The notes under the pieces: generated by a model
What the model was told of the DNA's origin: nothing
Seen by the model: only the letters and a program-made list of their open reading frames with translations
The model's database searches: none
Assembly (NCBI RefSeq): GCF_003390915.1
Contig: NZ_QMEM01000004.1
Coordinates: 124,001 to 188,000 of the forward strand
Direction: 5' to 3'
DNA: 64,000 bases
Source: Lewinella sp. IMCC34183
GTDB lineage: Bacteria; Bacteroidota; Bacteroidia; Chitinophagales; Saprospiraceae
Shown: piece by piece, positions 1-64,000 of the stretch
Numbering within the stretch: the stretch's first letter is position 1
Layout: each line of letters starts with the position of its first letter
Program-made: the position numbers and the translations under genes

Positions 1-119
1 GCCACCTTACGCTCCAGGGCGGTCACCGCCTCACGGAAACGGGTAAGAACGCCACCGAGCAGCCAGACGAGGGCCAGGCAGAGGAGGACCGGTACCGTCC
101 ACAAAAGAAAGTTGAGCAT
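1..119 (-). CDS. N-terminal fragment of a small membrane protein, cut by the window edge
   Basis: A minus-strand gene starts with ATG at 119 and runs off the left edge, so only about 39 residues are visible. They open with a hydrophobic stretch (LLWTVPVLLCLALVWLLGG, about residues 5-23) that looks like one transmembrane helix or signal anchor. A charged, amphipathic stretch (TRFREAVTALERKV) follows and could start a coiled coil. The family cannot be named from this much. It is divergent from the Fe-S carrier gene, 75 bp away. Confidence 0.5.
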   Translation of the reverse strand, partial: MLNFLLWTVPVLLCLALVWLLGGVLTRFREAVTALERKV

Positions 120-194
120 CGCCACGGGCTAGGGTTGGCGGGCAACCATGCGGCGAATGCCGTTGTTAGTTGCCCAGTAAAGTAATTGATCGTT

Positions 195-554
195 ATGAGC
201 GCCGAAGTTAAGTCAACCACCAAAACCTCCCCCATTTCCATTACGCCGTCCGCCATGGAGCAGCTCAAGCGCCTGCGTAACGACCTGGGGGTCGACGCGC
301 AGCACCACCTGCGCATCGGCGTGCGGGGCGGCGGATGTTCGGGCTTCGAGTACCAGCTCGGCTTTGACCTGCCCGAAGACGATGACCAGCAGTTTACGGT
401 GGGCGACGAGCTCGTGCTCATGAAGCCCGGCCACGCCCTTTACCTCCTCGGCATGGAGATCGACTGGGCCACCGGCCTCGAGAACCGTGGCTTTACCTTC
501 AACAACCCCAACGCCAAGGAAACCTGCGGCTGCGGGACCTCCTTCAGTGCCTAG
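195..554 (+). CDS. A-type iron-sulfur carrier protein (HesB/IscA/SufA family)
   Basis: Small protein (119 aa) of the A-type carrier family, which binds iron or an Fe-S cluster and passes it to apo-proteins in the cytoplasm. The three family cysteines are present: C48 in GGGCSGFEY, and C111 and C113 in the C-terminal CGCG. Length is normal for IscA/SufA/ErpA. The frame is open back to a TTG at 186, but ATG 195 gives the normal N-terminus and is preferred. The stop is followed after only 2 nt by the GTG of a methyltransferase gene, so the two are probably co-transcribed. Which of IscA, SufA or ErpA it is cannot be decided without a tree. No other isc or suf gene is in the window. Confidence 0.9.
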   Translation: MSAEVKSTTKTSPISITPSAMEQLKRLRNDLGVDAQHHLRIGVRGGGCSGFEYQLGFDLPEDDDQQFTVGDELVLMKPGHALYLLGMEIDWATGLENRGFTFNNPNAKETCGCGTSFSA

Positions 555-556
555 GC

Positions 557-1348
557 GTGACCGCTTTCGGCACCCTGCTTCCCCCGCCGCCGGCCAAGCG
601 CCGCGGCATTCCCCTGTATTACGACAAGACCGAAGAGGAGGTCCGTCAGGACGTCTACGAACGCTACGACGAGCTCGTTGCGCGGCAGACCGCCCTGCAC
701 CTCGCCGACGAAGCCCACGGCGGTTATCCCCTCCAGCCGCTGGCCGATTACCTGGGCCGGTGGCTGCCCGATTCGCCCGCGGCCGCGATCGCCGATGTCG
801 GCTGCAGCGTGGGCCGGCTCATCGGGGACCTGGCCACCGCCCACCCGGCCTGGGACTGCTACGGACTCGACTTCAGCTACCAGATGCTTCGGCAGGCCAG
901 GGACTACTGGAACCTGGGGGAGACCGTATCCGCCAATCTCCTGCGCTACGGATACGGCCACGACACCTTCTCCGGTAAACGCCTGCCCAACCTGCACTTC
1001 GCCCTGGCCGACGCCGCTGCCCTACCCTTTCCGGATGCTTCCCTGGATGTGCTGTTCAGTACCTTCCTCATCGACCGCATCCCCGATCCCTTCCGGGCGT
1101 TTGCCGAGTGGCGGCGCGTTATTAAGCCCGGCGGCCGGTTGCTCTGTGTTTCTCCTCTTAATTTCCTGAAGCGGGAACAGTGGGAGAAGTACCATCCCCC
1201 CGTTCGCCTGCTCGATCACCTGCTCACTACCGGCTGGCAACTGGCGGACCTGACCGACCCCCTCTGGCTAGAAGAACCCATGGACCGCCGCGGCAGCTGC
1301 ATCCGCTGGAAGACCCTGGCGCTGGTGATCGATCGCCCCGCCGTCTGA
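557..1348 (+). CDS. class I SAM-dependent methyltransferase, substrate unknown
   Basis: A 263-residue protein with the Rossmann-type methyltransferase core. Motif I is IADVGCSVGRLIGDLA (about residues 78-93), the acidic end of strand beta-2 is YGLDFS, and a later segment FPDASLDVLFSTFLIDRI corresponds to motifs III/IV of the Methyltransf_11 type, followed by IKPGGRLLCV. The N-terminal 70 residues, with a proline-rich start and a YYDKTEEEVRQDVYERYDE segment, are not part of the core and may set specificity. It begins with GTG 2 nt after the Fe-S carrier stop, which argues for translational coupling, but I cannot link the methyl acceptor to Fe-S biogenesis from sequence. Confidence 0.8.
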   Translation: MTAFGTLLPPPPAKRRGIPLYYDKTEEEVRQDVYERYDELVARQTALHLADEAHGGYPLQPLADYLGRWLPDSPAAAIADVGCSVGRLIGDLATAHPAWDCYGLDFSYQMLRQARDYWNLGETVSANLLRYGYGHDTFSGKRLPNLHFALADAAALPFPDASLDVLFSTFLIDRIPDPFRAFAEWRRVIKPGGRLLCVSPLNFLKREQWEKYHPPVRLLDHLLTTGWQLADLTDPLWLEEPMDRRGSCIRWKTLALVIDRPAV

Positions 1349-1401
1349 CCGCTCAACCATGGCCGTCAGGCGCGTGTATACCCTAGCTACAGCCCGAACC
1401 T

Positions 1402-1905
1402 ATGTCCGACACGCCCCGCATCCGTTTCTCCCATTTCGTAGAGCAGTTTCCCGAATTGCCCCTCCCGATCACCCTCGGGGAGGATACCGTCCGCCGCATC
1501 AGTAAAGAGACGCCCCCCCTGCCCTCGCGAATGGTCGATCAGTTCCTGGTCCCGCTGGAACCTACCGTCGTCAACGAAGAATTTACGGAGTTCGTAGCCT
1601 GTCTGCGACTGCCCGAGGCGGACAACTACGTCGGGCTAATATACTGGCGGGCCGACCTGGCCCAGTACCACTACACCCTGGTGACCCTCAATCCGAAAAC
1701 GGAAGAGATTATCGACCGGGTCATCCTGGCGGGCACGAGTTACGATGGAGAGGAGCTCACGCAGACTACGGCGGCGATTACCGAGGCGCTGATGATCTAC
1801 CAGGTCAGCGGCCAGGGCCAGGGCAAGAAATTTGACTACCAGGCCAGCGCGAGTACCGCCCGGCGTTTTCAGATCGCCGACTCGGGGAAGATCATCGAAC
1901 TGTAG
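1402..1905 (+). CDS. conserved-looking protein of unknown function (167 aa)
   Basis: I do not recognise the family. The protein has no signal peptide or membrane segment and is moderately acidic. Its middle part (YVGLIYWRADLAQYHYTLVT, about residues 75-94) reads like alternating beta strands, and the C-terminal third holds a Gln/Gly-rich turn (SGQGQGKKFDY). Codon use and GC match the neighbours and the frame is clean from ATG to TAG, which supports a real gene. It lies 53 bp after the methyltransferase on the same strand and converges with the OmpA/PD40 gene with a 4-bp gap. Confidence 0.7.
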   Translation: MSDTPRIRFSHFVEQFPELPLPITLGEDTVRRISKETPPLPSRMVDQFLVPLEPTVVNEEFTEFVACLRLPEADNYVGLIYWRADLAQYHYTLVTLNPKTEEIIDRVILAGTSYDGEELTQTTAAITEALMIYQVSGQGQGKKFDYQASASTARRFQIADSGKIIEL

Positions 1906-1909
1906 CGAG

Positions 1910-3835
1910 TTACTCCACCACCTCTACCCGCTCCCCGCCTTCGGGCTCGTGGTTACCGTACCCCACCACGCTAAAGTTCGCGACGCTCACTCCCGCCCTG
2001 GCCAGGTAGTCGCGGATGGCGGTAGCCCGCTCCTCACTCAGCAATTGTGCCTCGCGCGGCGACAGGTCGCCGCTGGTATGCACCCTGACTTCCACTATTT
2101 CCGCGGCACGACGTACGCGCTCGGCCAGTAGATCCAGCGCGTCGTAGCCGGCGGCGTCGGGGTAGGCCGTCCGGGGAATGAAGGTGACTCCGGCCGCCGA
2201 GCTTCGCGGAGTTGTAGGCGCGCTCGCGGGTGCGGGGGATTTGCCCGTAAGTCCGCTGTTTGCGGGCCGGGCGGATTCGGGGGCCGTACCGTTCAACTGC
2301 CGTAGTTGGGCTCGGAGCGCTTCGAGCTCCCGTAACTGGCGGGCGTATTCGTCATCGGTAGCGGTAGTCTGGGTCGGGGCAGGCTCGGGCCGCACGTCGT
2401 TCTCCCAGGGCCGGCGCGCCGTGGCGGACGGGCGCTGGTCGGGGTAGAGATCGGAGCGTACTCGGGCCTGCAGGTCTTCCGTATCCACGCGTGCGGCGGT
2501 ATCCATACCGGTGGTGGTCGAGTCTTCCCATTCCAGGTCTACGAAGTCGGCCTGCTCCCGTACCCGTATCCTTTGTTCCTGTTGGCGGCGGAATTTAGCC
2601 TTCATGCGTTCGAGTTCCGCGAGTTCCCGGGCGTACTTACCCTGGAAGGCGCCCGTCGTATCGGTGGGGGGCAGGGTATCCGGTCCCATGCCGTAGTTGC
2701 CCACGGCGCGGTTGGTGTAGTCCAGCTGGCGCAGCTGATCCATGCGGGCCAGTTCCCGCTGCCGGGCGGCCAGGGCGTCGCGGAGGGATTCTTCCCGGTC
2801 CTCGCGCGCGATCTCCCGCAGGCTGGCCAGACTCCCCGCGGGCCGGCTTTGATCGACCGGCGGAATTGCACTCTCCGGAAAGGCCACTTCTCCCGCGCGG
2901 ACCACGACCGCGTAGCGCTGCAGTACATCGGGGCGTACGGGGAGCGTCCGGCCGGAACTGAGCGGCACGTCCACCGTGGCGCGTCCCGCGGCCGGCGGGT
3001 TACCGAGTACACCGGAGCTGATCTGCCCCGGCGGGCAGAGTACGGCCGGGGGCAGTCCGGGGGAAAGCAGCCGCTCGTCGCGGCCCAGGTCGTCGGTCGT
3101 GGCTACCAGACCCTCATCGGTGACCGCCAGCTGCAGGAAGCGGCGGGGGAGATCGACGACCTGCGGCGCTACTCCGCGGTCGGTCTGCCGGTACCACTGC
3201 CCGCCGTCGCGGCGGAAATACAGGGTGCGGCCGTCGGCGCCGAGTTGTGGCTTGGATTCGTTGCCGGGTCCGTTGACGAATTCCAGCGGCCGGGGGGCCT
3301 CCCAGGTACCGCCGGTGATGGCCCGGCGCAGGTAAAGGTCACGCACCCCTCCTTCGGTGGGCGCATAGCTGTAGATCAGTTCCTGCCCGTTGGCGTTGAA
3401 GGCGAGCTCCTCGGGGTCGCCGGCTTCCGGGGGCAGGGGCCAGCTCTCGACCTTGCGCCAGCTGCGCCCCTCACGTTCCATCAGATCGATGCGGTTGACC
3501 GGTGCGGTGCGCAGCACCGCCAGCCGGTTGCCGTCGAGGCTACAGCCCAGCGGCCGGTCGCCTCCGAAGGAGTTGACCGGGGAACCGGGATTAAGCGCCC
3601 GCCCCCAGCTGCCTTCGGGGCGACGCTGTCGCAGCCAGATGTCTGCCTGATCGTCGGTCCCCTGGTTTCGTACGTGGTCGGGTCGCGTAAAGAACAGTAC
3701 GTTACCGTTTGCGGAAAGTACGGGGTCGCGCTCCCGCACCCCCTCCGCGCCCAGGCGCTCCTGTCCGTGACCGACCCGTGCAAAAAGCACGCAGACGATT
3801 ACCAGCAAGTAGCGCAGCGATGGGTGGGTAGCCAT
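1910..3835 (-). CDS. exported PD40 beta-propeller protein with OmpA-like C-terminal domain
   Basis: A 641-residue envelope protein. Residues 1-24 are a signal peptide (YLLVIVCVLFARVGHGQ). Residues about 35-250 hold WD40-like/PD40 repeats, recognisable by phrases such as DPVLSANGNVLFFTRP, PEELAFNANGQELIYSY and SKPQLGADGRTLYFRR. The middle (about 330-540) is charged and probably coiled coil. The last 80 residues match the OmpA peptidoglycan-binding fold (LLSEERATAIRDYLARAG...VVGYGNHEP). In Bacteroidota such proteins sit at the inner face of the outer membrane and anchor complexes to peptidoglycan. PorE of type IX secretion combines PD40 and OmpA domains too, but it also carries TPRs, which I do not see here. 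sprA lies about 1.3 kb from the upstream end of this gene, with one gene between. A role in secretion is only a guess. Confidence 0.85.
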   Translation of the reverse strand: MATHPSLRYLLVIVCVLFARVGHGQERLGAEGVRERDPVLSANGNVLFFTRPDHVRNQGTDDQADIWLRQRRPEGSWGRALNPGSPVNSFGGDRPLGCSLDGNRLAVLRTAPVNRIDLMEREGRSWRKVESWPLPPEAGDPEELAFNANGQELIYSYAPTEGGVRDLYLRRAITGGTWEAPRPLEFVNGPGNESKPQLGADGRTLYFRRDGGQWYRQTDRGVAPQVVDLPRRFLQLAVTDEGLVATTDDLGRDERLLSPGLPPAVLCPPGQISSGVLGNPPAAGRATVDVPLSSGRTLPVRPDVLQRYAVVVRAGEVAFPESAIPPVDQSRPAGSLASLREIAREDREESLRDALAARQRELARMDQLRQLDYTNRAVGNYGMGPDTLPPTDTTGAFQGKYARELAELERMKAKFRRQQEQRIRVREQADFVDLEWEDSTTTGMDTAARVDTEDLQARVRSDLYPDQRPSATARRPWENDVRPEPAPTQTTATDDEYARQLRELEALRAQLRQLNGTAPESARPANSGLTGKSPAPASAPTTPRSSAAGVTFIPRTAYPDAAGYDALDLLAERVRRAAEIVEVRVHTSGDLSPREAQLLSEERATAIRDYLARAGVSVANFSVVGYGNHEPEGGERVEVVE

Positions 3836-3891
3836 GAAGCAGAAAGAAAGCGTGTTGTAAGATACAGTGTCCTAGCCATGTATCCGGTTCA

Positions 3892-3909
3892 CGGGTAATT
3901 TGTTACCCG
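3892..3909. terminator. 7-bp hairpin between the OmpA/PD40 gene and the reductase gene
   Basis: CGGGTAA (3892-3898) and TTACCCG (3903-3909) are perfectly complementary around a 4-nt loop, and flanking CCGGT/ACCGG can extend the pairing. There is no strong T tract on either strand. It lies downstream of the reductase gene and upstream of the OmpA/PD40 gene on the minus strand, so it may end one transcript or sit in the leader of the next. Confidence 0.35.
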
Positions 3910-3968
3910 GTACCGGTACATTTTCCGGTTTTCGGGTGTACGCCGCACCCGCCGGCGGGCCAACTGCC

Positions 3969-5072
3969 CTACACGTTGAAGTCGATGTCCACCTCCGGCG
4001 TGACGGGGTGGGACTGGCAGGTCAGGACGTATCCTTCTTCCACTTCGGAATCGTCGAGGGCGTAGCACACGTCCATCTTCACCCCGCCCTTCTCCACGCG
4101 GGCCATGCAGGTGGAGCACGCGCCGGCCAGGCAACTGTACGGCGGCGTATGGCCGGCCTGCAGCAGTCCGTCGAGGATCGTCTGTCCGGGTTCGAGGTCG
4201 ATGGTGATCAGGTCCTTGGACAGCTTCACGTTCACGGTGCCACCTTCGCTCTTGGTGCGGGCCTCGCCGCTGTTGTTGCTGGCGGAAACGAAGCGCTCCA
4301 CGTGAATGTGCTTTTCGTCGATCCCGTGGCCCAGCAGGGCGGCTTCCACGTTATCGATCATCCGGCCGGGTCCGCAGACGTAGTAGCGGCACTCCTGGCC
4401 CCCGGCCGGGTAGCGGCGGAGGAAGTCTACCAGGGCCTTACGGTCGATGCGCCCTTTGGGGCCTTCCCACTTGGTATGGCTGCGCTTGAAGAGTCCCTTC
4501 AGGCCACCCGTGGCGTACTTTTTGGGTTGAGACAGGGTGTGCTCCACGGTGAGTTGCCCGCTGTACTTCTTTTCCAGCTCCTGCAGTTGATCGTGGAAGA
4601 TGATATTGTCCTCATCGCGGTTGCCGTATAGCAGGATCACCTCCGACTTAGGCTCCTGTTCGAGGACGGAGCGCAGGATGGACATGAGCGGCGTGATACC
4701 GCTGCCGGCCCCGAACAGGTAGTAGCGCCGGCGGGCGGCGGGGTCGGTTTCGGCCAGGAAGCGGCCCATGGGGGGCATCACCTCCACCGTATCTCCGGGC
4801 TTGAGGCGGTCGGCAATGTAGTTGCTCACCACGCCGCCCTCGACCTTTTTTACGGTCACGGCCAGCTCGTCCTGGTGGGGGGCGGAGCACATGCTATAGG
4901 CACGGCGTTCCTCCTTTCCGTCGATGATGAACTTGAGGGTCAGGTACTGGCCGGCACGGTAGTTGAAGGCGGTATGGTCCGCCTGGGGAAGCTCGAAGTA
5001 CACACTTACCGCCTGCTCGGTTTCCGGTTGCATCCGGGAGACGCGTAGGGGGTAAAATTGGGGAGTGCTCAT
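3969..5072 (-). CDS. PaaE-like flavin reductase with C-terminal [2Fe-2S] ferredoxin domain
   Basis: A 367-residue electron-transfer protein that takes electrons from NAD(P)H through FAD to a plant-type 2Fe-2S cluster. FAD-binding RAYSMCSAP is at about residues 57-65. The NAD(P)-binding start, LFGAGSGITPLMSILRS, is at about 119-135. The ferredoxin domain carries the C-x4-C-x2-C...C pattern with C314, C319, C322 and C352. The order flavin-NAD-ferredoxin is that of PaaE (reductase of phenylacetyl-CoA epoxygenase) and of HCP/NorW-type reductases. No paaABCD genes are in the window, so the partner is unknown; fatty-acid desaturases or monooxygenases are other partners used by this family. It stands alone between sprA and the OmpA/PD40 gene. 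Confidence 0.88.
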   Translation of the reverse strand: MSTPQFYPLRVSRMQPETEQAVSVYFELPQADHTAFNYRAGQYLTLKFIIDGKEERRAYSMCSAPHQDELAVTVKKVEGGVVSNYIADRLKPGDTVEVMPPMGRFLAETDPAARRRYYLFGAGSGITPLMSILRSVLEQEPKSEVILLYGNRDEDNIIFHDQLQELEKKYSGQLTVEHTLSQPKKYATGGLKGLFKRSHTKWEGPKGRIDRKALVDFLRRYPAGGQECRYYVCGPGRMIDNVEAALLGHGIDEKHIHVERFVSASNNSGEARTKSEGGTVNVKLSKDLITIDLEPGQTILDGLLQAGHTPPYSCLAGACSTCMARVEKGGVKMDVCYALDDSEVEEGYVLTCQSHPVTPEVDIDFNV

Positions 5073-5158
5073 GATTGCGGGTAAGATCAGTAGGTTTGGT
5101 AGGGCGGTACCCGACGTGACGGGGACTTGCCGTATAAGCGTACTACTGAAGGGGCCTT

Positions 5159-8100
5159 CTAGTTCAATTGGAAGCGCACGACAACGCCGCCGCTGGCCGT
5201 CGTCTGGGGGAATCCGAGCGGGTTAAAGGGGGTCGTTTTACGGTAATCGAAGAAACCCCGCAGGCTCAGCCGCTGGTTGAGCTGGTACTCCACGGAGGGG
5301 GCAATGGCGAAGATGCGCGCTCCCTCGATGATTTCCCGGGTGGGGGGCAGCAGGCGGCTGGCGTAGGCTTTCTCGTCGCGCAAGCTGAAGTTGAACTGGA
5401 TGTCCAGGTCGCTGACGTTGAGGCGCCCGCCGCTGCGGCTGTTGCCGCCGCCGGGCCGTCCGCCGTTGGCGGGATTCGGGGTGGCGGGCTCGCGGGTGCG
5501 TTGCCGTCCCTGCAGGAAGCCGATCTGGACGTCCTGCAGCACGATACCGAAGCCGCCGACGATCTGCTTGCCTACGCTCTCCGATAGCAGCTTACTGACC
5601 ACGTTGATGCTGCGCGTCTCGTTGGTCGTGTAGGCGAAGTTGACCGACAGGCCGTTGACCAGCTCGGCGTCGATGCTCAGCAGGGGGGCAAAAGATTTGG
5701 CCTCGCTCAGGTTCGGGATCTCGATGCGCGGGAAGAAGTTGAGCGAAACGGTATCGTAGCCCTCCAGCTGCGGATTGAGCTGCCGCTCCACGGCGTCGAG
5801 ATAGTCGAGGCTCGTACCGTAGCTCGAGATCGTGAAGGTGGACTGGAAGCCGTGGGTGATGTTTACCCGCCGGAAAATGTTGCCGAGATCGCCCACCCGG
5901 TCGAGGCCGTTCCACGTCAGTCGCCAGTTCGGCGCGCCGGTAGCATCGAAGGGATCGAGGCTTATGGTGTTCGGGTCTTCCTCGCGGTAGGCTGCCAGGA
6001 AAGCCGGCAGCAGCACGTCCTGCTGGTTGGGGCCGTAGCCGAAGGAGTAGCCCTGGGCCGCCAGGTCGGGGTCGGCGTGGGGCGTGCCGCCGCCGCGCCG
6101 CTGACTGATGATGCGCCGGTTGGCCTCGAAGGTGGCGAACAGGTTGTTGAGGTTCGTCGTATCCTGGTTGAAGAGGCTCAGGGCACCCCCGTTACTGAAG
6201 GTGAGGGAGCCGTCGCGTACCGGCACACTGTGGGTGAAGGGTACGTCGGGTCCCTTTTCGAGCACCTTAAAGGTTTCGGTATAGTTTTCCGTAAAGCTGC
6301 GGTCCATGGTCAGCTCGAGCCGGAAGTCGGCAAAGGGCTCGATGATGGCGTTGGCGTCCCACTGCTTGGTGTAGTTCTGGATGACGTCCTGGCTCAGGTA
6401 GGGATTGGTACTGATGTAGCCGCCGGTGGCCAGATTATTTAGGTAGTCGGCCTCGGTCTGCCGCTGCTCGACCGGCAGGGTACGGATGCGGGGTTGCAGG
6501 CCGGCCACGAAGTCCCAGCCCGGCGTAGAGAAGTTGTTGCTCAGGCCGAACAGGGCCGGTTCCGGTAGGAAGCCGGGAATCACGGTGGTGAAGTCCTCGC
6601 TGTAGGTGAAGCGGGCCCGGCGCACCGCCAGCAGGGGGCGCAGCAGGGCATTGGAGGTCTTGCTGCCCGATGCTTCGTTAGCGGGGTCGTTCGGTCGGGC
6701 GGGGCGCCGCGTATTCCGCTGGCGGCCGGCCTGGTTGGCGGCCCGCAGCAGGGGGATCTGGTCGTAGAAGCGCTCGAAGTTCAGGTCGGCCGTGAGCTGC
6801 CGTTGCTGGCTGTTCTGCACGAGGTTACCGAGGCCCTCCTCCTGGATCAGGAGGGGCGAGGCCGCCCAGGCGTATTGCCCGAGGTACTGGGCGCGCACGT
6901 CGACAAAGTCGAGGAAGGGCAGGTAGCGCAGCGGCAGCTGGTAGCTGGCGTTAATGGTGTGGTTGTACTGCTTGGGGCGACCGCCGTTCTGCAGGCTCTG
7001 CCAAATGCTGTCGCGGCGGACATCCTTGCGTTCGGCGTCGGACAGTCCCAGAATACTATTCTCGTTGACCTCGTCGATCGTCGTATTCATGTTGGCGTTG
7101 AAGCCCAGGCGGAGGCTCCGCGTGAGGTTCCACTGCAGGTCGTAGCTCCGGTTCCAGATGAAGCGCTTGTTATAGAAGGTATTGAATTGCTCGTCCACTC
7201 CGGCAAAGCGGTAGCTCGTGGTGGCGAAGGTGCGGTTGATCACGTTGGTGACGCTGATGGTATTCGGCAGCGGGTTCACGTTGAATTCCTTCAGCAGTCG
7301 CAGGTATTTGCTCTCCAGCCCCTTGAAGGGCTCGAAGCTGGTCGGGTTGGCCCGGCTGAAGGTATAGTCCAGGGCCCCCGTGTGGTCGTTGACCACCTCC
7401 GAGGAGATGTAGGGGTCGCTGTGTTCGTTCTTGGTGTAGCCGTAGCTCACGGAGAAGTTGGCGGGGTCCAGCGGACTGGGCTTCTCCCGCCGCGTCTGGG
7501 GGGCAATGCTGATGTTGTTGAGGTTCACGGCCGTAATCCGGTCGATCTCCTGGGCCTGCTCGCGGATACTATCGCGGATCTCGGTCGTCTCGGCGGCGCG
7601 GAGCTTGTCCTGCAGGGGGATGTCGTAGTCGTAGGGATCATACTCCGGCGTGCTGATCTGCTGGCTGTGCTGCAGGTAGACCGGCAGGTTGACGCCCCAG
7701 CGGGTGGGCAGGAAGCGGTTGAAGCTCAGGGTAGTGGCCACGTCGTAGCCGGCGGTCTTGAAGCGGTTACGCTCCACGACGCTGTTGTCTAGCGCGCCGA
7801 AGCCGATACTGCTGTAGTTGACCGCCGCGGTCAGGTTGCCCAGATCGGCCAGCTGTACGTCGGCGCGGGCGATCGCCGCCACGCCGCCGCGCTCGTCGAG
7901 CCCCTCCAGGCGGAGTTCGTTGACCCACACCTCCGCGCTGATGGCGTCGTTGTCCAGGTCCTCCTGGTTCCGGACGCCGATCATGAAGACCTTAACGAAG
8001 CCGAGGTTCGGGTTACCGCGGATGCGCAGGGTATGGTTGATGCCGTCGCCGGGCGAGTAGGTCTGCTCGTAGGTGGCTTCGGTGCTGACGCTGCTGTTGT

Positions 8101-11100
8101 TGCGCTCGAGCTTCAGGTTGCGGAGCAGTTCCAGGGGGAGTTGCACCTCGTTCTGCGGCAGCCAGACGGAATCGGCGTAGGCCGCCCCGTCGGGGTTGAG
8201 GCCGGCCAGTCCCACGGTATCCGACAGCGCCAGCGGCACCTCGTATTCGTAGTAGTTCTGCTCGAAATCGGAGCCCATCCGGAGGAAGAGGCGCAGCTCG
8301 CCGTTCTCCGGCCGTTCGATGCGGCTTTCGCCGGTGGCTTCGGCGTGGACGAACATCTTGAGTTGCTCGTACAGGCGCAGGTCCGTTTCGGTGTACTTGA
8401 AGACCGCGCGGCTATCGCTGGGCTGCAGGTTGCGGACCTTCAGCGACAGGGATTGCTCGTTCTGCAGGGTCGATACCAGGCCCAGGCTCTGTTCGCGGCG
8501 GATACCGTTGGGCAGCACGTAGTTGAAGGGCTGCCGGCGGCTGTTCTCCTCGATGTTGACGGCGTCGACGAAGAACTCGGTATCGTCTTCCCCGCCGATG
8601 ATGGGACCGGTCTGGAAGGGCCGGTTGTAGCGGCGCCAGCTGTTGCGGACAAGCTCGAACTCGGCAAAGCGGAGCGTCACCGGTGCCTGGAAATCGCGCA
8701 GGTACATCCGCATGAAGCGGATCGAGCGGAAATCCTGGATACCCCCTACGGCCGTCTTTTCGTCGGTATTCAGCGGGATCCGGAAGCGGTACCAGATGCG
8801 GCCGGTATTGCCCGCGTTGGGCCGGTCGGGGGAGGAAACGTCCTCGATACGGTCCGTGATGAAGGGGGTAGCCTCCATGTCGAGCTCGCGCGGGTTCGTG
8901 GACGACTGCACCAGGGGAATCTCGTACTGGAAGTAACTCTCCGACTCGTTGAGGGTGTTGTCCTGGTTCAGGTCTTCGTCATCGGGCAGGTTGGTGGCCG
9001 ACTGCCGGAGGTTGTTGTTGGTGTTGTTGTTGGCGGCAGAGTTACCCTGGGTGTTGTTCCAGCCCTTGTAGCGGGTCAGGAGGCTCTCATCCTCCGGGTA
9101 GCGCGCCTCGTCGTTGAAGTAGTAGAAGTTGTCGTTGGAAACGTCCTCGGCCAGTCGTTCCCGGGCCTGCCCGCTGAAGAGGTTGAGGTAGTCGGCGAAC
9201 TGAACGCGTTCACGGTCGTCGTCGAGCCCGTCGAGGCCCACATCTTGCTGCTCCCGGCTTCTAGGCTGGTTGTCGAAACCCTGGGTGATCTGCTGGGCGA
9301 CGGGCACGCGGCCCCAGACCGTCTCGTCGACCGGCCGGCGGGGGTTCACCTCGGTGGGCAGGCCGTTCTCGAAGAACTTGCGGCCGTCGCGGAGGATATC
9401 CTCGCTCACGTTACCGAGGTTGAAATAGAGGGTTCCCTGCTTGTCGGAGGCGTCGAGGGCGGCCTGGTTGCCGTTTTGCGGATCTAGGAAGGGCGAGAGC
9501 ATCCAGAACTCCACGAACTCGATGTTGGAGGACTGGAAGTCGGTGGTGGTCATCTCCCGCATAATGCCGCCCCACCGGCTGGCGGGGTCGAGCAGCTTGA
9601 CCGGGACGAGCGGGTCGCCCTGGTCGGCCAGCGCACCGGCCGTCAGCCCCGGGTAGCCCTGCGGCGTATCGAAGTTATAGGGGCCGCGCTCGTTCGGGTA
9701 GAAGGACAGGTCGAAGGTGAAGAACTGGAAAAGTTGCCGCCGCGAAAAGTCGACGCTGAAGTTCGGAAACACCTCCTGCTGGGGCACGATGCTGGTATAG
9801 ACGTTGCCGTTGTCGACGGCGTTGCGGGAGCTCTGGTCGATCCGGTACCAGTTCAGGCTCGCGCGGTTGGCACCGGTGACCAGTCCAAACTGGTCTGCCT
9901 CGGGAAACAGGTTATTGTTGTTGTTGGCGTCGTTCTGGGGCACGGAGGCGAGGTACCACTTCTGCACCGGCGTCATGAGGTCGATGGGGCTGGCCGTGCC
10001 CTCGAAGTCGTCGAGGTACACGATGCCGCCCTTTTCCTTCCGGCTGAGATTGATCGCCTTGCTGTGACCGGGATCCAGGATAGCCGTCTCCGCCGTCAGG
10101 CTTACGTTGGAGGGGGCATTGGTGCTGAAGAAGGGGAGCTTGTCGAGCGTCCGGGTCAGCCAGCCGGAGGGCCGGTTGAAGGTGGCGTCGAAGCCGTAGA
10201 TGCGGTTGTTGATGGGGTCCTCCCCGATGTTTACCTTCTGCGTGAAGGGCCGCTCGAAGAGCTGCATGAAGGTGCCGCCGATGGCCAGGTTGTCGTTGAC
10301 CTCGTAGTCGGCGCGCAAACCGAGCATGGTTTTCGTCTGCAGGCTGAAGATCGTATTGTCCTCGAAGCTCACGTCGATCGGTACGCCGGAACTGAGAATG
10401 GCGTCGTTCAGGATACGCACGCGTCCGGTGCTGTAGTCCACAGTATAGTCGCGGCCCTCCACCAGCAGGGCACCGCCGGCGGTCACCCGCACCGAGCCGG
10501 GGGGAATGTTGAAGGCCCCCAGGCTGATCTCGCTCTGTACGGTCGATTTGTAGGAGCCGCGGATAGCGAAGCGGTTCTTTTCGGGGAACTCCCGCGCCTG
10601 GAACAGGGTGGAGTCGTAGAGCTCCTGGTAGACGAAGCGGGGCGCGTCCTCGGGCAGCAGCAGGTCGCCCAGGTCGCTGCCGAAGGGCTCAAGTACGGGG
10701 AAATAGATGCGGCCCGTCTGCGGATTGATGGTGATGCCGGGCACGAAGTCGAACACGCCGTCGGCCTGGGGATCGCCCTGCGTATTTAACCGGTCAAGGT
10801 TGAAGGCCCGGATGAGCGGCAGGCCGGGGATGGGGTTGAAGCCGCCGTCGGTGGGGTTGTCCACGGGGACGGGCAGGAAGCGCTGGAAGCCGAAGCCGGG
10901 GTTCTCATACTGCACGTCGAGCCGGAAGTCCTCCTGGTTGACCTGGTAGGCGCCGATGGAGTAGACGTTCTTCATCATCAGGTCCCAGGCCGGCTCGGTG
11001 ACCCGCTGGGTCGAGGATTTCAGCAGCTTGGTGATGAGTACCTGGTTGGAGAAATTGGTGGTGTCGGAGCTCGTGTTGTCGGTGTTGACCGAGAGCTCAC

Positions 11101-12577
11101 CCACCTTGAAGATCTCGCCGTTGTACTTGTAGCGGTAAGAAACCGCCACTACCTGATCGGGCTGCACGTTGATGTTCAGCGAGATGAAGCCGAGCTCGGG
11201 GTTCACCGTGTACTCGCGGGGATCGAGCTTCCGGGCCGAGACCTTCTCGAAGTCCCGGATCTGCTCCAGGCCAAACAGGGCCGACTGCAGCACCGGAACC
11301 GTACGGTCGATGTCGCGCAGGTTCTCCTCCTGGGCCACCAGGCGGCTGTAGAGGTCGTTGGCGCCGTTTTCGGGCAGGGCGCGACCGTCGCAGATCTCCT
11401 GGTAGCGAGGGGTGGGAAACTGACCTACCGCCCGGGGGTTCGTGAGGCGGTTGGGTTCTCCGAGGTCGGCGAAGGCCACGATGTCGCGCACGTCCAGTAC
11501 TTCGTTGCGGTCGTTGGTGATCCACACCTCGATATTCTCGAGCGCGAAGAGGGTCTTGATCTGGGGCAGGTTGCTGAGGGCCTCCTCGTAGACCTCGCGG
11601 TTGTAATGACTTAGGAAGAAGTGACGGTTCTCGTCGTATTCGTCGGCGTAAACCGAAAATTCCTGCAGCTGGCTGCCCCCCTCTATGGTGAGCTTCTCCC
11701 GCTGCGACCGTTGCTGGCTGGCGATGGCCGTCAGGCGCAGATGACCGAACTGGAGCTCCGTCTTTAGGCCGAAAAGCGACTGGGCGCCCTCGATCAGGGT
11801 ACCGCGCAGCGGCAGGCTCACGTCGCCGGCCTCGATCTTGCGGATGATGTCGTCCTCACCGAAGGCCTCGCTGTTGTAATCGAGCTTGATCTGGTTGTCG
11901 AAGTTGAAGTTGGCGCCGGTGTTGTAGTTCGTATTCAGCTTGAGCTTGTCGCCGATCTGACCGGTGACGTTCATCTGGATGTCCATATCGAAATCGAATA
12001 TGGTATTGCGCCGAAAGCGCTCCACGATGAAGGGGTTGTCCTGGTACTGGTAGTTGAGACCGAAACTCAGGTCCACGCTACCCTGCGGCTGGATGCTGAT
12101 CTCGGTGCCGCCGAAAAGGTTGTTGATGAGGTCGGGGTCGAGCTCGATGTCGGCCAGGGGGTCGCCGATGCTGACGAAGTCCTCGGGGTTGCCCACGCCG
12201 GCCAGGTTGTTGAAGTAGCGCCGCTGGTCTTCCTGCCGACGGTAGTCGAGGTACTCGTCGAAGGTCAGGTAGGTGGGCGGGCGAAAGTCGATCTGCCCCA
12301 GGCGTTCGCGTACGATGTAGTTGCCGGTGGCGGGGTCGTACTCCACGGTCTTTTCCACGCCGGCGGGGTCGCGGAGGTCGACGGGGTTACGGTTCGGGTC
12401 GGTGATGAAGTCGCGGCGGCGGTCCTCGAGGGGCGGCAGGGTGTCCGTCAGGACGGGCAGCAGGTAGGGGCGAAGATCGCCGTGGCTAACGGCCCGGTCG
12501 GTAGCCGTCCGGTAGGGCGCGAAGGTGAAACTGAGCGAGACTAGGGCAACACAAAGTGATAGTAGCGTCTTGTTCAT
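5159..12577 (-). CDS. sprA: SprA/Sov, outer-membrane channel of the type IX secretion system
   Basis: A 2472-residue protein, the usual size for SprA/Sov, the very large beta-barrel through which type IX secretion substrates cross the outer membrane and which gliding bacteria need for motility adhesins. A signal peptide (LLSLCVALVSLSFTFA) starts the protein. The early segments FDMDIQMNVTGQIGDKLKLN and NTGANFNFDNQIKLDYNS, the later VYLDDFEGTASPIDLM, and the C-terminal strand ending in VVVRFQLN are typical of the family. The whole length alternates polar and aromatic residues as expected of barrel strands. An Asn-rich loop lies at about residues 1175-1195. ruvA follows upstream with 106 bp between, an order I recall from other Bacteroidota. 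Its presence implies a type IX system encoded elsewhere; no other por or gld gene is visible here. Confidence 0.95.
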   Translation of the reverse strand: MNKTLLSLCVALVSLSFTFAPYRTATDRAVSHGDLRPYLLPVLTDTLPPLEDRRRDFITDPNRNPVDLRDPAGVEKTVEYDPATGNYIVRERLGQIDFRPPTYLTFDEYLDYRRQEDQRRYFNNLAGVGNPEDFVSIGDPLADIELDPDLINNLFGGTEISIQPQGSVDLSFGLNYQYQDNPFIVERFRRNTIFDFDMDIQMNVTGQIGDKLKLNTNYNTGANFNFDNQIKLDYNSEAFGEDDIIRKIEAGDVSLPLRGTLIEGAQSLFGLKTELQFGHLRLTAIASQQRSQREKLTIEGGSQLQEFSVYADEYDENRHFFLSHYNREVYEEALSNLPQIKTLFALENIEVWITNDRNEVLDVRDIVAFADLGEPNRLTNPRAVGQFPTPRYQEICDGRALPENGANDLYSRLVAQEENLRDIDRTVPVLQSALFGLEQIRDFEKVSARKLDPREYTVNPELGFISLNINVQPDQVVAVSYRYKYNGEIFKVGELSVNTDNTSSDTTNFSNQVLITKLLKSSTQRVTEPAWDLMMKNVYSIGAYQVNQEDFRLDVQYENPGFGFQRFLPVPVDNPTDGGFNPIPGLPLIRAFNLDRLNTQGDPQADGVFDFVPGITINPQTGRIYFPVLEPFGSDLGDLLLPEDAPRFVYQELYDSTLFQAREFPEKNRFAIRGSYKSTVQSEISLGAFNIPPGSVRVTAGGALLVEGRDYTVDYSTGRVRILNDAILSSGVPIDVSFEDNTIFSLQTKTMLGLRADYEVNDNLAIGGTFMQLFERPFTQKVNIGEDPINNRIYGFDATFNRPSGWLTRTLDKLPFFSTNAPSNVSLTAETAILDPGHSKAINLSRKEKGGIVYLDDFEGTASPIDLMTPVQKWYLASVPQNDANNNNNLFPEADQFGLVTGANRASLNWYRIDQSSRNAVDNGNVYTSIVPQQEVFPNFSVDFSRRQLFQFFTFDLSFYPNERGPYNFDTPQGYPGLTAGALADQGDPLVPVKLLDPASRWGGIMREMTTTDFQSSNIEFVEFWMLSPFLDPQNGNQAALDASDKQGTLYFNLGNVSEDILRDGRKFFENGLPTEVNPRRPVDETVWGRVPVAQQITQGFDNQPRSREQQDVGLDGLDDDRERVQFADYLNLFSGQARERLAEDVSNDNFYYFNDEARYPEDESLLTRYKGWNNTQGNSAANNNTNNNLRQSATNLPDDEDLNQDNTLNESESYFQYEIPLVQSSTNPRELDMEATPFITDRIEDVSSPDRPNAGNTGRIWYRFRIPLNTDEKTAVGGIQDFRSIRFMRMYLRDFQAPVTLRFAEFELVRNSWRRYNRPFQTGPIIGGEDDTEFFVDAVNIEENSRRQPFNYVLPNGIRREQSLGLVSTLQNEQSLSLKVRNLQPSDSRAVFKYTETDLRLYEQLKMFVHAEATGESRIERPENGELRLFLRMGSDFEQNYYEYEVPLALSDTVGLAGLNPDGAAYADSVWLPQNEVQLPLELLRNLKLERNNSSVSTEATYEQTYSPGDGINHTLRIRGNPNLGFVKVFMIGVRNQEDLDNDAISAEVWVNELRLEGLDERGGVAAIARADVQLADLGNLTAAVNYSSIGFGALDNSVVERNRFKTAGYDVATTLSFNRFLPTRWGVNLPVYLQHSQQISTPEYDPYDYDIPLQDKLRAAETTEIRDSIREQAQEIDRITAVNLNNISIAPQTRREKPSPLDPANFSVSYGYTKNEHSDPYISSEVVNDHTGALDYTFSRANPTSFEPFKGLESKYLRLLKEFNVNPLPNTISVTNVINRTFATTSYRFAGVDEQFNTFYNKRFIWNRSYDLQWNLTRSLRLGFNANMNTTIDEVNENSILGLSDAERKDVRRDSIWQSLQNGGRPKQYNHTINASYQLPLRYLPFLDFVDVRAQYLGQYAWAASPLLIQEEGLGNLVQNSQQRQLTADLNFERFYDQIPLLRAANQAGRQRNTRRPARPNDPANEASGSKTSNALLRPLLAVRRARFTYSEDFTTVIPGFLPEPALFGLSNNFSTPGWDFVAGLQPRIRTLPVEQRQTEADYLNNLATGGYISTNPYLSQDVIQNYTKQWDANAIIEPFADFRLELTMDRSFTENYTETFKVLEKGPDVPFTHSVPVRDGSLTFSNGGALSLFNQDTTNLNNLFATFEANRRIISQRRGGGTPHADPDLAAQGYSFGYGPNQQDVLLPAFLAAYREEDPNTISLDPFDATGAPNWRLTWNGLDRVGDLGNIFRRVNITHGFQSTFTISSYGTSLDYLDAVERQLNPQLEGYDTVSLNFFPRIEIPNLSEAKSFAPLLSIDAELVNGLSVNFAYTTNETRSINVVSKLLSESVGKQIVGGFGIVLQDVQIGFLQGRQRTREPATPNPANGGRPGGGNSRSGGRLNVSDLDIQFNFSLRDEKAYASRLLPPTREIIEGARIFAIAPSVEYQLNQRLSLRGFFDYRKTTPFNPLGFPQTTASGGVVVRFQLN

Positions 12578-12683
12578 ACGATGTCATCCTTCCAAAACCC
12601 CGGTACGAAGAGAGGGCAGCGGCGAGCGTAAATCTTGTGGCCCGCGGTAGTGACGGGCGCGAATTAATCAGTCAACGAAGCGG

Positions 12684-13277
12684 TTAAGACGACAACTCCC
12701 GGAGGGCGAGCTTGATCAGATCTTCTGGCGTTGCCGTCTGTGGATGGGCGGCCAGTACCCGGTTCAGGGCGCGCTGGACGGCGGGCCGTCCGAACCCCAG
12801 GTTAACCAAGGCAGATAACGCCTCGCTCCGTAGCGTATTGCTTTGTGGCGAGAGCATTGTCGGCGATTCTCCACTTTCCTTGATCATCTTGTCTTTCAGG
12901 TCGATGATGATTCGCTGGGCGGTCTTCGGTCCGATCCCCTTCACCTTGCGGATCGAGCCCACGTCTTCCCCGATCACGGCCGCCCGCAGCTCGTCCGGAT
13001 TCATGGTCGACAGTACCACCAGCGCCGTGGCCGGCCCCACCCCCGTCACCGAGATCAACATTCGGAACAGGTTGCGCTCCGTTTCCTCGTAAAAGCCGAA
13101 AAGCGTCTGCTGGTCCTCCTTTACGTGAAAGTGCGTCAGCAGCGTGACCTCCTCCGCCCCCTCGATGCGCGTATAGGTGTACAGGCTGATGTTGACGTGG
13201 TATCCGATACCTCCTGCTTCCACTACTACGAAGGACGGATTCTTATGGGCCAGTCTCCCCTTTACGTATGCGATCAT
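12684..13277 (-). CDS. ruvA: Holliday junction branch-migration protein RuvA
   Basis: RuvA binds four-way DNA junctions as a tetramer and loads the RuvB motor. The 197-residue length is normal. The N-terminal OB-fold begins MIAYVKGRLAHKNPSFVVVE. Two helix-hairpin-helix motifs follow: VTGVGPATALVVLS (about residues 75-88) and VKGIGPKTAQRIIIDLKDK (about 110-128). The C-terminal RuvB-contacting domain (EALSALVNLGFGRPAVQRAL) is intact. ruvB and ruvC are not in the window. The start ATG lies just past an intergenic 8-bp tandem array that separates ruvA from the TolC-family gene. Confidence 0.96.
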   Translation of the reverse strand: MIAYVKGRLAHKNPSFVVVEAGGIGYHVNISLYTYTRIEGAEEVTLLTHFHVKEDQQTLFGFYEETERNLFRMLISVTGVGPATALVVLSTMNPDELRAAVIGEDVGSIRKVKGIGPKTAQRIIIDLKDKMIKESGESPTMLSPQSNTLRSEALSALVNLGFGRPAVQRALNRVLAAHPQTATPEDLIKLALRELSS

Positions 13278-13307
13278 TTCGCGAAAGTAGGGGAATAGTG
13301 GGTTAGT

Positions 13308-13330
13308 GCTGTAGTTCGGTAGTTCGGTAG
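13308..13330. repeat. left arm of an 8-bp-period inverted array
   Basis: Near-tandem copies of GTAGTTCG read towards the six perfect CAGAACTA units at 13338-13385. Its reverse complement contains CGAACTAC, so the two arms can pair imperfectly around a short CGCGCG-containing loop. See the tandem array entry that follows. Confidence 0.6.
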
Positions 13331-13337
13331 TCGCGCG

Positions 13338-13385
13338 CAGAACTACAGAACTACAGAACTACAGAACTACAGAACTACAGAACTA
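13338..13385. repeat. six perfect tandem copies of an 8-bp unit
   Basis: CAGAACTA occurs six times head to tail with no change, ending 5 bp before the stop codon of the TolC-family gene, so it lies in the 3' untranslated region of that gene (minus strand). Two copies of the same unit recur at 22092-22107 before the metallo-hydrolase gene. It belongs to a broader set of intergenic arrays with 8-bp period in this window. Confidence 0.9.
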
Positions 13386-13390
13386 AAATA

Positions 13391-14773
13391 CTACCTGACT
13401 ATCTGCCCCGTCACCCGCAAGAGCTCCGTCTCCGTATTCTTCAGGTTGAGCAGGGCGTTGAGGAGCTGGAATTCCGCATTGGCGTAGTTCAGCTGGATCT
13501 GCCGGTAATCGAAGCTGTTGATGGTGCCGCCCCGGAAGCGCTCGTCGGCGATCTCCAGGTTGCGCTCGGCGTTGGCGATCAGGTCCTCGGTGATGCCGAT
13601 GATGCGGGCCTGGTTCTCGTAGAGGGCGAGGGTATTGCGCAGGGCCGCCCGTAGTTGCTGCTGGGTGGCCTGGTAGTCGAGCTGGGCCGTGATCTCCTGC
13701 AGGCGGGCGGTCTGCTCGCGCACGCGCCGGTTGCCGCCGTCGTAGAGGAGGTAGCTGGCCGTAAAGCCGAGATTACCCGAGAGCGTGCGCGAGGCAATTC
13801 CCGGCAATTCCTGCTCCCGACCGGGCTGGTCGCCCCCGAATTCGAAGGTCTGGGTACCTACCGACACGCCAAAATCGTACCCTACCCCCGCACCGATCCC
13901 TACGGTGGGCGCGTATTCCGTCTGGACCAGCTGCGTCTGCAGCGCGGCCAGGTCGCGGTTGATGAGCAGGTTCTGCAGGTTCCGGTTGGCCACCAGGAGG
14001 CGCTGCTCGAGGATGGCGGGATCGTAGTTGGTGGGGTCGTAGTTGGTGGGGTCGTAGGTGAGTTCGTCCGTCAGTTCGACATTGCGGGTCAGGTCGTCGC
14101 TGCCCATCACCTGCAGCAGGTCGCGAACGGCGTTGCGGTAATCCACCCGTTGCTGGGTGAGGGAGATGGAATCCGTCAGGTAGGCATCGCGGGCCTGCAG
14201 CTCGTCAAAGGTGCCGCCCTGCCCGTACTCCGCGCGTACCCGCTGGTACTCGATGCGGTCGCGACTCAGCGTCAGTACGCGGGCGAGAACGTCGATCTGC
14301 TCGCGCTGCACCACGGCGTTGTAGTAGGCGTTGATGATGTCCTGCACCGTATTCTCGATCTGCAGTTGCAGCTGCCCGGCGCTGAGGTCGGCGAGGGTTT
14401 CCAGCCGCTCCTTGTTCACCTTGATCCGCCCGCCGTTGAAGATCACCCAGTTGACGTTGGCCGAAGGCCCGACGGTATAGTTGGTCGTGGCGCTCTGCAC
14501 AACGACGCTGGCCGGGTTGTTGAGCCGCCGGTACCCCACTCCGGGATTGATGCCCAGCGTGATGAGGGGGTACTTCTCGGTGAGGGCGAAGTCATTGTTG
14601 TTGCGGGCTACCTCGAGTTCGTTGGCGGCGATGCGGATCTGGTAGTTGTTCTCCAGTCCCTCCTGGATGGCGTCGCTGAGGGTCAGCGGTTCCCCCTCCC
14701 CGGGGGCGGAGGTAGTTTGCGCCGTGGCGCAGGTGCAAAGCAGGAGCGCAAGTAGCAGGAGGAGTGGTTTCAT
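13391..14773 (-). CDS. TolC-family outer-membrane efflux channel protein
   Basis: A 460-residue TolC-like protein, the outer-membrane duct of a tripartite exporter. A signal peptide follows the ATG at 14773 (PLLLLLALLLCTCATAQ); the frame extends to a TTG at 14800, but that adds only nine polar residues. Two OEP repeats are visible. The first includes LSDAIQEGLENNYQIRIAAN (about 30-50) and a long helix to QIDVLARVLTLSRDRIEY. The second ends with RGGTINSFDYRQIQLNYANA (about 410-430), the conserved TolC phrase. A short duplication (YDPTN twice, about residue 245) comes from a 15-bp tandem repeat near 14029-14058. No periplasmic adaptor or inner-membrane pump is adjacent, so its partners are elsewhere. 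Confidence 0.9.
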   Translation of the reverse strand: MKPLLLLLALLLCTCATAQTTSAPGEGEPLTLSDAIQEGLENNYQIRIAANELEVARNNNDFALTEKYPLITLGINPGVGYRRLNNPASVVVQSATTNYTVGPSANVNWVIFNGGRIKVNKERLETLADLSAGQLQLQIENTVQDIINAYYNAVVQREQIDVLARVLTLSRDRIEYQRVRAEYGQGGTFDELQARDAYLTDSISLTQQRVDYRNAVRDLLQVMGSDDLTRNVELTDELTYDPTNYDPTNYDPAILEQRLLVANRNLQNLLINRDLAALQTQLVQTEYAPTVGIGAGVGYDFGVSVGTQTFEFGGDQPGREQELPGIASRTLSGNLGFTASYLLYDGGNRRVREQTARLQEITAQLDYQATQQQLRAALRNTLALYENQARIIGITEDLIANAERNLEIADERFRGGTINSFDYRQIQLNYANAEFQLLNALLNLKNTETELLRVTGQIVR

Positions 14774-14819
14774 GCCGGTCTGGGGATTGGGAAACGCCAA
14801 AAATACTACCTTTCCCGTG

Positions 14820-16907
14820 GTGACTCCGCTATCCGACCCCGAACGGCCCCCGATACCCTGGGCCGCGGCGCCTCTGCTGCTGCCCGTTGCCGCCCTGGGC
14901 GCGGGTGTTGCCCTCGCGGCCGCCCTCGACTATAGCTTCCGCGCTTACTTCCTGATTACCTGCCTGAGCGCCCTGGTTGTCGCGCTTGCCCTGCACCTGC
15001 GGCCCCGCCCCCGGCTTGCGTTTCCGGCGGCGGCCTTCCTGCTGCTGGCCCTGTTCGCCTTCGGGGGCTGGTACGCCGGCGTTCGCCACCCCCTCAACCA
15101 CGCGAATCACGTGGCGCACCGATACGCCCCCGGCGACTACGTCACGGGCACGGTCACGGCCGTACGCCCCGGCACCTACCGGCCGGCCGTGGAACTTAAC
15201 GTCACGGGACTCCTCCGCGGCGATTCCACCCTGCCCGCCACGGGCCGGCTGCTGACCTACCTCGCCGACGGAGATTCCCTCCTGCCCGGCGAGCAGCTCC
15301 TGCTGGCGGCCGCGCCGGAAACCGTGCCGCCGCCCCTCAACCCCGATGTGTTCGACTACGCCGCCTACCTGGCAAGCCAGTCGATCTACCAGCGGGCGTA
15401 CGCGGATGCGGACGAATGGACGCGCCTTGGCACCGATCGCGTGACCGGCCCGGCCGCCCTCGGAGACCGGGCACGCGCGGCGTGGTTTGGCAGCCTGACG
15501 CCCTACCTGTCGGGCGATAACCTCGCTGTAGCCGCCGCCCTCATCATGGGCAAGCGCGACCTGCTGGGCGCCGAGGTGCGCTCCGCCTACGCCGATACCG
15601 GGGCCATCCACGTGCTGGCGGTATCCGGCCTACACGTGGGTATCCTGGCACTCATCGTCCTGCAGCTTTTGGGGTGGTTGCCGTCCCGGTGGGCAGCGGT
15701 ACGTACGGCGCTCACGGTAGGTGTAGTGTGGTTCTTCGCGCTGGTCACCGGCCTCAGTCCGTCGGTACAGCGGGCCGCGCTGATGGTCACGGTCGTGCTG
15801 ATAGGCAAGGCCCTCAACCGCAACAACGGCATCTTCAACCTGCTGGCGATCGCTGCCCTGGTGATGCTGGTCGCGGAACCCAAGCAGCTGTTCCAGGTCG
15901 GCTTTCAGCTCTCCTTCGCGGCGGTGGCGGGCATTGCCCTGTTCGCGCGGGCCATCCAGCAATGGGTGTATCTGCCCGGCCCGCTGCGCCGTGGGTGGGA
16001 CGCCATCAGCGTGTCTACCGCCGCCCAGCTGGGCACCCTGCCCTTTTCACTCTACTATTTCGGGCAGTTCCCGGTCTATTTCCTGCTCAGCGGTACGCTG
16101 GTGATCGTTTTTGCCTACCTCGTGCTGGGACTGGGGCTGCTGCATGGCTTCCTCGCCGGTGTGGGACTGTCCGGCGGCTGGCTCTGGCCCACCGGCACGC
16201 TGCTAAACGGGGTCGTGGAGGTGCAGAACGCCTTCATCTTCTTTTGCCGGCAGCTGCCCGGCGCTACGCTCGAGTTATCTGATTTCGGACTGCCGTCCGC
16301 CGTGGGGCTACTCTTCCTGGTCGCCTGCCTGGCCTACCTTGCGTACCGGCCGAGCCACCGGGCCCGGTGGGTGGCCCTCGCCCTGCTGGCGGGACTGGGC
16401 GGGTACTGGATCTTACGGCCGGTACTTCAGCCTACGGTACCGCAGTTTACGATCTACCACCTCCCGCGCGCCAGCCTGATCGACGTATACGACGGACGGA
16501 GGGGCATGGTGATCGGCGACAGCGTTTCTTCCAGCCAACTGGACTACCAGGTGATGCCGCTGCGGCAATCCCTGGGCGTGGCCTTCACCCCTGCCCTGCC
16601 CTTCGCGGCGGATACGCTCACGCCAGCCGCGGCCGTGGCCTACCCGCTCATGCGGCTGCTGGACCGGCGGGTGATCGTACTGGACGGCGACCGCCGGTAC
16701 CCGGCGCCGGTGGCGTGGCCCGCCGCCGACCTGGTGCTCGTCCGCAACGGATACCGGGCCGATCGGCTGCCGGCCCCGCTCGCTAACCTGCCGATCGTGG
16801 TGGACGGATCCAACCCACCCTACCGCACGGAGGAGTGGCGGGACAGCTACCCCACCGCCCACCTGACGGGAGAGGACGGGGCGTATCGCTACTTGAGGGA
16901 AGAATAA
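14820..16907 (+). CDS. comEC: ComEC/Rec2-family DNA uptake channel, lacking a recognisable nuclease domain
   Basis: A membrane protein of about 695 residues. ComEC forms the inner-membrane channel for single-stranded DNA during natural transformation. The N-terminus has several hydrophobic helices and an OB-like segment (YAPGDYVTGTVTAVRPG). The competence core contains the signature IHVLAVSGLHVGILALIVLQ and many transmembrane helices (about residues 215-510). The C-terminal 150 residues (from FTIYHLPRASLIDVYDG) resemble the start of the metallo-beta-lactamase-like domain of other ComEC proteins, but I see no HxHxDH metal motif. The start is a GTG (14817 or 14820); the long open frame upstream overlaps the divergent TolC-family gene and is not used. 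Divergent from that gene by about 46 bp. Confidence 0.87.
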   Translation: MTPLSDPERPPIPWAAAPLLLPVAALGAGVALAAALDYSFRAYFLITCLSALVVALALHLRPRPRLAFPAAAFLLLALFAFGGWYAGVRHPLNHANHVAHRYAPGDYVTGTVTAVRPGTYRPAVELNVTGLLRGDSTLPATGRLLTYLADGDSLLPGEQLLLAAAPETVPPPLNPDVFDYAAYLASQSIYQRAYADADEWTRLGTDRVTGPAALGDRARAAWFGSLTPYLSGDNLAVAAALIMGKRDLLGAEVRSAYADTGAIHVLAVSGLHVGILALIVLQLLGWLPSRWAAVRTALTVGVVWFFALVTGLSPSVQRAALMVTVVLIGKALNRNNGIFNLLAIAALVMLVAEPKQLFQVGFQLSFAAVAGIALFARAIQQWVYLPGPLRRGWDAISVSTAAQLGTLPFSLYYFGQFPVYFLLSGTLVIVFAYLVLGLGLLHGFLAGVGLSGGWLWPTGTLLNGVVEVQNAFIFFCRQLPGATLELSDFGLPSAVGLLFLVACLAYLAYRPSHRARWVALALLAGLGGYWILRPVLQPTVPQFTIYHLPRASLIDVYDGRRGMVIGDSVSSSQLDYQVMPLRQSLGVAFTPALPFAADTLTPAAAVAYPLMRLLDRRVIVLDGDRRYPAPVAWPAADLVLVRNGYRADRLPAPLANLPIVVDGSNPPYRTEEWRDSYPTAHLTGEDGAYRYLREE

Positions 16908-16928
16908 TAAGGACGCTGCCGGAGGGCC

Positions 16929-17492
16929 TTAGAGGGTCATTACCTCCGTCTCTTTGTTCTCGACGATCTCGTCGATCTTCTTGATACTGGCGTCGGTCCA
17001 GCCCTGTACGCGCTCTTCCATGCGCTTGCCGGCGTCCTCGGGGTAGCCGTTCTTTACTTCCTTGCGGATGCTGTCCATGGCATCGCGGCGTGCGTTACGG
17101 ATGGAGATTTTCGCGTCCTCCCCTTCGGACTTCACGACCTTGGCAAGTTGGCGCCGGCGCTCCTCGGTTAGGGGCGGAATATTGATCCGGATGAGTTGTC
17201 CGTCGTTCTGGGGCGTCACGCCGAGGTTCGCCTCGAAAATGGCCTTCTCGATGTTCTGGAGGTTGGACTTGTCGAACGGCTGAATGACAAGCGTACGGGA
17301 GTCGGCGGCGCTCACGTTGGCCGTCTGGGCGATGGGGGTAGGTGCACCGTAGTAGTTCACCTTGATTCCGTGGAGCATCGCGGGGCTGGCCTTGCCGGTA
17401 CGCACCTTTACGAGTTCGCGCTCGAGGTGCTCGATGGATTCGTCCATGAGCATCTTCGTTTCTTCCAGCTGGTCGCTAAGCAAATCTTCCAT
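16929..17492 (-). CDS. frr: ribosome recycling factor
   Basis: The 187-residue factor separates post-termination ribosomes together with EF-G. The sequence is canonical: LERELVKVRTGKASPAML near the start, YYGAPTPIAQTANVSAADSR, VIQPFDKSNLQNIEKAI, and PPLTEERRRQLAKVVKSEGE. ATG 17492 is chosen; the frame stays open to 17936 but that part overlaps the zinc protease gene and has no RRF content. A TACTTTTG box at 17517-17510, minus strand, could be its own -7 element. A small hairpin (GGGGG-CTTA-CCCCC) lies between it and the upstream zinc protease gene. Confidence 0.96.
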   Translation of the reverse strand: MEDLLSDQLEETKMLMDESIEHLERELVKVRTGKASPAMLHGIKVNYYGAPTPIAQTANVSAADSRTLVIQPFDKSNLQNIEKAIFEANLGVTPQNDGQLIRINIPPLTEERRRQLAKVVKSEGEDAKISIRNARRDAMDSIRKEVKNGYPEDAGKRMEERVQGWTDASIKKIDEIVENKETEVMTL

Positions 17493-17509
17493 TACAGAGT
17501 AGTTTGTTG

Positions 17510-17517
17510 CAAAAGTA
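17510..17517 (-). promoter_or_regulatory. candidate -7 box for frr
   Basis: TACTTTTG on the minus strand fits the Bacteroidota -7 consensus TAnnTTTG exactly and lies 18 bp before the frr ATG. No clear TTTG -33 element is visible at the expected distance, so this is a half-site call. Confidence 0.4.
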
Positions 17518-17536
17518 CACAATGGGGGTAAGCCCC

Positions 17537-18241
17537 CTAGTCGCGGCGGCCCATGTACCGCAGGATGAGCCAAAACAGGATCGCCAGGGCGGACAGCGCG
17601 GCGACCACGTAGGTCATGGCAGCCCACCAGAGGGCGTCCTTGGCACCGTTGTGGAGTTCGCCGCGCGCGGTGCCGCTGCTCTCCAGCCACGCCAGTGCCC
17701 GGTTGCTCGCGTCGAATTCGACCGGCAGGGTAAGCAGGCTGAACAGGGTGGTGACCCCGAAGACCGCAATCGTAATCAGCAAAAGCGTCTGCCCACCGAA
17801 GCCACCGGCAATGCCCCCGACGGCAAGCATCAGCAGGATGCTCTGAAATTTGGAGGCCACCTGCACGACCGGCACCATCTTGCTGCGAAACTGCAGCCAG
17901 GCGTACCCCTCGGCGTGCTGTACGGCGTGCCCGCATTCGTGGCTGGCCACGGCGGCGGCGGCAACGCTGCGCCCCTCGTATACGTCGGGACTCAGGCTGA
18001 CCGTCTTGGTGCTCGGGTTGTAGTGGTCGGTAAGCATGCCCTCGCCGGCGACGACCTTCACGTCCCGGATGCCGTAGTGTGCCAGCATTCGCTCCGCGAC
18101 TTCCGCCCCGCTCATGCGGTTGGTCATGGGAACCTGGCTGTAGTGGCGGAATTTGCTCTTCAGCCGGTTGCTGACCAGCCCGCCAATACCCGCGAAGACC
18201 AGGGTGATGATAATGTAGATGCCGTAGCCACCGGAGAGCAT
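17537..18241 (-). CDS. YugP-type neutral zinc metallopeptidase, membrane-bound
   Basis: A 234-residue protein of the Zn_peptidase_2 (YugP) family. A transmembrane helix starts the protein (GIYIIITLVFAGIGGLVS). The catalytic motif SHECGHAVQHAEGY (about residues 102-115) contains the HExxH-like zinc site in the HECGH form usual for the family. Two further helices lie at about 130-170 and one near the C-terminus (WAAMTYVVAALSALAILFWLIL). The substrate is unknown in most bacteria. It is 12 bp downstream of serS and 44 bp upstream of frr on the same strand, so the three may share transcripts. Confidence 0.9.
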   Translation of the reverse strand: MLSGGYGIYIIITLVFAGIGGLVSNRLKSKFRHYSQVPMTNRMSGAEVAERMLAHYGIRDVKVVAGEGMLTDHYNPSTKTVSLSPDVYEGRSVAAAAVASHECGHAVQHAEGYAWLQFRSKMVPVVQVASKFQSILLMLAVGGIAGGFGGQTLLLITIAVFGVTTLFSLLTLPVEFDASNRALAWLESSGTARGELHNGAKDALWWAAMTYVVAALSALAILFWLILRYMGRRD

Positions 18242-18253
18242 AGAGAAGAGTAT

Positions 18254-19534
18254 TTAGCGGACGGGCAGCAGGCGTTCTTTTCCGACGTAGCCGTGCAGCT
18301 TTTCCGGTAGTAGAATCCCGTCCTCCGTTTGGTTGTTCTCCAGCAGGGCCGCAATGATCCGCGGCAGGGCCAGGGCACTGCCGTTGAGGGTGTGCAGCAG
18401 TTCGGTACCCCGGTCGGTGCGGTAGCGGAGCTTGAGGCGGTTGCTCTGGTAGGTCTCGAAGTTGCTTACCGAGCTCACCTCCAGCCAGCGTTCCTGGGCG
18501 GCGCTCCAGACCTCGAAGTCGTAGGTCATGGCGGAGGTGAAGCCCATATCGCCGCCGCAGAGGCGCAGCACGCGGTAGGGCAGGCCGAGCTCCTCGAGCA
18601 GCCCGGCGACGTGGTCGACCATCTCGTCGAGCTTGGCATAGCTCTCTTCCGGGCGGGCCAGCTGCACGATCTCGACCTTGTCGAACTGGTGGACGCGGTT
18701 GAGCCCCCGCACGTGGGCCCCGTAGCTGCCGGCCTCCCGGCGGAAGCAGGGCGTATAGCCGGTGAGCTTTACGGGCAGGGCGTCGGCGTCCAGCAGCTCG
18801 CCCCGGTACAGGTTGGTGAGGGGTACCTCGGCGGTGGGGATGAGGTAGAGATCGTCGGCCTGCACGTAGTACATCTGTCCCTCCTTGTCGGGCAGCTGCC
18901 CCGTGGCACGGGCCGTATCCTCATTGACCAGCAGGGGCGGGGCGTACTCGGTGTAGCCGGCGGCGGTGTTGCGGTCGAGGAAGAAGTTGACCAACGCGCG
19001 CTGCAGGCGCGCGCCCTGCCCGGTGAAGACCGGAAAGCCGCTGCCGGTCGTCCGTACCCCCAGTTCCAAGTCGAAGATGCCGTAGGTATCGGCCAGCTCC
19101 CAGTGGGGGCGCGCCTCCGCACCGGGCTTGGGTAGTTCGCCGGCGTGCGGGCGGTAGACCTCGTTGTCCTCGGCGGTGGCTCCGGCGGGTACCCGGTGGT
19201 CGGGCACGTTGGGCAGCTGCAGGAGAGCCTCTTCCAGCTCCCGAACGGTAGCGTCCAGCTGCTCCTCGAGCGGGCCGGTGGCTTCCTTGATCTCATTGAC
19301 GCGCTCGCGCTTGGCGGTGGCTTCCTCCTTGCGGCCCGACTTGAAGAGGTCGCCGATCTCGCGGGAGAGACTGTTGCGCTCGGCCAGCAGGTCCTCGGTG
19401 CGGGACTGCAGTTCCTTGCGACGGTCGTCGAGTTCGACGACGCGGTCGACGTCCGCGGCCGCGTCCAGGCCCCGCTTCCGCAAGCCTTCCAGAACGCGCT
19501 CCCGCTCGTTGCGCAGCGTGGTTACCTGTAGCAT
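18254..19534 (-). CDS. serS: seryl-tRNA synthetase
   Basis: A 426-residue class II synthetase that charges tRNA-Ser. Residues 1-110 form the antiparallel coiled-coil arm (LVELDDRRKELQSRTEDLLAER-type heptads) that grips the long variable arm of tRNA-Ser. Class II motif 2 is FRREAGSYGAHVRGLNRVHQ, followed by EVSSVSNFETYQSNRLKLRY. Motif 3 is LNGSALALPRIIAALLENNQ. The C-terminus ends DGILLPEKLHGYVGK as usual. It starts at ATG 19534 and is divergent from rho, with 344 bp between the two starts. Confidence 0.97.
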   Translation of the reverse strand: MLQVTTLRNERERVLEGLRKRGLDAAADVDRVVELDDRRKELQSRTEDLLAERNSLSREIGDLFKSGRKEEATAKRERVNEIKEATGPLEEQLDATVRELEEALLQLPNVPDHRVPAGATAEDNEVYRPHAGELPKPGAEARPHWELADTYGIFDLELGVRTTGSGFPVFTGQGARLQRALVNFFLDRNTAAGYTEYAPPLLVNEDTARATGQLPDKEGQMYYVQADDLYLIPTAEVPLTNLYRGELLDADALPVKLTGYTPCFRREAGSYGAHVRGLNRVHQFDKVEIVQLARPEESYAKLDEMVDHVAGLLEELGLPYRVLRLCGGDMGFTSAMTYDFEVWSAAQERWLEVSSVSNFETYQSNRLKLRYRTDRGTELLHTLNGSALALPRIIAALLENNQTEDGILLPEKLHGYVGKERLLPVR

Positions 19535-19560
19535 ATTTCTTGGTCTTTTTTAGTGGCCGG

Positions 19561-19568
19561 CAAAGGTA
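19561..19568 (-). promoter_or_regulatory. candidate -7 box for serS
   Basis: TACCTTTG on the minus strand is a perfect TAnnTTTG box 26 bp before the serS ATG. A matching -33 TTTG is not obvious. Together with the rho-side box at 19703 it divides the divergent serS-rho spacer into two promoter halves. Confidence 0.45.
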
Positions 19569-19601
19569 ACGGAACCGACAGGGATTCCCGCCGTCACCGG
19601 T

Positions 19602-19622
19602 GGCGGGGCGATTGTCCCCGCC
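19602..19622. other. hairpin in the serS-rho spacer
   Basis: GGCGGGG (19602-19608) pairs perfectly with CCCCGCC (19616-19622) over a 7-nt loop. It lies between the two candidate promoters of the divergent serS and rho genes. The rest of the 344-bp spacer (19535-19878) holds no gene I can support. Confidence 0.4.
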
Positions 19623-19702
19623 GGACGAACTTTTATGTGTTTCATTTTGTACTAAGTTGCAAATCTACCGCCGCCTTTCGTCCATCTTTCGAAATTTGGT
19701 CG

Positions 19703-19710
19703 TAGGTTTG
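19703..19710 (+). promoter_or_regulatory. candidate -7 box for rho
   Basis: TAGGTTTG fits TAnnTTTG exactly. A TTTC at 19676-19679 lies 23 bp upstream, slightly far for the -33 element. If used, it would give rho a leader of roughly 160 nt, long enough for the Rho autoregulation known from other bacteria; that last point is inference. Confidence 0.35.
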
Positions 19711-19878
19711 CGCGGCAAGCGATTCCGCGTGCAGACTCTGGTAGCGGCATTTCTGCCCTCCCCTCCGGTCGACCTTCACGTTTTCCGAATATATGGCCCA
19801 CCATCATGCTTCCGTTCGGGAAGCCGGCCTGCAATCCTCGGTTTTCTACCATTCTCCCTTTACGTACCATACCTATAG

Positions 19879-21867
19879 ATGTTTAGCATAGCGCAATTAC
19901 AGGGCATGCTGGTTCCCGAACTCCGGGACTACGCTGAAAAACTAGGCCTTAAGTCTTACAAAAAGCTCAACAAGCAAGACCTCATCCTCTCCCTGCTCGA
20001 GCAGCAGGCCGTGAAGGGAACCGGCGACGCCAGCGAGCCCCCCGCCGCCTCGGACACCGACCGCGTCCCCAACCGCCGCGCCGCCGCCCGCGCCAACGGT
20101 GACAAAGACAGCGACTCCGGCAACGACAAGGAGGACAAGTCCTCCGGCCGTACCCGGGGCCGCCGCAGCAGCCGCTCCGACAAGGGCGGCGACGACCAGC
20201 CCAAGCGCCCCGTCCGGGGCCGCGGCCGGTCCAGCGACGACAGTTCGGACGACAAAACCGAAAAGAAGAGCGACGACTCCAACGACGACGACGGCAACAA
20301 GACCCGCTCCAGCGGCCGTACCCGGCAGCGGGGCCGCCGCAGCGTGCGCGAGGAAAGCAGCCAGAAGGACGATTCGCGCGGACGCGGTAAGTCGAACTCC
20401 GATTCTTCGGAGGACAATAACAGGGACGGCGGCGACCAGGACAACAACAACAGCCGCTCCCGCGGCCGGGGCCGCAACAACGACGGCGACAACAACGACC
20501 AGCGCAACGACCGCTACGGCAACCGGGGACGCACGGAAGAGCGCGACGACAACAACCGAGGCCGCAGCAGCCGCAACGACAACAACGACCGCGGAGGCAA
20601 TAACGACCGGAGCAACAACAACAACGATCGCGGCAACAACAACGACCGGGGAGGAAATAACGACCGGAGCAACAACGACCGCGGCCGGGGCAGTCGCAAT
20701 GACAATAACGACCGCGGACGCGGTGGCCGCAACCCGGAATTCAAACTGGACGGCATCATCAGCTCCACCGGTATCCTCGAAATGATGCCCGACGGCTACG
20801 GCTTTATGCGCTCGCCGGACTACAACTACATGACGAGCCCGGACGACGTCTACGTCAGCCAGCAGCAGATCAAGTCCTACGGCCTCCGTACCGGTGATAC
20901 CCTGCGCGGCCCCGTCAAGCCCCCCAAGGAGGGCGAGAAGTACTTCGCACTACTCGACGTCGAGAAGATCAACGGCTTCGACCCGAAGGACGTGCGCGAC
21001 CGCGTACCCTTCGACTACCTGACCGCCCAGTTCCCCACCGAGAAGTTCACGCTTTCCGGTTCGGTCGGCGGCCGCGACTACGGCATGCGCCTGGTCGATC
21101 TGTTCGCCCCCATCGGTAAGGGACAGCGGGGACTCATCGTCGCCCAGCCCAAGTCCGGTAAGACCTTCCTGCTCAAGGACGTGGCCAACGCCATCGCCAA
21201 GAATCACCCCGAGACTTACCTCATCGTACTGCTCGTCGACGAGCGCCCGGAGGAAGTGACCGACATGAAACGGAGCGTCAAGGCCGAGGTCATCAGTTCC
21301 ACCTTCGACGAGCCCGCCGAGAACCACGTCCGCGTGGCCAACGTCGTCCTCGAGAAATCAAAGCGCCTGGTCGAAAGCGGACACGACGTCTGTATCCTGC
21401 TTGACTCGATCACCCGTCTGGCCCGCGCCTACAACACCGTCCAGCCCAGCTCCGGCAAGGTGCTCTCCGGTGGTGTGGAGGCCAACGCCCTGCAGAAGCC
21501 CAAGAAGTTCTTCGGTGCCGCCCGTAACATCGACGGCGGCGGCTCGCTGACCATCCTGGCTACCGCCCTCATCGACACCGGCTCCAAGATGGACCAGGTC
21601 ATCTTCGAGGAATTCAAGGGTACCGGCAACATGGAACTGCAGCTCGACCGCCAACTGGCCAACAAGCGCATGTACCCCAGCATCGACTTCACCCGCTCCA
21701 GCACCCGCCGCGACGACCTCCTGCTCGACCGCGATATGCTCCAGCGGATGTTCATCCTCCGCAACCACCTGGCCGACATGAAGCCCGAAGAGGCCTTCCT
21801 GTTCCTCATGCGCCACATGAAGAATACGACCAGCAACGAGGAGTTCCTGGCTACGATGAACAGCTAA
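19879..21867 (+). CDS. rho: transcription termination factor Rho with a ~240-residue disordered insert
   Basis: A 662-residue Rho, much longer than the 419 residues of the E. coli protein. Residues 1-45 are the Rho_N domain ([20 protein letters not shown]). Residues about 46-284 are low complexity, first Ser/Arg/Asp/Lys rich and then runs built from NNDRG, NDRSNN and RGRG. The S1-like RNA-binding domain follows ([20 protein letters not shown]). The ATPase contains Walker [12 protein letters not shown] (about 422-432), [16 protein letters not shown], and the Q/R-loop region [12 protein letters not shown] and [15 protein letters not shown]. The whole catalytic half is intact. Rho inserts of this kind are known in Bacteroidota, and the one in Bacteroides thetaiotaomicron has been reported to drive phase separation. 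Here the insert is RG/RGG-rich, as in many RNA-binding condensate proteins. Confidence 0.96.
20572..20725 (+). repeat. imperfect coding tandem repeats inside rho (Asn-Asp-Arg-Gly units)
   Basis: Units of about 12-27 bp built from AACAACGACCGC-like words repeat head to tail and encode NNDRG, NNDRS and RGRG peptides in the disordered insert. All changes keep the frame. Such tracts can change length by slippage, so the insert may vary between strains. Confidence 0.75.
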
Positions 21868-21902
21868 TTGCTGAATTGTTGGGTTGGTGCATTACTGCGT
21901 GG
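21868..21902 (+). repeat. 8-bp-period array directly after the rho stop codon
   Basis: TTGCTGAA, TTGTTGGG, TTGGTGCA and TTACTGCG follow one another without gaps, starting on the base after the rho TAA. The same words appear at 39066-39123, 42431-42460 and 48393-48426. It is the rho 3' untranslated member of the octamer-array family. Confidence 0.6.
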
Positions 21903-21969
21903 CCCGGCTGCCTGACGCTGCGCGTACAGCTCTGGCGCGGGCGCAGGTGCAAGGATCTTTCGAATCGCC

Positions 21970-22006
21970 AAGCGGGTCCGGTTTCCTTCGGGAAACGGGC
22001 CCGCTT
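21970..22006 (+). terminator. strong GC hairpin with TTCG loop downstream of rho
   Basis: The arm from 21970 to 21986 and the arm from 21991 to 22006 are nearly perfectly complementary (AAGCGGG...GGTTTCC / GGAAAC...CCCGCTT) around a TTCG tetraloop. No T run follows, only GCATTTCATC. It is the best candidate for the end of the rho transcript or for a 3' protective structure. Confidence 0.6.
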
Positions 22007-22091
22007 GCATTTCATCAAACTTATCTGGCCAGGTACACCTTCCTACAATCGTTCTTATGCCAACTGCGAGCGAAGCGAGCATACCCACCTA

Positions 22092-22107
22092 CAGAACTAC
22101 AGAACTA
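22092..22107. repeat. two copies of the CAGAACTA unit before the metallo-hydrolase gene
   Basis: CAGAACTA occurs twice in tandem, 4 bp before the ATG at 22111. It is identical to the unit repeated six times at 13338-13385. The GCGAGCGAAGCGAGC core found in other intergenic arrays lies just upstream at about 22066-22080. Confidence 0.65.
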
Positions 22108-22110
22108 ATA

Positions 22111-22752
22111 ATGACCACCGTAGTCTCCCTCACCCAGAATCCCGTCCAGGAAAACACCTACCTCGTCTTCGACAACGACACGAAGGAGGCCATCATCTTC
22201 GACCCCGGTGCCTTCAGCAACCAGGAGGAACGCGAACTGGCGGACAAGATCGAGCAACTGGGCCTCAAGCCGGTCAAGCTCATCAACACCCACTGCCACT
22301 TCGACCACGTGTTCGGCAATGCTTTCGTGAAGAACACCTACGGACTGGAGCTCGGTATTCACCCGTTGGAGCAGCAGATCCTCGAGTCGGCTCCCCGCTT
22401 CGTGGAGATGTACGGCATGCCGCCGATGACGCCCTCCCCCGCGCCCGACTACTTCATCAACGAGGGTGATACCGTCACCCTGGGCGATACCACCTTTGAG
22501 GTGCTCTTCTGTCCGGGCCATTCCCCCGGCAGCATCTGCTTCTACAACCGGGCGGAGAACTACGTCATCGCCGGTGACGTCCTCTTCCGCCGCTCCATCG
22601 GCCGTACCGACCTGCCCCTGGGCGACCACAACGCCCTCATCGGCTCCATCCTCACCAAGCTGATGCCCCTGCCCGACGACACGGTCGTCTACCCCGGCCA
22701 CGGCCCCAGTACCACCATCGGCGAAGAGCGGCGGGAAAATCCCTTCCTGTAG
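22111..22752 (+). CDS. metallo-beta-lactamase-fold hydrolase (glyoxalase II-like)
   Basis: A 213-residue hydrolase. The metal-binding motif NTHCHFDHVFGN (about residues 56-67) is followed by a second histidine region (FCPGHSPGSICFY), the aspartate IAGDVLFRRSIGRTDL and the last ligand VYPGHGPSTTIGEE. This layout is that of the small glyoxalase II/YcbL group, which hydrolyse thioesters such as S-lactoylglutathione; the actual thiol in this organism is unknown. ATG 22111 gives the standard N-terminus (VVSLTQNPVQENTYLVF); the open frame upstream is spacer sequence. It stands alone between rho and the convergent helicase gene. Confidence 0.9.
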   Translation: MTTVVSLTQNPVQENTYLVFDNDTKEAIIFDPGAFSNQEERELADKIEQLGLKPVKLINTHCHFDHVFGNAFVKNTYGLELGIHPLEQQILESAPRFVEMYGMPPMTPSPAPDYFINEGDTVTLGDTTFEVLFCPGHSPGSICFYNRAENYVIAGDVLFRRSIGRTDLPLGDHNALIGSILTKLMPLPDDTVVYPGHGPSTTIGEERRENPFL

Positions 22753-22766
22753 ACTTATCTGATCCA

Positions 22767-22781
22767 AGTCGGGCCTCACGC
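22767..22781 (+). other. short hairpin downstream of the metallo-hydrolase gene
   Basis: GGGC-CTCAC-GCCC lies about 20 bp after the stop at 22752. The rest of 22753-22961 holds copies of GAGCGNAGNGAGG words (22824-22836, 22859-22870, 22889-22905) and an ACAACTCAACAACC tract (22930-22945) just beyond the helicase stop. No gene is visible in it. Confidence 0.4.
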
Positions 22782-22961
22782 CCGCTTACCAGCGCGAGCC
22801 AGAAGCGTCACGAAGTAGCTTGAGCGCAGCGAGGGGCGAGTACCCTGCAAGCGCCCCGAGCCGAGCGAGGGAAAAAGACCCCCACCCACCCGAGCGAAGT
22901 GAGGGACAAGCGCCCGGCGGGCCACCCCAACAACTCAACAACCCCCAGACCCAACACCTCC

Positions 22962-25900
22962 CTAAGCCGAGTCATCCAACCCAAAAACCGCCTCCGTATC
23001 CTCCGCGGGCACCTCGTCCGTCAGGTCATAGGCAAAGCGGCACCAGTCGCAGTCGGGCTTGCCGCAGCCGGTGAATTGCTGCTCCTGGATGGCGTCCCAG
23101 GTTTCGCGGATGATCTTGCGGAGGGCGTCGACGTCCTTGCGCAGAATTTCGATCCGCTCTTCGCTCTGCTGTCCGCTCGGGTCGGTGAGCAGGTAGCTGA
23201 TGCGGCCCTCCTTCACGCGGCGCAGGTTTCCGGGGCGGTTGTCGTAGAGTAACTTGTAAAAGGTAAGCTGCCGCCAGTAGTCACCTCCGTGTGGATAGCG
23301 TTCCGTCGGGCGGCGCAACTTATTGCTGCTTGCCCTGCTGGTTTTGTAGTCCACCACCCGCACGTGGGCGTCGCTGAGGATGTCCACCCGGTCGATCACG
23401 CCCGTCAGGGGGACGCCGTCGACTTCGGAGTTGCGAATCAGGTACTCGACCTCCACGTCCTGCACCCAGTCGGCGCGGAAGGTATCGTAGTAGGTCGCCA
23501 GCTCCCGCCTCCCCTGTTCCAGCCGGTTGTCGTAATCTTCGCGGGTGAGCATGCCACGCCGCTTCGCCAGGGCGATCTCGAAGTTGTAGACCAGTTCCTC
23601 GCGGCTGGGGAAGGCGTTGTCCACGTCCCGTTTCATACGCAGGAAGTAGTCCTGCAGCGCCTCATGAAGCGCCGAGCCGTAGACCGTCCGGTCCCGCTCC
23701 CGGTCGGGGACCCGCAGCAGCTTTTCGTAGTAGAAGCGCAGCGGGCAGTCCAGGTAGGCGTAGAGTGCACTCACACTGAGCCGGAAGTCGGTAAGCAGTT
23801 CCGCAACGGCGCTGCGCTCGAGGAGGGGGAAGCGGCCGGGGTCCTTCGGCGTCAGCTGCAGGAGCGCGAGCCGGCCGAGCGTGGGAGCATCGAGGCTCGC
23901 CTCCGCCACGTCCACCCTACCCCCCTCGATGAGCTCATCGACGAAGGCGACGGGCTGCTGCAGTTTGTCCTTGGCGCTCAGCTCGGCGCAGGAGAGGATC
24001 ACCTCCGACCGTGCCCGGGTAAGGGCCACGAAGAAGAGGCGGCGACGCGCCTCCTCTTCGTCTTCGGTACCCGCGTAGGTCAGGGTGTCGGGTAGCGAAA
24101 AACGGCTGCGGCCGCGTCCGCCGCCGGCGCCCCAGTTCCTTTCGGAGCAGTCCAGCATCCATACCTTCTCGAACTCCAGCCCCTTCGCGCTGTGGGCGGT
24201 GACCAACAGCACCGCGTCCGCCTGGTCGAGGTGGGAGCGCAGCGGCAACTCGATCCGGTTACCGTCCATCTGGTCGAGGGTATCCAGTAGGTCGCGCAGC
24301 GTGAGGCGGGGCCGGCGGGCGATCTCCCGCAGCACAAAATCGGTAAAGGTGGCGACGTGCTGCAGCAGTTCGGCCCGGTTGGGGTCCCGTAGTACGCCAG
24401 CGAGGAGACCGGAGCGATTCAGCACCCATTCCACGTATTCGGGCAGCGGCAAATTACCGATCTGGCCGATCGATTCTTCGAGCCAGGCGGCTACCTGACC
24501 GATGGCTTCGGGGTTCTCCACGCCCACCGGATAGAGGTCGGGGCGCCGCAGGTAGTCGCGCCAGTCGGGGAACCTTCCGTTGCGGTCGGCCGATTCGATG
24601 CGCCCGAGATTGACCAGCGACAGGTCGTGGGGCAGCAGGCCGAAGCAGCCGTAGTGCAGCACGCGGAACAGCAGGTGCTCTCCCGTCCCCGGCCGCTGGT
24701 ACTCCGCCTGCAGGTAGCGCAGCAGGTCGCGCAGCTGCCGCACGGGGCGGCCGTCGAGTACGCTGGGTCGCCGCTTGCTGCGGTAGGGGATGCCGGCCCG
24801 CTCCAGCAGGTGGCGCAGCAGGCCGGCCTGGCTGTGCTTGGCGTAGATCACGGCCATCTCCGACCACGGCACCCCGGCCCCGTGCCACCGTTCCAGTCGA
24901 TCGATGAGGGAGCCGGTCTCCTGCCGGTGGTCAGTGAAGCTCAGATAGGTGATACCGGGCGGCTTCGAATCCGCCACTTGCCCGGCACCTGCGTCCGCGC
25001 CACCCCCCGTCCGGCTGCTGAGGCGCTTGTCGATCCCGCGGTGCGGCAGGCGGTCCCCGATGCGCAGGGTATTGCGGTCGATGACGCTGCCGGCCCCGTC
25101 GAGGATGGGCTGCACGCTGCGGTAGTTATCCGTCAGGGTGACCACCGTGAGGTCATTCTGGTAGCGGTTGTGGAAGTCGATCATGGCGTTGAGCCGTGCG
25201 CCCTGGAATTCGTAGATGGCCTGGTCGTCGTCGCCGACGATGAAGACATTGGGGTTATCCCAGTAGTCGGTGAGGTGGCGGATGATCCGCTCCTGGCTGC
25301 CGTTGGTGTCCTGAAACTCGTCGACGAGCAGGTAGCGGTAGCGCTCCTGGTAGCTGCGCAGCAGGCTGGGGTGGTCGTGGAAGGCGCGCAATACCCAGCC
25401 GATCATATCGCCGTAATCGTAGCGCCGCTGCCGCCGCAGGGCTTCCTGGTAGGCGGAGAAGAGGCGGACGCCGGACGAGAGCCGCGCCATAGACAGCCGC
25501 TCCTCCTCGATCTGTCCCTCCTTCGGGTCACCGGCCTGCTTGTCCTTGTACTTGCGCTTGTAGATGAAGTCGGGATGGGACTCCAGCCCGTCGACGTAGG
25601 TGGCGATGCGCTGCTGCATCTCGTCTTCCGTCCAGTTTTCGGCCTTCATCTGGGCGAAGAGATCCTGCAGGTGGTCCTCGTAGTGGTAGCTCTCGTGGTA
25701 GCCCTGCCGGAGGGGGTCGGTCTGCGGCAAGCCGTCCAGCAGGTCACGGATGATGCGGATACGCTCCAGTTCGGATAGCGGCTCCAGTCCGGGCCGGCCG
25801 AAATAATGCAGGTTGTGCTGGATGACGTTGCTGCAGAAACTGTGAAAGGTATAGATGCTTACCCGGTGGGCCTCCGGCCCGATAAAGCCGAGCAGCCGCT

Positions 25901-26144
25901 CGCGCATGGCCTTCACGCCCGCGTCGGTGAAGGTGAGGCACAGGATGTTCTGGGCACCGGCGTCTGTCTTCAGCAGGATGTTACCGATGCGGGCGGCCAA
26001 CAGGTGGGTCTTGCCGGTGCCGGGGCCGGCGAGCACCATGACGGGTCCTTCCACGGCTTCCACCGCTTCGCGTTGCCGCGCGTTGAGTCGGGCGAGCTCC
26101 CGGCGGAAGGTGGCGTTATAGTCGTAGAGGCGGGGGGTGGGCAA
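22962..26144 (-). CDS. UvrD/PcrA-like superfamily 1 helicase fused to a PD-(D/E)XK nuclease
   Basis: A 1060-residue fusion. The helicase part has the Q-motif region LNARQREAVEAVEGP, Walker A AGPGTGKTHLL (about 39-49), TFHSFC, Walker B LLVDEFQDTN (about 268-277), and later VLLVTAHSAKGLEFEKVWML and FVALTRA motifs. The C-terminal 250 residues are a RecB-type nuclease: DCPLRFYYEKLLRV (about 800), GVIDRVDIL and VVDYKTSRASS (about 930), then GCGKPDCDWCRF (about 1025). The cysteine before PLRFYY plus the last three match the 4Fe-4S staple of AddB-like nucleases, though the spacing C-x4-C-x2-C differs from AddB. Such proteins process DNA ends or branched DNA. The frame starts with TTG at 26144, directly after an octamer-type repeat; no ATG fits before the Walker motif. 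Confidence 0.9.
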   Translation of the reverse strand: MPTPRLYDYNATFRRELARLNARQREAVEAVEGPVMVLAGPGTGKTHLLAARIGNILLKTDAGAQNILCLTFTDAGVKAMRERLLGFIGPEAHRVSIYTFHSFCSNVIQHNLHYFGRPGLEPLSELERIRIIRDLLDGLPQTDPLRQGYHESYHYEDHLQDLFAQMKAENWTEDEMQQRIATYVDGLESHPDFIYKRKYKDKQAGDPKEGQIEEERLSMARLSSGVRLFSAYQEALRRQRRYDYGDMIGWVLRAFHDHPSLLRSYQERYRYLLVDEFQDTNGSQERIIRHLTDYWDNPNVFIVGDDDQAIYEFQGARLNAMIDFHNRYQNDLTVVTLTDNYRSVQPILDGAGSVIDRNTLRIGDRLPHRGIDKRLSSRTGGGADAGAGQVADSKPPGITYLSFTDHRQETGSLIDRLERWHGAGVPWSEMAVIYAKHSQAGLLRHLLERAGIPYRSKRRPSVLDGRPVRQLRDLLRYLQAEYQRPGTGEHLLFRVLHYGCFGLLPHDLSLVNLGRIESADRNGRFPDWRDYLRRPDLYPVGVENPEAIGQVAAWLEESIGQIGNLPLPEYVEWVLNRSGLLAGVLRDPNRAELLQHVATFTDFVLREIARRPRLTLRDLLDTLDQMDGNRIELPLRSHLDQADAVLLVTAHSAKGLEFEKVWMLDCSERNWGAGGGRGRSRFSLPDTLTYAGTEDEEEARRRLFFVALTRARSEVILSCAELSAKDKLQQPVAFVDELIEGGRVDVAEASLDAPTLGRLALLQLTPKDPGRFPLLERSAVAELLTDFRLSVSALYAYLDCPLRFYYEKLLRVPDRERDRTVYGSALHEALQDYFLRMKRDVDNAFPSREELVYNFEIALAKRRGMLTREDYDNRLEQGRRELATYYDTFRADWVQDVEVEYLIRNSEVDGVPLTGVIDRVDILSDAHVRVVDYKTSRASSNKLRRPTERYPHGGDYWRQLTFYKLLYDNRPGNLRRVKEGRISYLLTDPSGQQSEERIEILRKDVDALRKIIRETWDAIQEQQFTGCGKPDCDWCRFAYDLTDEVPAEDTEAVFGLDDSA

Positions 26145-26145
26145 G

Positions 26146-26186
26146 GCTGATTGCGGGTTGCGGGTTGCTGATTGCGGGTTGCTGGA
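26146..26186. repeat. repeat tract just upstream of the helicase-nuclease start
   Basis: GCTGATTGCGGGTTGC occurs twice with a shorter related unit between. It starts within 2 bp of the TTG start. It resembles the degenerate 8-bp arrays elsewhere but with a GATTGCGG word. A TATCTTCG (minus strand, 26198-26191) just beyond it could be the promoter -7 box of the helicase gene. Confidence 0.5.
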
Positions 26187-26356
26187 TCGGCGAAGATACG
26201 GGGGCTACGGGTGGAGGGCCTCCGGCTTAAACCTCTCCCAAGGTGGCGTGAGCCGGGCGTAAGGAGTACGCGATCTGGCAACTCGTCCGTAATATACCGT
26301 GCCTTGAAAGCGCTGTGGAAGCTTCAGCACCGGTGGGGTACGAATAACCGTTTTGC

Positions 26357-27046
26357 ATGGAATTTTCCGAAACCAACCGACTATCCCGCCTTACCGCCAT
26401 CCTTACGCAGCTGCAGACGAAGCGCATAGTGACCGCCAGCGAACTCGCGGCGAAGTATTCGGTCAGCGTCCGCACGATCTACCGCGATTTCCGCAGCCTG
26501 GAGCGAGCGGGCGTCCCGATCAGTACGCAAGAAGGAAAGGGTTACCGCCTCATGGAACATTACCGGCTGCCCCCCGTCATGTTTACCGAGGCCGAAGCGA
26601 ACGCACTCATTATGGCCGAACAACTCGTGCAAAAGACCAAAGACGCTTCCTTACTCAGGGATTACGGCGCGGCGATGGAGAAGATAAGGGCTTCGTTGCG
26701 GTACGAGGACAAATCCAAGGCCTAATTGCTGCAGGAGCGCACTACCTACCGACGAAATACCGAACAGCCGCGCACCAGCGACAACCTCTCGGCCCTACAG
26801 TACGCGCTCACCAATTTATTCGTGGTCGAGATGAACTATACCAATGAATCGGGAGAATTAACCGAGCGCATGATCGAGCCATTCGCCCTGTTGAGCACCG
26901 AGAACTGGCTGCTCATTGCGTGGTGCCGGTTGCGTGTCGAATTCCGCTTTTTCCGCCTCGACCGCATCACCAGGCTGCGGGTACACAAGGATCGATTCGA
27001 TCCCCACGGCATGACCTTGCAGGAATACTTCGACCGCTACCACTAA
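26357..27046 (+). pseudogene. YafY/WYL-type transcription regulator split by a single in-frame stop
   Basis: Two adjacent open segments in the same frame make one 229-codon regulator, interrupted only by TAA at 26723-26725. The first 122 residues hold the DeoR/HTH_11 winged helix (LSRLTAILTQLQTKRIVTAS...VRTIYRDFRSLERAGVPI) and the linker RLPPVMFTEAEANALIMAEQ. The second part (from 26726) holds the WYL effector domain, with ENWLLIAWCRLRVEFRFFRL. Joined, the length is normal for YafY regulators. A CAA to TAA change would explain the break, since Gln fits this helix. Options are a recent nonsense mutation, a sequencing error, stop readthrough, or a free HTH fragment plus a separate WYL domain from TTG 26726. 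Usual target genes lie next door; here the next gene is the DUF1761-like membrane protein. Confidence 0.8.
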
Positions 27047-27155
27047 TTGATTTTACCCCTGACATAGGGCTGTCACCACCCCCCTCCACCTTTGGGGAAA
27101 CAAAAACGACAACCCCAAGCTTACCTACCTTTCCAACATCCAGTGGTTCGGCGTC

Positions 27156-27533
27156 TTGCTGGCCTTCCTGGCCTATTCCGTACTCGGCGGTCTCTGGTTC
27201 ACGGTGTTTTTCAAACGTGCTTACGCCAGTTACTTGGGCAAGACCCCTGACACCCTGAATAATACTTCTCCGATCTACATGGCCGGTCCGGCCGTATGTT
27301 CCCTGGTCATCACCGTCACGACGGCGTGGCTGATGCAGGCCCTGGGCATCCGTACCTACGCGGCGGCCCTGGCGTTTGCCCTGATGATTGGCGTCGGTTA
27401 TCTGGTGGCGAATACGGTGAACATCGCCATCAACCCGAATATGCCGCAGCCGCTGCGGTACGGGGCGCTGGTGGGGGCCTTTCACCTTACGGGCCTGCTG
27501 CTTGTCAGTCTGATTTTGGTCGCCTGCGAATAG
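27156..27533 (+). CDS. DUF1761-like small integral membrane protein, start uncertain
   Basis: At least 125 residues with four hydrophobic helices (AFLAYSVLGGLWFTVFF, GPAVCSLVITVTTAWLMQAL, AAALAFALMIGVGYLVANTV, ALVGAFHLTGLLLVSLIL). The LGGLWFTVFFKRAYASYLGK opening and the helix pattern are like DUF1761 proteins; function unknown. Only a TTG at 27156 is available as start. The same frame reads back through QWFGV and YLSNI, where homologues would have their N-terminus, but no ATG or GTG is there, so the true start may have been lost or may be non-standard. It lies 109 bp after the broken WYL regulator, which may once have controlled it. Confidence 0.65.
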   Translation: MLAFLAYSVLGGLWFTVFFKRAYASYLGKTPDTLNNTSPIYMAGPAVCSLVITVTTAWLMQALGIRTYAAALAFALMIGVGYLVANTVNIAINPNMPQPLRYGALVGAFHLTGLLLVSLILVACE

Positions 27534-27592
27534 GTATATACGCGCTTTTGCGGCCGCAGATCATCCTATCCGTCCCATTACCCGCGCGTAGT

Positions 27593-27616
27593 GGGTTGAG
27601 GGCCTCCCGGCCCGAT
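27593..27616 (+). repeat. TCC-loop hairpin repeat, left copy of an inverted pair
   Basis: GGGCC-TCCC-GGCCC forms a perfect stem inside a 24-bp unit that starts GGGTTGA and ends GAT. The reverse complement recurs with one mismatch at 27720-27743. It lies 60 bp after the DUF1761-like gene, with TCC on that gene's sense strand. Confidence 0.85.
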
Positions 27617-27719
27617 TAGGCGCTAAGTTTTATGCCTCCTTCCAAGGTCGGGAAGTATCAGCATCCCACATTGGCCGGGGATATCCTAAAAATGCTTCAG
27701 AGAAATAATTAACTCACTG

Positions 27720-27743
27720 ATCGGGCCTGGAGGCCCTCAACCC
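27720..27743 (-). repeat. TCC-loop hairpin repeat, right copy of an inverted pair
   Basis: Inverted copy of the 27593-27616 unit with one mismatch. It follows the minus-strand 85-aa gene (stop at 27777), so TCC is again on the sense strand of the nearest gene. The 103 bp between the pair hold no gene. Confidence 0.85.
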
Positions 27744-27776
27744 GCGGATTTCAAATCAAAACCTACAGTGGATCTC

Positions 27777-28034
27777 TTATTGTACGCGGTGCTTGCTCAT
27801 CAGAGCAGCAATCCCCCCGCCCGCCAAACTGCACAAAGCCAGGGGAAGCCACCAGTAAGGAAGGACCCAGTAGAGGAAATACCCTGAAAGGCACGCTATC
27901 CCACGATTATCCTGACTACCGCACTTCACGTGATACGCATCGTCGAGCGTGCTTATAGCGAATAGTGCCAAGCTCAGTACTGTGGCCGTTGCCGCTGCGA
28001 AAACCAAGAATAACCTCACCCTGGTAGCTAACAC
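27777..28034 (-). CDS. small two-helix membrane protein, unknown
   Basis: 85 residues from a GTG start. Two hydrophobic segments (LFLVFAAATATVLSLALFAI and YWWLPLALCSLAGGGIAALM) flank a loop with two cysteines (VKCGSQDNRGIACLSG) that could form a disulfide outside the membrane. I do not recognise a family. GC content looks lower than in neighbouring genes, which may mean transfer or weak constraint. It stands alone; downstream is the right copy of the inverted TCC-loop repeat. Confidence 0.5.
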   Translation of the reverse strand: MLATRVRLFLVFAAATATVLSLALFAISTLDDAYHVKCGSQDNRGIACLSGYFLYWVLPYWWLPLALCSLAGGGIAALMSKHRVQ

Positions 28035-28119
28035 CTGTGAAAGATACGGATCCTGTAATACGGGCGTCGGATGGCTACTTATCGCTGCGCGAGGCGAAGG
28101 GCCCGCCGCACAGCGTCCG

Positions 28120-29079
28120 CTAGTTCACAAACAGCTGTGAAATACTGGCATTATCGTGGGTATTCTGGATCGCGGTGGCGAAGAGCTTTGAGCTGGAGAT
28201 CACCTTGATCTTGTCGCTCTGCCGCTTGAGGGGGATGGTGTCGGAGACGATCACCTCGGTCAGCTGGCTGTTCTCGATATTATCGTAGGCGTTGCCGCTG
28301 AGCATGGGGTGGGTCGCTACGGCCCGCACGCTCTTCGCCCCTTTTTCCATGATCAGGTCGGCGGCGCGGCAGAGGGTACCCGCCGTGTCAATGAGGTCGT
28401 CGACCAGGATTACGTCCGCTCCGCTCACGTCGCCGATCAGGGTCATGCCGGCGATCTCGTTGGCGCGCTTGCGGTACTTGTCGCAGATCACCATGTCGCG
28501 CTCGAAGTACTTGGCGTAGGCCCGCGCCCGCTTCACCCCGCCCATGTCGGGGCTGGCGAAGATGACGTTGCTCATGTTCTGCTCCTTGAAGTAGGGGAAG
28601 AAGATGGCCTGGCTCTGCAGGTGATCCACGGGGATATCGAAGAAGCCCTGGATCTGGTCGGCGTGGAAGTCCAGCGTCATGATGCGGTCGACCCCCGCGG
28701 CCTCCAGCAGGTTGGCGATCAGCTTGGCACTGATGGGTACCCGCGGCCGGTCCTTGCGGTCCTGCCGGGCATAGCCGAAGTAGGGCATCACGGCGCAGAC
28801 GTAGCCGGCACTCGCCCGCCGTGCTGCATCGATGGTGAGCAGCATCTCCATCAGGTTATCGCTGGGCTGGAAGGTGCTGCCGATGATGAATACGTACTCC
28901 CCCCGCACCGATTCCTCGATGATGGGCTGCATCTCCCCGTCGCTGAAGCGCGCCACCCTAAACTGCCCCAGCTCGTGACCGTACGCCTCGGCGATCTGTT
29001 CGGACAGGTACTGGCTGGTCGTGACCGACAGCAGCGTGACCTTTTCGTTCATGGGGGTGAGGCGAGGCTTGTGCGACAT
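28120..29079 (-). CDS. prs: ribose-phosphate pyrophosphokinase (PRPP synthetase)
   Basis: A 319-residue enzyme that makes PRPP from ribose 5-phosphate and ATP for nucleotide, His and Trp synthesis. Family landmarks: VARFSDGEMQPIIEESVRG near residue 45, MPYFGYARQDRKDRPRVPIS (the flexible ATP loop), TLDFHADQIQGFF, the PRPP-binding VILVDDLIDTAGTL and VRAVATHPMLSGNAYDNI. An internal ATG at 29052 is an equally possible start and gives the N-terminus NEKVTLLS more typical of the family. The open frame upstream to 29217 is spacer. Upstream are a CACCAC/GTGGTG hairpin and a repeat cluster. Confidence 0.96.
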   Translation of the reverse strand: MSHKPRLTPMNEKVTLLSVTTSQYLSEQIAEAYGHELGQFRVARFSDGEMQPIIEESVRGEYVFIIGSTFQPSDNLMEMLLTIDAARRASAGYVCAVMPYFGYARQDRKDRPRVPISAKLIANLLEAAGVDRIMTLDFHADQIQGFFDIPVDHLQSQAIFFPYFKEQNMSNVIFASPDMGGVKRARAYAKYFERDMVICDKYRKRANEIAGMTLIGDVSGADVILVDDLIDTAGTLCRAADLIMEKGAKSVRAVATHPMLSGNAYDNIENSQLTEVIVSDTIPLKRQSDKIKVISSSKLFATAIQNTHDNASISQLFVN

Positions 29080-29159
29080 GATGACGTATGATTTAGGAAG
29101 GGCGAGGCAGGAAGTACGAAGGTCCGAAAATCTATCGGGTACCGGGTGCTGTAAGTCTG

Positions 29160-29203
29160 CACCACGGAGGGTACGCCGCAAAGGGTTTATAGCCTCTGTG
29201 GTG
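29160..29203 (-). other. hairpin in the prs leader region
   Basis: CACCACGGAGG (29160-29170) pairs with CCTCTGTGGTG (29193-29203), ten matches plus one position that is G-U in RNA on the + strand, over a 22-nt loop. It lies about 80 bp upstream of the prs ATG. A similar CACCGCAGAG/CTCTGCGGT pair lies after glyS at 33458-33558. Confidence 0.45.
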
Positions 29204-29215
29204 AAATAACCCTCC

Positions 29216-29238
29216 ATCGGGCCGGAGGCCCTCTACCC
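29216..29238 (-). repeat. TCC-loop hairpin repeat, single copy
   Basis: ATCGGGCC-GGA-GGCCC on the + strand is the reverse complement of the 27593 unit, with slight changes in the distal part. It sits between prs and the GCS2-CBS gene, both minus strand, so TCC is on the sense strand of both. Confidence 0.8.
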
Positions 29239-29389
29239 GGCTTTGCGCGACTTCGCGACTCTCATTCCTCCGCGGCGAAGCAAACCACCACTCGGTCCGG
29301 GAGTAAGTGACCCCATACAATTTAGGTAGCTTCTTCCTACGAGCGAAGCTGACCCTACTCCCCCGAGCGAAACGAGCAAAGCCCTAAAC

Positions 29390-29618
29390 CGAGTAAAGCG
29401 AGCATCCCCGCAAATGGTAACTAGTAGATGGTAATTGGTAAATCGTATATCCCCCTCCACGAGAGCAGCGAACATCCTTACACGAGCGAAGCAAGCTGAG
29501 CCGTCAAACGAGCAAAGCGAGCATCCCCGCAAATGGTAATTAGCAGATGGTAATTGGTAAATCGTATATCCCCCTCCACGAGCAAAGCGAGCATCCCCAC
29601 AAATGGTAATTAGTAAAT
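29390..29618. repeat. three direct copies of a ~71-bp intergenic repeat (third partial)
   Basis: Copies at 29390-29460 and 29509-29579 are 71 bp and differ at only a few bases. A third, truncated and slightly changed, runs 29579-29618. Each starts CGAGYAAAGCGAGCATCCCC and then turns AT-rich (AAATGGTAATTAG..., GTAATTGGTAAATCG). Extra GAGCGAAGC words lie at 29340-29380 and 29482-29495. The 562-bp gap 29080-29641 therefore holds only repeats and hairpins; I see no gene in it. Confidence 0.85.
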
Positions 29619-29641
29619 CTTACATTTTAAATCCCTTACCC

Positions 29642-31567
29642 CTACTTCAGCCGCTCAATCAACCGGCCAGCCACCCGCAGAAAGTCCATCTCCGTAATGA
29701 TACCTACCAGCTCATCGTCCTTGACCACGGGCACGCAGCCGATCCGGCCGCCGCGCATAATCTCCATGGCTTCGTTGATGGTGGTCTGGGGCGTTACCGT
29801 CACCGGATTCGAGATCATCAGGTCGCCGACCGTCCGGTAGTCGTTCATGTTGTTGTTGATGCGCCCCTTCTGGATGTAGTAGCGCAGCAGCTTGCGGGTG
29901 GTCACCAGGCCGCAGAGGTGACCGTCCTCGTCTTCGACGGGCAGGTAGCGCAGTTTGCGCCAGTCCATTAGGTCGCCCACGAGTTCCAGGAGGTCCGATT
30001 CCCGGACGGTAAACAGATCGGTCTCCATGAATTCCTCCACGCGCAACCCCACCGGGCGGTAATGCTTGAGGTCTTCCACCTTGGGGATGGGCCACCGGTG
30101 CACCGGTTCCTGCTCCAGCTGGCACTTCACCATATGCGAGGTCAGGATGGTCACGGCCTCGTCGCGGTTGACCCGCTCGGTCAGGTGGGTAAAGGACTTC
30201 AGCAGCCAGCGAGCGCCGTTCTGGTGTACTTCGGCCCGCCCCTGGATGACGCTCAGGTACCGCTCGATGTCGGCCTGGTCGATGCCCTGGGCCTGTAGCC
30301 CGTCGTAGGCCAGCGGCAGCAGTTCCTGCAGGATGAGGTCACGACAACTGATCTTCTGGTTGTTGAACCAAGTAAACTGGGTATCGATACCGAATTTGGC
30401 GGCCTTGCTGAAGTTGTCCTTCACGTCGGCGAAGCTCATGTGCTCGCGGATGTCCTTGTATTTGTGGGCCATACCCATCATCAGGCCCAGCCAGAAGGCG
30501 GCGTTGGCCGTCTGGTCGAGTACGGTGGGTCCGGCGGGCAGTACGCGGTTCTCGATGCGCAGGTGCGGCATGCCGTTGTCGCTGATGCCGTAGCAGGGGC
30601 GGTTCCAGCGGTATACGGTACCGTTGTGCACCTGCAGGGCGCGCAGCTTGGGAATCTTGCGCTGGGCAATGGTTTCCAGGCTGTCCTCGTCGATGTCGGT
30701 ACCGAGCAGGACGCGGAAGCGCGCGATGTCCTCCTTGTAAATCTCCATGAGGCTGTGTTCCAGCCAGCGGGTACCGAAGCTTACGCGCGGCTCGCTCTGC
30801 CGCATGTGTTCCTTGCTGGTGCGTACGTCAAGCGACTGCTGGAAAAGGGCGATGCGCGACTCGTGCCACAGCCGCTTACCGAAGACCAGCGGCGAGTTGG
30901 CGGCGATGGCCAGGATGGGGGCAGCCACCGCCTGAGCGATATTGTAGAGCGGTACGAAGGTATCCGGGGTCACCTGTAGGTGCACCTGGTAGCTGGTGTT
31001 GCAGGCCTCCAGCAGGGGGCTGTCGTGGTGGATGTGCAGCTCGTCGATGCCCTGCAGGTTGAGCTCGAAACCGCGCTCGTTCTTTTGCTGGGCCTTGATG
31101 GCCTCGATCAGGGCGAGGTAGCGCGGCTTGGGCGTGAGGTTCTCGAGGGCGAGGTCGAACTTGCGCAGGGTAGGCAGGATGCCGGTAAGGACCAGGTGGG
31201 CGTTCTGCCCCTTGGCGGCCTCCTTCACGATGCGCAGCTGGTGCATGTTTTCCTCCTCCATCTTGCGCAGGGCGTCGCCCTTGAAGACGCGGGGCGTGAA
31301 GTTGGTTTCCAGGTTGAAGCGCGCGATCTCCGTGGTGGCCCAGGGGTACTCCTTGAGCTTCTTGAGCACGTTGATGTTCTTGGGCGTGGGCTTCAGCGTC
31401 TTTTTGTCGACCAGGCACATCTCCTGCTCGGCCCCGATCCGGATCGTGTCGGTCTCGAACCACTCGTGGCGGAGCATGTACTCCAGCGCCTGCACGTCCT
31501 GGAGAAGGTGGTGCGTGAAGGCCGAGTGGCTCTCCTGGGTAGGTACGTTTACTTTCTCTTCTCCCAT
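29642..31567 (-). CDS. glutamate-cysteine ligase-like (GCS2) enzyme fused to a CBS pair
   Basis: A 641-residue fusion. Residues about 10-480 belong to the GCS2 fold of ATP-dependent carboxylate-amine/thiol ligases: IRIGAEQEMCLVDK (about 43-56), IARFNLETNFTP, ELHIHHDSPLLE, and RIENRVLPAGPTVLDQTANA, with the acidic and histidine residues that bind Mg-ATP. Residues about 515-641 are two CBS domains (EEFMETDLFTVRESDLLELV and VGDLMISNPVTVTPQTTINE), which normally bind adenine nucleotides and regulate the attached enzyme. ATG 31567 is preferred to a GTG at 31597. The product could be gamma-glutamylcysteine or another gamma-glutamyl compound; without gshB nearby I cannot say. Divergent from glyS. 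Confidence 0.85.
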   Translation of the reverse strand: MGEEKVNVPTQESHSAFTHHLLQDVQALEYMLRHEWFETDTIRIGAEQEMCLVDKKTLKPTPKNINVLKKLKEYPWATTEIARFNLETNFTPRVFKGDALRKMEEENMHQLRIVKEAAKGQNAHLVLTGILPTLRKFDLALENLTPKPRYLALIEAIKAQQKNERGFELNLQGIDELHIHHDSPLLEACNTSYQVHLQVTPDTFVPLYNIAQAVAAPILAIAANSPLVFGKRLWHESRIALFQQSLDVRTSKEHMRQSEPRVSFGTRWLEHSLMEIYKEDIARFRVLLGTDIDEDSLETIAQRKIPKLRALQVHNGTVYRWNRPCYGISDNGMPHLRIENRVLPAGPTVLDQTANAAFWLGLMMGMAHKYKDIREHMSFADVKDNFSKAAKFGIDTQFTWFNNQKISCRDLILQELLPLAYDGLQAQGIDQADIERYLSVIQGRAEVHQNGARWLLKSFTHLTERVNRDEAVTILTSHMVKCQLEQEPVHRWPIPKVEDLKHYRPVGLRVEEFMETDLFTVRESDLLELVGDLMDWRKLRYLPVEDEDGHLCGLVTTRKLLRYYIQKGRINNNMNDYRTVGDLMISNPVTVTPQTTINEAMEIMRGGRIGCVPVVKDDELVGIITEMDFLRVAGRLIERLK

Positions 31568-31723
31568 GGGTATGTCGTGTTGGCGCTCAAGGTACACCGC
31601 TGTAACCGGTGGCGGGGCCGCAGGTGCAGGGCAAGTATATAAAAGGCTGAATTTTTGGTGATTAGTACCGTTGGCGCCGGTTTCACGGGTTTTTGCGGTA
31701 CGGTTCCTGCGTACTAGGCTCCC

Positions 31724-31747
31724 GGGTTGAGGGCCTCCAGGCCCGAT
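31724..31747 (+). repeat. TCC-loop hairpin repeat in the GCS2-glyS spacer, left copy
   Basis: GAGGGCC-TCCA-GGCCCGAT unit on the + strand. An inverted relative follows at 31773-31795, 25 bp away, so the pair can also form one large hairpin. This pair lies between two divergent gene starts, unlike the 3' locations of the other copies. Confidence 0.85.
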
Positions 31748-31772
31748 GGCCCCGCGCGACCCGATTCAGCAG

Positions 31773-31795
31773 ACCGGGCCGGAGGCCCTCAGCCC
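31773..31795 (-). repeat. TCC-loop hairpin repeat in the GCS2-glyS spacer, right copy
   Basis: Inverted copy (GGGCC-GGA-GGCCC on the + strand). The remaining parts of the 308-bp spacer 31568-31875 hold a TATACTTG-like box for the GCS2 gene (minus, 31639-31632) and TATCTTCG at 31848-31855 before glyS. Confidence 0.8.
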
Positions 31796-31847
31796 AGGCT
31801 TCCGTCTTCGCCATCGGCCCGGCACCCGCGCCCCGCCGCCCAATGCC

Positions 31848-31855
31848 TATCTTCG
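31848..31855 (+). promoter_or_regulatory. candidate -7 box for glyS
   Basis: TATCTTCG, one base off TAnnTTTG, 20 bp before the glyS ATG. The same TAnnTTCG variant precedes pdxA (60488), the BatD-like gene (48377, minus) and the helicase-nuclease (26198, minus), which makes it more credible as a local -7 form. Confidence 0.35.
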
Positions 31856-31875
31856 CGCCCTAAATTTTAGCATGT

Positions 31876-33429
31876 ATGGCCACCGAGATCGACTTCAAAG
31901 CCCTCACGTCCCACGCCAAGGAGAACGGATTCATTTACCAGAGCAGCGAGATCTACGACGGACTGGCCGCCGCCTACGACTACGGCCCCAATGGCGTACT
32001 GCTGAAGAACAACCTTAAGGAGTACTGGTGGCGCAGCATGGTGCAGCTGCACGACAATATCGTGGGCATCGACGCGGCCATCTTCATGCACCCCAAGACC
32101 TGGAAGGCCTCCGGCCACGTCGACGCCTTCAACGATCCGCTGATCGACAACAAGGACTCCAAGAAGCGCTTCCGGGCCGACGTCCTTATCGAGGACTACC
32201 TGGACAAGATCGAGGCCAAGATCAACAAGGAAGTCGCCAAGGGGCAAAAACGCTTCGGCGACGCCTTCGACGAGGCCGAGTTCCGCGCGACCAACCCCAA
32301 CGTGCAGCGCTACGTGAAGGAGTACGACGGCGTAGCCAAGCGCCTCGCCACCGCCATGACCGACGGCGACATGGCCGAGCTAAAGCAGATCATCGAGGAC
32401 CTCAGTATCAGCGAGCCCGATACCGGCAGCAAGAACTGGACCGACGTGCGGCAGTTCAACCTCATGTTCTCCACCCAGCTCGGCAACATCGCCGGCGAGG
32501 AAGGCAAGCTGTACCTCCGGCCCGAGACCGCCCAGGGCATCTTCGTCAACTTCACCAACGTTCAGAAGACGACCCGCCAGAAGCTGCCCTTCGGCATCGC
32601 CCAGATCGGCAAGGCCTTCCGCAACGAGATCGTCGCCCGCCAGTTCATCTTCCGCATGCGGGAATTCGAGCAGATGGAGATGCAGTTCTTCATCCAGCCC
32701 GGCACCCAGCAGGAGTGGTACGAGCAGTGGAAAGAGGCCCGCATGAAGTGGCACCGTGCCCTGCACCCCGCCGACAAGCTGCGCTTCCACGACCACGACA
32801 ACCTGGCACACTACGCCGACGCGGCCGTCGATATCCAGTTCGAATTCCCCTTCGGCTTCAAGGAACTCGAGGGCATACACAGCCGCACCGACTTCGACCT
32901 CGGCGCCCACCAGGAGCTTTCCGGGAAGAAACTGCAGTACTTCGACCCCGAAACCAAGGAGAGCTACGTGCCCTACGTCGTGGAAACTTCCATCGGTGCC
33001 GACCGCCTCTTCCTGGCCACCCTCACCCACGCCCTGCGCGACGAGCAGGTACCCGGCCAGGACGACCCGAACAACACGCGTACCGTACTTGCCCTGCACC
33101 CCGCGCTCGCGCCGATCAAGGCCGCCATCATGCCCCTCAAGCGCAACGACGACCGGCTGGTCGGCATGGCCAAAGAGATCTTCGACGACCTCCGCTTCCG
33201 CTTTGAAGTGCAGTACGACGATACCGGCTCCATCGGCAAGCTCTACCGCCGCCAGGACGCCGTGGGCACCCCCTTCTGCATCACCGTCGATTTCGACAGC
33301 CTCGAGGACGGCACCGTCACCGTGCGTGACCGGGATACGCTGGAGCAAGTGCGGGTGAAGAAGGAGGACCTGGCCGGGATGATCGGGCCTAAGGTGGATA
33401 TGGGGTCGCTACTTCGCTCCGCTCAGTAG
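31876..33429 (+). CDS. glyS: glycyl-tRNA synthetase, dimeric class II type
   Basis: A 517-residue single-chain GlyRS (the alpha-2 type, not GlyQ plus GlyS subunits). It opens with KENGFIYQSSEIYDGLAAAY and YDYGPNGVLLKNN, the conserved substrate region. Class II motif 2 is GIAQIGKAFRNEIVARQFIF, followed by MREFEQMEMQFFI. The DIQFEFPFGFKELEGIHSRT and ETSIGADRLFLATL segments complete the active site. The C-terminal anticodon domain begins PALAPIKAAIMPLK. No frame problem. It converges with the M28 peptidase gene, and a large imperfect hairpin lies between the two. Confidence 0.97.
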   Translation: MATEIDFKALTSHAKENGFIYQSSEIYDGLAAAYDYGPNGVLLKNNLKEYWWRSMVQLHDNIVGIDAAIFMHPKTWKASGHVDAFNDPLIDNKDSKKRFRADVLIEDYLDKIEAKINKEVAKGQKRFGDAFDEAEFRATNPNVQRYVKEYDGVAKRLATAMTDGDMAELKQIIEDLSISEPDTGSKNWTDVRQFNLMFSTQLGNIAGEEGKLYLRPETAQGIFVNFTNVQKTTRQKLPFGIAQIGKAFRNEIVARQFIFRMREFEQMEMQFFIQPGTQQEWYEQWKEARMKWHRALHPADKLRFHDHDNLAHYADAAVDIQFEFPFGFKELEGIHSRTDFDLGAHQELSGKKLQYFDPETKESYVPYVVETSIGADRLFLATLTHALRDEQVPGQDDPNNTRTVLALHPALAPIKAAIMPLKRNDDRLVGMAKEIFDDLRFRFEVQYDDTGSIGKLYRRQDAVGTPFCITVDFDSLEDGTVTVRDRDTLEQVRVKKEDLAGMIGPKVDMGSLLRSAQ

Positions 33430-33457
33430 AGAGTGTCCGGAGGTAAAGGAAGGTCAG

Positions 33458-33558
33458 GGAGGTTCACCGCAGAGAAACAAAGGGACGCTAAGGTGCGCAG
33501 AACCAAGGCATAGCTCCGCGAACCTTGGCGGTACTCCTTCCCTCTGCGGTAGACCTCC
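33458..33558. terminator. long imperfect hairpin between convergent glyS and the M28 peptidase gene
   Basis: 17-bp arms at 33458-33474 and 33542-33558 match except for two adjacent bases; both contain ACCGCAGAG/CTCTGCGGT. Inside, CCAAGG (33503-33508) and CCTTGG (33523-33528) form a second stem. No T run. The position between two converging genes suits a two-way terminator or 3' stabiliser. Confidence 0.45.
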
Positions 33559-33584
33559 TACTCCTTTGCCACCCTCAGTAATCT

Positions 33585-34571
33585 CTACAGCGTACCAGCA
33601 GCCTCCCGAAACACAGTAGCCAGCACCACCTGCCCGGCAGCCCGCAGCGTACGCTTATCGATCACGTCCATGTTGTCGTTACCGGTGTGCCAGTGGTCGA
33701 CGAACTGCCCCTCGGCGTCCTTGGGGAGGTTGATGATGTCGATGGTGGGGATGTTGGCGATGGTGTTGACGTAATAGTGGTCGTCGATGACCGCTCCTCC
33801 GCGTTCGTTGACGTAGTAGCTACCGTACCCCATGCTGTTGGCGAGCCGCCACACCTTGCCGACGATGGTCGGCGCGTACTTTTCGGAGTAGCTTTCCACG
33901 GCGAAGTTCGCGTCGCGGGCCCCCACCATATCCAGCAGGATACCGAAGCGGGGCTTGGGCGCCTGGACATTTTTCGCGTAGTACTGCGAACCGAGTCCCC
34001 AGCTGTTGCCGCCGCCACCCCCGGACTTTCCGTAGTCCTCGGCGTCGAAAAGAACGATGTCCACGCCAATGTCGGGCTTGTTCATCCCCAGCTGCCGGGC
34101 TACCTCGAGCAGTACCCCTACCCCGCTGCCGCCGTCGTCGGCCCCGTTGACCACGGCGTTCGGGTCGTCCTCAAGGTCGCTGTCGGCGAAGGGGCGGGTA
34201 TCCCAGTGGGCGGAAAGGAGGATACGGTCTTCCAGTTCGGGCGAATAGCGGGCGATGATGTTCGTGGCACTCAGGGGCGTCCCGTCAAAGGCCACGGCCT
34301 CGAAGTTCTGCTCGCGCACTTCGGCGCCGAAGGATTCCAGCTTGTCCACCAGCCACTTCCGGGTCCGGGCGTGGGCCTCGCTGTTCACGACGCGGGGGCC
34401 GAAGGCCACCTGCTGCTCCACGTAGGCGTAGGCACTGTCGCGGTCGAATTTCGGCACCGGCTTCGCCTCCCTGGGCGGGGGCGCGGGTGCCATGTCCTCG
34501 ATCGGCTGTTTGGCATCGTTGGCGCAGGCGGCCAGCATCAGCACGCACAGAAGTAGCAAAAATCGTTGCAA
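33585..34571 (-). CDS. M28-family zinc peptidase / glutaminyl cyclase-like lipoprotein
   Basis: A 328-residue exported protein. The start is TTG (34571), giving a lipoprotein signal with lipobox LMLAAC at residues 11-16. The M28 metal ligands are all visible: SAHWDTRP (about 120), NGADDGGSGVGVLLEVAR (about 143-160), FDAEDYGKSGGGG (about 176) and the last histidine in HWHTGNDN (about 295). M28 members near this sequence include glutaminyl-peptide cyclotransferases, which cyclise N-terminal Gln; the VDIVLFDAEDYG wording fits those as well as aminopeptidases. An anchored envelope location is likely. The next gene on the strand (DUF3299-like) starts upstream with 47 bp between. Confidence 0.88.
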   Translation of the reverse strand: MQRFLLLLCVLMLAACANDAKQPIEDMAPAPPPREAKPVPKFDRDSAYAYVEQQVAFGPRVVNSEAHARTRKWLVDKLESFGAEVREQNFEAVAFDGTPLSATNIIARYSPELEDRILLSAHWDTRPFADSDLEDDPNAVVNGADDGGSGVGVLLEVARQLGMNKPDIGVDIVLFDAEDYGKSGGGGGNSWGLGSQYYAKNVQAPKPRFGILLDMVGARDANFAVESYSEKYAPTIVGKVWRLANSMGYGSYYVNERGGAVIDDHYYVNTIANIPTIDIINLPKDAEGQFVDHWHTGNDNMDVIDKRTLRAAGQVVLATVFREAAGTL

Positions 34572-34618
34572 AACGTCAGTATTTTATGCGGACCCGGGAG
34601 GTCGGTGGGTACCCGGAA

Positions 34619-35059
34619 TTACTTGGTGACCAGTTCGGCGTCCGTCAGAACGTACATCAGTTGGTTGATGTTCTCGTCGTTCAGGTGCAGCTTGCCGCGC
34701 AGGGTGATGCGCTCGGTGCGGTACTTGACCGGCTCGGACGCGGTCACTTCCATCACCGTCTCCGGACCCGCGCCCCCGCAGAAGAAGCACATGTTGTAGG
34801 GAAAGGCACTGAAGACGAATTCGTTGTGGCTTTTATAGCCCTCCACGGGGACGATATAACCACTTATTTCGATGGTCTCCCCCTCCATGGCCCGCACGTC
34901 CTTGCCGAAGACCGGCACGTCGACCTTGAAGCCCAGGAGTTCGTCGTACTTCTTTTCGAAGCTGACCTTGGCCAGGTCCTGCCACACGGAAGCCGGGGCG
35001 GACTGGGCGTAGCCCACTGCGGAGGAAATGAAGAGGCTGAGAAGGAACAGGTAGCGCAT
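34619..35059 (-). CDS. small exported DUF3299-like protein
   Basis: 146 residues with a signal peptide (LFLLSLFISSAVGYAQ). The mature part has ISGYIVPVEGYKSHNEFVFS, then the cysteine-bearing AFPYNMCFFCGGAGPETVME and a C-terminal strand region (LRGKLHLNDENINQLMYVL), matching my recollection of DUF3299, an OB-like periplasmic domain of unknown role. ATG 35059 is used; the frame continues to 35347, but that part is only the Ala-coding shadow of the Gly-rich tail of the neighbouring TPM gene. Confidence 0.75.
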   Translation of the reverse strand: MRYLFLLSLFISSAVGYAQSAPASVWQDLAKVSFEKKYDELLGFKVDVPVFGKDVRAMEGETIEISGYIVPVEGYKSHNEFVFSAFPYNMCFFCGGAGPETVMEVTASEPVKYRTERITLRGKLHLNDENINQLMYVLTDAELVTK

Positions 35060-35135
35060 AGAGAAAGGGTTGGACGAAGATATACCTAACGCCCTGCCGG
35101 AGCAAAGGGCTGTCAACAAAGCGTTAAGGCCACGG

Positions 35136-35969
35136 CTACCAGCCACCGCCGGCACCGCCGCCGCCGAAGCCGCCGCCACCGAAGCCGCCAAATCCACCAC
35201 CGCCGCCGCCGCCGAAGCCACCACCACCACCGCCACCGCCGCCGAAGCCGCCAGGCAGGATGAACCAGCCGCCGCCGCGCCGCCGCCGCTTGTGGCCGTC
35301 GTAGGGACCGCCCCGCCAGTAGCCGCCGTCGTCGTCATCGTCGTCATCGTGCCGGTTACCGAAGCGGCTGATCAGCATAAAGATGATGAAGATGAAAATG
35401 AATACGAAGATCGGCGGGATACCGGGTTTGTTCTCCGGTACCTCGTCGGCGGTATACTCTCCCTTACCCGCGTCCATGATGGCCTGGGCGGCCCCGGAGA
35501 TTCCGGCGTAGTAGTCTCCCCGACGGAAAGCCGGCGTCATAATGTTGCGGATGATGCGGCCCGCCCGGGCATCGGGCAGAAAGCCCTCCACCCCGTAGCC
35601 GGTCTGGATGTAGATCTTGCGGTCGTCGCGGGCTACGTAGATCAGCACCCCGTTGTCCTTCTCCGGCGAACCACCGATACCCCAGGACTCGGCGATGGCG
35701 AGGCTGCGGTCGAAGACCGGCTGGCCCTGTAGGGAGGCTTCCGTCACCACCGCGATCTGGGTAGACGTCTCCGCGGCGTAGGCATTGAGCGCCTGCGTCA
35801 GCTGCGCCTGCTGGGCGGAGGTCATCAGGCCGGCGAAGTCGTTGACCAGCTGATTCGTGCTCCGCGGCACCTTGGGCTGGGCGAGCAGCGACAGGGAGGT
35901 CACCACCAGTACCAGCAGGGCCGCCCAGCGGGCTAGCCTGAAATTCGTTTTTCGTAGGTACTGGTTCAC
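35136..35969 (-). CDS. TPM-domain membrane protein with Gly-rich tail
   Basis: 277 residues. A signal peptide (LLVLVVTSLSLLAQP) leads into a TPM domain (about 35-180: VNDFAGLMTSAQQAQLTQAL, IAVVTEASLQGQPVFDRSLA, DNGVLIYVARDDRKIYIQTG, ARAGRIIRNIMTPAFRRGDY). A transmembrane helix follows (PPIFVFIFIFIIFMLISRF), then a Asp-rich turn (HDDDDDDDGG) and a tail of almost pure Gly with Phe, as in the YgcG group. TPM proteins are commonly encoded with LemA, as here; they have been linked to membrane quality control and, in plants, photosystem II repair. A second TPM gene follows upstream. Confidence 0.9.
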   Translation of the reverse strand: MNQYLRKTNFRLARWAALLVLVVTSLSLLAQPKVPRSTNQLVNDFAGLMTSAQQAQLTQALNAYAAETSTQIAVVTEASLQGQPVFDRSLAIAESWGIGGSPEKDNGVLIYVARDDRKIYIQTGYGVEGFLPDARAGRIIRNIMTPAFRRGDYYAGISGAAQAIMDAGKGEYTADEVPENKPGIPPIFVFIFIFIIFMLISRFGNRHDDDDDDDGGYWRGGPYDGHKRRRRGGGWFILPGGFGGGGGGGGGFGGGGGGGFGGFGGGGFGGGGAGGGW

Positions 35970-36001
35970 GGGATGGACTTGTAGCGCAGGGCACGGGGCG
36001 C

Positions 36002-36433
36002 CTACTTGTTATAGCTGATTTCGTCGGGTAGCTCGTTTACGTCGTCGGTCTGGTAGGGGAAGTATTCCTTCAGGTTGCGGCCGATCTGCTGGATGGCCAG
36101 CTCGATGCCGGTGGCAAAGTCGCCGCGCCGGAAGTGCTGCTGCATGAGGTCGCGCTCGCTGTCCCAGAAATCCTTCGGCACCACCTTGTTGATCCCCTCG
36201 TCTCCGAGGATGGCAAATTCCCGGCGGTCGACGGCCAGCAGGATCAGGACGCCATTGCGGTCCTGTGTGCTGTCCATCCCGAGCTCGTGGAAGAGGCGCT
36301 TGGCCACCTCGAGGGCGGGCTTGCGCGCACCGACTTCCACGTGTACGCGGATCTCCCCCGAAGTAGCGAGCTCGGCCTCGCGAATGGCGCCGACGATGCG
36401 GCTTTCTTCCTCCTTGTTGAAAAATCGGACCAT
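36002..36433 (-). CDS. TPM-domain protein without signal peptide
   Basis: 143 residues, essentially one TPM domain: FNKEEESRIVGAIREAELATS, EIRVHVEVGARKPALEVAKR, RNGVLILLAVDRREFAILGD, WDSERDLMQQHFRRGDFATG. There is no signal or tail, so it should be cytoplasmic or act with the membrane-bound TPM partner. Its ATG shares one base with the LemA stop (TAATG), so the two are translationally coupled, and the membrane TPM gene follows after 32 bp. The set LemA-TPM-TPM is a common Bacteroidota unit. Confidence 0.88.
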   Translation of the reverse strand: MVRFFNKEEESRIVGAIREAELATSGEIRVHVEVGARKPALEVAKRLFHELGMDSTQDRNGVLILLAVDRREFAILGDEGINKVVPKDFWDSERDLMQQHFRRGDFATGIELAIQQIGRNLKEYFPYQTDDVNELPDEISYNK

Positions 36434-37020
36434 TAAAATTCTACCGTCGGGGCGTTTTGGGCGCCGGCTTCGGCCTGGAATTGCGGCTTCTGGTCAAATC
36501 CGAAGACGGTAGCGAAGACGGCACCGGGGAAGCGCCGCACCTGCTTGTTGTACTCGGTGGCGGTTTCGTTGAAGCGGCTGCGGGCTACGGCGATGCGGTT
36601 TTCGGTACCGGCCAGCTCGTCCTGGAGGGCCTGAAATTGCTGGTTGGACTGCAGTTGCGGGTAGGCTTCCGCGGTGGCCAGCAGGCGTCCGAGCCCCTGC
36701 GAAACCTGGGCCTGGGCGGCCTGGAACTGTTCCAGCATCTCGGGCGAGAGGTCGTTGGCGTTGATGTTGATCGAGCTGGCCTTGGCGCGGGCCTCGGTCA
36801 CGGCCTCCAGCGTACCTCGCTCGAATTCGGCGGCCCCCTTGACGGTGTTCACCAGGTTGGGGATCAGGTCAGAACGGCGCTGGTACTGGGTCTCTACGTC
36901 GGACCATACCTGCTCCACGTTCTCCTCGGCGTCCACGAAGCCGTTGTAGCTGCTGCAGCCCGCGATGAGCAGGATGGCCAGTATGCCTACGACAACGGCG
37001 AGGGTAGTAAATGATCTCAT
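36433..37020 (-). CDS. lemA: LemA family membrane protein
   Basis: 195 residues. One N-terminal transmembrane helix with cysteine (VVGILAILLIAGCSSYNGFV), which may also be lipidated, then the LemA helical bundle: VEQVWSDVETQYQRRSDLIP NLV (about 35-57, the family signature), AQAQVSQGLGRLLATAEAYP and the final NKQVRRFPGAVFATVFGFDQ. LemA proteins are envelope helical proteins of uncertain role. The start overlaps the MeaB stop by four bases (ATGA) and the stop overlaps the next TPM start, so the string is a tight operon. Confidence 0.92.
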   Translation of the reverse strand: MRSFTTLAVVVGILAILLIAGCSSYNGFVDAEENVEQVWSDVETQYQRRSDLIPNLVNTVKGAAEFERGTLEAVTEARAKASSININANDLSPEMLEQFQAAQAQVSQGLGRLLATAEAYPQLQSNQQFQALQDELAGTENRIAVARSRFNETATEYNKQVRRFPGAVFATVFGFDQKPQFQAEAGAQNAPTVEF

Positions 37021-38009
37021 GGTTTCTCTGATTTTAAAAACTCCGCCAGTATAACACCGGCGGCCGCTGGAATGGTGATGTGTTTGTCGAGTCGGTGGCG
37101 TAGTTCGTCGGTTCCCGCCCCGCCCGCATCCAGGTAAACGTCAAGCTTTCTTAGCAGTTCGCGCCGCACCTGCTCGCGCAGCCACTGTACGCGCTGGTCG
37201 GCGCGGCGGCGGTCGATCTCCCGCGTGAGCCGTTCCCGGTACCGTTCCAGCCGGTCGGCCGCCTCGGGAATGCCGGCGCCCGTCAGGGCGCTGGCGATCG
37301 CCACCTCTACCGTCCAGCCGTCGGGCCGGGCGGGGGCGAGGTGCAGGCCCCGGCGCAGCTCGGCCGCCGCCAGCCGCGCCTCCCGCGGCAGGGCATCGGC
37401 CTTGTTCACGATCAGGTGGTCGGCCAGTTCCAGGATGCCGCGCTTGATGCCCTGCAGGTCATCGCCCGCGGCGGGCTGTCCGAGCAGCAAGAAGGCATCC
37501 GTCATCCCGTGCACCTGCCATTCGGCCTGGCCCACGCCTACGGTTTCCACGATCACATAGTCGTAGCCCGCCGCCTCGCAGAGCAGTACGGCCGCCCGGC
37601 TGGCGGGGCCCACGCCGCCCAGTTCACCGGCGTTGGGGCTGGGCCGTATATATGCCTGTGGCTCGCGGGTAAGCAGTTCCATGCGGGTCTTGTCGCCCAG
37701 GATGCTGCCGCCGCTGAGGCTGCTGGTCGGGTCGATCGCCAGCACCGCGAGCCGGTGGCCCCGGCGGAGCAGCTCGAGCCCCAAGGCCTCGATGAAGGTT
37801 GACTTCCCCACCCCTGGCGTACCGCTGATGCCGAGCCGGAAGGTCGGCCGCACGGGCGGGCGGCGCTCGGCGAGCGCGATCAGCTCGGCGGCGGCGGCAC
37901 GGTCCGCGGGCCGGCTGCTCTCCACCAGGGTGATGGCCCTGCCCAGGGCCCGCCGGTGGCGCGGCGATTGCAGGTCGGCAAAGAGGGCGGCGGGGTCCAT
38001 GGCGCGCAT
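37017..38009 (-). CDS. meaB: MeaB/ArgK-type GTPase, chaperone of methylmalonyl-CoA mutase
   Basis: 330 residues of the G3E-type GTPase family that protects and reloads B12-dependent methylmalonyl-CoA mutase. Walker A is SGTPGVGKSTFIEALG (about 62-77). LAVLAIDPTSSLSGGSILGD follows, then MELLTREPQAYIRPSP, the switch region VIVETVGVGQAEWQVHGMTD and the guanine motif LIVNKADALP (about 198-207). The methylmalonyl-CoA epimerase gene lies 2.8 kb away on the other strand, which supports an active propionate/methylmalonyl route; the mutase genes are not in the window. Overlaps both neighbours by 1-4 bases. Confidence 0.93.
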   Translation of the reverse strand: MRAMDPAALFADLQSPRHRRALGRAITLVESSRPADRAAAAELIALAERRPPVRPTFRLGISGTPGVGKSTFIEALGLELLRRGHRLAVLAIDPTSSLSGGSILGDKTRMELLTREPQAYIRPSPNAGELGGVGPASRAAVLLCEAAGYDYVIVETVGVGQAEWQVHGMTDAFLLLGQPAAGDDLQGIKRGILELADHLIVNKADALPREARLAAAELRRGLHLAPARPDGWTVEVAIASALTGAGIPEAADRLERYRERLTREIDRRRADQRVQWLREQVRRELLRKLDVYLDAGGAGTDELRHRLDKHITIPAAAGVILAEFLKSEKP

Positions 38010-39052
38010 CAGCTATGCAGGTCGAAGAGTTGGCGGAGGGCGCCGATCTGCTCGGGGTTGCCCACCACGATAAAGCTTCCTCCGGGTTCCAGCACCGTTT
38101 CGGGGCCCGGGTTCACCTGGTATTTGCCGCCCCCCAGGCGGTGGCCGATGATGTTGATGCCCGTGCTCGCCCGCAGGTGGAGGTCGGCGATGGGTTTGCC
38201 CCGGTACTGGTCCGGGATCTGGTCGTAGCGCAGTTCCTCGAAGCCGATATCGGCCGACAGCTCATTCGTGATGAAGCTGAAGAACTCGATCGCCCCGGGC
38301 TTGGAGATCAGGGTGGCCATGTAGAAGCCGCCAATCTGCTCCGGCATGATCACGTGGCTGGCTCCCGCCTTGATCATCTTCTGCCGCCCCCGCACCTCCT
38401 TGGCCCGGCTCACGATCCGGAGTTTTGGATTCAGGTCCTTGGACGACAGGACAATGAAGAGGTTGTCGCTATCGTCGTTCAGGGCGGTGATGAGGGAATC
38501 GGCCCGCTCGATGCCCGCGGCGAAGAGGGCATCGTCGTGGGTGGCGTCGTCGAAAACGTACAGGATATCGTCGTCTTCCTCCAGCAGGGGCTGTAGCTTC
38601 TCGGGGTCCTGCTCGATGATCACGAACGGCTCGCCGTGCAGCTGCAGGTGGCTCACGATTTCGCGGCCGTACTTGCCGTAGCCGCACACGATGGTATGCC
38701 CGTCAAGTTTGGCGATCTTCGACTGAATCCGGTTGTACTGCATGGTCTCGAATAATCTTCCGTCAAAAACGTAGTAGGAAAAGGCCGCCAGCACGTAGCC
38801 CACGATGCCGATGTTGACCACCACCAGTCCCGAGACGAACAGCCGCCCGGCGTCCGACAGCGGCCGCACCTCCCCAAAGCCCACCGTCGAGATCGTAATC
38901 ACCGACATGTAAAAGGCCTCCAGCGCGGTGTACCCCTCGATCAGCATCAGCCCGAGCGTACCGACCCCCATCGTCAGGATGAGCAGTACGACCGCCAGCC
39001 GCAGGTCCAGGGCATTGGAGGAAAGGTTCAGTCCGGAAAAGCGGCGGGCCAT
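38009..39052 (-). CDS. two-helix potassium channel with RCK (TrkA-N/TrkA-C) domains
   Basis: 347 residues. Two transmembrane helices (about 19-38 and 73-95) flank a pore loop with selectivity filter STVGFGEV (about 55-62), as in MthK/Kch-type channels. The cytoplasmic part begins HTIVCGYGKYGREIVSHLQL, the Rossmann RCK domain, continues with ADSLITALNDDSDNLFIVLS, and ends with a TrkA-C domain (LHLRASTGINIIGHRLGGGK). It probably opens in response to a ligand such as Ca2+ or a nucleotide, not determined by sequence. Its stop overlaps the MeaB start by one base. TACCTTTA lies on the minus strand 4 bp before the ATG. Confidence 0.92.
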   Translation of the reverse strand: MARRFSGLNLSSNALDLRLAVVLLILTMGVGTLGLMLIEGYTALEAFYMSVITISTVGFGEVRPLSDAGRLFVSGLVVVNIGIVGYVLAAFSYYVFDGRLFETMQYNRIQSKIAKLDGHTIVCGYGKYGREIVSHLQLHGEPFVIIEQDPEKLQPLLEEDDDILYVFDDATHDDALFAAGIERADSLITALNDDSDNLFIVLSSKDLNPKLRIVSRAKEVRGRQKMIKAGASHVIMPEQIGGFYMATLISKPGAIEFFSFITNELSADIGFEELRYDQIPDQYRGKPIADLHLRASTGINIIGHRLGGGKYQVNPGPETVLEPGGSFIVVGNPEQIGALRQLFDLHS

Positions 39053-39065
39053 GGGGTAAAGGTAG

Positions 39066-39206
39066 TTGGTGCGTTACTGAGGTGGTGGGTTGGTGCATTA
39101 CTGCATTACTGCATTGGCGCGTTTATGTGGTGCATACCCCTCGCTGCGCTCGGGTGGGTGCGGGTCAACGCAGCAATTCAGCAATTCACCAATGCACTAA
39201 CGCACC
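39066..39206. repeat. paired 8-bp-period arrays with a CCCACCCGAGCGCAGCGAGG core
   Basis: Left arm 39066-39123 (TTGGTGCA, TTACTGCA, TTACTGCA, TTGGCGCG), core 39136-39164, right arm 39167-39206 (AACGCAGC, AATTCAGC, AATTCACC, AATGCACT, AACGCACC). The arms are roughly reverse complements and could form a long irregular hairpin. The right arm contains the proA stop codon (39197-39199) and its last codons. Confidence 0.8.
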
Positions 39207-40462
39207 TGCCCCCCACCCCGCACCAGCCACTTATAGCTGGTCAGCGCCTCCAGGCCCATCGGCCCGCGGGCGTGCAGTTTCTGGGTGCTGATGCCGATCT
39301 CGGCTCCGAGCTCGAACTGGCCGCCGTCGGTGAAGGCGGTGCTGCTGTTCACGTACACCACGGCCGCATCCACCTCGCGGAGGTAGCGTTCCTGGTTTAC
39401 CTCGTCGTCGCTCACGATGCTCTCGCTGTGGCGGCTGCCGTACCGGGCCACGTGGGCGATGGCCTCCTCGATACCTTCCACCACCTTCACGGACATCGCC
39501 ATACGGAGGAATTCGGTACCAAAGGAATCTTCGTTGGCGTGTTTGAGCAGGTCGGCGGGGTATTGGCCTTCCAGCGCCGCGTAGGCATCGGAGTCGGCGT
39601 ACACTTCACAGCGGTGGGTACTCCCCAGCGGTTCCAGCAGGAAGGGCAGCTTACCGAGTTGCGCTTGGTGCAGCAGCAAGCAGTCGAGGGCATTGCACAC
39701 GCTCACGCGGCGCGCCTTGGCATTAGTAATAATGTCTTTGGCCCAGTCCAGATTGGCCGGCGCATCCACGTAAGTGTGACAAATACCGGCACCGGTTTCG
39801 ATGACGGGCACCGTAGCGTTGGCCCGCACGTGGTCGATCAGTCCCTGGCTGCCGCGGGGGATGATCACGTCGACCAGTCCGTCGGCGGTCAGGATGGGCT
39901 GCAGGGCCCCGCGCTCGGCGGGGGCCAGGTAGCAGGCGGGCGGCAGATCGGTATCGGCAAGGGCCCGGTCGATGAGCTTTTTGATCGCGCGGTTGCTGTC
40001 GGCGGCGTCGCGGCTCCCCTTGAGTACGGTGGCGTTGCCGGCCTTGAGGTTGAGGGCGAATACATCAAAGGTGACGTTGGGCCGCGACTCGAATACGATG
40101 CCCACTACCCCGATCGGTACGCTCACCCGGCTCAGTTGCAGGCCGTTGGCGAGGATACGGTCCTCGAGCGTACGGCCCAGTGGCGAGGGCAGGCCGGCCA
40201 CCCGGCGCAAGTCGGCGGCGATGGCCCGCAGGCGGTCCTCGTTGAGCAGCAGGCGGTCGTATTTCGGGTTGTTGCTGTCCATTCGTGACAGGTCCGCGCG
40301 GTTCGCGGCCAGCAAGTCCTCCATTTCTGACTCCGCCAGATCGGCCAGCCGGCACAGGCAGGCGTTGAGGCGGTCCGGGGAGAGGCGGTTGAGAAGGGCG
40401 GCGGCGGCGCGCAGGTGCTGCAGTTCACCGCGTATATCGGTAGGGGTCTGGGTATCGGTCAT
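39197..40462 (-). CDS. proA: glutamate-5-semialdehyde dehydrogenase
   Basis: 421 residues; reduces gamma-glutamyl phosphate to glutamate semialdehyde in proline synthesis. Landmarks are VPIGVVGIVFESRPNVTFDV, NLKAGNATVLKGSRDAADSN, VDVIIPRGSQGLIDHV, VIETGAGICHTYVDAPANLD and the catalytic cysteine region RRVSVCNALDCLLLHQ. The C-terminus has TAFTDGGQFELGAEIGISTQ. ATG 40462 is right; the frame runs open to 40786 through repeats and the divergent spacer. proB and proC are not nearby. A TATTTTTG box lies 27 bp before the ATG (minus, 40496-40489). The last codons lie inside an octamer repeat array. Confidence 0.95.
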   Translation of the reverse strand: MTDTQTPTDIRGELQHLRAAAALLNRLSPDRLNACLCRLADLAESEMEDLLAANRADLSRMDSNNPKYDRLLLNEDRLRAIAADLRRVAGLPSPLGRTLEDRILANGLQLSRVSVPIGVVGIVFESRPNVTFDVFALNLKAGNATVLKGSRDAADSNRAIKKLIDRALADTDLPPACYLAPAERGALQPILTADGLVDVIIPRGSQGLIDHVRANATVPVIETGAGICHTYVDAPANLDWAKDIITNAKARRVSVCNALDCLLLHQAQLGKLPFLLEPLGSTHRCEVYADSDAYAALEGQYPADLLKHANEDSFGTEFLRMAMSVKVVEGIEEAIAHVARYGSRHSESIVSDDEVNQERYLREVDAAVVYVNSSTAFTDGGQFELGAEIGISTQKLHARGPMGLEALTSYKWLVRGGGQVR

Positions 40463-40488
40463 GGTGCTCCTCGGGTTACTTGGACGGT

Positions 40489-40496
40489 CAAAAATA
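40489..40496 (-). promoter_or_regulatory. candidate -7 box for proA
   Basis: TATTTTTG on the minus strand fits TAnnTTTG exactly, 27 bp before the proA ATG. No -33 TTTG at standard spacing. Confidence 0.4.
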
Positions 40497-40504
40497 GGGG
40501 ATTC

Positions 40505-40650
40505 AGCCTGCAACCAGCTAACCAGCAACCTGACAACCCACACCCCCACTCCGGGCATCGGATGAGGCCTCGCTGCGCTTGGCTCGCATCCGATGACCTC
40601 CGCTAACCCGTAACCAGCACCCAGCACCCCGACAACCCCCACCCCCCAAA
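40505..40650. repeat. octamer-like arrays around a CATCGGATG hairpin
   Basis: AACCAGCT, AACCAGCA and ACCTGACA words (about 40511-40540) and AACCAGCA and CCCAGCAC words (about 40612-40630) flank a 9-bp perfect stem (40556-40564 with 40587-40595) whose loop contains CCTCGCTGCGCTTGGC. The gap 40463-40763 between divergent proA and the epimerase gene holds this structure and nothing else I can name. Confidence 0.55.
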
Positions 40651-40763
40651 AGACGTTGTCCACCGGACAAGTACCGCTAACCCCGACGCGGCCGATTGCC
40701 CCACCCGAAAGCCCTACCCTACGGACGCCCCGCGCACCCGCGTCCCCGCCAAACGAAAACCCC

Positions 40764-41171
40764 ATGCGACTTGAACACATCGGCATCGCGGTGACCCACC
40801 TCGACGAAAGCGAAGACCTTCTGCAGCGCCTCCTCGGCCGCGGCAGCTACAAGCGGGAAACCGTGGCCGAGCAGTCCGTGACCACCAGCTTCTTCACGGG
40901 CGGATCGGGGGAGGCGAAGCTCGAACTCGTCGCTCCGGAAGGGGCGGCCGGTCCAATCCAGAAGTATCTCGAGAAGCGCGGCCCCGGCATTCACCACCTG
41001 GCCTTCGAGGTTGACGATATTGCCGCGGAGATGCGGCGGCTGAAGGACGATGGCTTCGAACTACTGCAGGAACTGCCCAGCGAGGGGGCCGACAACAAGC
41101 TCGTCTGCTTCCTCCACCCCAAAAGCACCAACGGCGTGCTGGTCGAGATCTGTCAAACCCGCCGCGAATGA
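40764..41171 (+). CDS. mce: methylmalonyl-CoA epimerase
   Basis: 135 residues of the vicinal oxygen chelate fold; interconverts the R and S forms of methylmalonyl-CoA. It starts MRLEHIGIAVTHLDESEDLL with the first metal histidine (H5). KLELVAPEGA and GIHHLAFEVDDI follow (second histidine), ending FLHPKSTNGVLVEICQ with the glutamate ligand. ATG 40764 is clear. The stop overlaps the MFS start (ATGA), so the carrier is probably co-expressed. Together with meaB across the divergent spacer, it indicates propionate or methylmalonyl-CoA metabolism. Confidence 0.94.
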   Translation: MRLEHIGIAVTHLDESEDLLQRLLGRGSYKRETVAEQSVTTSFFTGGSGEAKLELVAPEGAAGPIQKYLEKRGPGIHHLAFEVDDIAAEMRRLKDDGFELLQELPSEGADNKLVCFLHPKSTNGVLVEICQTRRE

Positions 41172-42424
41172 TCCACGAGAAGCGCCTGCTGCTGATCCTG
41201 GCGACCGTGCAGTTCTGTCACATTATCGACTTCATGATCGTCATGCCGCTGGGCAAGACCATCATGCGGGAATTCTCCATCGCCCCGGGTCAGTTTGCCT
41301 GGGTGGTGAGCTCATACGCCCTGGCGGCCTTCCTCGGCAACCTGGTGAGTACGGTGGTGATCGACCGCTTCGACCGGCGCGCGGCCCTGCTTTTTCTGTT
41401 CTCCTGCTTCACGGTGGGTACCCTGGCGTGCGCCTTCGCGCCTACGTACGGTTTCCTGCTGGCGGCCCGCTTCGGTACCGGCCTGTTCGGGGGTACGCTC
41501 GGGGCGCTGGTGCTGGCCATCGTGGGCGACGTGATCCCGCTGGAGCGGCGTGCCTCGGCCATGGGCTGGGTGATGACGGCCTTTTCGGCGGCCAGCGTCG
41601 TCGGGGTACCGGCGGGTATCTGGATCGCAGCGGAGTTTGGCTGGAGCACCCCCTTCCTCGCTACGGCCGCGCTGGCGGCGGCCTTCGTCACCGTTGCGTT
41701 CTTCTTCGTGCCCTCCATGCGCGGTCATTTGGTGGAGCAGACCATCGTGCCCGGGGGAGACATGGGCGAAGTCGGCGACGACCCCGAGGCGCAGCTCCTG
41801 CAACCCCGCTCGGTGAGCAGCAAGATCGCGGCTCCCTTCCGCGCCATCTTCACCAACCCCAACCAGCGTGCGGCCCTGCTTTTCACCCTCACCCTGATGC
41901 TGGGCCACTTCACGATCATCCCCTTCATTGCGCCGTACATGCAGATCAACGTGGGCTTCGCCGACAAGCAGGTGAGCCTGATCTACCTGATCGGGGGCTT
42001 GCTGACGGTGGTGCTGCTGCCGCTCTTCGGCCGGCTGGCGGACCGCTACGGGCGGCTGCGGGTATTCACGATCGCCTCAGTACTGGCGCTTTTCAGCATC
42101 TTCGCGATCACCAACCTGGATACGGACTCCATCCCGATCGCCCTGTTGGTGACCAGTTCCTTCTTCGTGGTGGCCAGCGGCCGCAACGTACCCGCCACGA
42201 CCATGGTCACCTCCGTAGTGCGCCCCGAGAACCGCGGCGGCTTCATGAGCATCCGGCAGTCGGTCAACGAACTGGCGCTGTTCTTCAGCAGCGCGGTGGC
42301 GGGCTTCATCATCACCGAGGGCCCCGACGGAAAGCTGGAGCACTACGAAGTGCTGGGCTACTTCACTATTCTCATGAGCATCGTGGCGGTGTTCGCCGCG
42401 CGGCGGATTCGGGCGGTCGCTTGA
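41168..42424 (+). CDS. MFS transporter, drug:proton antiporter type
   Basis: 418 residues with 12 predicted helices. The first helix has FCHIIDFMIVMPLGKTIMRE, with the acidic residue typical of DHA1-type carriers. Loop 2-3 is VVIDRFDRRAALLFLF (motif A: D-R-x-x-R-R), and helix 5 has GVPAGIWIAAEFGWSTPFL (antiporter motif C-like). The second half repeats motif A as FGRLADRYGRLRVFTI. The AraJ/YdhP type is a fair match; the substrate is unknown. Coupled by a 4-base overlap to the epimerase gene. Its TGA is the first part of an octamer hairpin array. Confidence 0.88.
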   Translation: MIHEKRLLLILATVQFCHIIDFMIVMPLGKTIMREFSIAPGQFAWVVSSYALAAFLGNLVSTVVIDRFDRRAALLFLFSCFTVGTLACAFAPTYGFLLAARFGTGLFGGTLGALVLAIVGDVIPLERRASAMGWVMTAFSAASVVGVPAGIWIAAEFGWSTPFLATAALAAAFVTVAFFFVPSMRGHLVEQTIVPGGDMGEVGDDPEAQLLQPRSVSSKIAAPFRAIFTNPNQRAALLFTLTLMLGHFTIIPFIAPYMQINVGFADKQVSLIYLIGGLLTVVLLPLFGRLADRYGRLRVFTIASVLALFSIFAITNLDTDSIPIALLVTSSFFVVASGRNVPATTMVTSVVRPENRGGFMSIRQSVNELALFFSSAVAGFIITEGPDGKLEHYEVLGYFTILMSIVAVFAARRIRAVA

Positions 42425-42545
42425 TTGGCGCGTTGTTGAATTACTGCATTGGTGCGTTGGCCCGCATGCCATCTACCCCTCGCTGTGATCGGGTGGGGCC
42501 ATGCGGGCTAACGCACCAATGCGCAACGCACCAATTCACCAACGA
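42424..42545. repeat. long octamer-based hairpin between the MFS gene and purN
   Basis: 23-bp arms at 42446-42468 and 42500-42522 match with one mismatch (a G-U in RNA). Outside them AATTACTG-type words face AATTCACC-type words and extend the pairing. The loop holds ACCCCTCGCTGTGATCGGGT, the core also seen at 39136-39160. It begins at the MFS stop codon and ends 18 bp before the purN ATG. Confidence 0.85.
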
Positions 42546-42563
42546 ATTTCCGTTCTTGCAACC

Positions 42564-43130
42564 ATGAGCAAACGCATAGCCATCTTCGTCAGCGGCGGGG
42601 GCAGCAACGCCCGCGTGATGATCGACCGCTTTCAGGCGTATCCCGAGGACGGCGTGCAGGCGGTACTGCTCGTCAGCAACAAGGCTTCGGCCGGCGGCCT
42701 CACGGTGGCGGCGGAGCGCGGGGTGCCGAGCCTCGTGGTGAAGCGGAGCGACTGGGCGTCGGGCGGGGAACTGCTCCGGGCCCTCGAGGAATACAAGGTC
42801 GACCTGATCGTACTCGCCGGCTTTCTGTGGCTGATCCCGCCCTATCTGGTACAGGCCTACCCGAAACGGATCGTCAACATCCACCCCGCCCTGCTCCCCC
42901 AGTACGGCGGCAAGGGGATGTACGGCAAGCACGTACACGCGGCGGTGAAGGAGGCCGGAGAAACGGAGAGCGGCATCACCATCCACTACGTCAACGAGAA
43001 CTACGACGAGGGCAGCATCATCTACCAGGCGGCCGTGCGCCTCGATCCCGACGACTCACCGGAGCAGATCGCCGAGCGGGTACTGCGGCTGGAGCACGGG
43101 AATTACTGGCGCATCGTACGCGAGCTGTAG
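42564..43130 (+). CDS. purN: phosphoribosylglycinamide formyltransferase
   Basis: 188 residues; transfers formyl from 10-formyl-tetrahydrofolate to GAR in purine synthesis. The phosphate-binding loop FVSGGGSNARVMIDRF is at about residues 7-22. LIVLAGFLWLIPPYLVQAYP follows, then the active-site segment RIVNIHPALLPQYGGKGMYG with catalytic Asn and His, and the last aspartate in VNENYDEGSIIYQ. The N-terminus is normal from ATG 42564. Followed by the TCC-loop hairpins at 43145. Confidence 0.95.
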   Translation: MSKRIAIFVSGGGSNARVMIDRFQAYPEDGVQAVLLVSNKASAGGLTVAAERGVPSLVVKRSDWASGGELLRALEEYKVDLIVLAGFLWLIPPYLVQAYPKRIVNIHPALLPQYGGKGMYGKHVHAAVKEAGETESGITIHYVNENYDEGSIIYQAAVRLDPDDSPEQIAERVLRLEHGNYWRIVREL

Positions 43131-43138
43131 CCGCCTCC

Positions 43139-43237
43139 GTACAACGCTGCCTCCGGCAGCGGAAGTACGATGCTGCCTCCGGCAGCGCAGTAGAACGAGG
43201 TTTCCAACCGCGAAGTAAGACGAGCTCTCCGAGCGCG
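43139..43237 (+). repeat. tandem array of four TCC-loop hairpins after purN
   Basis: Four units of about 26 bp follow one another. Stem-loops: CGCTGCC-TCC-GGCAGCG (43145-43161), GCTGCC-TCC-GGCAGC (43172-43186), GGTT-TCC-AACC (43199-43209 region) and GCTC-TCC-GAGC (43224-43234). The last two also share an outer CG...CG pair with an A-G mismatch in the same place. The loop TCC and the spacer AGTA are kept while both stem strands change together. Confidence 0.8.
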
Positions 43238-43267
43238 ATGCTCCCCGCGGCCGGAAGCCACCTCCTC

Positions 43268-44050
43268 CTAATACACCTCCACCGGCGAGCGGTAGCCATT
43301 CTCCCCCTCCACCAGTTTCAGGTAGGTCAGGTTCAGGTTCTTCAGCTCATCATACTTCAGGACCATCATGTGACCCTTGATCCGGTAGAAGCGATCGACG
43401 TGGGGGTCAGATGGCGGAGCGTCCTGCGTGAGCGGGCGGCGGCGGACGGCCTTCAGGCTGATCGTCTTCAACCCACCGTCGGCGGCCAGTTCGTAGTCAA
43501 CCAGTAGTCCCATGTAGAGGTAGCTCCCGGCCGCCGTATCCTGCACGGCATTTACGCTGACCAGTTCGATGTCCTCTACCGTGTCGCGCTCCAGGTTGTA
43601 TTCGGCCCGGGGGAAGTCGAAGAATTCGCCCTTCAGGGTATAGTGCCAGTTGTTGCGGTAGCGGAAGAGCTTGTAGCGGCGGTCCCACTTCCGGCTGCGC
43701 ACCACCTTGCGGGCGGCGAAACCCGTCAGTCCTGCCAGCAGGCAGAGACTACCCTGATGGAGGACGATCCAGCGTAGGTCGTTTTCGACTCCGGCCAGTG
43801 CTGCGGTTACGGAGTCGCCGGAAACCAATTCGCCAAGGGCGGAAAGGCTCGGTGCCGGCGTAAACAGCTGCCCGAGCCAGTACCAGACCAATTGAAACAT
43901 CAGGCTGGGCACGATGGTAGCCGTGAAGACCAGAAAGAGATTCTCCCGAAAATATTGCTGTGAAAATTCCTCGCTGTAGTACAGTCGTCGGAATGCGATG
44001 CCAGGCAACAGAAGGATGAAGAGAACAACGGTAGACAGCGCCAGGCTCAT
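43268..44050 (-). CDS. membrane protein of unknown function (260 aa), possibly DUF6338-like
   Basis: The N-terminus has one hydrophobic helix (STVVLFILLLPGIAFRRLYY), a second follows (NLFLVFTATIVPSLMFQLVW) and a third at about 95-112 (QGSLCLLAGLTGFAAR). The C-terminal 130 residues are soluble and beta-rich, starting KLFRYRNNWHYTLKGEFFDF. This N-membrane, C-beta layout reminds me of DUF6338 proteins, but I am not certain. It forms a pair with the 71-aa gene 9 bp upstream. The block with the two small genes is bounded by inverted TCC-loop hairpin arrays. Confidence 0.65.
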   Translation of the reverse strand: MSLALSTVVLFILLLPGIAFRRLYYSEEFSQQYFRENLFLVFTATIVPSLMFQLVWYWLGQLFTPAPSLSALGELVSGDSVTAALAGVENDLRWIVLHQGSLCLLAGLTGFAARKVVRSRKWDRRYKLFRYRNNWHYTLKGEFFDFPRAEYNLERDTVEDIELVSVNAVQDTAAGSYLYMGLLVDYELAADGGLKTISLKAVRRRPLTQDAPPSDPHVDRFYRIKGHMMVLKYDELKNLNLTYLKLVEGENGYRSPVEVY

Positions 44051-44059
44051 CCCCGTAAG

Positions 44060-44275
44060 TTACTGGCCTTCCTCCAATCCGTTTTCCCGCTCGTACTGCA
44101 CGGTACGAAAGCGGGCATTTTCCAGGTCGCCCCGCTGCAAAGCGAGGACCGCATCCATCAGACGCTCGGCGTTGACCGGGTGGCTCACGATCTCGCGCAC
44201 CCGCTCGCTCATGAGCGGGGGATCTGAGTGCCAGAAGGTCGTCTGGCGCTTGGTCTTGTCGGTGTGGTCGGCCAT
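44060..44275 (-). CDS. small soluble protein of unknown function (71 aa)
   Basis: Charged, no membrane segment; the middle reads as helices (MSERVREIVSHPVNAERLMD, LALQRGDLENARFRTVQYER). It starts MADHTDKTKRQTTFWHSDPP. The 9-bp spacing to the following membrane gene and consistent codon use support it as real. I cannot assign a family; the short helical form could be a partner of the membrane protein, which is inference from position only. Confidence 0.55.
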   Translation of the reverse strand: MADHTDKTKRQTTFWHSDPPLMSERVREIVSHPVNAERLMDAVLALQRGDLENARFRTVQYERENGLEEGQ

Positions 44276-44349
44276 GGGTATAAAACTAACGATTTTTCGG
44301 GCATGGCTGTTTCCGACCCTTCGAAAGCGCTAATCTTTTTTCCGCTGAC

Positions 44350-44616
44350 TTATTCGCGATCGAACTTCCGTCGGGCGATATCCCAGTTCGCTTTGGCCTC
44401 GGACAACCGCTTGCTTGCCCCTTCGATCATGGTTCTCAGTTCTTCTACCCCCAGCTTGACGGCGCTCTCCCCTTTGCCCACGGCGGCGTGTAGTTTGGCG
44501 TCGTCATCGACCCAGAAGGTCAGGAATGCGAACGGGTCCGCGGGGTCATCGCGAAATTCAAGGTAATACCCGTCGTTGTCGACTTCGGAGCCGAAGGTGG
44601 TATGGTACGTTTTCAT
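44350..44616 (-). CDS. small protein of unknown function (88 aa)
   Basis: Starts MKTYHTTFGSEVDNDGYYLE at ATG 44616; the upstream open frame is repeat sequence. The first half looks like beta strands (EFRDDPADPFAFLTFWVDDD), the second half one long helix (VEELRTMIEGASKRLSEAKANW, split here only by reading). No signal or membrane segment. It is 74 bp from the 71-aa gene on the same strand. Family not recognised. Confidence 0.55.
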   Translation of the reverse strand: MKTYHTTFGSEVDNDGYYLEFRDDPADPFAFLTFWVDDDAKLHAAVGKGESAVKLGVEELRTMIEGASKRLSEAKANWDIARRKFDRE

Positions 44617-44671
44617 CGTTATATCTGGGAGGTGTACTGGCTTGGGATACCTCGGGGGGCTTCGGGTCATC

Positions 44672-44720
44672 GCGGCCGGAGGCCGCACTGTACCGGCGCT
44701 GCCAGGAGGCAGCATCGTAC
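44672..44720 (-). repeat. two TCC-loop hairpins in the 3' region of batB
   Basis: On the + strand GCGGCC-GGA-GGCCGC (44672-44686) and GCTGCC-AGGA-GGCAGC (44698-44713), so the minus strand, which is sense for batB, reads TCC in the loop. The outer part GTACGAT matches the second purN-side unit. The repeat begins on the last base of the batB stop codon. Confidence 0.8.
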
Positions 44721-45745
44721 TACACCTCGTACCGCTCCGCTACCCGCCGGTCCTTGCGCCCCAGGGTAGCATCGATCAGCAGCAGCAGCACGGCCGGAGC
44801 CAGAAACCAGTAAAAGTAGCTGTCGTAACTGCTGAACTCTTGCGTCTCGAATTCCTGCTTCTCGATGCGGTCCACCTGGGCGCGCAGGGCCTGCGCCAGG
44901 TTCTCGCTGTCGCCGCTGAGGGCGAAATAGGCACCCCCGCCGCTGTTGGCGATCTCTTCGAGCGTGGCCGCGTCGGCATTGGTCGTGGCGGGTCCGCCAC
45001 CCGGCTCGCGGATGTAGTCGCTGCGCCCGTTATTGAGCTGCACCGGCATCAGGCTGCCGCTGGCTTGTCCTACGCCTACGGTGTAGACCAGCAATCCGGC
45101 CTCGTGGGCCGCGGCGGCGGCGGAAGCGGCGGCCCCGGCGTGATCCTCGCCGTCGGAGACGATGATCAGCGCACGGTGGTTGGCGCTTTCCGGGTCGAAG
45201 GCGGCCTCCGCGGTAGTGATGGCCTCGGCCAGGTTGGTACCCTGGGCGCTGATCTGGTAGGGGGCGGCGGTGCTCACCACGCTCTTCACGAAGGCGTAGT
45301 CGGTGGTCAGCGGGGCGGCCATCACGGCAGTGCAGGTAAAGAGCTCCACGCCGATGTTGTTGCCCTTTAGTTCGTCGATGAGGGTATTGGTGAAAAAGCG
45401 CGCGCGGTCCATCCGGCTCGGCTTCACATCCTCGGCCCGCATGGAGTTGCTGATGTCGAGAGCCACGACCAGGTCGATGCCCCGCCGCTTGATCTCTTCC
45501 CGCTGCGCCGACCACTGCGGATTGGCCAGGGCGATGACCAGGAGGGGCAGGCTGATGGCGAGCAGGATAAATTTCGTCCACGGCAGCCGCCGGTTTACGC
45601 CGGGGGCCAGGTAGTCCAGCAGTTCCCGGTCGGCGAAGCGGTCCAGCGCCGCCCGCCGCTGTCGCCAGTACCAGAAGAACAGCCCGACGACGATCGGTAC
45701 CAGCAGCAGGAGCCAGAGGTAATCGGGATGTTCTACTCTAAACAT
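44720..45745 (-). CDS. batB: BatB-like von Willebrand A membrane protein
   Basis: 341 residues. Two N-terminal helices (YLWLLLLVPIVVGLFFWYW and KFILLAISLPLLVIALANP), then a VWA domain with the metal-site motif VVALDISNSMRAEDVKPSRM (about 92-111), a threonine in QGTNLAEAITTA and the aspartate in LIIVSDGEDHAGAAAS. A C-terminal helix (YWFLAPAVLLLLIDATL) returns to the membrane. In Bacteroidota, Bat proteins (aerotolerance) sit with MoxR ATPases; here no MoxR or DUF58 gene is adjacent. An unknown 189-aa gene separates it from batA. Confidence 0.9.
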   Translation of the reverse strand: MFRVEHPDYLWLLLLVPIVVGLFFWYWRQRRAALDRFADRELLDYLAPGVNRRLPWTKFILLAISLPLLVIALANPQWSAQREEIKRRGIDLVVALDISNSMRAEDVKPSRMDRARFFTNTLIDELKGNNIGVELFTCTAVMAAPLTTDYAFVKSVVSTAAPYQISAQGTNLAEAITTAEAAFDPESANHRALIIVSDGEDHAGAAASAAAAAHEAGLLVYTVGVGQASGSLMPVQLNNGRSDYIREPGGGPATTNADAATLEEIANSGGGAYFALSGDSENLAQALRAQVDRIEKQEFETQEFSSYDSYFYWFLAPAVLLLLIDATLGRKDRRVAERYEV

Positions 45746-45805
45746 GGGTAATCGTTGTAGAAAGGAAGCTAAAGGTACGGCTTGTCCGGGGAGCCTTCCA
45801 GGGCC

Positions 45806-46375
45806 CTACCGCAGCTTGATGTCCTTGATGATCTTCAGGATGTCCGGCGTCATCTCCTTCGGCATCTCGAAGGTGTCGCGGCGGTAGTCCGACCAGGCCC
45901 GCTCCTCCTTTACCTGCGCCTTGATCTCCTTCTGCAGTGGGCGCAACAGGTGGTGCAGGTCCGGGAACTGCTTCATCAGGTCCTGCACGACCCGCTCGCT
46001 CTCGTCCATGCTATTGCTGGGGAAGAGGTCGACCTGGGCGGCGATCTCGATACGGCGGCGCTGCTTCGAGTAGAACCATTCCTGCAGTTCCTCGGCGTCG
46101 ATGGCGCCGCGGGCGTCGGCCGACCAGATCAGGATGTTGTACAGCTCCGCCACCTTCAACGCGGGTACGCCCTCGCTCAGCCGGAACAGCAGTTCGGTGA
46201 CGCCCGCCGCGGGCAGCAGGTCCAGGAGGTCGGACAGCTGCGCGAACATGCGCTCGTCGAAGGACACCTGCTCGTAGCCGGGTTTGCCTTCGATGTTCAT
46301 CAGGTTGTAGATCACGGCGAGCTGCTGCCGTGCGGCGCTGCCCGGGCCGGAAGAGGGGGAGGAAAGCGAACTCAT
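45806..46375 (-). CDS. unknown protein inside the bat cluster (189 aa)
   Basis: A soluble, largely helical, acidic protein. No signal or membrane segment. Segments such as QQLAVIYNLMNIEGKPGYEQ, AELYNILIWSADARGAIDAE and LMKQFPDLHHLLRPLQKEIK read as amphipathic helices. I do not recognise the family. ATG 46375 lies 8 bp after the batA stop, and the earlier open frame overlaps batA coding sequence. Its position between batA and batB makes a role in the same complex plausible. Confidence 0.7.
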   Translation of the reverse strand: MSSLSSPSSGPGSAARQQLAVIYNLMNIEGKPGYEQVSFDERMFAQLSDLLDLLPAAGVTELLFRLSEGVPALKVAELYNILIWSADARGAIDAEELQEWFYSKQRRRIEIAAQVDLFPSNSMDESERVVQDLMKQFPDLHHLLRPLQKEIKAQVKEERAWSDYRRDTFEMPKEMTPDILKIIKDIKLR

Positions 46376-46383
46376 ATACGTCG

Positions 46384-47391
46384 TTAAGGGATCGTACGTA
46401 ACACGGTATACCGCAGGAGGGTTTCCAGCAGCAGCAGCGCGAAGCCGAGCCACAGAAAGCGGCCGAATTGCTCCTCGTAGCGCTTGAAGACGGTCGTCTC
46501 GATCTCGGTCTTCTCCAGTTCGTCGATGTAGTCGTAGATGCTTTCCAGTTCTTCGGTGTCGCGGGCCCGGAAGTAGCGGCCGTCGGTCTCCTCGGCGATG
46601 TAGGCCAGCAACTTGTCGTCTACCGTGCCGCGCGTAGGCTTGAAGCGGTAGCGGCCGCCCCCGATCGGCGCGGAGGGCATCAGGGTCTCCTCGCCGCTGC
46701 CCACCCCGATGGTGTACACCCGGATACCGAACTGCTTGGCGATCTCGGCGGCCACTTCTGGCTTGTGGCGGTCGCCGGCGTTGTTTTCCCCGTCGGTGAG
46801 CAGGATGATGATCTTCGAGGCGGCCTCGCTGTCCTTCAGGCGGTTAATGGCCGTCTCCAGACCGAGACCGATCGCGGTGCCGTCGGTGATCTCGCCCATC
46901 TGCAGCTCGCCGATGAAGCGGTCGATGATCTCTTTGTCCACCGTCAGCGGCGCCTTCGTATAGGCCTCCCCGGCGTAGGCCACCAGCCCGATGCGGTCGT
47001 ATTCGCGGCGGCTGACGAAGTCGCGGGCCACCTGCTTGGCCACCTCCAGGCGGTTGGGCTGAAAATCCTGGGCGCCCATGCTGGTCGACAGGTCCATGGT
47101 GAGCACGATATCGATGCCCTCGGCGGTGACCGACTCCTCGCTCAGGTCGAGGCGGGGGCGGGCCAGGGCCACGATCATCAGCACCAGGGCAGCTACGCGC
47201 AGCAGGGGCAGGAAGGGGCGCAGGGTACTCCGCCAGCTCGTCAGTCCGTCCACCGACCGGGTACTCGGCAGGCGCAGGCTCACGATCCGCTCGCCGGCGC
47301 GCCGCTGGTTCCAGAGGTAGAGCAGCACCGGCACCACCGCGAGGGGCAGCAGCCAGGGATACACGAAATTGAATTGGTTCCACCAGCCCAT
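46384..47391 (-). CDS. batA: BatA-like von Willebrand A membrane protein
   Basis: 335 residues with the same plan as the BatB-like protein: two N-terminal helices (YPWLLPLAVVPVLLYLWNQ; LLRVAALVLMIVALARP), VWA metal motif VLTMDLSTSMGAQDFQPNRL (about 94-113), TDGTAIGLGLETAI, IIILLTDGENNAGD, and a final helix (FLWLGFALLLLETLLRYTVL). BatA and BatB usually form a membrane complex with a MoxR chaperone. Start ATG shares its first base with the stop of the BatD-like gene, so the pair is translationally coupled. Confidence 0.92.
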   Translation of the reverse strand: MGWWNQFNFVYPWLLPLAVVPVLLYLWNQRRAGERIVSLRLPSTRSVDGLTSWRSTLRPFLPLLRVAALVLMIVALARPRLDLSEESVTAEGIDIVLTMDLSTSMGAQDFQPNRLEVAKQVARDFVSRREYDRIGLVAYAGEAYTKAPLTVDKEIIDRFIGELQMGEITDGTAIGLGLETAINRLKDSEAASKIIILLTDGENNAGDRHKPEVAAEIAKQFGIRVYTIGVGSGEETLMPSAPIGGGRYRFKPTRGTVDDKLLAYIAEETDGRYFRARDTEELESIYDYIDELEKTEIETTVFKRYEEQFGRFLWLGFALLLLETLLRYTVLRTIP

Positions 47392-48365
47392 CAGGAGAGG
47401 TCTTTGGGGGAAGACGCCTCGGCGAGGTCCCCGGTTTCGATTTCCGGGGCGGGCCTCGTTTCCACGACAAACTCCCGTACCCGTGCCAAATTGCGGGGGT
47501 GCAGTTCCTCAGCCGGGGTGGCCTGCGCGAACTTCACGAGGTCGGAAAGCTGCAGCAGTTCACCCAGTTCACTGCGCTGCTCCCGGTCAAAGTCCGCCCG
47601 GGTGTCCAGGGCCGTCGTGATCTGCCGCGTCGTCATCTCCAGGGCCGGCACGTGGAAGCGGGCCTGCAGGTAGGTACGCAGGATGCGGGTCAGCTCCACG
47701 TAGTAGGCGTCGGTACGGCCCGCCTGCCACAGTTCCTGCTTTTTCAGTTCGTCCAGTTGGCGCAGGGCCGTTTCGTGGGGGGCGGGCGGCGGCGGGGGCG
47801 CAGGTGCGGCGGCCGTCCGGCGGCGCAGCGATTCCCGGTAGCCCAACCCGAGCAGCACGACTAACAGCAGGGCGAAGGCCCACCAGTAGTCCAGGAGGTT
47901 ACGCGGCTCCTCGATGATGGGCTTGATGGGGAGAATATCGTCCTCGGCGGAAACAACGGCCCCCTTCACGGTCAGCAACAGGTCGTCGGTGTAGGTCGTA
48001 TCGCGTACGCCGGCCGCAGTCTCGAAGAAGACCGGCAGCGGGGGTATGGTCACGTAGCCCGTATCGAAACTGGTGATCAGGAAGCGCTGCTCCAACAGCA
48101 GTTCCGGGGCTTCGGCGACGGTGCGCAGGTCCTCCTCCCGGATCACTTCGGCGCCCGGCAGGTCATCGATGGCCGCGCCCGACAGGGGGTACACCGTGGT
48201 GCCCGGCGGCGCGGAAATGTTGACGCTGAGGTAGATCTGGTCGCCGATGGTGATTTCCTTGCGTGCCAGTTCGGCCCGGGCATTGACGGTCCGGTTGGTG
48301 CTTTGCTGAGCAAGGATACCCCCCAGGGGCAACAGTAGCAGGATGATCAGGCAGCGCATGGGCAT
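47391..48365 (-). CDS. BatD-like exported/membrane protein upstream of batA
   Basis: 324 residues. Signal peptide (LIILLLLPLGGILAQQ), then an Ig-like beta domain (ARKEITIGDQIYLSVNISAP; FLITSFDTGYVTIPPLPVFF), one transmembrane helix (YWWAFALLLVVLLGLGYR, about 165-182), a Pro/Ala linker and a cytoplasmic helical domain (LRQLDELKKQELWQAGRTDA, ILRTYLQARFHVPALEMTTR). This plan is that of the BatD-type partner commonly placed just before batA. The frame remains open further upstream but overlaps the METTL25-like gene. TACCTTCG lies 5 bp before its ATG (minus). Confidence 0.82.
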   Translation of the reverse strand: MPMRCLIILLLLPLGGILAQQSTNRTVNARAELARKEITIGDQIYLSVNISAPPGTTVYPLSGAAIDDLPGAEVIREEDLRTVAEAPELLLEQRFLITSFDTGYVTIPPLPVFFETAAGVRDTTYTDDLLLTVKGAVVSAEDDILPIKPIIEEPRNLLDYWWAFALLLVVLLGLGYRESLRRRTAAAPAPPPPPAPHETALRQLDELKKQELWQAGRTDAYYVELTRILRTYLQARFHVPALEMTTRQITTALDTRADFDREQRSELGELLQLSDLVKFAQATPAEELHPRNLARVREFVVETRPAPEIETGDLAEASSPKDLS

Positions 48366-48369
48366 GGTG

Positions 48370-48377
48370 CGAAGGTA
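48370..48377 (-). promoter_or_regulatory. candidate -7 box directly before the BatD-like ATG
   Basis: TACCTTCG lies 4-5 bp before the ATG on the minus strand. If used, transcription would start at or next to the start codon, giving a leaderless message. Same layout as at 49652-49659 and 54817-54824. Confidence 0.35.
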
Positions 48378-48392
48378 CGGTAGTGGGTGGGG

Positions 48393-48490
48393 TTGGTGAA
48401 TTGCTGCATTACTGCGTTGCTGCGTTTGCCCGTACGGCCGCGCGCAGCAAGCGAGAAATATCAGTAGGGTAACGCACCAACTCAACAACG
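48393..48490. repeat. octamer arrays between the BatD-like and METTL25-like genes
   Basis: Left arm 48393-48426 (TTGGTGAA, TTGCTGCA, TTACTGCG, TTGCTGCG), middle 48429-48455 with GCGCGCAGCAAGCGAG, right arm 48471-48490 (AACGCACC, AACTCAAC, AACG). The right arm includes the TGA of the methyltransferase gene (48482-48484). Confidence 0.75.
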
Positions 48491-49648
48491 CCCTTCCAGC
48501 AACTCCTCCAGGTAATGGCGCCGAACCCCAAAGCGTTCCTTCAGGGCTTCCCGCTGCACCTGCGCGCCGCCGCCGGTAGCACCGGGCTGTTTTACGGCCG
48601 TGATCATGACGTTCTTGGCGGTGTGCTCCAGGGGAATGAACTCGAATACCTTGGTCGCGTAGCCCTGCTCCTCCAGGTAGAGGGCCCGCAGGCCGTCGGT
48701 GAGCATGGCCGCCTGCCGCTCCAGCAGGATGCCGTGGTCGAGCAGGGGACGGAGGTCGGCGGGTACCTCCATGTCGCGGCGCACCTGCTTCTGGCAGCAG
48801 GGGGCGACGATCATGATCTCCGCCTGCGCCTGCAGGCCCTGGAAGAGAGCATCGTCGGTAGCGGTATCGCAGGCGTGCAGGGCGATAAGCATATCCAGGC
48901 GCTCGGGCTGGTAGCTGTCGATGTAGCCCTCCACGAAGTGCAGCCCGGTGAAGTTGTTCTCGGCTGCGATCTCCCGGCATTGCTCCACCAGCGCGGGACG
49001 CAGTTCAACCCCGGTGACGCGCACGTCCAGTCCCAGCGTATTGACGAGGTGGTCGTACAGCGCGAAGGTGAGGTAACCGCTGCCGGAGCCCATATCCACC
49101 ACGTGGGCACCGGCGGGTAGCGGGTGCTGCTGCACGAGGCCGTCGATTATCTCTACGAACTTGTTGATCTGCTTGTACTTCCGGCGACCGGCCGCGGTCA
49201 CCCGCCCCTCCGCGGTCGTGATGCCCAGGGCGTGCAGGTACGGGCGGTCGGCGGCTACGTCGCGGTGCTTGTCGCGGTTGTGCGCCAGCACGGGCGGCGC
49301 GTGGGTCACGGCGTCGCCGCGCAGGCGGGCGTTGCCTTTGCGGCTCTGCATGACGGAGAGCTTGGCGTCGGTGGTGAAGAGGTCGCCGTTGTAGTAAACG
49401 GTGACGAGTTGCTCGCGCAGGTAGGCCAGTCCGCTGTCGTAGTCGTAGTTCTTGGCTTCCTCCCGGTCGGCGTAGCGGTGGGTGACCTGCAGCAGGCGCT
49501 CGTCGCGGATCTCCACGGGGCGCGCGTAAAGATTCCGGGGGGTGGCGGGATCCTTGCGGCGGGGCTTGCTGAGCGTGAGTTTGACCAGCGCTCCGTCTTG
49601 CACGGCGCGTTCGGTAGTGGTCCAGAAAGTAGGCAGGGCGTCGGACAT
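48482..49648 (-). CDS. METTL25/GSTCD-like SAM methyltransferase (Methyltransf_32 type)
   Basis: 388 residues. The N-terminal 160 residues (from TFWTTTERAVQDGALVKLTL) carry a charged, RNA-binding-like character with RNLYARPVEIRDERLLQVTH and KNYDYDSGLAYLREQLV. The methyltransferase core has VVDMGSGSGYLTFALYDHL (about 196-214), VTGVELRPALVEQCREIAAE, then IALHACDTATDDALFQG and IVAPCCQKQ, the HACD and APCC phrases typical of the Methyltransf_32/METTL25 group. The substrate is not known to me for bacterial members. ATG 49648 is used; TACCTTTG ends 4 bp before it, implying a leaderless transcript. The last codons lie in an octamer array. Confidence 0.85.
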   Translation of the reverse strand: MSDALPTFWTTTERAVQDGALVKLTLSKPRRKDPATPRNLYARPVEIRDERLLQVTHRYADREEAKNYDYDSGLAYLREQLVTVYYNGDLFTTDAKLSVMQSRKGNARLRGDAVTHAPPVLAHNRDKHRDVAADRPYLHALGITTAEGRVTAAGRRKYKQINKFVEIIDGLVQQHPLPAGAHVVDMGSGSGYLTFALYDHLVNTLGLDVRVTGVELRPALVEQCREIAAENNFTGLHFVEGYIDSYQPERLDMLIALHACDTATDDALFQGLQAQAEIMIVAPCCQKQVRRDMEVPADLRPLLDHGILLERQAAMLTDGLRALYLEEQGYATKVFEFIPLEHTAKNVMITAVKQPGATGGGAQVQREALKERFGVRRHYLEELLEGRC

Positions 49649-49651
49649 GCG

Positions 49652-49659
49652 GCAAAGGT
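49652..49659 (-). promoter_or_regulatory. candidate -7 box directly before the METTL25-like ATG
   Basis: TACCTTTG on the minus strand, perfect TAnnTTTG, 3 bp before ATG 49648. The spacing predicts a leaderless or nearly leaderless mRNA. Confidence 0.45.
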
Positions 49660-49734
49660 AGGGCGGCGGGACGCGGGTGCGGGGCCAAGCGCGTTCATCC
49701 ACCAACTTGGATTAAACACAATTCATTTAACTGA

Positions 49735-49751
49735 AATAGTTTAAACTATTA
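49735..49751. promoter_or_regulatory. AT-rich inverted repeat, possible operator
   Basis: AATAGTTT and AAACTATT are perfect inverted arms around one T. It abuts the TTTG element at 49753-49756 upstream of the SnoaL-like gene, in an AT-rich stretch (49710-49760) that stands out in this GC-rich window. Position and symmetry suit a dimeric regulator. Confidence 0.45.
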
Positions 49752-49752
49752 T

Positions 49753-49784
49753 TTGTTTCGTTTTCCAGCCGACCCTAATTTAGT
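49753..49784 (+). promoter_or_regulatory. candidate promoter of the SnoaL-like gene
   Basis: TTTG (49753-49756), 20-bp spacer, TAATTTAG (49777-49784): a good -33 and a -7 with one mismatch to TAnnTTTG. The ATG is at 49802, so the leader would be about 10 nt. Confidence 0.5.
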
Positions 49785-49801
49785 AGCCTCAACCAACTGC
49801 T

Positions 49802-50164
49802 ATGACTACCCAGCAACTTGCCGACCGTTTGGTCGAACTCTGCCGCCAGCAACAATCCACCCAGGCGTACCGGGAACTTTTCGCTCAGAATGCCAGTAGC
49901 CACGAAATGCCCGGCGTTCCCGGTGGCGACGTATTCGGCCTTGATCACCTGATCGCCAAGAGCGAGGCCTACGACGAAGGCATGACCGTGCACGCCCTTA
50001 CCTGTACGGAGCCGCTGGTCTACGAAAACTACTTCACCGTGGGCATGGGCATCGATGTCACCCGCGCAGACGGCAACCGCGTGCAGGAACACGAGATGTG
50101 CGTGTACCGGGTCCACAACGGCCAGATTGTGGAAGAGCGCTTCATCTACGAGATGCCGGGATAA
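49802..50164 (+). CDS. SnoaL/NTF2-like small protein
   Basis: 120 residues with the alpha+beta cone fold pattern: LADRLVELCRQQQSTQAYRE, then LFAQNASSHEMPG, a strand series (VYENYFTVGMGIDVTRADGN) and the final CVYRVHNGQIVEERFIYEMP. This is the SnoaL-like group, which includes small enzymes and ligand-binding proteins; the activity cannot be told. It has its own promoter with a neighbouring inverted repeat, so it may be individually regulated. A weak hairpin (CCGGC...GCCGG, then CCCGTTTTTC) follows at about 50253-50280. Confidence 0.8.
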   Translation: MTTQQLADRLVELCRQQQSTQAYRELFAQNASSHEMPGVPGGDVFGLDHLIAKSEAYDEGMTVHALTCTEPLVYENYFTVGMGIDVTRADGNRVQEHEMCVYRVHNGQIVEERFIYEMPG

Positions 50165-50289
50165 TCCCTCCCCACCGGCCTCCTCCGATGCGGTACGCGG
50201 ATACTTGCCCCAGTTGGCCAGCAGGCAACCGCGAACCGGACGTGCCGTGCCCCGGCTGAGCGGGCCGGTGGCTCCCGTTTTTCATCCCC

Positions 50290-50320
50290 TTGCGCAATAA
50301 ATTCAAAGATTGTACCTTTG
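50290..50320 (+). promoter_or_regulatory. promoter of tRNA-Leu
   Basis: TTG (50290-50292), 20-bp spacer, TACCTTTG (50313-50320), a perfect Bacteroidota -7 box with a -33 at proper distance. The tRNA begins 14 bp further on. This is the clearest promoter in the window. Confidence 0.7.
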
Positions 50321-50333
50321 CGGTCCTTTTTCC

Positions 50334-50415
50334 GCGGGTGTGGTGAAATTGGTATACACGCTAGATTTAGGATCTAGTGCCGCAAGGCGTGAAGGTTCGA
50401 GTCCTTTCACCCGCA
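50334..50415 (+). tRNA. tRNA-Leu, anticodon UAG
   Basis: Acceptor GCGGGTG (50334-50340) pairs with CACCCGC (50408-50414), discriminator A at 50415. The anticodon stem CTAGA/TCTAG carries loop TTTAGGA with anticodon TAG. A long variable arm (TGCCGCAAGGCGT) marks the class II tRNA, and the T-arm has TTCGAGT. The CCA end is not encoded. Followed by tig after 72 bp. Confidence 0.97.
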
Positions 50416-50446
50416 CACCTTTTCCGCCCTTCAGGGCGAATCGGAC

Positions 50447-50470
50447 GGCCTGCCACCCGGTAGGCCTTCT
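50447..50470 (+). terminator. hairpin between tRNA-Leu and tig
   Basis: GGCCTGCC and GGTAGGCC (50447-50466) pair with one G-U around ACCC and are followed by TTCTTTATAAAG. A smaller CGCCC-TTCA-GGGCG stem precedes it. It may end the tRNA transcript or reduce read-through into tig, 18 bp downstream. Confidence 0.5.
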
Positions 50471-50487
50471 TTATAAAGTATAAGCAA

Positions 50488-51855
50488 ATGGCTGAAGTAA
50501 CGTACGAGAAGACCGGACCGGTCACGGGTCGCATCCAACTCTTCTTTCCGAAAGAAGAACTGAGCAAGAAACTCAACGAAGAACTTAAGAAAGAGAGCAA
50601 GCGCGTCAGCATCAAGGGCTTCCGCAAGGGCAAGACCCCCCTGTCGGCCCTGCGCAAGCTGATGGGCAACCAGGTCTTCGGCCCGCTGCTCGACCGCAGC
50701 ATCCAGCAGGAGCTCTACACCTACATCGAAGAGAACGACCTCAAACTCATCTTCAGCCCCCTGCCCGACGAAAGTGAGCCCGTCGAGCAGATCAGTGCCG
50801 GCAACATCAAGGATCTGCGCCTGGCCTACGACCTCGGCCTGGAGCCCACCTTCGAGCTCCAGTTGCCGGAGCAGTCGTTCACGAAGTACGTCCTCGACAC
50901 CAACGATGAATTCCTCGACGAGCTCGTCGAGAACCTGCGCAAGCAGCGCGGCGAAACCAAGGAGATCGAGGAAGGCCCCATCGAAGCGGAAGATATCCTC
51001 GACGTGACCATCCAGGAAGTGGACGGTGAGCTGACCAACGAAACCAAGCTGTATGTAGACAACCTGCGCGAGGGCGTCAAGGAGCAACTCTCCGGCCAGA
51101 ACATCGGTACTACCGTTACCGTCGATGACCTCAGCCAGGTAGAAGAGAACGGCAGCGAGAGCCACGTACGCAAGTACCTGCTGGAGCTCGACGAGGAGCA
51201 GCAGGATACCGACCTCAGCGGCAAGTCCTTCACTATCACCGTCAACAAGATCAGCCGCCTCGTGCCGGCCGAGCTGAACGAGGAGTTCTATATCCAGTTC
51301 GACCCCGAAGGCAACGTCACCAACGAGGAGGAGCTGCGAGAGCGGCTCGCCGAGGAGAATGCCAAGGGCTTCAACGCCCAGGGCGTCTCGATGGCCAACT
51401 TCGAGATCCAGCGCGCGCTGGTCGAGGGCAACGACTTCGAACTGCCCATCGACCTCATGCACAAGCTGAGCAAGGACGACCAGGAAAGCAACTTCGAGCT
51501 CTTCGAACGGGGCGTCCGGTGGATGCTGATCCGCAACAAGGTCGCCACCGAAAAAGAGATCGAGCTGCAGTACGAGGACGTCCGCGCCGAAGCCCTGGAA
51601 TCGCTGATGCGGATGCTCGGCGGCCAGCGTCCGGCCTTCCTCAACGACGAGTTCCTGGACAACTACATCCAGAATATGCTCAAGGACGAGAAGCAGCGCG
51701 AGGAGCTCAGCAGCAACGCCATGGAGAAGAAGGTCATGGCCGCCATCCGCGAGGACATGAACCTGGTAGAGCAGCCCCTCTCCGTAGAAGAGTTCAACGA
51801 TACCATCAAGGCGTTCAACGAGGCCAATACCCCGCCGGCCGCCGAGGAGGAGTAG
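50488..51855 (+). CDS. tig: trigger factor, ribosome-bound chaperone
   Basis: 455 residues, typical of Bacteroidota trigger factors. The N-terminal ribosome-binding domain contains the signature KGFRKGKTPLSALRKLMGNQ (about 40-60). The middle domain corresponds to the FKBP-type part but is diverged (IEAEDILDVTIQEVDGELTN...), so prolyl isomerase activity is doubtful. The C-terminal arms are long acidic helices (NEEELRERLAEENAKGFNAQ; LMRMLGGQRPAFLNDEFLDN). It assists folding of nascent chains and stands in the classic order tig-clpP-clpX. Confidence 0.94.
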   Translation: MAEVTYEKTGPVTGRIQLFFPKEELSKKLNEELKKESKRVSIKGFRKGKTPLSALRKLMGNQVFGPLLDRSIQQELYTYIEENDLKLIFSPLPDESEPVEQISAGNIKDLRLAYDLGLEPTFELQLPEQSFTKYVLDTNDEFLDELVENLRKQRGETKEIEEGPIEAEDILDVTIQEVDGELTNETKLYVDNLREGVKEQLSGQNIGTTVTVDDLSQVEENGSESHVRKYLLELDEEQQDTDLSGKSFTITVNKISRLVPAELNEEFYIQFDPEGNVTNEEELRERLAEENAKGFNAQGVSMANFEIQRALVEGNDFELPIDLMHKLSKDDQESNFELFERGVRWMLIRNKVATEKEIELQYEDVRAEALESLMRMLGGQRPAFLNDEFLDNYIQNMLKDEKQREELSSNAMEKKVMAAIREDMNLVEQPLSVEEFNDTIKAFNEANTPPAAEEE

Positions 51856-51920
51856 GCGCTTCAACCCTAGCGCCCCCGGTGCCGTTTACGGGGAGAAGAA
51901 CTCTTAAAAATTAGAACGAT

Positions 51921-52637
51921 ATGACTCCCCAAGTCCCCCAGGATGAATTCATGAAGTACGCTACCCGCCACATGGGTATGAGTACGATGCACCTGGAGAA
52001 ATACGCCCAGTCCATCGGCGGCATGGCGCCGCCGCAGGTCACGGGCTTCTCACCCAACGTTATCGAGGAGCGGCAGATGAACGTAGCCGCCCTGGACGTC
52101 TTCAGCCGCCTGATGATGGACCGCATCATCTTCATGGGCGTAGCCGTGACCGACTACGTAGCCAACGTAGTACAAGCCCAGCTGCTCTTCCTCGAATCGG
52201 TGGATCCGAAGCGTGACGTGCAGATGTTCATCAACAGCCCCGGCGGCAGCGTGATCGCCGGCATGGGTATGTACGACACCATGCAGTACGTAACCCCCGA
52301 CGTGGCCACGATCTGTACCGGACTGGCGGCCTCGATGGGCTCCGTCCTGCTCGCCGCCGGCGAAAAGGGCAAGCGCTCCATCCTGCCCCACGCCCGCGTC
52401 ATGATCCACCAGCCCAGCGGTGGCATGCAGGGTCAGTTCTCCGACATGGAGATCAACTACCGCCTGATCTCGAAGCTGCGTGAGGAGCTGTACACTATCT
52501 TGGCCAACCATACGGGCCGCTCCTTCGAGGAGATCGAGAAGGACAGCGACCGCGACAACTGGATGACGGCGACCGAGGCCGTCAGCTACGGCCTGGTCGA
52601 CGAAGTGCTGAACCGGGAAAAGGCCGAGGACAAGTAA
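51921..52637 (+). CDS. clpP: ATP-dependent Clp protease proteolytic subunit
   Basis: 238 residues. The serine-protease triad is present: S138 in [16 protein letters not shown]163 in [16 protein letters not shown] and the aspartate in [36 protein letters not shown] is the substrate strand. The N-terminus is longer than in E. coli by about 30 residues (to about residue 35) and probably includes a propeptide or an accessory segment, as in other Bacteroidota. It forms the degradation chamber used with ClpX, encoded next. A strong terminator follows the stop, so clpX has its own start of transcription. Confidence 0.96.
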
Positions 52638-52665
52638 CCTCTCCCCTTTTCTCCCTACGACACAC

Positions 52666-52711
52666 CGGGCGGGCCGTACAGACGTAACGTCTTCCGGCCC
52701 GCCCGCTTTTT
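52666..52711 (+). terminator. rho-independent terminator after clpP
   Basis: Perfect 11-bp GC stem, CGGGCGGGCCG (52666-52676) with CGGCCCGCCCG (52695-52705), with an inner AGAC/GTCT pairing in the loop and then CTTTTTA. The best intrinsic terminator in the window. It separates clpP from clpX. Confidence 0.9.
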
Positions 52712-52744
52712 ACGCTATACCCACTTATACACACCCCCGACTTC

Positions 52745-54031
52745 ATGATGCGAGGTAAAAAACAAGATTTCCGCTGTTCCTTCTGCGGCCGCGACAAGAG
52801 CGACGCCCTGGTGCTGGTCGCCGGGCTGGACGCCCACATCTGCGAGGTTTGCGTCGAACAGGCCCAGGAAATCGTCGCCGAGGAACTCTACGGCGGCCTC
52901 AACCCCGAAGCCCAGGACGCACCGCCGAAGGAAGCCAAGGCGGGCAAATTCGAGTTCAAGCTCCCCAAGAATATCATCCCCAGCCAGATCAAAGAGCATC
53001 TGGACAAATACGTTATCGGCCAGGACGAGGCCAAGAAGATCCTCTCCGTCGCCGTCTACAACCACTACAAACGCCTCTCCCACCCCTCCACCAGCGACGA
53101 TGAGGTGCAGATCGAGAAGAGCAATATTCTCCTCGTCGGCCGCACCGGTACCGGCAAGACGCTGCTGGCAAAGACCATCGCCAAACTGCTGCAGGTCCCC
53201 TTCGCCATCGTCGACGCCACGGTATTTACCGAAGCCGGCTACGTAGGCGAGGACGTGGAAAGTATCCTCTCCCGCCTCCTGCAGGTCTGCGACTACAACG
53301 TGAGCGCCGCCGAGCACGGCATCGTGTACATCGACGAGATGGACAAGGTGGCCCGCAAGAGCGACAACCCCAGTATCACCCGCGACGTAAGCGGCGAGGG
53401 CGTACAGCAGGCCATGCTGAAGATGCTCGAGGGTACCGACGTAAACGTACCCCCCCAGGGTGGCCGCAAGCACCCCGAGCAAAAGCTCGTCAAGGTTAAT
53501 ACCCAGAATATCCTCTTCATCTGCGGCGGTGCTTTCGACGGTATCGAAAAGATCATCGCCCGCCGGACCAACACCAAGGTCATCGGCTACGGCAACGCCA
53601 ACAAGAAGCAGATCCGGGAGGAGGACATGCTCCAGTACATCACACACCGCGACGTGAAGCGCTACGGGATGATCCCCGAGCTGATCGGCCGCCTGCCCAT
53701 CATCTCCTTCCTGCGCCCCCTCGACCTCGACGCCATGAAGCGCATCCTCGTCGAGCCCCGCAACAGCCTGCTGCGGCAGTACCAGCACCTGTTCCGCCTG
53801 GAGGGCATCAACCTTACCTTCAGCGACGACGTGATCGAGTATATCGCCCAGACCGCCCTCGAATACGAGCTCGGCGCACGGGGCCTACGCTCCATCTGCG
53901 AAGCCATCATGACGGACGCCATGTTCGATCTACCCGGCCGCAAGGACGTGAAGCACTACACCATCGATACCGTCTACGCCAAGTCCAAGCTGGAAGGCGG
54001 CATGCTGGAGGTACTGAAGGCGGCGGCCTAG
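52745..54031 (+). CDS. clpX: ATP-dependent Clp protease unfoldase ClpX
   Basis: 428 residues. An N-terminal C4 zinc-binding domain (C11, C14, C33, C36: [17 protein letters not shown]) is followed by the AAA+ module: Walker [14 protein letters not shown] (about 131-143), pore loop [12 protein letters not shown] (about 164-175), Walker [13 protein letters not shown] (about 192-203), and [18 protein letters not shown] near the C-terminus with sensor-2 arginine. It unfolds tagged proteins and feeds them to ClpP. Two adjacent ATGs (52745, 52748) are possible starts. Confidence 0.97.
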
Positions 54032-54165
54032 CCCGTTCCCCCCACCGGTTTTAAGCGGCACAATGAACGTGTCGGCCCCTTCCGCTGTCTCACATGCGGC
54101 GCGGGCACCGTTGCTCCGCCGCACCGTACACCCGACCCGCCCCCGCGGCGGCAAACCCCTTCCCT

Positions 54166-54819
54166 ATGGCCATTGACGCACAAGACCTGCGAGTCGACTA
54201 TCAGGCCGACGTACTCCTCGAAAAGGACGCTCCGGACGCCCCCTTCCCCCTGTTTGACCAGTGGTTCAAGGAGGCCAAGGACAGCGACGACCCCGAACCC
54301 AACGCCGTGGTGGTGGCGACCGTCAACGCCGACGGCCACCCCGCCGCCCGTACCGTCCTGCTGAAGGAAGTGACCGACCGCGGCTTCATCTTCTACACCA
54401 ACTACGACAGCCGCAAGGGCCACGAGATCGACGCCCACCCCCACGTGGCCATGGTGTTCAACTGGCTCGAGCTACAGCGGTCCGTCCGGATCGAGGGCCG
54501 CGTCGAGAAGCTCGACGAAGCCGCCTCCACCGAGTACTTCCAGAGCCGGCCCAAGAAGAGCCAGATCGGAGCCTGGACGAGCCCGCAGAGCGACGAGATC
54601 CCCGACCGGGAGTTCCTCGATAACCGCAAGGAGGAAATCGAGCAGCGCTTCGCCGATACCGAGGCCCTGCCCAAACCCGCGCACTGGGGCGGCTACGTTG
54701 TCATCCCCCACCTCATTGAATTCTGGCAGGGGCGCAGCAGCCGCCTGCACGACCGCCTGGCGTACACGCGCACGGACGCCGACGGCACCGAATGGACGCG
54801 CGTCCGCCTCGCTCCCTAA
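54166..54819 (+). CDS. pdxH: pyridoxamine/pyridoxine 5'-phosphate oxidase
   Basis: 217 residues; FMN enzyme that makes pyridoxal 5'-phosphate. FMN and substrate segments: ARTVLLKEVTDRGFIFYTNY (about 65-84), SRKGHEIDAHPHVAMVFNW, LELQRSVRIEGRVEKL, and the C-terminal WGGYVVIPHLIEFWQGRSSR LHDRL (about 178-203). ATG 54166 gives the standard length; the frame upstream is spacer. pdxA, for an earlier step, is at 60519. It follows clpX by 134 bp and is followed at 11 bp by an unknown gene. Confidence 0.95.
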   Translation: MAIDAQDLRVDYQADVLLEKDAPDAPFPLFDQWFKEAKDSDDPEPNAVVVATVNADGHPAARTVLLKEVTDRGFIFYTNYDSRKGHEIDAHPHVAMVFNWLELQRSVRIEGRVEKLDEAASTEYFQSRPKKSQIGAWTSPQSDEIPDREFLDNRKEEIEQRFADTEALPKPAHWGGYVVIPHLIEFWQGRSSRLHDRLAYTRTDADGTEWTRVRLAP

Positions 54820-54824
54820 CTTTG
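54817..54824 (+). promoter_or_regulatory. candidate -7 box overlapping the pdxH stop
   Basis: TAACTTTG matches TAnnTTTG and includes the pdxH TAA. The next ATG (54831) is 6 bp downstream, so this would again make a leaderless transcript. No clear -33 element. Confidence 0.35.
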
Positions 54825-54830
54825 CCGACT

Positions 54831-55202
54831 ATGCAGACCGACGCCAACTGGCTACAGCTACAGACCGACATCACCCCCTACCACGCCCCGCTCCACGAGG
54901 CGGCCACTACCGTTGTGGACGAAAAGGTCAGTAACTATCCCATCTTCGTGGCCTACGCCGGCGAGGACCTGGAGAGCCTGCCCGGTATCTTCGTGCTGGA
55001 GGTTCCCACGCCCCGGGCCCTGGTCTGGACCATCAACGTGACCACCCTCGAGGAGCTCGTGGCCCGGCAAGTGATCGACCGGGAAAAGGTCGACCCCTTC
55101 CGTAAGGTCTATAAGGAGCACCCCGACGCCTTTTGTTTCCTCATCATCGACGAGGCCGGCGGACGGTTTGGATTCGTAAACCAAAAGATCGGGCAGCTCT
55201 AG
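54831..55202 (+). CDS. conserved-looking soluble protein, unknown (123 aa)
   Basis: No signal or membrane segment. The sequence alternates strands and helices: VSNYPIFVAYAGEDLESLPG, IFVLEVPTPRALVWTINVTT, LEELVARQVIDREKVDPFRK, CFLIIDEAGGRFGFVNQ. I do not know the family. It lies 11 bp after pdxH and 29 bp before the next unknown gene on the same strand, suggesting a three-gene unit, but no functional link to vitamin B6 can be read from the sequence. Confidence 0.7.
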   Translation: MQTDANWLQLQTDITPYHAPLHEAATTVVDEKVSNYPIFVAYAGEDLESLPGIFVLEVPTPRALVWTINVTTLEELVARQVIDREKVDPFRKVYKEHPDAFCFLIIDEAGGRFGFVNQKIGQL

Positions 55203-55231
55203 CCCCGAACCCCGCACCCGCGGCCCCGCCC

Positions 55232-55693
55232 ATGATTTCAGAAGCCACCATTGACCGCACCCTCGACCGCCTGGAAAACGACGGAGCGGAATACGAGGCC
55301 CAGATCCGCGACTTCGCGGAGAGCCAGCCGGAGCTGATGGAGTACCTGACCAACGAAGACGTCGAGGCCTTCACCGACGACGAGCGCGACCTGCTGCTCT
55401 TCGCGGCCCTCGTCATCTTTCAGGCGGTCGACGACGAGCGATCCGGCCTGAGCGAAGTCAGCGGCGAGGCCATTTCCCAGGCCGAGGAGCGCAACTACGA
55501 GATCTTCGCCGCCAGCAAGGCCCCCACCCTGCGCGACTGGCTGACCCCCTTCTTCGAAGCCAGCGACGAGGAAGAGCTGCTGGCCTTCGTGGAGGACCTC
55601 ACCCTGTCGGAAGACGAAGAAAACGCTATCTCCGCCGAGGCCCGTGAGCCCTTCTTCGTGACCCTGAAGACGGTGATCGACGTACTTACCTGA
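55232..55693 (+). CDS. acidic helical protein, unknown (153 aa)
   Basis: Strongly acidic, mostly helical, no signal. It opens MISEATIDRTLDRLENDGAE and ends REPFFVTLKTVIDVLT. Phrases such as ERDLLLFAALVIFQAVDDER and FFEASDEEELLAFVEDLTLS suggest a helical bundle. Family not recognised. ATG 55232 is used; the open frame to 55133 overlaps the preceding gene. Its 3' end overlaps the convergent MFS gene by 8 bp. Confidence 0.7.
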   Translation: MISEATIDRTLDRLENDGAEYEAQIRDFAESQPELMEYLTNEDVEAFTDDERDLLLFAALVIFQAVDDERSGLSEVSGEAISQAEERNYEIFAASKAPTLRDWLTPFFEASDEEELLAFVEDLTLSEDEENAISAEAREPFFVTLKTVIDVLT

Positions 55694-56948
55694 AGGCGAG
55701 CTCCCGCTGCCGGGCCTCCCGCGCCCCGTCGATCGTGAGCAAGTATAACAACCCCACCACGCCCAGGCCCGAAACGGCATAGATGGAGACGGCGTAGCCG
55801 AAGTATTCCGCCAACTGGAAGCCCAGGAGGGGCGTGAGGATAAACGCGAGGGAAAAACTGGCCGAGAGCAACCCCAGGTACTCGCCCCGCCGGGCCGGCG
55901 GCGCGTGCTTGGCGACGTAGGTACTCGTAAAGGGCATGAAGAGGATCTCCCCGAAAGTGATCAGGAGTATCCAGACAATTAGCAGCGCGTAGCCCGTGAG
56001 TACGGCCAGCGGCAGAATGAAGTAGCCCGCCAGGATCAGCACCGTACCGCCCAGCATGACGTAGAGCGGGCGGTAGCGTCGGTCGGCCACGTATACCATG
56101 GGCATTTCCACGGCCACGATGGTCACGCCGCTGATGGTGAGCAGCAGGCCGAACTGCCCCTCGGTGTAGCCCTGCTGGGTGAGGTAGACCGGCACCGTAC
56201 TGAAGATCTGGAAAAAGCAGGTGATGACGCAGGCGTTGGCCAGGACCATGCGGATCAACCAGGGTTGCCGCATCCCGGACCGTGTTTCGGCAAGCGGAGC
56301 ACCTTCCGGCGGGGTCGCAGGTGCGGTGGATGCCAGGGGCCGCGCCGTCTCGTCGGCCGGAAGCGCCACCAGGAACAGCGCGGCCGCCAGCCAGAAAGTG
56401 AGCCCGTCAGCCCAGAACAGGCTTTCGTAGCCGTATACGGCGATAAGCAGGCCACCCAGGGCGGGGCCGATCGAGAAGCCAAGGTTGGCGGCCAGGCGTT
56501 GCAAGCCGTAGCACTGGGTGAGGGAATCGGGCGGGGCGTACACCGCGATCGCCGCCCGGTTGGCGGGGCGGAAGGCATCGGCCGTCAGGGAGGTGAGGAA
56601 AACCAGAATACACAGCGGCCAGAAGGAAGTAACCTGCCCGATGAGGATGTGCAAGCCCCCGGCAATGATCAGGCTGAAGACCATGATGTGCCAGGAACCG
56701 TAGCGGTCGTTGAGCAGGCCCCCGACGTAGTTGCCGACGATGCCGCCGGCGCCGAAGGCCCCCATGACCCAGCCGGCGTCGGTGGCCGAGTAGCCCATGG
56801 CGTTGACCAGGTAGACCGACAGGAAGGCGATCACCATGGCACCGCTGCGATTGATCACCATCACCAGGGACAACAGCCATACTTTCCGGGGCAAACCGGA
56901 GAAGGACCGGACGTATAACCGGCGGACGCGGGGCAGCAGAGGGATCAT
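55686..56948 (-). CDS. MFS transporter of unknown substrate
   Basis: 420 residues, 12 predicted helices. The N-terminus has LSLVMVINRSGAMVIAFLSV, then loop 2-3 with YVGGLLNDRYGSWHIMVFSL (G-x3-D-R-x-G), and a central hydrophilic loop (about 195-225). The second half has VYVADRRYRPLYVMLGGTVL and a late LLSASFSLAFILTPLLGFQL. The AAIAVYAPPDSLTQCYGLQR wording is like the MdtH/YfcJ-type efflux carriers. It is divergent from the alpha/beta hydrolase gene. Confidence 0.85.
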   Translation of the reverse strand: MIPLLPRVRRLYVRSFSGLPRKVWLLSLVMVINRSGAMVIAFLSVYLVNAMGYSATDAGWVMGAFGAGGIVGNYVGGLLNDRYGSWHIMVFSLIIAGGLHILIGQVTSFWPLCILVFLTSLTADAFRPANRAAIAVYAPPDSLTQCYGLQRLAANLGFSIGPALGGLLIAVYGYESLFWADGLTFWLAAALFLVALPADETARPLASTAPATPPEGAPLAETRSGMRQPWLIRMVLANACVITCFFQIFSTVPVYLTQQGYTEGQFGLLLTISGVTIVAVEMPMVYVADRRYRPLYVMLGGTVLILAGYFILPLAVLTGYALLIVWILLITFGEILFMPFTSTYVAKHAPPARRGEYLGLLSASFSLAFILTPLLGFQLAEYFGYAVSIYAVSGLGVVGLLYLLTIDGAREARQRELAFR

Positions 56949-57009
56949 GACGCGGGGCTAAGGAGGGAGATAACGACCCGTTCCGTGCACAAGTTCCCGT
57001 AATGAATTT

Positions 57010-57017
57010 TAAGTTTG
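57010..57017 (+). promoter_or_regulatory. candidate -7 box of the alpha/beta hydrolase gene
   Basis: TAAGTTTG, perfect TAnnTTTG, 24 bp before ATG 57042. No good -33 element is visible at 19-21 bp. Confidence 0.4.
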
Positions 57018-57041
57018 TCCCTACAAATCGCCCGAACCGCC

Positions 57042-57905
57042 ATGGCCGGCAGGAAAGAAAAGTTCGTCATCGGGAGCATCCGCAGGTTGCTCAACGGTAC
57101 GGCACGCATGTCGCGCCGCCAGGCCGGTGCATTGGGATACTACCTGCTGAGCAAGCCGCGGCGGGCGGCCGACGAGCCCCTGAGCACCGCCTTTATGGAG
57201 CAGGCACAACGCTACACCATCGATGCGGCGGGTACCAAGGTGCAGTGCTTTCACTGGCCGGGCAAGGGGCCGAGCGTGCTGCTCCTGCACGGTTGGGAAA
57301 GCCATACGGGACGGTGGTTCGCCTTCTTCGAGCCACTGCGGGCGGCGGGCTATTCCATCTACGCCTTCGACGCGCCCGCCCACGGGAAGAGCGGCGGCAG
57401 CCGGTTCAGCGCCCTCATCTACGCCGAGGCCCTGGCCGACTACCTGGGCTACCATGAGTTTGCGCCCGACTACTGGATCGCCCACTCGGCGGGCGGGATG
57501 GCCGCGATCCTTTACCTGACCGAGATGGAGGCCCGCTACGTACCCAGCCAGCTGGTGAGTATGGCCGTGCCGGGTGAGCTGGAGCACTTCATCGACAAGT
57601 TCTGCGATTTTCTGGGCGTCCACGAAAAGGTGAAAAAGGGGATCGACGATCAGTTCCGGCGGAAACTGGACGTAAGCTATTCCGATATCTCCTTTGTCAA
57701 CTACGCCCGCAACCTGCAGGTGCCGGGACTGATCATTCACGACGAATGCGACGACCTGGCCCCCATCGCCAGCGCCTACCTGATGCACGAGAACTGGGCG
57801 GGGTCGACCCTCATCACCACCCGCGACTGCGGCCACAGCCTCACCGGGGAACTCGTACCCGCCCTCGTACTCGAGTACCTGCGCCACTGCCACGTAACTC
57901 CGTAA
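57042..57905 (+). CDS. alpha/beta hydrolase
   Basis: 287 residues. Oxyanion region LLLHGWESHTGRW (about 82-94), YAFDAPAHGKSGGSR, nucleophile elbow IAHSAGGMAAILYL (Ser at about 149; the first Gly of G-x-S-x-G is Ala), acid residue in IIHDECDDLAPI and histidine in RDCGHSLTGE. All three catalytic residues are present. The substrate is unknown; esterases, lipases and small-molecule hydrolases share this plan. The frame extends to a TTG at 57015, but ATG 57042 is preferred. Followed 76 bp later by HMG-CoA synthase. Confidence 0.87.
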   Translation: MAGRKEKFVIGSIRRLLNGTARMSRRQAGALGYYLLSKPRRAADEPLSTAFMEQAQRYTIDAAGTKVQCFHWPGKGPSVLLLHGWESHTGRWFAFFEPLRAAGYSIYAFDAPAHGKSGGSRFSALIYAEALADYLGYHEFAPDYWIAHSAGGMAAILYLTEMEARYVPSQLVSMAVPGELEHFIDKFCDFLGVHEKVKKGIDDQFRRKLDVSYSDISFVNYARNLQVPGLIIHDECDDLAPIASAYLMHENWAGSTLITTRDCGHSLTGELVPALVLEYLRHCHVTP

Positions 57906-57981
57906 GGGGGGAAAGCCGCCGCGGGTAAAACCATGCGCCGCCCGCCGCCGTTGGATACGATAGCTACCAACCTATCGCAAC

Positions 57982-59514
57982 ATGGCCACCCCTACCGTCG
58001 GCATCGACGATTTCTCCGTATACCTTCCCCAGCTTTACCTGCCCATCGAGGAACTGGCCGAGCACCGGAAGCTTCCGTACGAAAAGCTTAAGCACGGTCT
58101 CGGCCTGCAGGAGATGGCCCTGGCCGACGCCCGGGAAGACACCGCCACCATGGCCGCCAACGCCGTGCTGGACCTGATGCACAAGAACGACCTGGAGCCC
58201 TGCGACCTCGGCCGGCTCTACCTGGGCACCGAAAGCGCCCTCGACGGAGCCAAGCCCACGGCGACCTACGTACTCGACATGCTGACCGACCACTTCGCCG
58301 ATGCCTACGGGCCGAACTGTTTTCTTCACTGCGACGTGGTGGACCTGACCTTCGCATGCATCGGGGGCGTGGACGCTCTCCAGAACACCCTGGAGTGGGC
58401 CGCCGCCAAGGAAGGCCGCGTAGGTATCGTGGTGAGCAGCGACAGCGCCAAGTACGAGATGGCGACCACCGGCGAGTATACCCAGGGAGCCGGCGCGGTA
58501 GCCATGCTGGTGCGGCAGGACCCGAAACTACTGGCGATCGATCCGGATTTCGGCGTGGCCACCCGCCCCGCCCACGACTTTTTCAAACCGAAGCGCAAGG
58601 TGAGCAAGCGGGAGATCATCCGTGAGGTCATCAACCTACTGCCCGACCTGTCGGCGGAGGATTTCCGGCTCGCCGAGCTCGAGGAAAAGCTGACCCAGGG
58701 CCTCACCGTCGACGGTATTCTGGACTGCAACGAGCGGTTCCTGACCATACACAAGGACACCCCGGTCTTCGACGGACCGTACAGTAACGAGGCCTACCAG
58801 GCCCGCATCCGCGAAGCCCTGCTGGACTACCGCCGCCGCCACGGGCGCAAGGCCGGCACCCTCGTCAAGGACTACGCCGCCCTGGCCTTCCACCTCCCCT
58901 ACGCCTACCAGGCGCGGCGGATGTTTTCCGAGATCTACATGGAAGAACTGAAGGCCACCGGGCAGTGGGTGGACTTTACCGAGCGCAATCAGCTGGACGT
59001 GCCCTGCGCCGACGACTACAACGACCGCGAGAAGTACCTGACCAAGTGCAGCGAATTCCTGCGGGCCGTCACCAAGACTGACGATTACAAAGACTTCGTG
59101 GAGACCCACCTGGCCCCGGGCGACTGGGCCAGCTCGCGGGTCGGCAACCTGTATTCCGGCAGTGTCTTCCTCAGCATGATGGCTATTCTCGAGGCCGGTC
59201 TGCGGGGGGATGATCAGTTGGAGGGCCGGGAGATCCTCGTATTTGCCTACGGCAGCGGGTCCAAGGCCAAGGTCTTCGGCGCCACCGTACAGCAGGACTG
59301 GAAAGAGAAGGCCGGGGAATTCGATCTGCAGTTGCGCCTCGACAACCGCCAGCGGATCGACTACGCTACCTACGAGCAACTGCACCGCTGCAACCTGCCC
59401 GAAAACGTCACGGAACACGGCGAAGGAACGTTCTTCCTGGCCGACGTCCACGATAGCCGCGACGAGACCGAGGGCGTGCGCCACTACGGCTACGCCGCCA
59501 GTATCCTGGCATAA
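57982..59514 (+). CDS. hydroxymethylglutaryl-CoA synthase family enzyme
   Basis: 510 residues. HMG-CoA synthase condenses acetyl-CoA with acetoacetyl-CoA, the entry to the mevalonate pathway. Catalytic residues are readable: E84 in LYLGTESALDGA, C126 in LTFACIGGVDAL and H304 in LAFHLPYAYQARRM. The N-terminal VGIDDFSVYLPQLYLPIEEL and the late GSVFLSMMAILEAGL fit the family. The protein is longer than bacterial MvaS (about 390), due to insertions around 190-270 and the C-terminus. No other mevalonate gene is in the window, so a beta-branching polyketide role is a less likely alternative. Confidence 0.9.
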   Translation: MATPTVGIDDFSVYLPQLYLPIEELAEHRKLPYEKLKHGLGLQEMALADAREDTATMAANAVLDLMHKNDLEPCDLGRLYLGTESALDGAKPTATYVLDMLTDHFADAYGPNCFLHCDVVDLTFACIGGVDALQNTLEWAAAKEGRVGIVVSSDSAKYEMATTGEYTQGAGAVAMLVRQDPKLLAIDPDFGVATRPAHDFFKPKRKVSKREIIREVINLLPDLSAEDFRLAELEEKLTQGLTVDGILDCNERFLTIHKDTPVFDGPYSNEAYQARIREALLDYRRRHGRKAGTLVKDYAALAFHLPYAYQARRMFSEIYMEELKATGQWVDFTERNQLDVPCADDYNDREKYLTKCSEFLRAVTKTDDYKDFVETHLAPGDWASSRVGNLYSGSVFLSMMAILEAGLRGDDQLEGREILVFAYGSGSKAKVFGATVQQDWKEKAGEFDLQLRLDNRQRIDYATYEQLHRCNLPENVTEHGEGTFFLADVHDSRDETEGVRHYGYAASILA

Positions 59515-59517
59515 AAA

Positions 59518-59537
59518 AAGCCGGGCTGCCCCGGCTT
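59518..59537. terminator. hairpin terminator after the HMG-CoA synthase gene
   Basis: AAGCCGGG (59518-59525) and CCCGGCTT (59530-59537) pair perfectly around CTGC. A run of seven A directly before it makes a T run on the minus strand, so it is a proper intrinsic terminator for leftward transcripts from the lipoprotein genes and a weaker one rightward. Confidence 0.6.
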
Positions 59538-59657
59538 CGAATAAATTGCAAAAAATAAAATTCCTGAGTCGGAGGCTACAAAAGCCTTCATCAAACGAGA
59601 GGCGAGCGCCTACGTATCGCAAATATATGTTCCACGGGGGAGATAGAAAACAGATCG

Positions 59658-59691
59658 CTTACAAAATTGCGTACTAAATGCTTTTTGTAAG
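59658..59691. other. AT-rich inverted repeat in the convergent spacer
   Basis: CTTACAAAA (59658-59666) and TTTTGTAAG (59683-59691) are perfect inverted arms, 16 bp apart. It lies between the ends of the HMG-CoA synthase and lipoprotein genes. Besides the terminator at 59518 I see nothing else in 59515-59747. Confidence 0.45.
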
Positions 59692-59747
59692 TGTATAAGT
59701 GACACAAACCCGGGGATCGCATACCCGTTACGCGGGGACAAAAACCG

Positions 59748-60170
59748 TTATTCCGGGGACGGCAGCAGCCGTAAACTATCCCTAAACAGACTGTCGCGAA
59801 GCAGGCTGTCCTGTTGCAGACTATCGCGAAAGAGGCTGTCGCGCAGTAACGTATCAAAGCGTATTTCGAAGGGAAACAGCGGCCGCAGGGGAAGGGGTCC
59901 GGATAGTTCCTGCTGGGGCGGCTCCCCCGGCCGGCCCGGCCGCGGCGGCCGACCGGCGATGCGGCGCATCCGGCGGGCCCGCTCGAGCAGCAGGGAATCC
60001 GCGCGGATCACCGCGGCTTCGAGAACATCCCGTTCACAGTTCCGGAGCATGCCTGCCTGTATGGCCGCTACCTGAGCAGCGGCGCGCTCCTCGATGATCT
60101 GGGCCGGATCGATCTTTTCCGGCCCGCAAGCGGTCAGCCACAACACCCCGAGAAGCACCGCCCACCTCAT
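59748..60170 (-). CDS. small lipoprotein with DSL-type pentapeptide repeats
   Basis: 140 residues. The lipoprotein signal is MRWAVLLGVLWLTACG with the lipobox cysteine at about residue 15. The mature part has a helical region (RAAAQVAAIQAGMLRNCERD), an Arg/Pro-rich stretch (GRPPRPGRPGEPP) and a C-terminal repeat of five residues: RDSLF, RDSLQ, QDSLL, RDSLF, RDSLR. Its ATG overlaps the stop of the previous lipoprotein gene by four bases. Function unknown; the pair looks like a two-component envelope unit. Confidence 0.72.
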   Translation of the reverse strand: MRWAVLLGVLWLTACGPEKIDPAQIIEERAAAQVAAIQAGMLRNCERDVLEAAVIRADSLLLERARRMRRIAGRPPRPGRPGEPPQQELSGPLPLRPLFPFEIRFDTLLRDSLFRDSLQQDSLLRDSLFRDSLRLLPSPE

Positions 60171-60442
60171 TGGCGGGAGATTTGGGGAATGCGCGACCGC
60201 AGCCGGGCCTCCTCTTCCAGGCGCCGCTGCACGATGCTGTCGGTAGCAATGGCGACGCGGTCCTCGAACGTGGCCGAGCATAAACTGTCCAGGATCGGAC
60301 GCAGAGAGTCGATGCGGGCCAGGGCGATCGCGTGGTAGGCGTCGCGTTGCTCGGGGGTCAGCTGAATACGCAGCGGGTCCTCATCGCCGCAGGCAAAGAC
60401 CAGCAGGAACAGGGAAAGCAGGAGCGGACGGGGTGACTTCAC
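60167..60442 (-). CDS. small lipoprotein, unknown (91 aa)
   Basis: Signal SPRPLLLSLFLLVFACGDED with lipobox cysteine at about residue 18, then a mostly helical, charged body (TPEQRDAYHAIALARIDSLR; IATDSIVQRRLEEEARLRSR). It overlaps the following DSL-repeat lipoprotein gene by four bases and is divergent from pdxA, 76 bp away. I do not recognise the family. Confidence 0.7.
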   Translation of the reverse strand: MKSPRPLLLSLFLLVFACGDEDPLRIQLTPEQRDAYHAIALARIDSLRPILDSLCSATFEDRVAIATDSIVQRRLEEEARLRSRIPQISRQ

Positions 60443-60487
60443 CGGACAAACTTACGGAGGCTTTACCGTTCCCCGCCCGGGGCAGCC

Positions 60488-60495
60488 TACCTTCG
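60488..60495 (+). promoter_or_regulatory. candidate -7 box for pdxA
   Basis: TACCTTCG, the TAnnTTYG form seen elsewhere here, 23 bp before the pdxA ATG. TTTA at 60462-60465 lies 22 bp upstream and could serve as the -33 element. Confidence 0.4.
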
Positions 60496-60518
60496 CAACC
60501 AAATCAAGCTCCCCCAGC

Positions 60519-61640
60519 ATGGATCCCCTACGCATTGGTATAACGGTCGGCGACGTGAACGGCATCGGGCCCGAAGTGATCGTAAAGGCCCTGCGGCGGC
60601 AAGGTATCCCCGACCTGTTCACCCCGATCATTTACGGTGCCGAGGACGTACTGACCCCTTATTTCCCCGAAGACGGCAGCTTTCAGGTCAACGAGATTGC
60701 GACCCCCACGGAGGCGGAGGAGGGTGCGGTGAGCCTGATCACCTGCTGGGATGCGCCGGTAGAGCTGACCCCCGGGCAGGCCACCGCCGCAGGCGGCCGC
60801 GCCGCGGCCCGGGCCCTGGAGCGGGCCGTCAGCGACCTGAAGGACGGCACGCTGGAGGCGCTGGTGACGGCCCCCATCAACAAGTCGGTGATGCCGCAGG
60901 ACGACTTCCCCTACCCCGGCCATACGGAGATGCTTACTACCCGCCTAGAGGCCGGGGAAAGTTTGATGTTTCTCGTTACCGACGACCTGCGGGTCGGCGT
61001 GGTCACCAATCATATCCCGGTCTCCGAGGTGGCCGGCCAGGTCACCCAGGCCAAGATTCTCGAGAAGCTGAAGATCATGGACGCCAGCCTGCGGGCCGAC
61101 TTCGGCATCGTGAAGCCCCTCATCGGTGTACTGGCCCTCAATCCCCACGCGGGCGACGAAGGCCGCATCGGCACCGAAGACGAGAAGGTCGTGCGGCCCG
61201 CCGTGGAGCAGGCCAAGGAGGAGGGCATCATGGCCCTGGGCCCCTACCCCGCCGACGGCTTTTTCGGCAGCGGCAACTTCCGGAAATTCGACGCCGTGCT
61301 GGCGATGTACCACGATCAGGGACTCATCCCGTTCAAGGCACTCAGCTTCGGAAAGGGGGTCAACTTCACCGCCGGCCTGCCCGCCATCCGCACGTCTCCT
61401 GACCACGGTACTGCCTACGACCGCGTCGGGCAGGACAGTGCCAGCCCCGATTCCTTCCTGGCCGCCCTCTTCCTCGCCCGGGAAACCCACCAGAACCGCG
61501 CGCGCTACCTGGAGGATACCGCCAACCCCCTGGAAAGCCGGATGCACCTGGTGTACAAGCGCAAGGGCCGTTCGGAGAAATCGGAGGGTAAATCCGGCGG
61601 CCGATCCGGCGCGAAAGGACGGCGCGGCGGCAAGCGGTAA
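60519..61640 (+). CDS. pdxA: 4-hydroxythreonine-4-phosphate dehydrogenase PdxA
   Basis: 373 residues. Oxidises 4-hydroxythreonine 4-phosphate in the DXP-independent of ribose-5-P route to vitamin B6. Metal-binding histidines are in PYPGHTEMLTTRL (about 136), ALNPHAGDEGRIG (about 211) and AMYHDQGLIPFKAL (about 266). The start GITVGDVNGIGPEVIVKALR and the VTAPINKSVM segment are typical. The last 25 residues form a basic Lys/Gly/Arg/Ser tail (KRKGRSEKSEGKSGG) absent from E. coli PdxA, probably a disordered extension. pdxH lies at 54166, and pdxJ is not in the window. Confidence 0.94.
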   Translation: MDPLRIGITVGDVNGIGPEVIVKALRRQGIPDLFTPIIYGAEDVLTPYFPEDGSFQVNEIATPTEAEEGAVSLITCWDAPVELTPGQATAAGGRAAARALERAVSDLKDGTLEALVTAPINKSVMPQDDFPYPGHTEMLTTRLEAGESLMFLVTDDLRVGVVTNHIPVSEVAGQVTQAKILEKLKIMDASLRADFGIVKPLIGVLALNPHAGDEGRIGTEDEKVVRPAVEQAKEEGIMALGPYPADGFFGSGNFRKFDAVLAMYHDQGLIPFKALSFGKGVNFTAGLPAIRTSPDHGTAYDRVGQDSASPDSFLAALFLARETHQNRARYLEDTANPLESRMHLVYKRKGRSEKSEGKSGGRSGAKGRRGGKR

Positions 61641-61706
61641 AGATTCCCCGGCCAGGTCCAACAATCCCGGCGGACCGGGCTTTACTACGGGAACTTACTC
61701 CCCTAC

Positions 61707-63941
61707 ATGCGCCGCTACCGTCTACCGGTCCTCGTTTTCTTTGCACTCTACGCCGCCCTGGCCGTTTACGGCTGCTTCCGCCTGAACTTCTCCTTCGACT
61801 TTCAGCAGTTCTTCCCGCAGGGCGACGAGGATTTGGAGTTCTTTCTGGACTTCATCGAGGAGTTCGAGGGCGACGACAACTTCCTGCTGGTGGCGCTGGA
61901 GCGGGAGCCATCGGTCTTCGACAGCAGCTTCCTGGCGCAGGTACAGGACTTTTCCATCGCCGTCCGTGACGTGCCCGGCGTGGAGGCCGCCCAGTCGCTG
62001 ACTTCCTTCGGCTACCCGATCAAGACGCCCTTTGCGATCACGACGATCCCCGCCATTCACCTGGACGAGCCCGGGCGGTACGCCGCGGACAGCGCCCGGA
62101 TCATGCAGGACGAGCGCTTCGTGGGCAATCTCATCAACCGCCGCGGCACCGCCCTCGTCACGGTCCTCAAGACCCCCAGCCTGATCACCCTCGATCAGAG
62201 CCGCGCCCTCGTTGCCGGACTCGACAGCCTGGTGGCTACCTACGACTTTCCCGCCTACCACTACCTCGGGCCCGCTTACTTTCAGAAGGAGCTGGTGGAC
62301 GTGCAGATCCGGGAAGTCGCCGTCTCGGCCATCGTATCCGGCCTGCTGGTCACGCTGGTGATGTTCTTCCTGTTCCGCCGCCCCCTCGGCATCGCGGTGG
62401 CCCTGGTCAGTATCGCGTTGGGCCTGCTGCTCTTTATGGGCACCCTGGGCGTCCTGGGGCGCGAACTGAACACGATCGCCGCCCTGTATCCGGTACTGAT
62501 GATCATCGTGGGCACCTCCGACGTGATCCACATCATGTCGAAATACATCGACGAACTGCGCAAGGGGCACCCCAAGGAGGAAGCCATCCGTATTTCGATC
62601 AAGGAGATCGGCCTGGCTACCCTGCTGACCTCCCTCACCACGGCCGTGGGCTTCGCTACCCTGCTGACCAGCCGGGTGAATCCCATCCGCGACTTCGGCA
62701 TCAACGCCGCCATCGGGGTGATGATCGCCTACCTGACGGTGATCCTGTTCACGACCTCGCTGCTGAGCTACCTGTCGGTCGACCAGATCGTCAAGATCGG
62801 CCGCCAGCAGGCGTTCTGGGATCGCCTCCTCGAGCGGACCTACCAGTTTACCCAGCGGCGGTCACGGGCGATCCTCGTCGGGGCGCTGGCCACCGTCGCG
62901 CTCTGCGCGTACGGCATCTCGCAAATCACCACGAACTACCGCATCGAGTCGACGCTGCCCAACAACCGGAAGGTGACGGAAGACTTCCGCTTCTTCGAGC
63001 GGGAGCTGAGCGGGTTTCGCCCCTTCGAGCTGGCGGTAACGACGCGCGACAGCAGCCGCGTCACCGACTTCGACGTACTCACCGAGATCGGCAAGATCGA
63101 GGATCACGTCAGGCAATTCCCCTTCGTACAGAGCACCGCCAGCATCACGGCGGTCTACCGCAGCATCAACCAGGCATTCAATAACAACCGGGCCGACGCC
63201 TACGTCCTGCCCGCCACCGAGGCCCGCTACCGGCAGTACCGCACGCTGGCCGAGCGGGTACCCGACGTGAACCTCAACCTGCTGGTGAGCCGCGACCGGC
63301 AGAAGGCCCGCATCACCAGCCGCCTCGACGACATCGGGGCCGACAGCATCAAGGTCTTCCTGGACAATACCAACGCCTGGATCAACGCCAACGTGGACAC
63401 TTCCCTGGTCGAGGTGCGCTCCACCGGTACGGGACTGATTATCGACAAAAACGCCGAGTACATCCGCCGCAACCTGCTCCAGGGCCTGGGCCTGGCCATT
63501 CTGATCGTCTGTATTCTCATGGCGCTCCTCTTCCGCAGCTGGCGGATGCTTGTGATCAGCCTCATTCCCAACCTCCTGCCGCTCCTCATCGCCGGCGCCA
63601 TGCTGGGCTACCTCGGGATCGAACTGGAGGCCGGCGTGAGCATCGTCTTTGCCATCATTTTCGGCATCGCCGTCGACGATACCATCCACTTCCTGTCCAA
63701 GTACAAGCTCGCGCGCCGCCGCGGCCTGGGCGTCACCGAAGCCATCCACCTGACCTTTCGGGAGACGGGCAAGGCCATTGTCCTGACCTCTGTAGTGCTT
63801 TTCTTCGGCTTCCTGGTCATGCTCTTCAGTATCAGCCCGCCGAGCGTGACCATCGGTCTGCTGATCAGCCTTACGCTGGCGAGTGCCCTCGTCAGCGACC
63901 TGCTGCTGATCCCCTTGCTCCTGCGCTGGCTGGAGCGGTAG
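61707..63941 (+). CDS. RND superfamily exporter, MMPL/HAE3 type
   Basis: 744 residues with two repeats of one helix, a large periplasmic loop and five helices. The first half: LVFFALYAALAVYGCFRLN, loop to about 205, then SAIVSGLLVTLVMFFLF, YPVLMIIVGTSDVIHIMSKY and TLLTSLTTAVGFATLLTSRV. The second half repeats this with LGLAILIVCILMALLFRSW, IVFAIIFGIAVDDTIHFLSK (the conserved Asp pair in helix 10) and KAIVLTSVVLFFGFLVMLF. The HAE3 group exports hopanoids, lipids or other hydrophobic molecules. No adaptor or outer-membrane partner is adjacent. It follows pdxA by 66 bp. Confidence 0.9.
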   Translation: MRRYRLPVLVFFALYAALAVYGCFRLNFSFDFQQFFPQGDEDLEFFLDFIEEFEGDDNFLLVALEREPSVFDSSFLAQVQDFSIAVRDVPGVEAAQSLTSFGYPIKTPFAITTIPAIHLDEPGRYAADSARIMQDERFVGNLINRRGTALVTVLKTPSLITLDQSRALVAGLDSLVATYDFPAYHYLGPAYFQKELVDVQIREVAVSAIVSGLLVTLVMFFLFRRPLGIAVALVSIALGLLLFMGTLGVLGRELNTIAALYPVLMIIVGTSDVIHIMSKYIDELRKGHPKEEAIRISIKEIGLATLLTSLTTAVGFATLLTSRVNPIRDFGINAAIGVMIAYLTVILFTTSLLSYLSVDQIVKIGRQQAFWDRLLERTYQFTQRRSRAILVGALATVALCAYGISQITTNYRIESTLPNNRKVTEDFRFFERELSGFRPFELAVTTRDSSRVTDFDVLTEIGKIEDHVRQFPFVQSTASITAVYRSINQAFNNNRADAYVLPATEARYRQYRTLAERVPDVNLNLLVSRDRQKARITSRLDDIGADSIKVFLDNTNAWINANVDTSLVEVRSTGTGLIIDKNAEYIRRNLLQGLGLAILIVCILMALLFRSWRMLVISLIPNLLPLLIAGAMLGYLGIELEAGVSIVFAIIFGIAVDDTIHFLSKYKLARRRGLGVTEAIHLTFRETGKAIVLTSVVLFFGFLVMLFSISPPSVTIGLLISLTLASALVSDLLLIPLLLRWLER

Positions 63942-63947
63942 GCGGCG

Positions 63948-64000
63948 TTATTTCTTCTCCGCCACCATGATGTACTGGTAGTCCAGTTCGGTATTATTGG
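63948..64000 (-). CDS. C-terminal end of a gene cut by the right edge
   Basis: The last 16 codons of a minus-strand gene, ending in TAA at 63950-63948 with ...DYQYIMVAEKK. The YIMVAEK ending is common at the C-terminus of class I methyltransferases, but this is too short to assign. It converges with the RND exporter gene (6 bp apart). Confidence 0.45.
   Translation of the reverse strand, partial: NNTELDYQYIMVAEKK

Follow-up and report, generated by a model that had tools for sequence, protein, structure and literature searches.

Tandem hairpins after purN in Lewinella sp. IMCC34183: members of a dispersed, REP-type family very probably spread by its own RAYT

What is to be made of four consecutive hairpins that share one loop, differ in their stems, and lie just downstream of a purN-type gene? 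They are found at 43139-43239 of a stretch of 64,000 nucleotides from Lewinella sp. IMCC34183 (the window), where four units of 25-26 bp follow one another head to tail at spacings of 26, 25, and 25 bp (Table 1). Each begins with a head, GTA(C/G/A)-RA-Y, and continues with a stem of 6 bp, a loop of TCC, and a linker of 3-4 nt. The original prediction described four TCC-loop hairpins with stems changing on both sides, and the sequence at 43139-43237 reads just so. Two of the stems it listed, GGTT/AACC and GCTC/GAGC, do pair and do have an outer pair with an A-G mismatch in register, but they are not separate, shorter stems. They are the same 6-bp stem, which units 3 and 4 have in a common register with the mismatch at the second pair. 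The evidence from these four units alone is modest, two stems being identical and two mismatched, with a z of -2.4 for a 201-nt fold. The family is represented by a further array of two units, absent from the original prediction, at 44670-44720 on the minus strand. Between the purN array and the VWA array there are two open reading frames without Pfam matches (43268-44050 and 44350-44715).

Table 1. Features of the two arrays and the transposase gene (window positions, except for the transposase gene, which is given by contig)
Feature	Position	Strand	Description
purN-type gene (formyl transferase)	42564..43130	+	Formyl_trans_N E 9e-47; TAG ends 8 bp 5' of unit 1
Hairpin unit 1	43139..43164	+	Head GTACAAC; stem GCTGCC/GGCAGC plus outer C-G; loop TCC; linker
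Hairpin unit 2	43165..43189	+	Head GTACGAT; stem GCTGCC/GGCAGC; loop TCC
Hairpin unit 3	43190..43214	+	Head GTAGAAC; stem GAGGTT/AACCGC, A-G mismatch; loop TCC
Hairpin unit 4 (last)	43215..43239	+	Head GTAAGAC; stem GAGCTC/GAGCGC, A-G mismatch; loop TCC
Second array, last unit	44670..44693	-	Head GTACAGT; stem GCGGCC/GGCCGC; loop TCC
Second array, first unit	44696..44720	-	Head GTACGAT; stem GCTGCC/GGCAGC; loop TCCT; head G is last base of TAG stop
VWA/BatA-type gene	44720..45745	-	VWA_2 E 3e-16; stop abuts second array
P0001, RAYT-type Y1 transposase gene	C50:477662-478372	-	PF01797 Y1_Tnp 27.5 bits, cut-off 23

The rest of the genome (5.10 Mb in 57 contigs) gives the first part of an answer. 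A genome-wide pattern search for hairpins spaced at about 26 bp had been suggested along with the original prediction, and it found them well above its reversed controls: the family pattern, allowing up to 3 mismatches, matched at 104 places and its control at 0, and a stem-free pattern, with three positions per arm left free and at most one mismatch, matched at 155 places and its control at 7. A covariance model made at least 166 matches, 150 of 7103 first-look candidates having been scored. Of 54 stretches fetched, the 53 with hairpin places were scanned, and 232 candidate units were reduced on loop, stem, and frame to 173, in 64 clusters (a hand list of three excluded places apparently removes nothing that this filter had kept). 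One more cluster, C52:326805, was dropped for the counts of gene position and TAG stops, leaving 63. The loop is TCC in 151 of the 173 units and TCCC in 11. The head begins with GTA in 137, and its fourth base is C in 117, A in 36, G in 17, and T in 3. Stem types include GCTGCC, GCGGTC, GCGGCC, GCGCTC, and GCAGCC. Head and loop are nearly constant in this genome while the stem is free but paired. The array does lie past the purN stop, as had been said, but the link to purN is incidental, because this is one array among about 63 sites.

A palindrome could in principle expand in tandem by replication slippage, with no need of a transposase. This would suit the period, which is 25-27 bp in 103 of 109 unit spacings, and the weak excess of neighbors with like stems (99 of 230, against 91.8 expected; 43 of 1000 shuffles were as high). 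It is too much to ask of slippage, however, that it mix the stem types, as they are mixed in 37 of 55 multi-unit arrays, and it leaves both the roughly 63 dispersed sites and the distinct last unit described below unexplained. I regard it as improbable in the extreme.

The claim that both strands of the stem change together holds in the genome at large, with the loop constant, beyond controls in which arms were shuffled, slid, or re-paired. The covariation statistics called for at the outset were run on 98 strict stem-free matches from the 53 regions, and the free positions of the two arms are fully complementary in 89 of them. When the arms were re-paired, the mean was 46.5 and the maximum in 2000 trials was 58. 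Stems other than the dominant GCTGCC are complementary in 28 of 30 cases. Pairing was seen in 96% of cells over 27 distinct units, as compared with 82% when shuffled and 22-47% when slid.

Then there is the company that the hairpins keep. Two Y1_Tnp genes are present in the genome, and one of them, P0001, is flanked 5' by at least nine hairpin units and 3' by four. In NCBIfam it matches REP_Tyr_transpos best (E 6e-13), and it scores 48.9 bits against the curated RAYT model NF047646, under the cut-off of 80. When solved structures were searched by profile, E. coli TnpAREP (4er8) came up at E 0.031, too weak to count, and the related-locus search brought up no named relatives of P0001. Two histidines and a tyrosine (H138, H140, and Y201) are invariant in nine aligned sequences, namely two paralogues and seven of the nine orthologues (those of G007 and G004 were omitted, having an in-frame stop at the match start in the calling of reading frames). 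As far as a weak alignment can place them, two of the three residues with which E. coli TnpAREP reads GTAG, W94 and R104, are kept, and the third, Q95, corresponds to an alanine that is invariant in all nine aligned transposases.

The orthologues of P0001 in nine Neolewinella/Lewinella genomes sit in the same surroundings, with one neighboring gene in 9/9 and another in 8/9; I take these to be genes for a sugar-nucleotide transferase and a sigma factor. Hairpin arrays flank the transposase gene with their heads pointing outward in eight of the nine by scan and in the ninth by eye, where TGC and TAT loops are among them. The flank in G007 has one extra, off-register match that points the opposite way.

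The other Y1 gene, P0002 (L031 1201-1908; G000:C34:1244004-1244681), reaches 61 bits against NF047646 and is flanked by a different dispersed repeat, TCGGGCCGGAGGCCCTCA..., whose core occurs three times in the window (25865, 29217, and 31774) with 1-2 mismatches, as against 0.27 by chance. In a relative, G002, a paralogous RAYT-like gene has flanking tandem hairpins, GCTGCT-TCC-AGCAGC and GCGGCT-TCC-AGCCGC, with TCC loops and another head (L096 1130-1430 and 2240-2380).

Sixty genomes were examined for the RAYT protein and the hairpin model, with at most 132 candidates scored per genome, so that hairpin counts are rough. An orthologue (E < 1e-70; 50-100% identity) is present in nine, whose hairpin matches number, roughly, 146 in the genome under study (G000), 82 in G001, 87 in G004, 79 in N. 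xylanilytica (G007), 25 in N. maritima (G009), 104 in G012, 84 in N. litorea (G013), 53 in N. marina (G017), and 69 in N. aquimaris (G018). The equally rough counts for the 51 genomes without an orthologue are 12 (in G010, 55% complete), 3, 3, 2, 1, and 46 zeros. The nine repeat-rich genomes among the 60 are exactly the nine with the orthologue. These nine probably form one clade, so the co-occurrence amounts to about one event; the VWA protein is 85-89% identical to that of the window in RAYT-bearing genomes and 66-73% identical in 11 other genomes of the genus.

Within this group the loop has changed. The places with TCC and TCA loops number 108 and 0 in G000, 66 and 0 in G001, 65 and 1 in G004, 67 and 2 in G007, 14 and 0 in G009, 82 and 0 in G012, and 28 and 5 in G018. 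In two species TCA is dominant: N. litorea has 11 TCC and 38 TCA, and N. marina has 7 and 27. The RAYTs of these two are about 70% identical to that of the genome under study. In the twelve genomes of the genus that lack the orthologue, such places number 0-1 (TCC) and 0-2 (TCA).

I propose that the hairpins are a RAYT-linked family of the REP type, very probably recognized and spread by a RAYT of their own. They would be short, non-autonomous DNA repeats, able to fold as single strands, and the dedicated RAYT (a REP-associated Y1 HUH transposase), encoded elsewhere in the genome, would recognize them and would have spread them. It may read the head and the loop and require of the stem only that it pair, and the cut may fall on the G-T of the GTAC head or next to it. 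New units would insert next to heads already present and next to TAG stops, and so build up arrays; this would account for the position of the arrays at gene ends and for their sharing the gene's direction. Any effect on the 3' ends of mRNA would be secondary.

The positions of the clusters can be set beside this model. The median distance from a cluster to the nearest 3' end of a gene is 6 bp, and the cluster has the direction of that gene in 30 of 39 cases (both counted for clusters outside crudely called reading frames; 16 of the 63 lie within such frames, an overcount, since the purN array is included). The first unit is preceded by TA, so that the G of the head completes a TAG, in 18 of the 63 clusters and in 16 of 48 runs in the relatives. 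This is known behavior, for the ends of GTAG REPs often supply a TAG stop, as one account notes (PMC3733652).

The 3' end of purN, compared in 18 genomes, illustrates what such insertions do. N. maritima has no hairpin at the junction of purN and the VWA gene, and the two genes nearly abut. Units lie at the purN end or within about 10 bp of it in G004, G007, G012, G013, G017, and G018, and hairpins in G001 lie closer to the VWA side. The distance from purN to the VWA gene in relatives with the RAYT orthologue is 25-352 bp in seven of eight and 566 bp in G012. In N. litorea (L121) and N. marina (L118) a unit has replaced the purN stop and lengthened PurN by nine codons, so that hairpin insertions rewrite the ends of genes. 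No unit of the family was seen at the purN end in ten genomes without the orthologue (420 bp, by eye).

The same positions might suggest that the hairpins are RNA elements, spread by whatever means and kept at the 3' ends of mRNAs as a guard against exonucleases or as ends of transcription. Their nearness to gene ends and their orientation agree with this, and the stems pair as RNA, some with G-U. On the other hand, the only terminator-like site (a GC hairpin followed by a T run) between 42900 and 44900 is at 44474, in neither array, this one site comparing with 1.4 in shuffled sequences, and the only match to Rfam in the window at gathering thresholds is a tRNA (50334-50415). The hairpin family is tied to the RAYT locus, the purN of N. 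maritima does without a hairpin, and the orientation follows equally from insertion beside TAG stops. A primary role in RNA is therefore very unlikely.

It had been said at first that no described family has these features, but there is one kind that shares most of them. REPs linked to RAYTs have a conserved head, a variable palindrome with complementary changes in the stem, high copy number, and positions near gene ends, according to PMC3733652, PMC2817692, and PMC3686654. The REPtrons made up of GTAG REPs and RAYTs (Nunvar 2010; Di Nocera 2013) resemble the present system in their high-copy, short palindromes with variable but paired stems, in the RAYT gene placed between inverted copies, and in the TAG stops supplied at gene ends. 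They differ in that the hairpins here have a GTAC-type head two bases off the stem, a constant TCC loop, and head-to-tail arrays. Judged by the features that define REPs and RAYTs, the palindrome is variable and complementary, the copies are many and mostly intergenic, the RAYT gene is flanked by inverted copies, and the Y1 HUH domain has its HUH and Tyr motifs; GT[A/G]G at the foot of the hairpin is not the rule, G being fourth in 17 of 173 units. REPINs and BIMEs are likewise higher-order arrays of REP hairpins, but REPINs are inverted pairs, and all 55 multi-unit clusters in the genome under study have a single orientation (0/55 mixed), while two opposed arrays occur within 6 of 49 clusters of the relatives.

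The GTAC head counts against a REP reading. In PMC8266576, a change to GTAC abolished cleavage by the Stenotrophomonas enzyme, whose REP has one essential loop base, and no substitution at all was accepted by the enzyme of E. coli. The same text reports that, with GTAC in place of GTAG as its guide, a Marinomonas REP was cleaved at GA and GT instead. That system, REPtron Mb, is also like the present one in having a guide 2 bases from a short stem and essential loop bases, but its natural guide is given there as GTAG, whereas GTAC is the natural head here. As described in PMC6006769, TnpAY1 subclass 2.6 shares with the present system its phylum (Bacteroidetes), an NHVH motif, "atypical secondary structures" other than GTAG with copies in the genome, and the apparent lack of conservation of the GTAG-reading residues. 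Compared by motifs, P0001 differs from that subclass in its Y motif, YVLNNP in place of YIH[QN]NP, and in WA in place of WQ. A literature search, mostly confined to papers open without subscription, found no paper on palindromes in Lewinella or Saprospiraceae. The hairpin family works like the REP/RAYT systems and is best filed beside them, with a head other than GTAG, without the inverted pairs of REPINs, and with a transposase below the RAYT cut-off.

The arrays themselves have a polarity. It was measured with the RAYT locus (L061) left out and, for the relatives, in 60 stretches from five of the eight other orthologue-bearing genomes, picked from strong model matches. When units are chosen regardless of the head, GTA heads are found in 51 of 54 first units, 30 of 34 middle units, and 27 of 54 last units in the genome under study, and in 48 of 53, 64 of 70, and 26 of 53 in the relatives. 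Where the first and last heads of an array disagree in this respect, the division is 26 against 2 in the genome under study and 25 against 3 in the relatives, and arrays of only two units give 16 against 1 (n=33) and 16 against 0 (n=23).

It was tempting to see the last unit as the oldest, being more degenerate overall (28 against 8, with 17 ties). The excess lies in the heads, where the last is the worse in 32 arrays against 3 (relatives, 27 against 3), while the stems show no difference, 5 against 7 in the genome under study and 6 against 6 in the relatives. The fourth base of the head also differs between first and last units in the relatives (27 against 5), but not clearly in the genome under study (17 against 10). 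Because the stems are alike while the heads differ, decay was given up: the last unit looks like a distinct end of the array. The rule is only statistical, since GTA persists in half of the last units.

In insertion sequences of the IS200/IS605 type (IS608, ISDra2), the hairpins at the two ends share an orientation but differ in their guides. The arrays resemble them in that a guide lies 5' of the hairpin foot, which in those elements holds at each of the two ends (PMC6006769). The likeness has its limits, for there is no gene between the hairpins here and cleavage at two ends is conjectural. I infer that the arrays may move as two-ended elements in the same manner, in which case each end might be cut after a G. 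On this last point, an AG trailing the last unit gives no support in the genome under study (17 of 54, against 14 at control offsets) and some in the relatives (21 of 53 against 7).

Sequence comparison establishes the family, the pairing of its stems, its occurrence together with the RAYT gene and on both flanks of it, a loop particular to species, and head-to-tail arrays with a distinct last unit. A tentative extension, to which I give somewhat less than an even chance, is that the arrays are miniature single-strand transposons made of direct rather than inverted hairpins. The unit or units with a GTAC head would be the left end, and the last unit, with a changed head that keeps G1, R5, and A6 and is free at positions 2-4, would be the right end. 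The RAYT would read only head and loop, leaving stems to drift so long as they pair and the loop to co-evolve with the enzyme. Guided by GTAC, the enzyme would cut the G-T both of the head to which the guide belongs and of TAG stops, so that arrays would grow head to tail by self-targeting.

The more conservative view is that these are ordinary REPs that call for no new mechanism: units were amplified locally to give the direct arrays, and since an array can do with a single good head, the last one is free to relax. I would put this at even chances. Some dimers have plainly been duplicated, as at G000:C54:108519-108756, where three tandem copies of a two-unit dimer repeat with a period near 64 bp, a local amplification, and the many last units that still have GTA are in keeping with it. 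Against this view, the odd last heads keep G1, R5, and A6 in 26, 27, and 26 of 27 cases in the genome under study and in 26, 24, and 26 of 27 in the relatives. Nor are the stems of last units worse than those of first units, and redundancy alone would not predict that middle units keep GTA.

Why might this matter? According to PMC8266576, the way in which REPs are spread by RAYTs is poorly understood, and the REP families used as search queries have been mostly proteobacterial, as PMC6006769 has it. The genus provides a natural experiment, with a single syntenic RAYT in nine genomes, a head and loop that are largely fixed, paired stems that are free, and a change from TCC to TCA in two species. 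Should the direct arrays, with their distinct last unit, travel as single elements, they would connect REPs with the two-ended elements of the IS200/IS605 type.

The window contains tandem repeats of other kinds. Two copies of a 119-bp unit, 87% alike, lie at 29364-29596. An 8-bp unit, CAGAACTA, is repeated in six perfect copies at 13338-13385, and other tandem units of 8 bp are found at 13311, 22089, 39094, and 39171.
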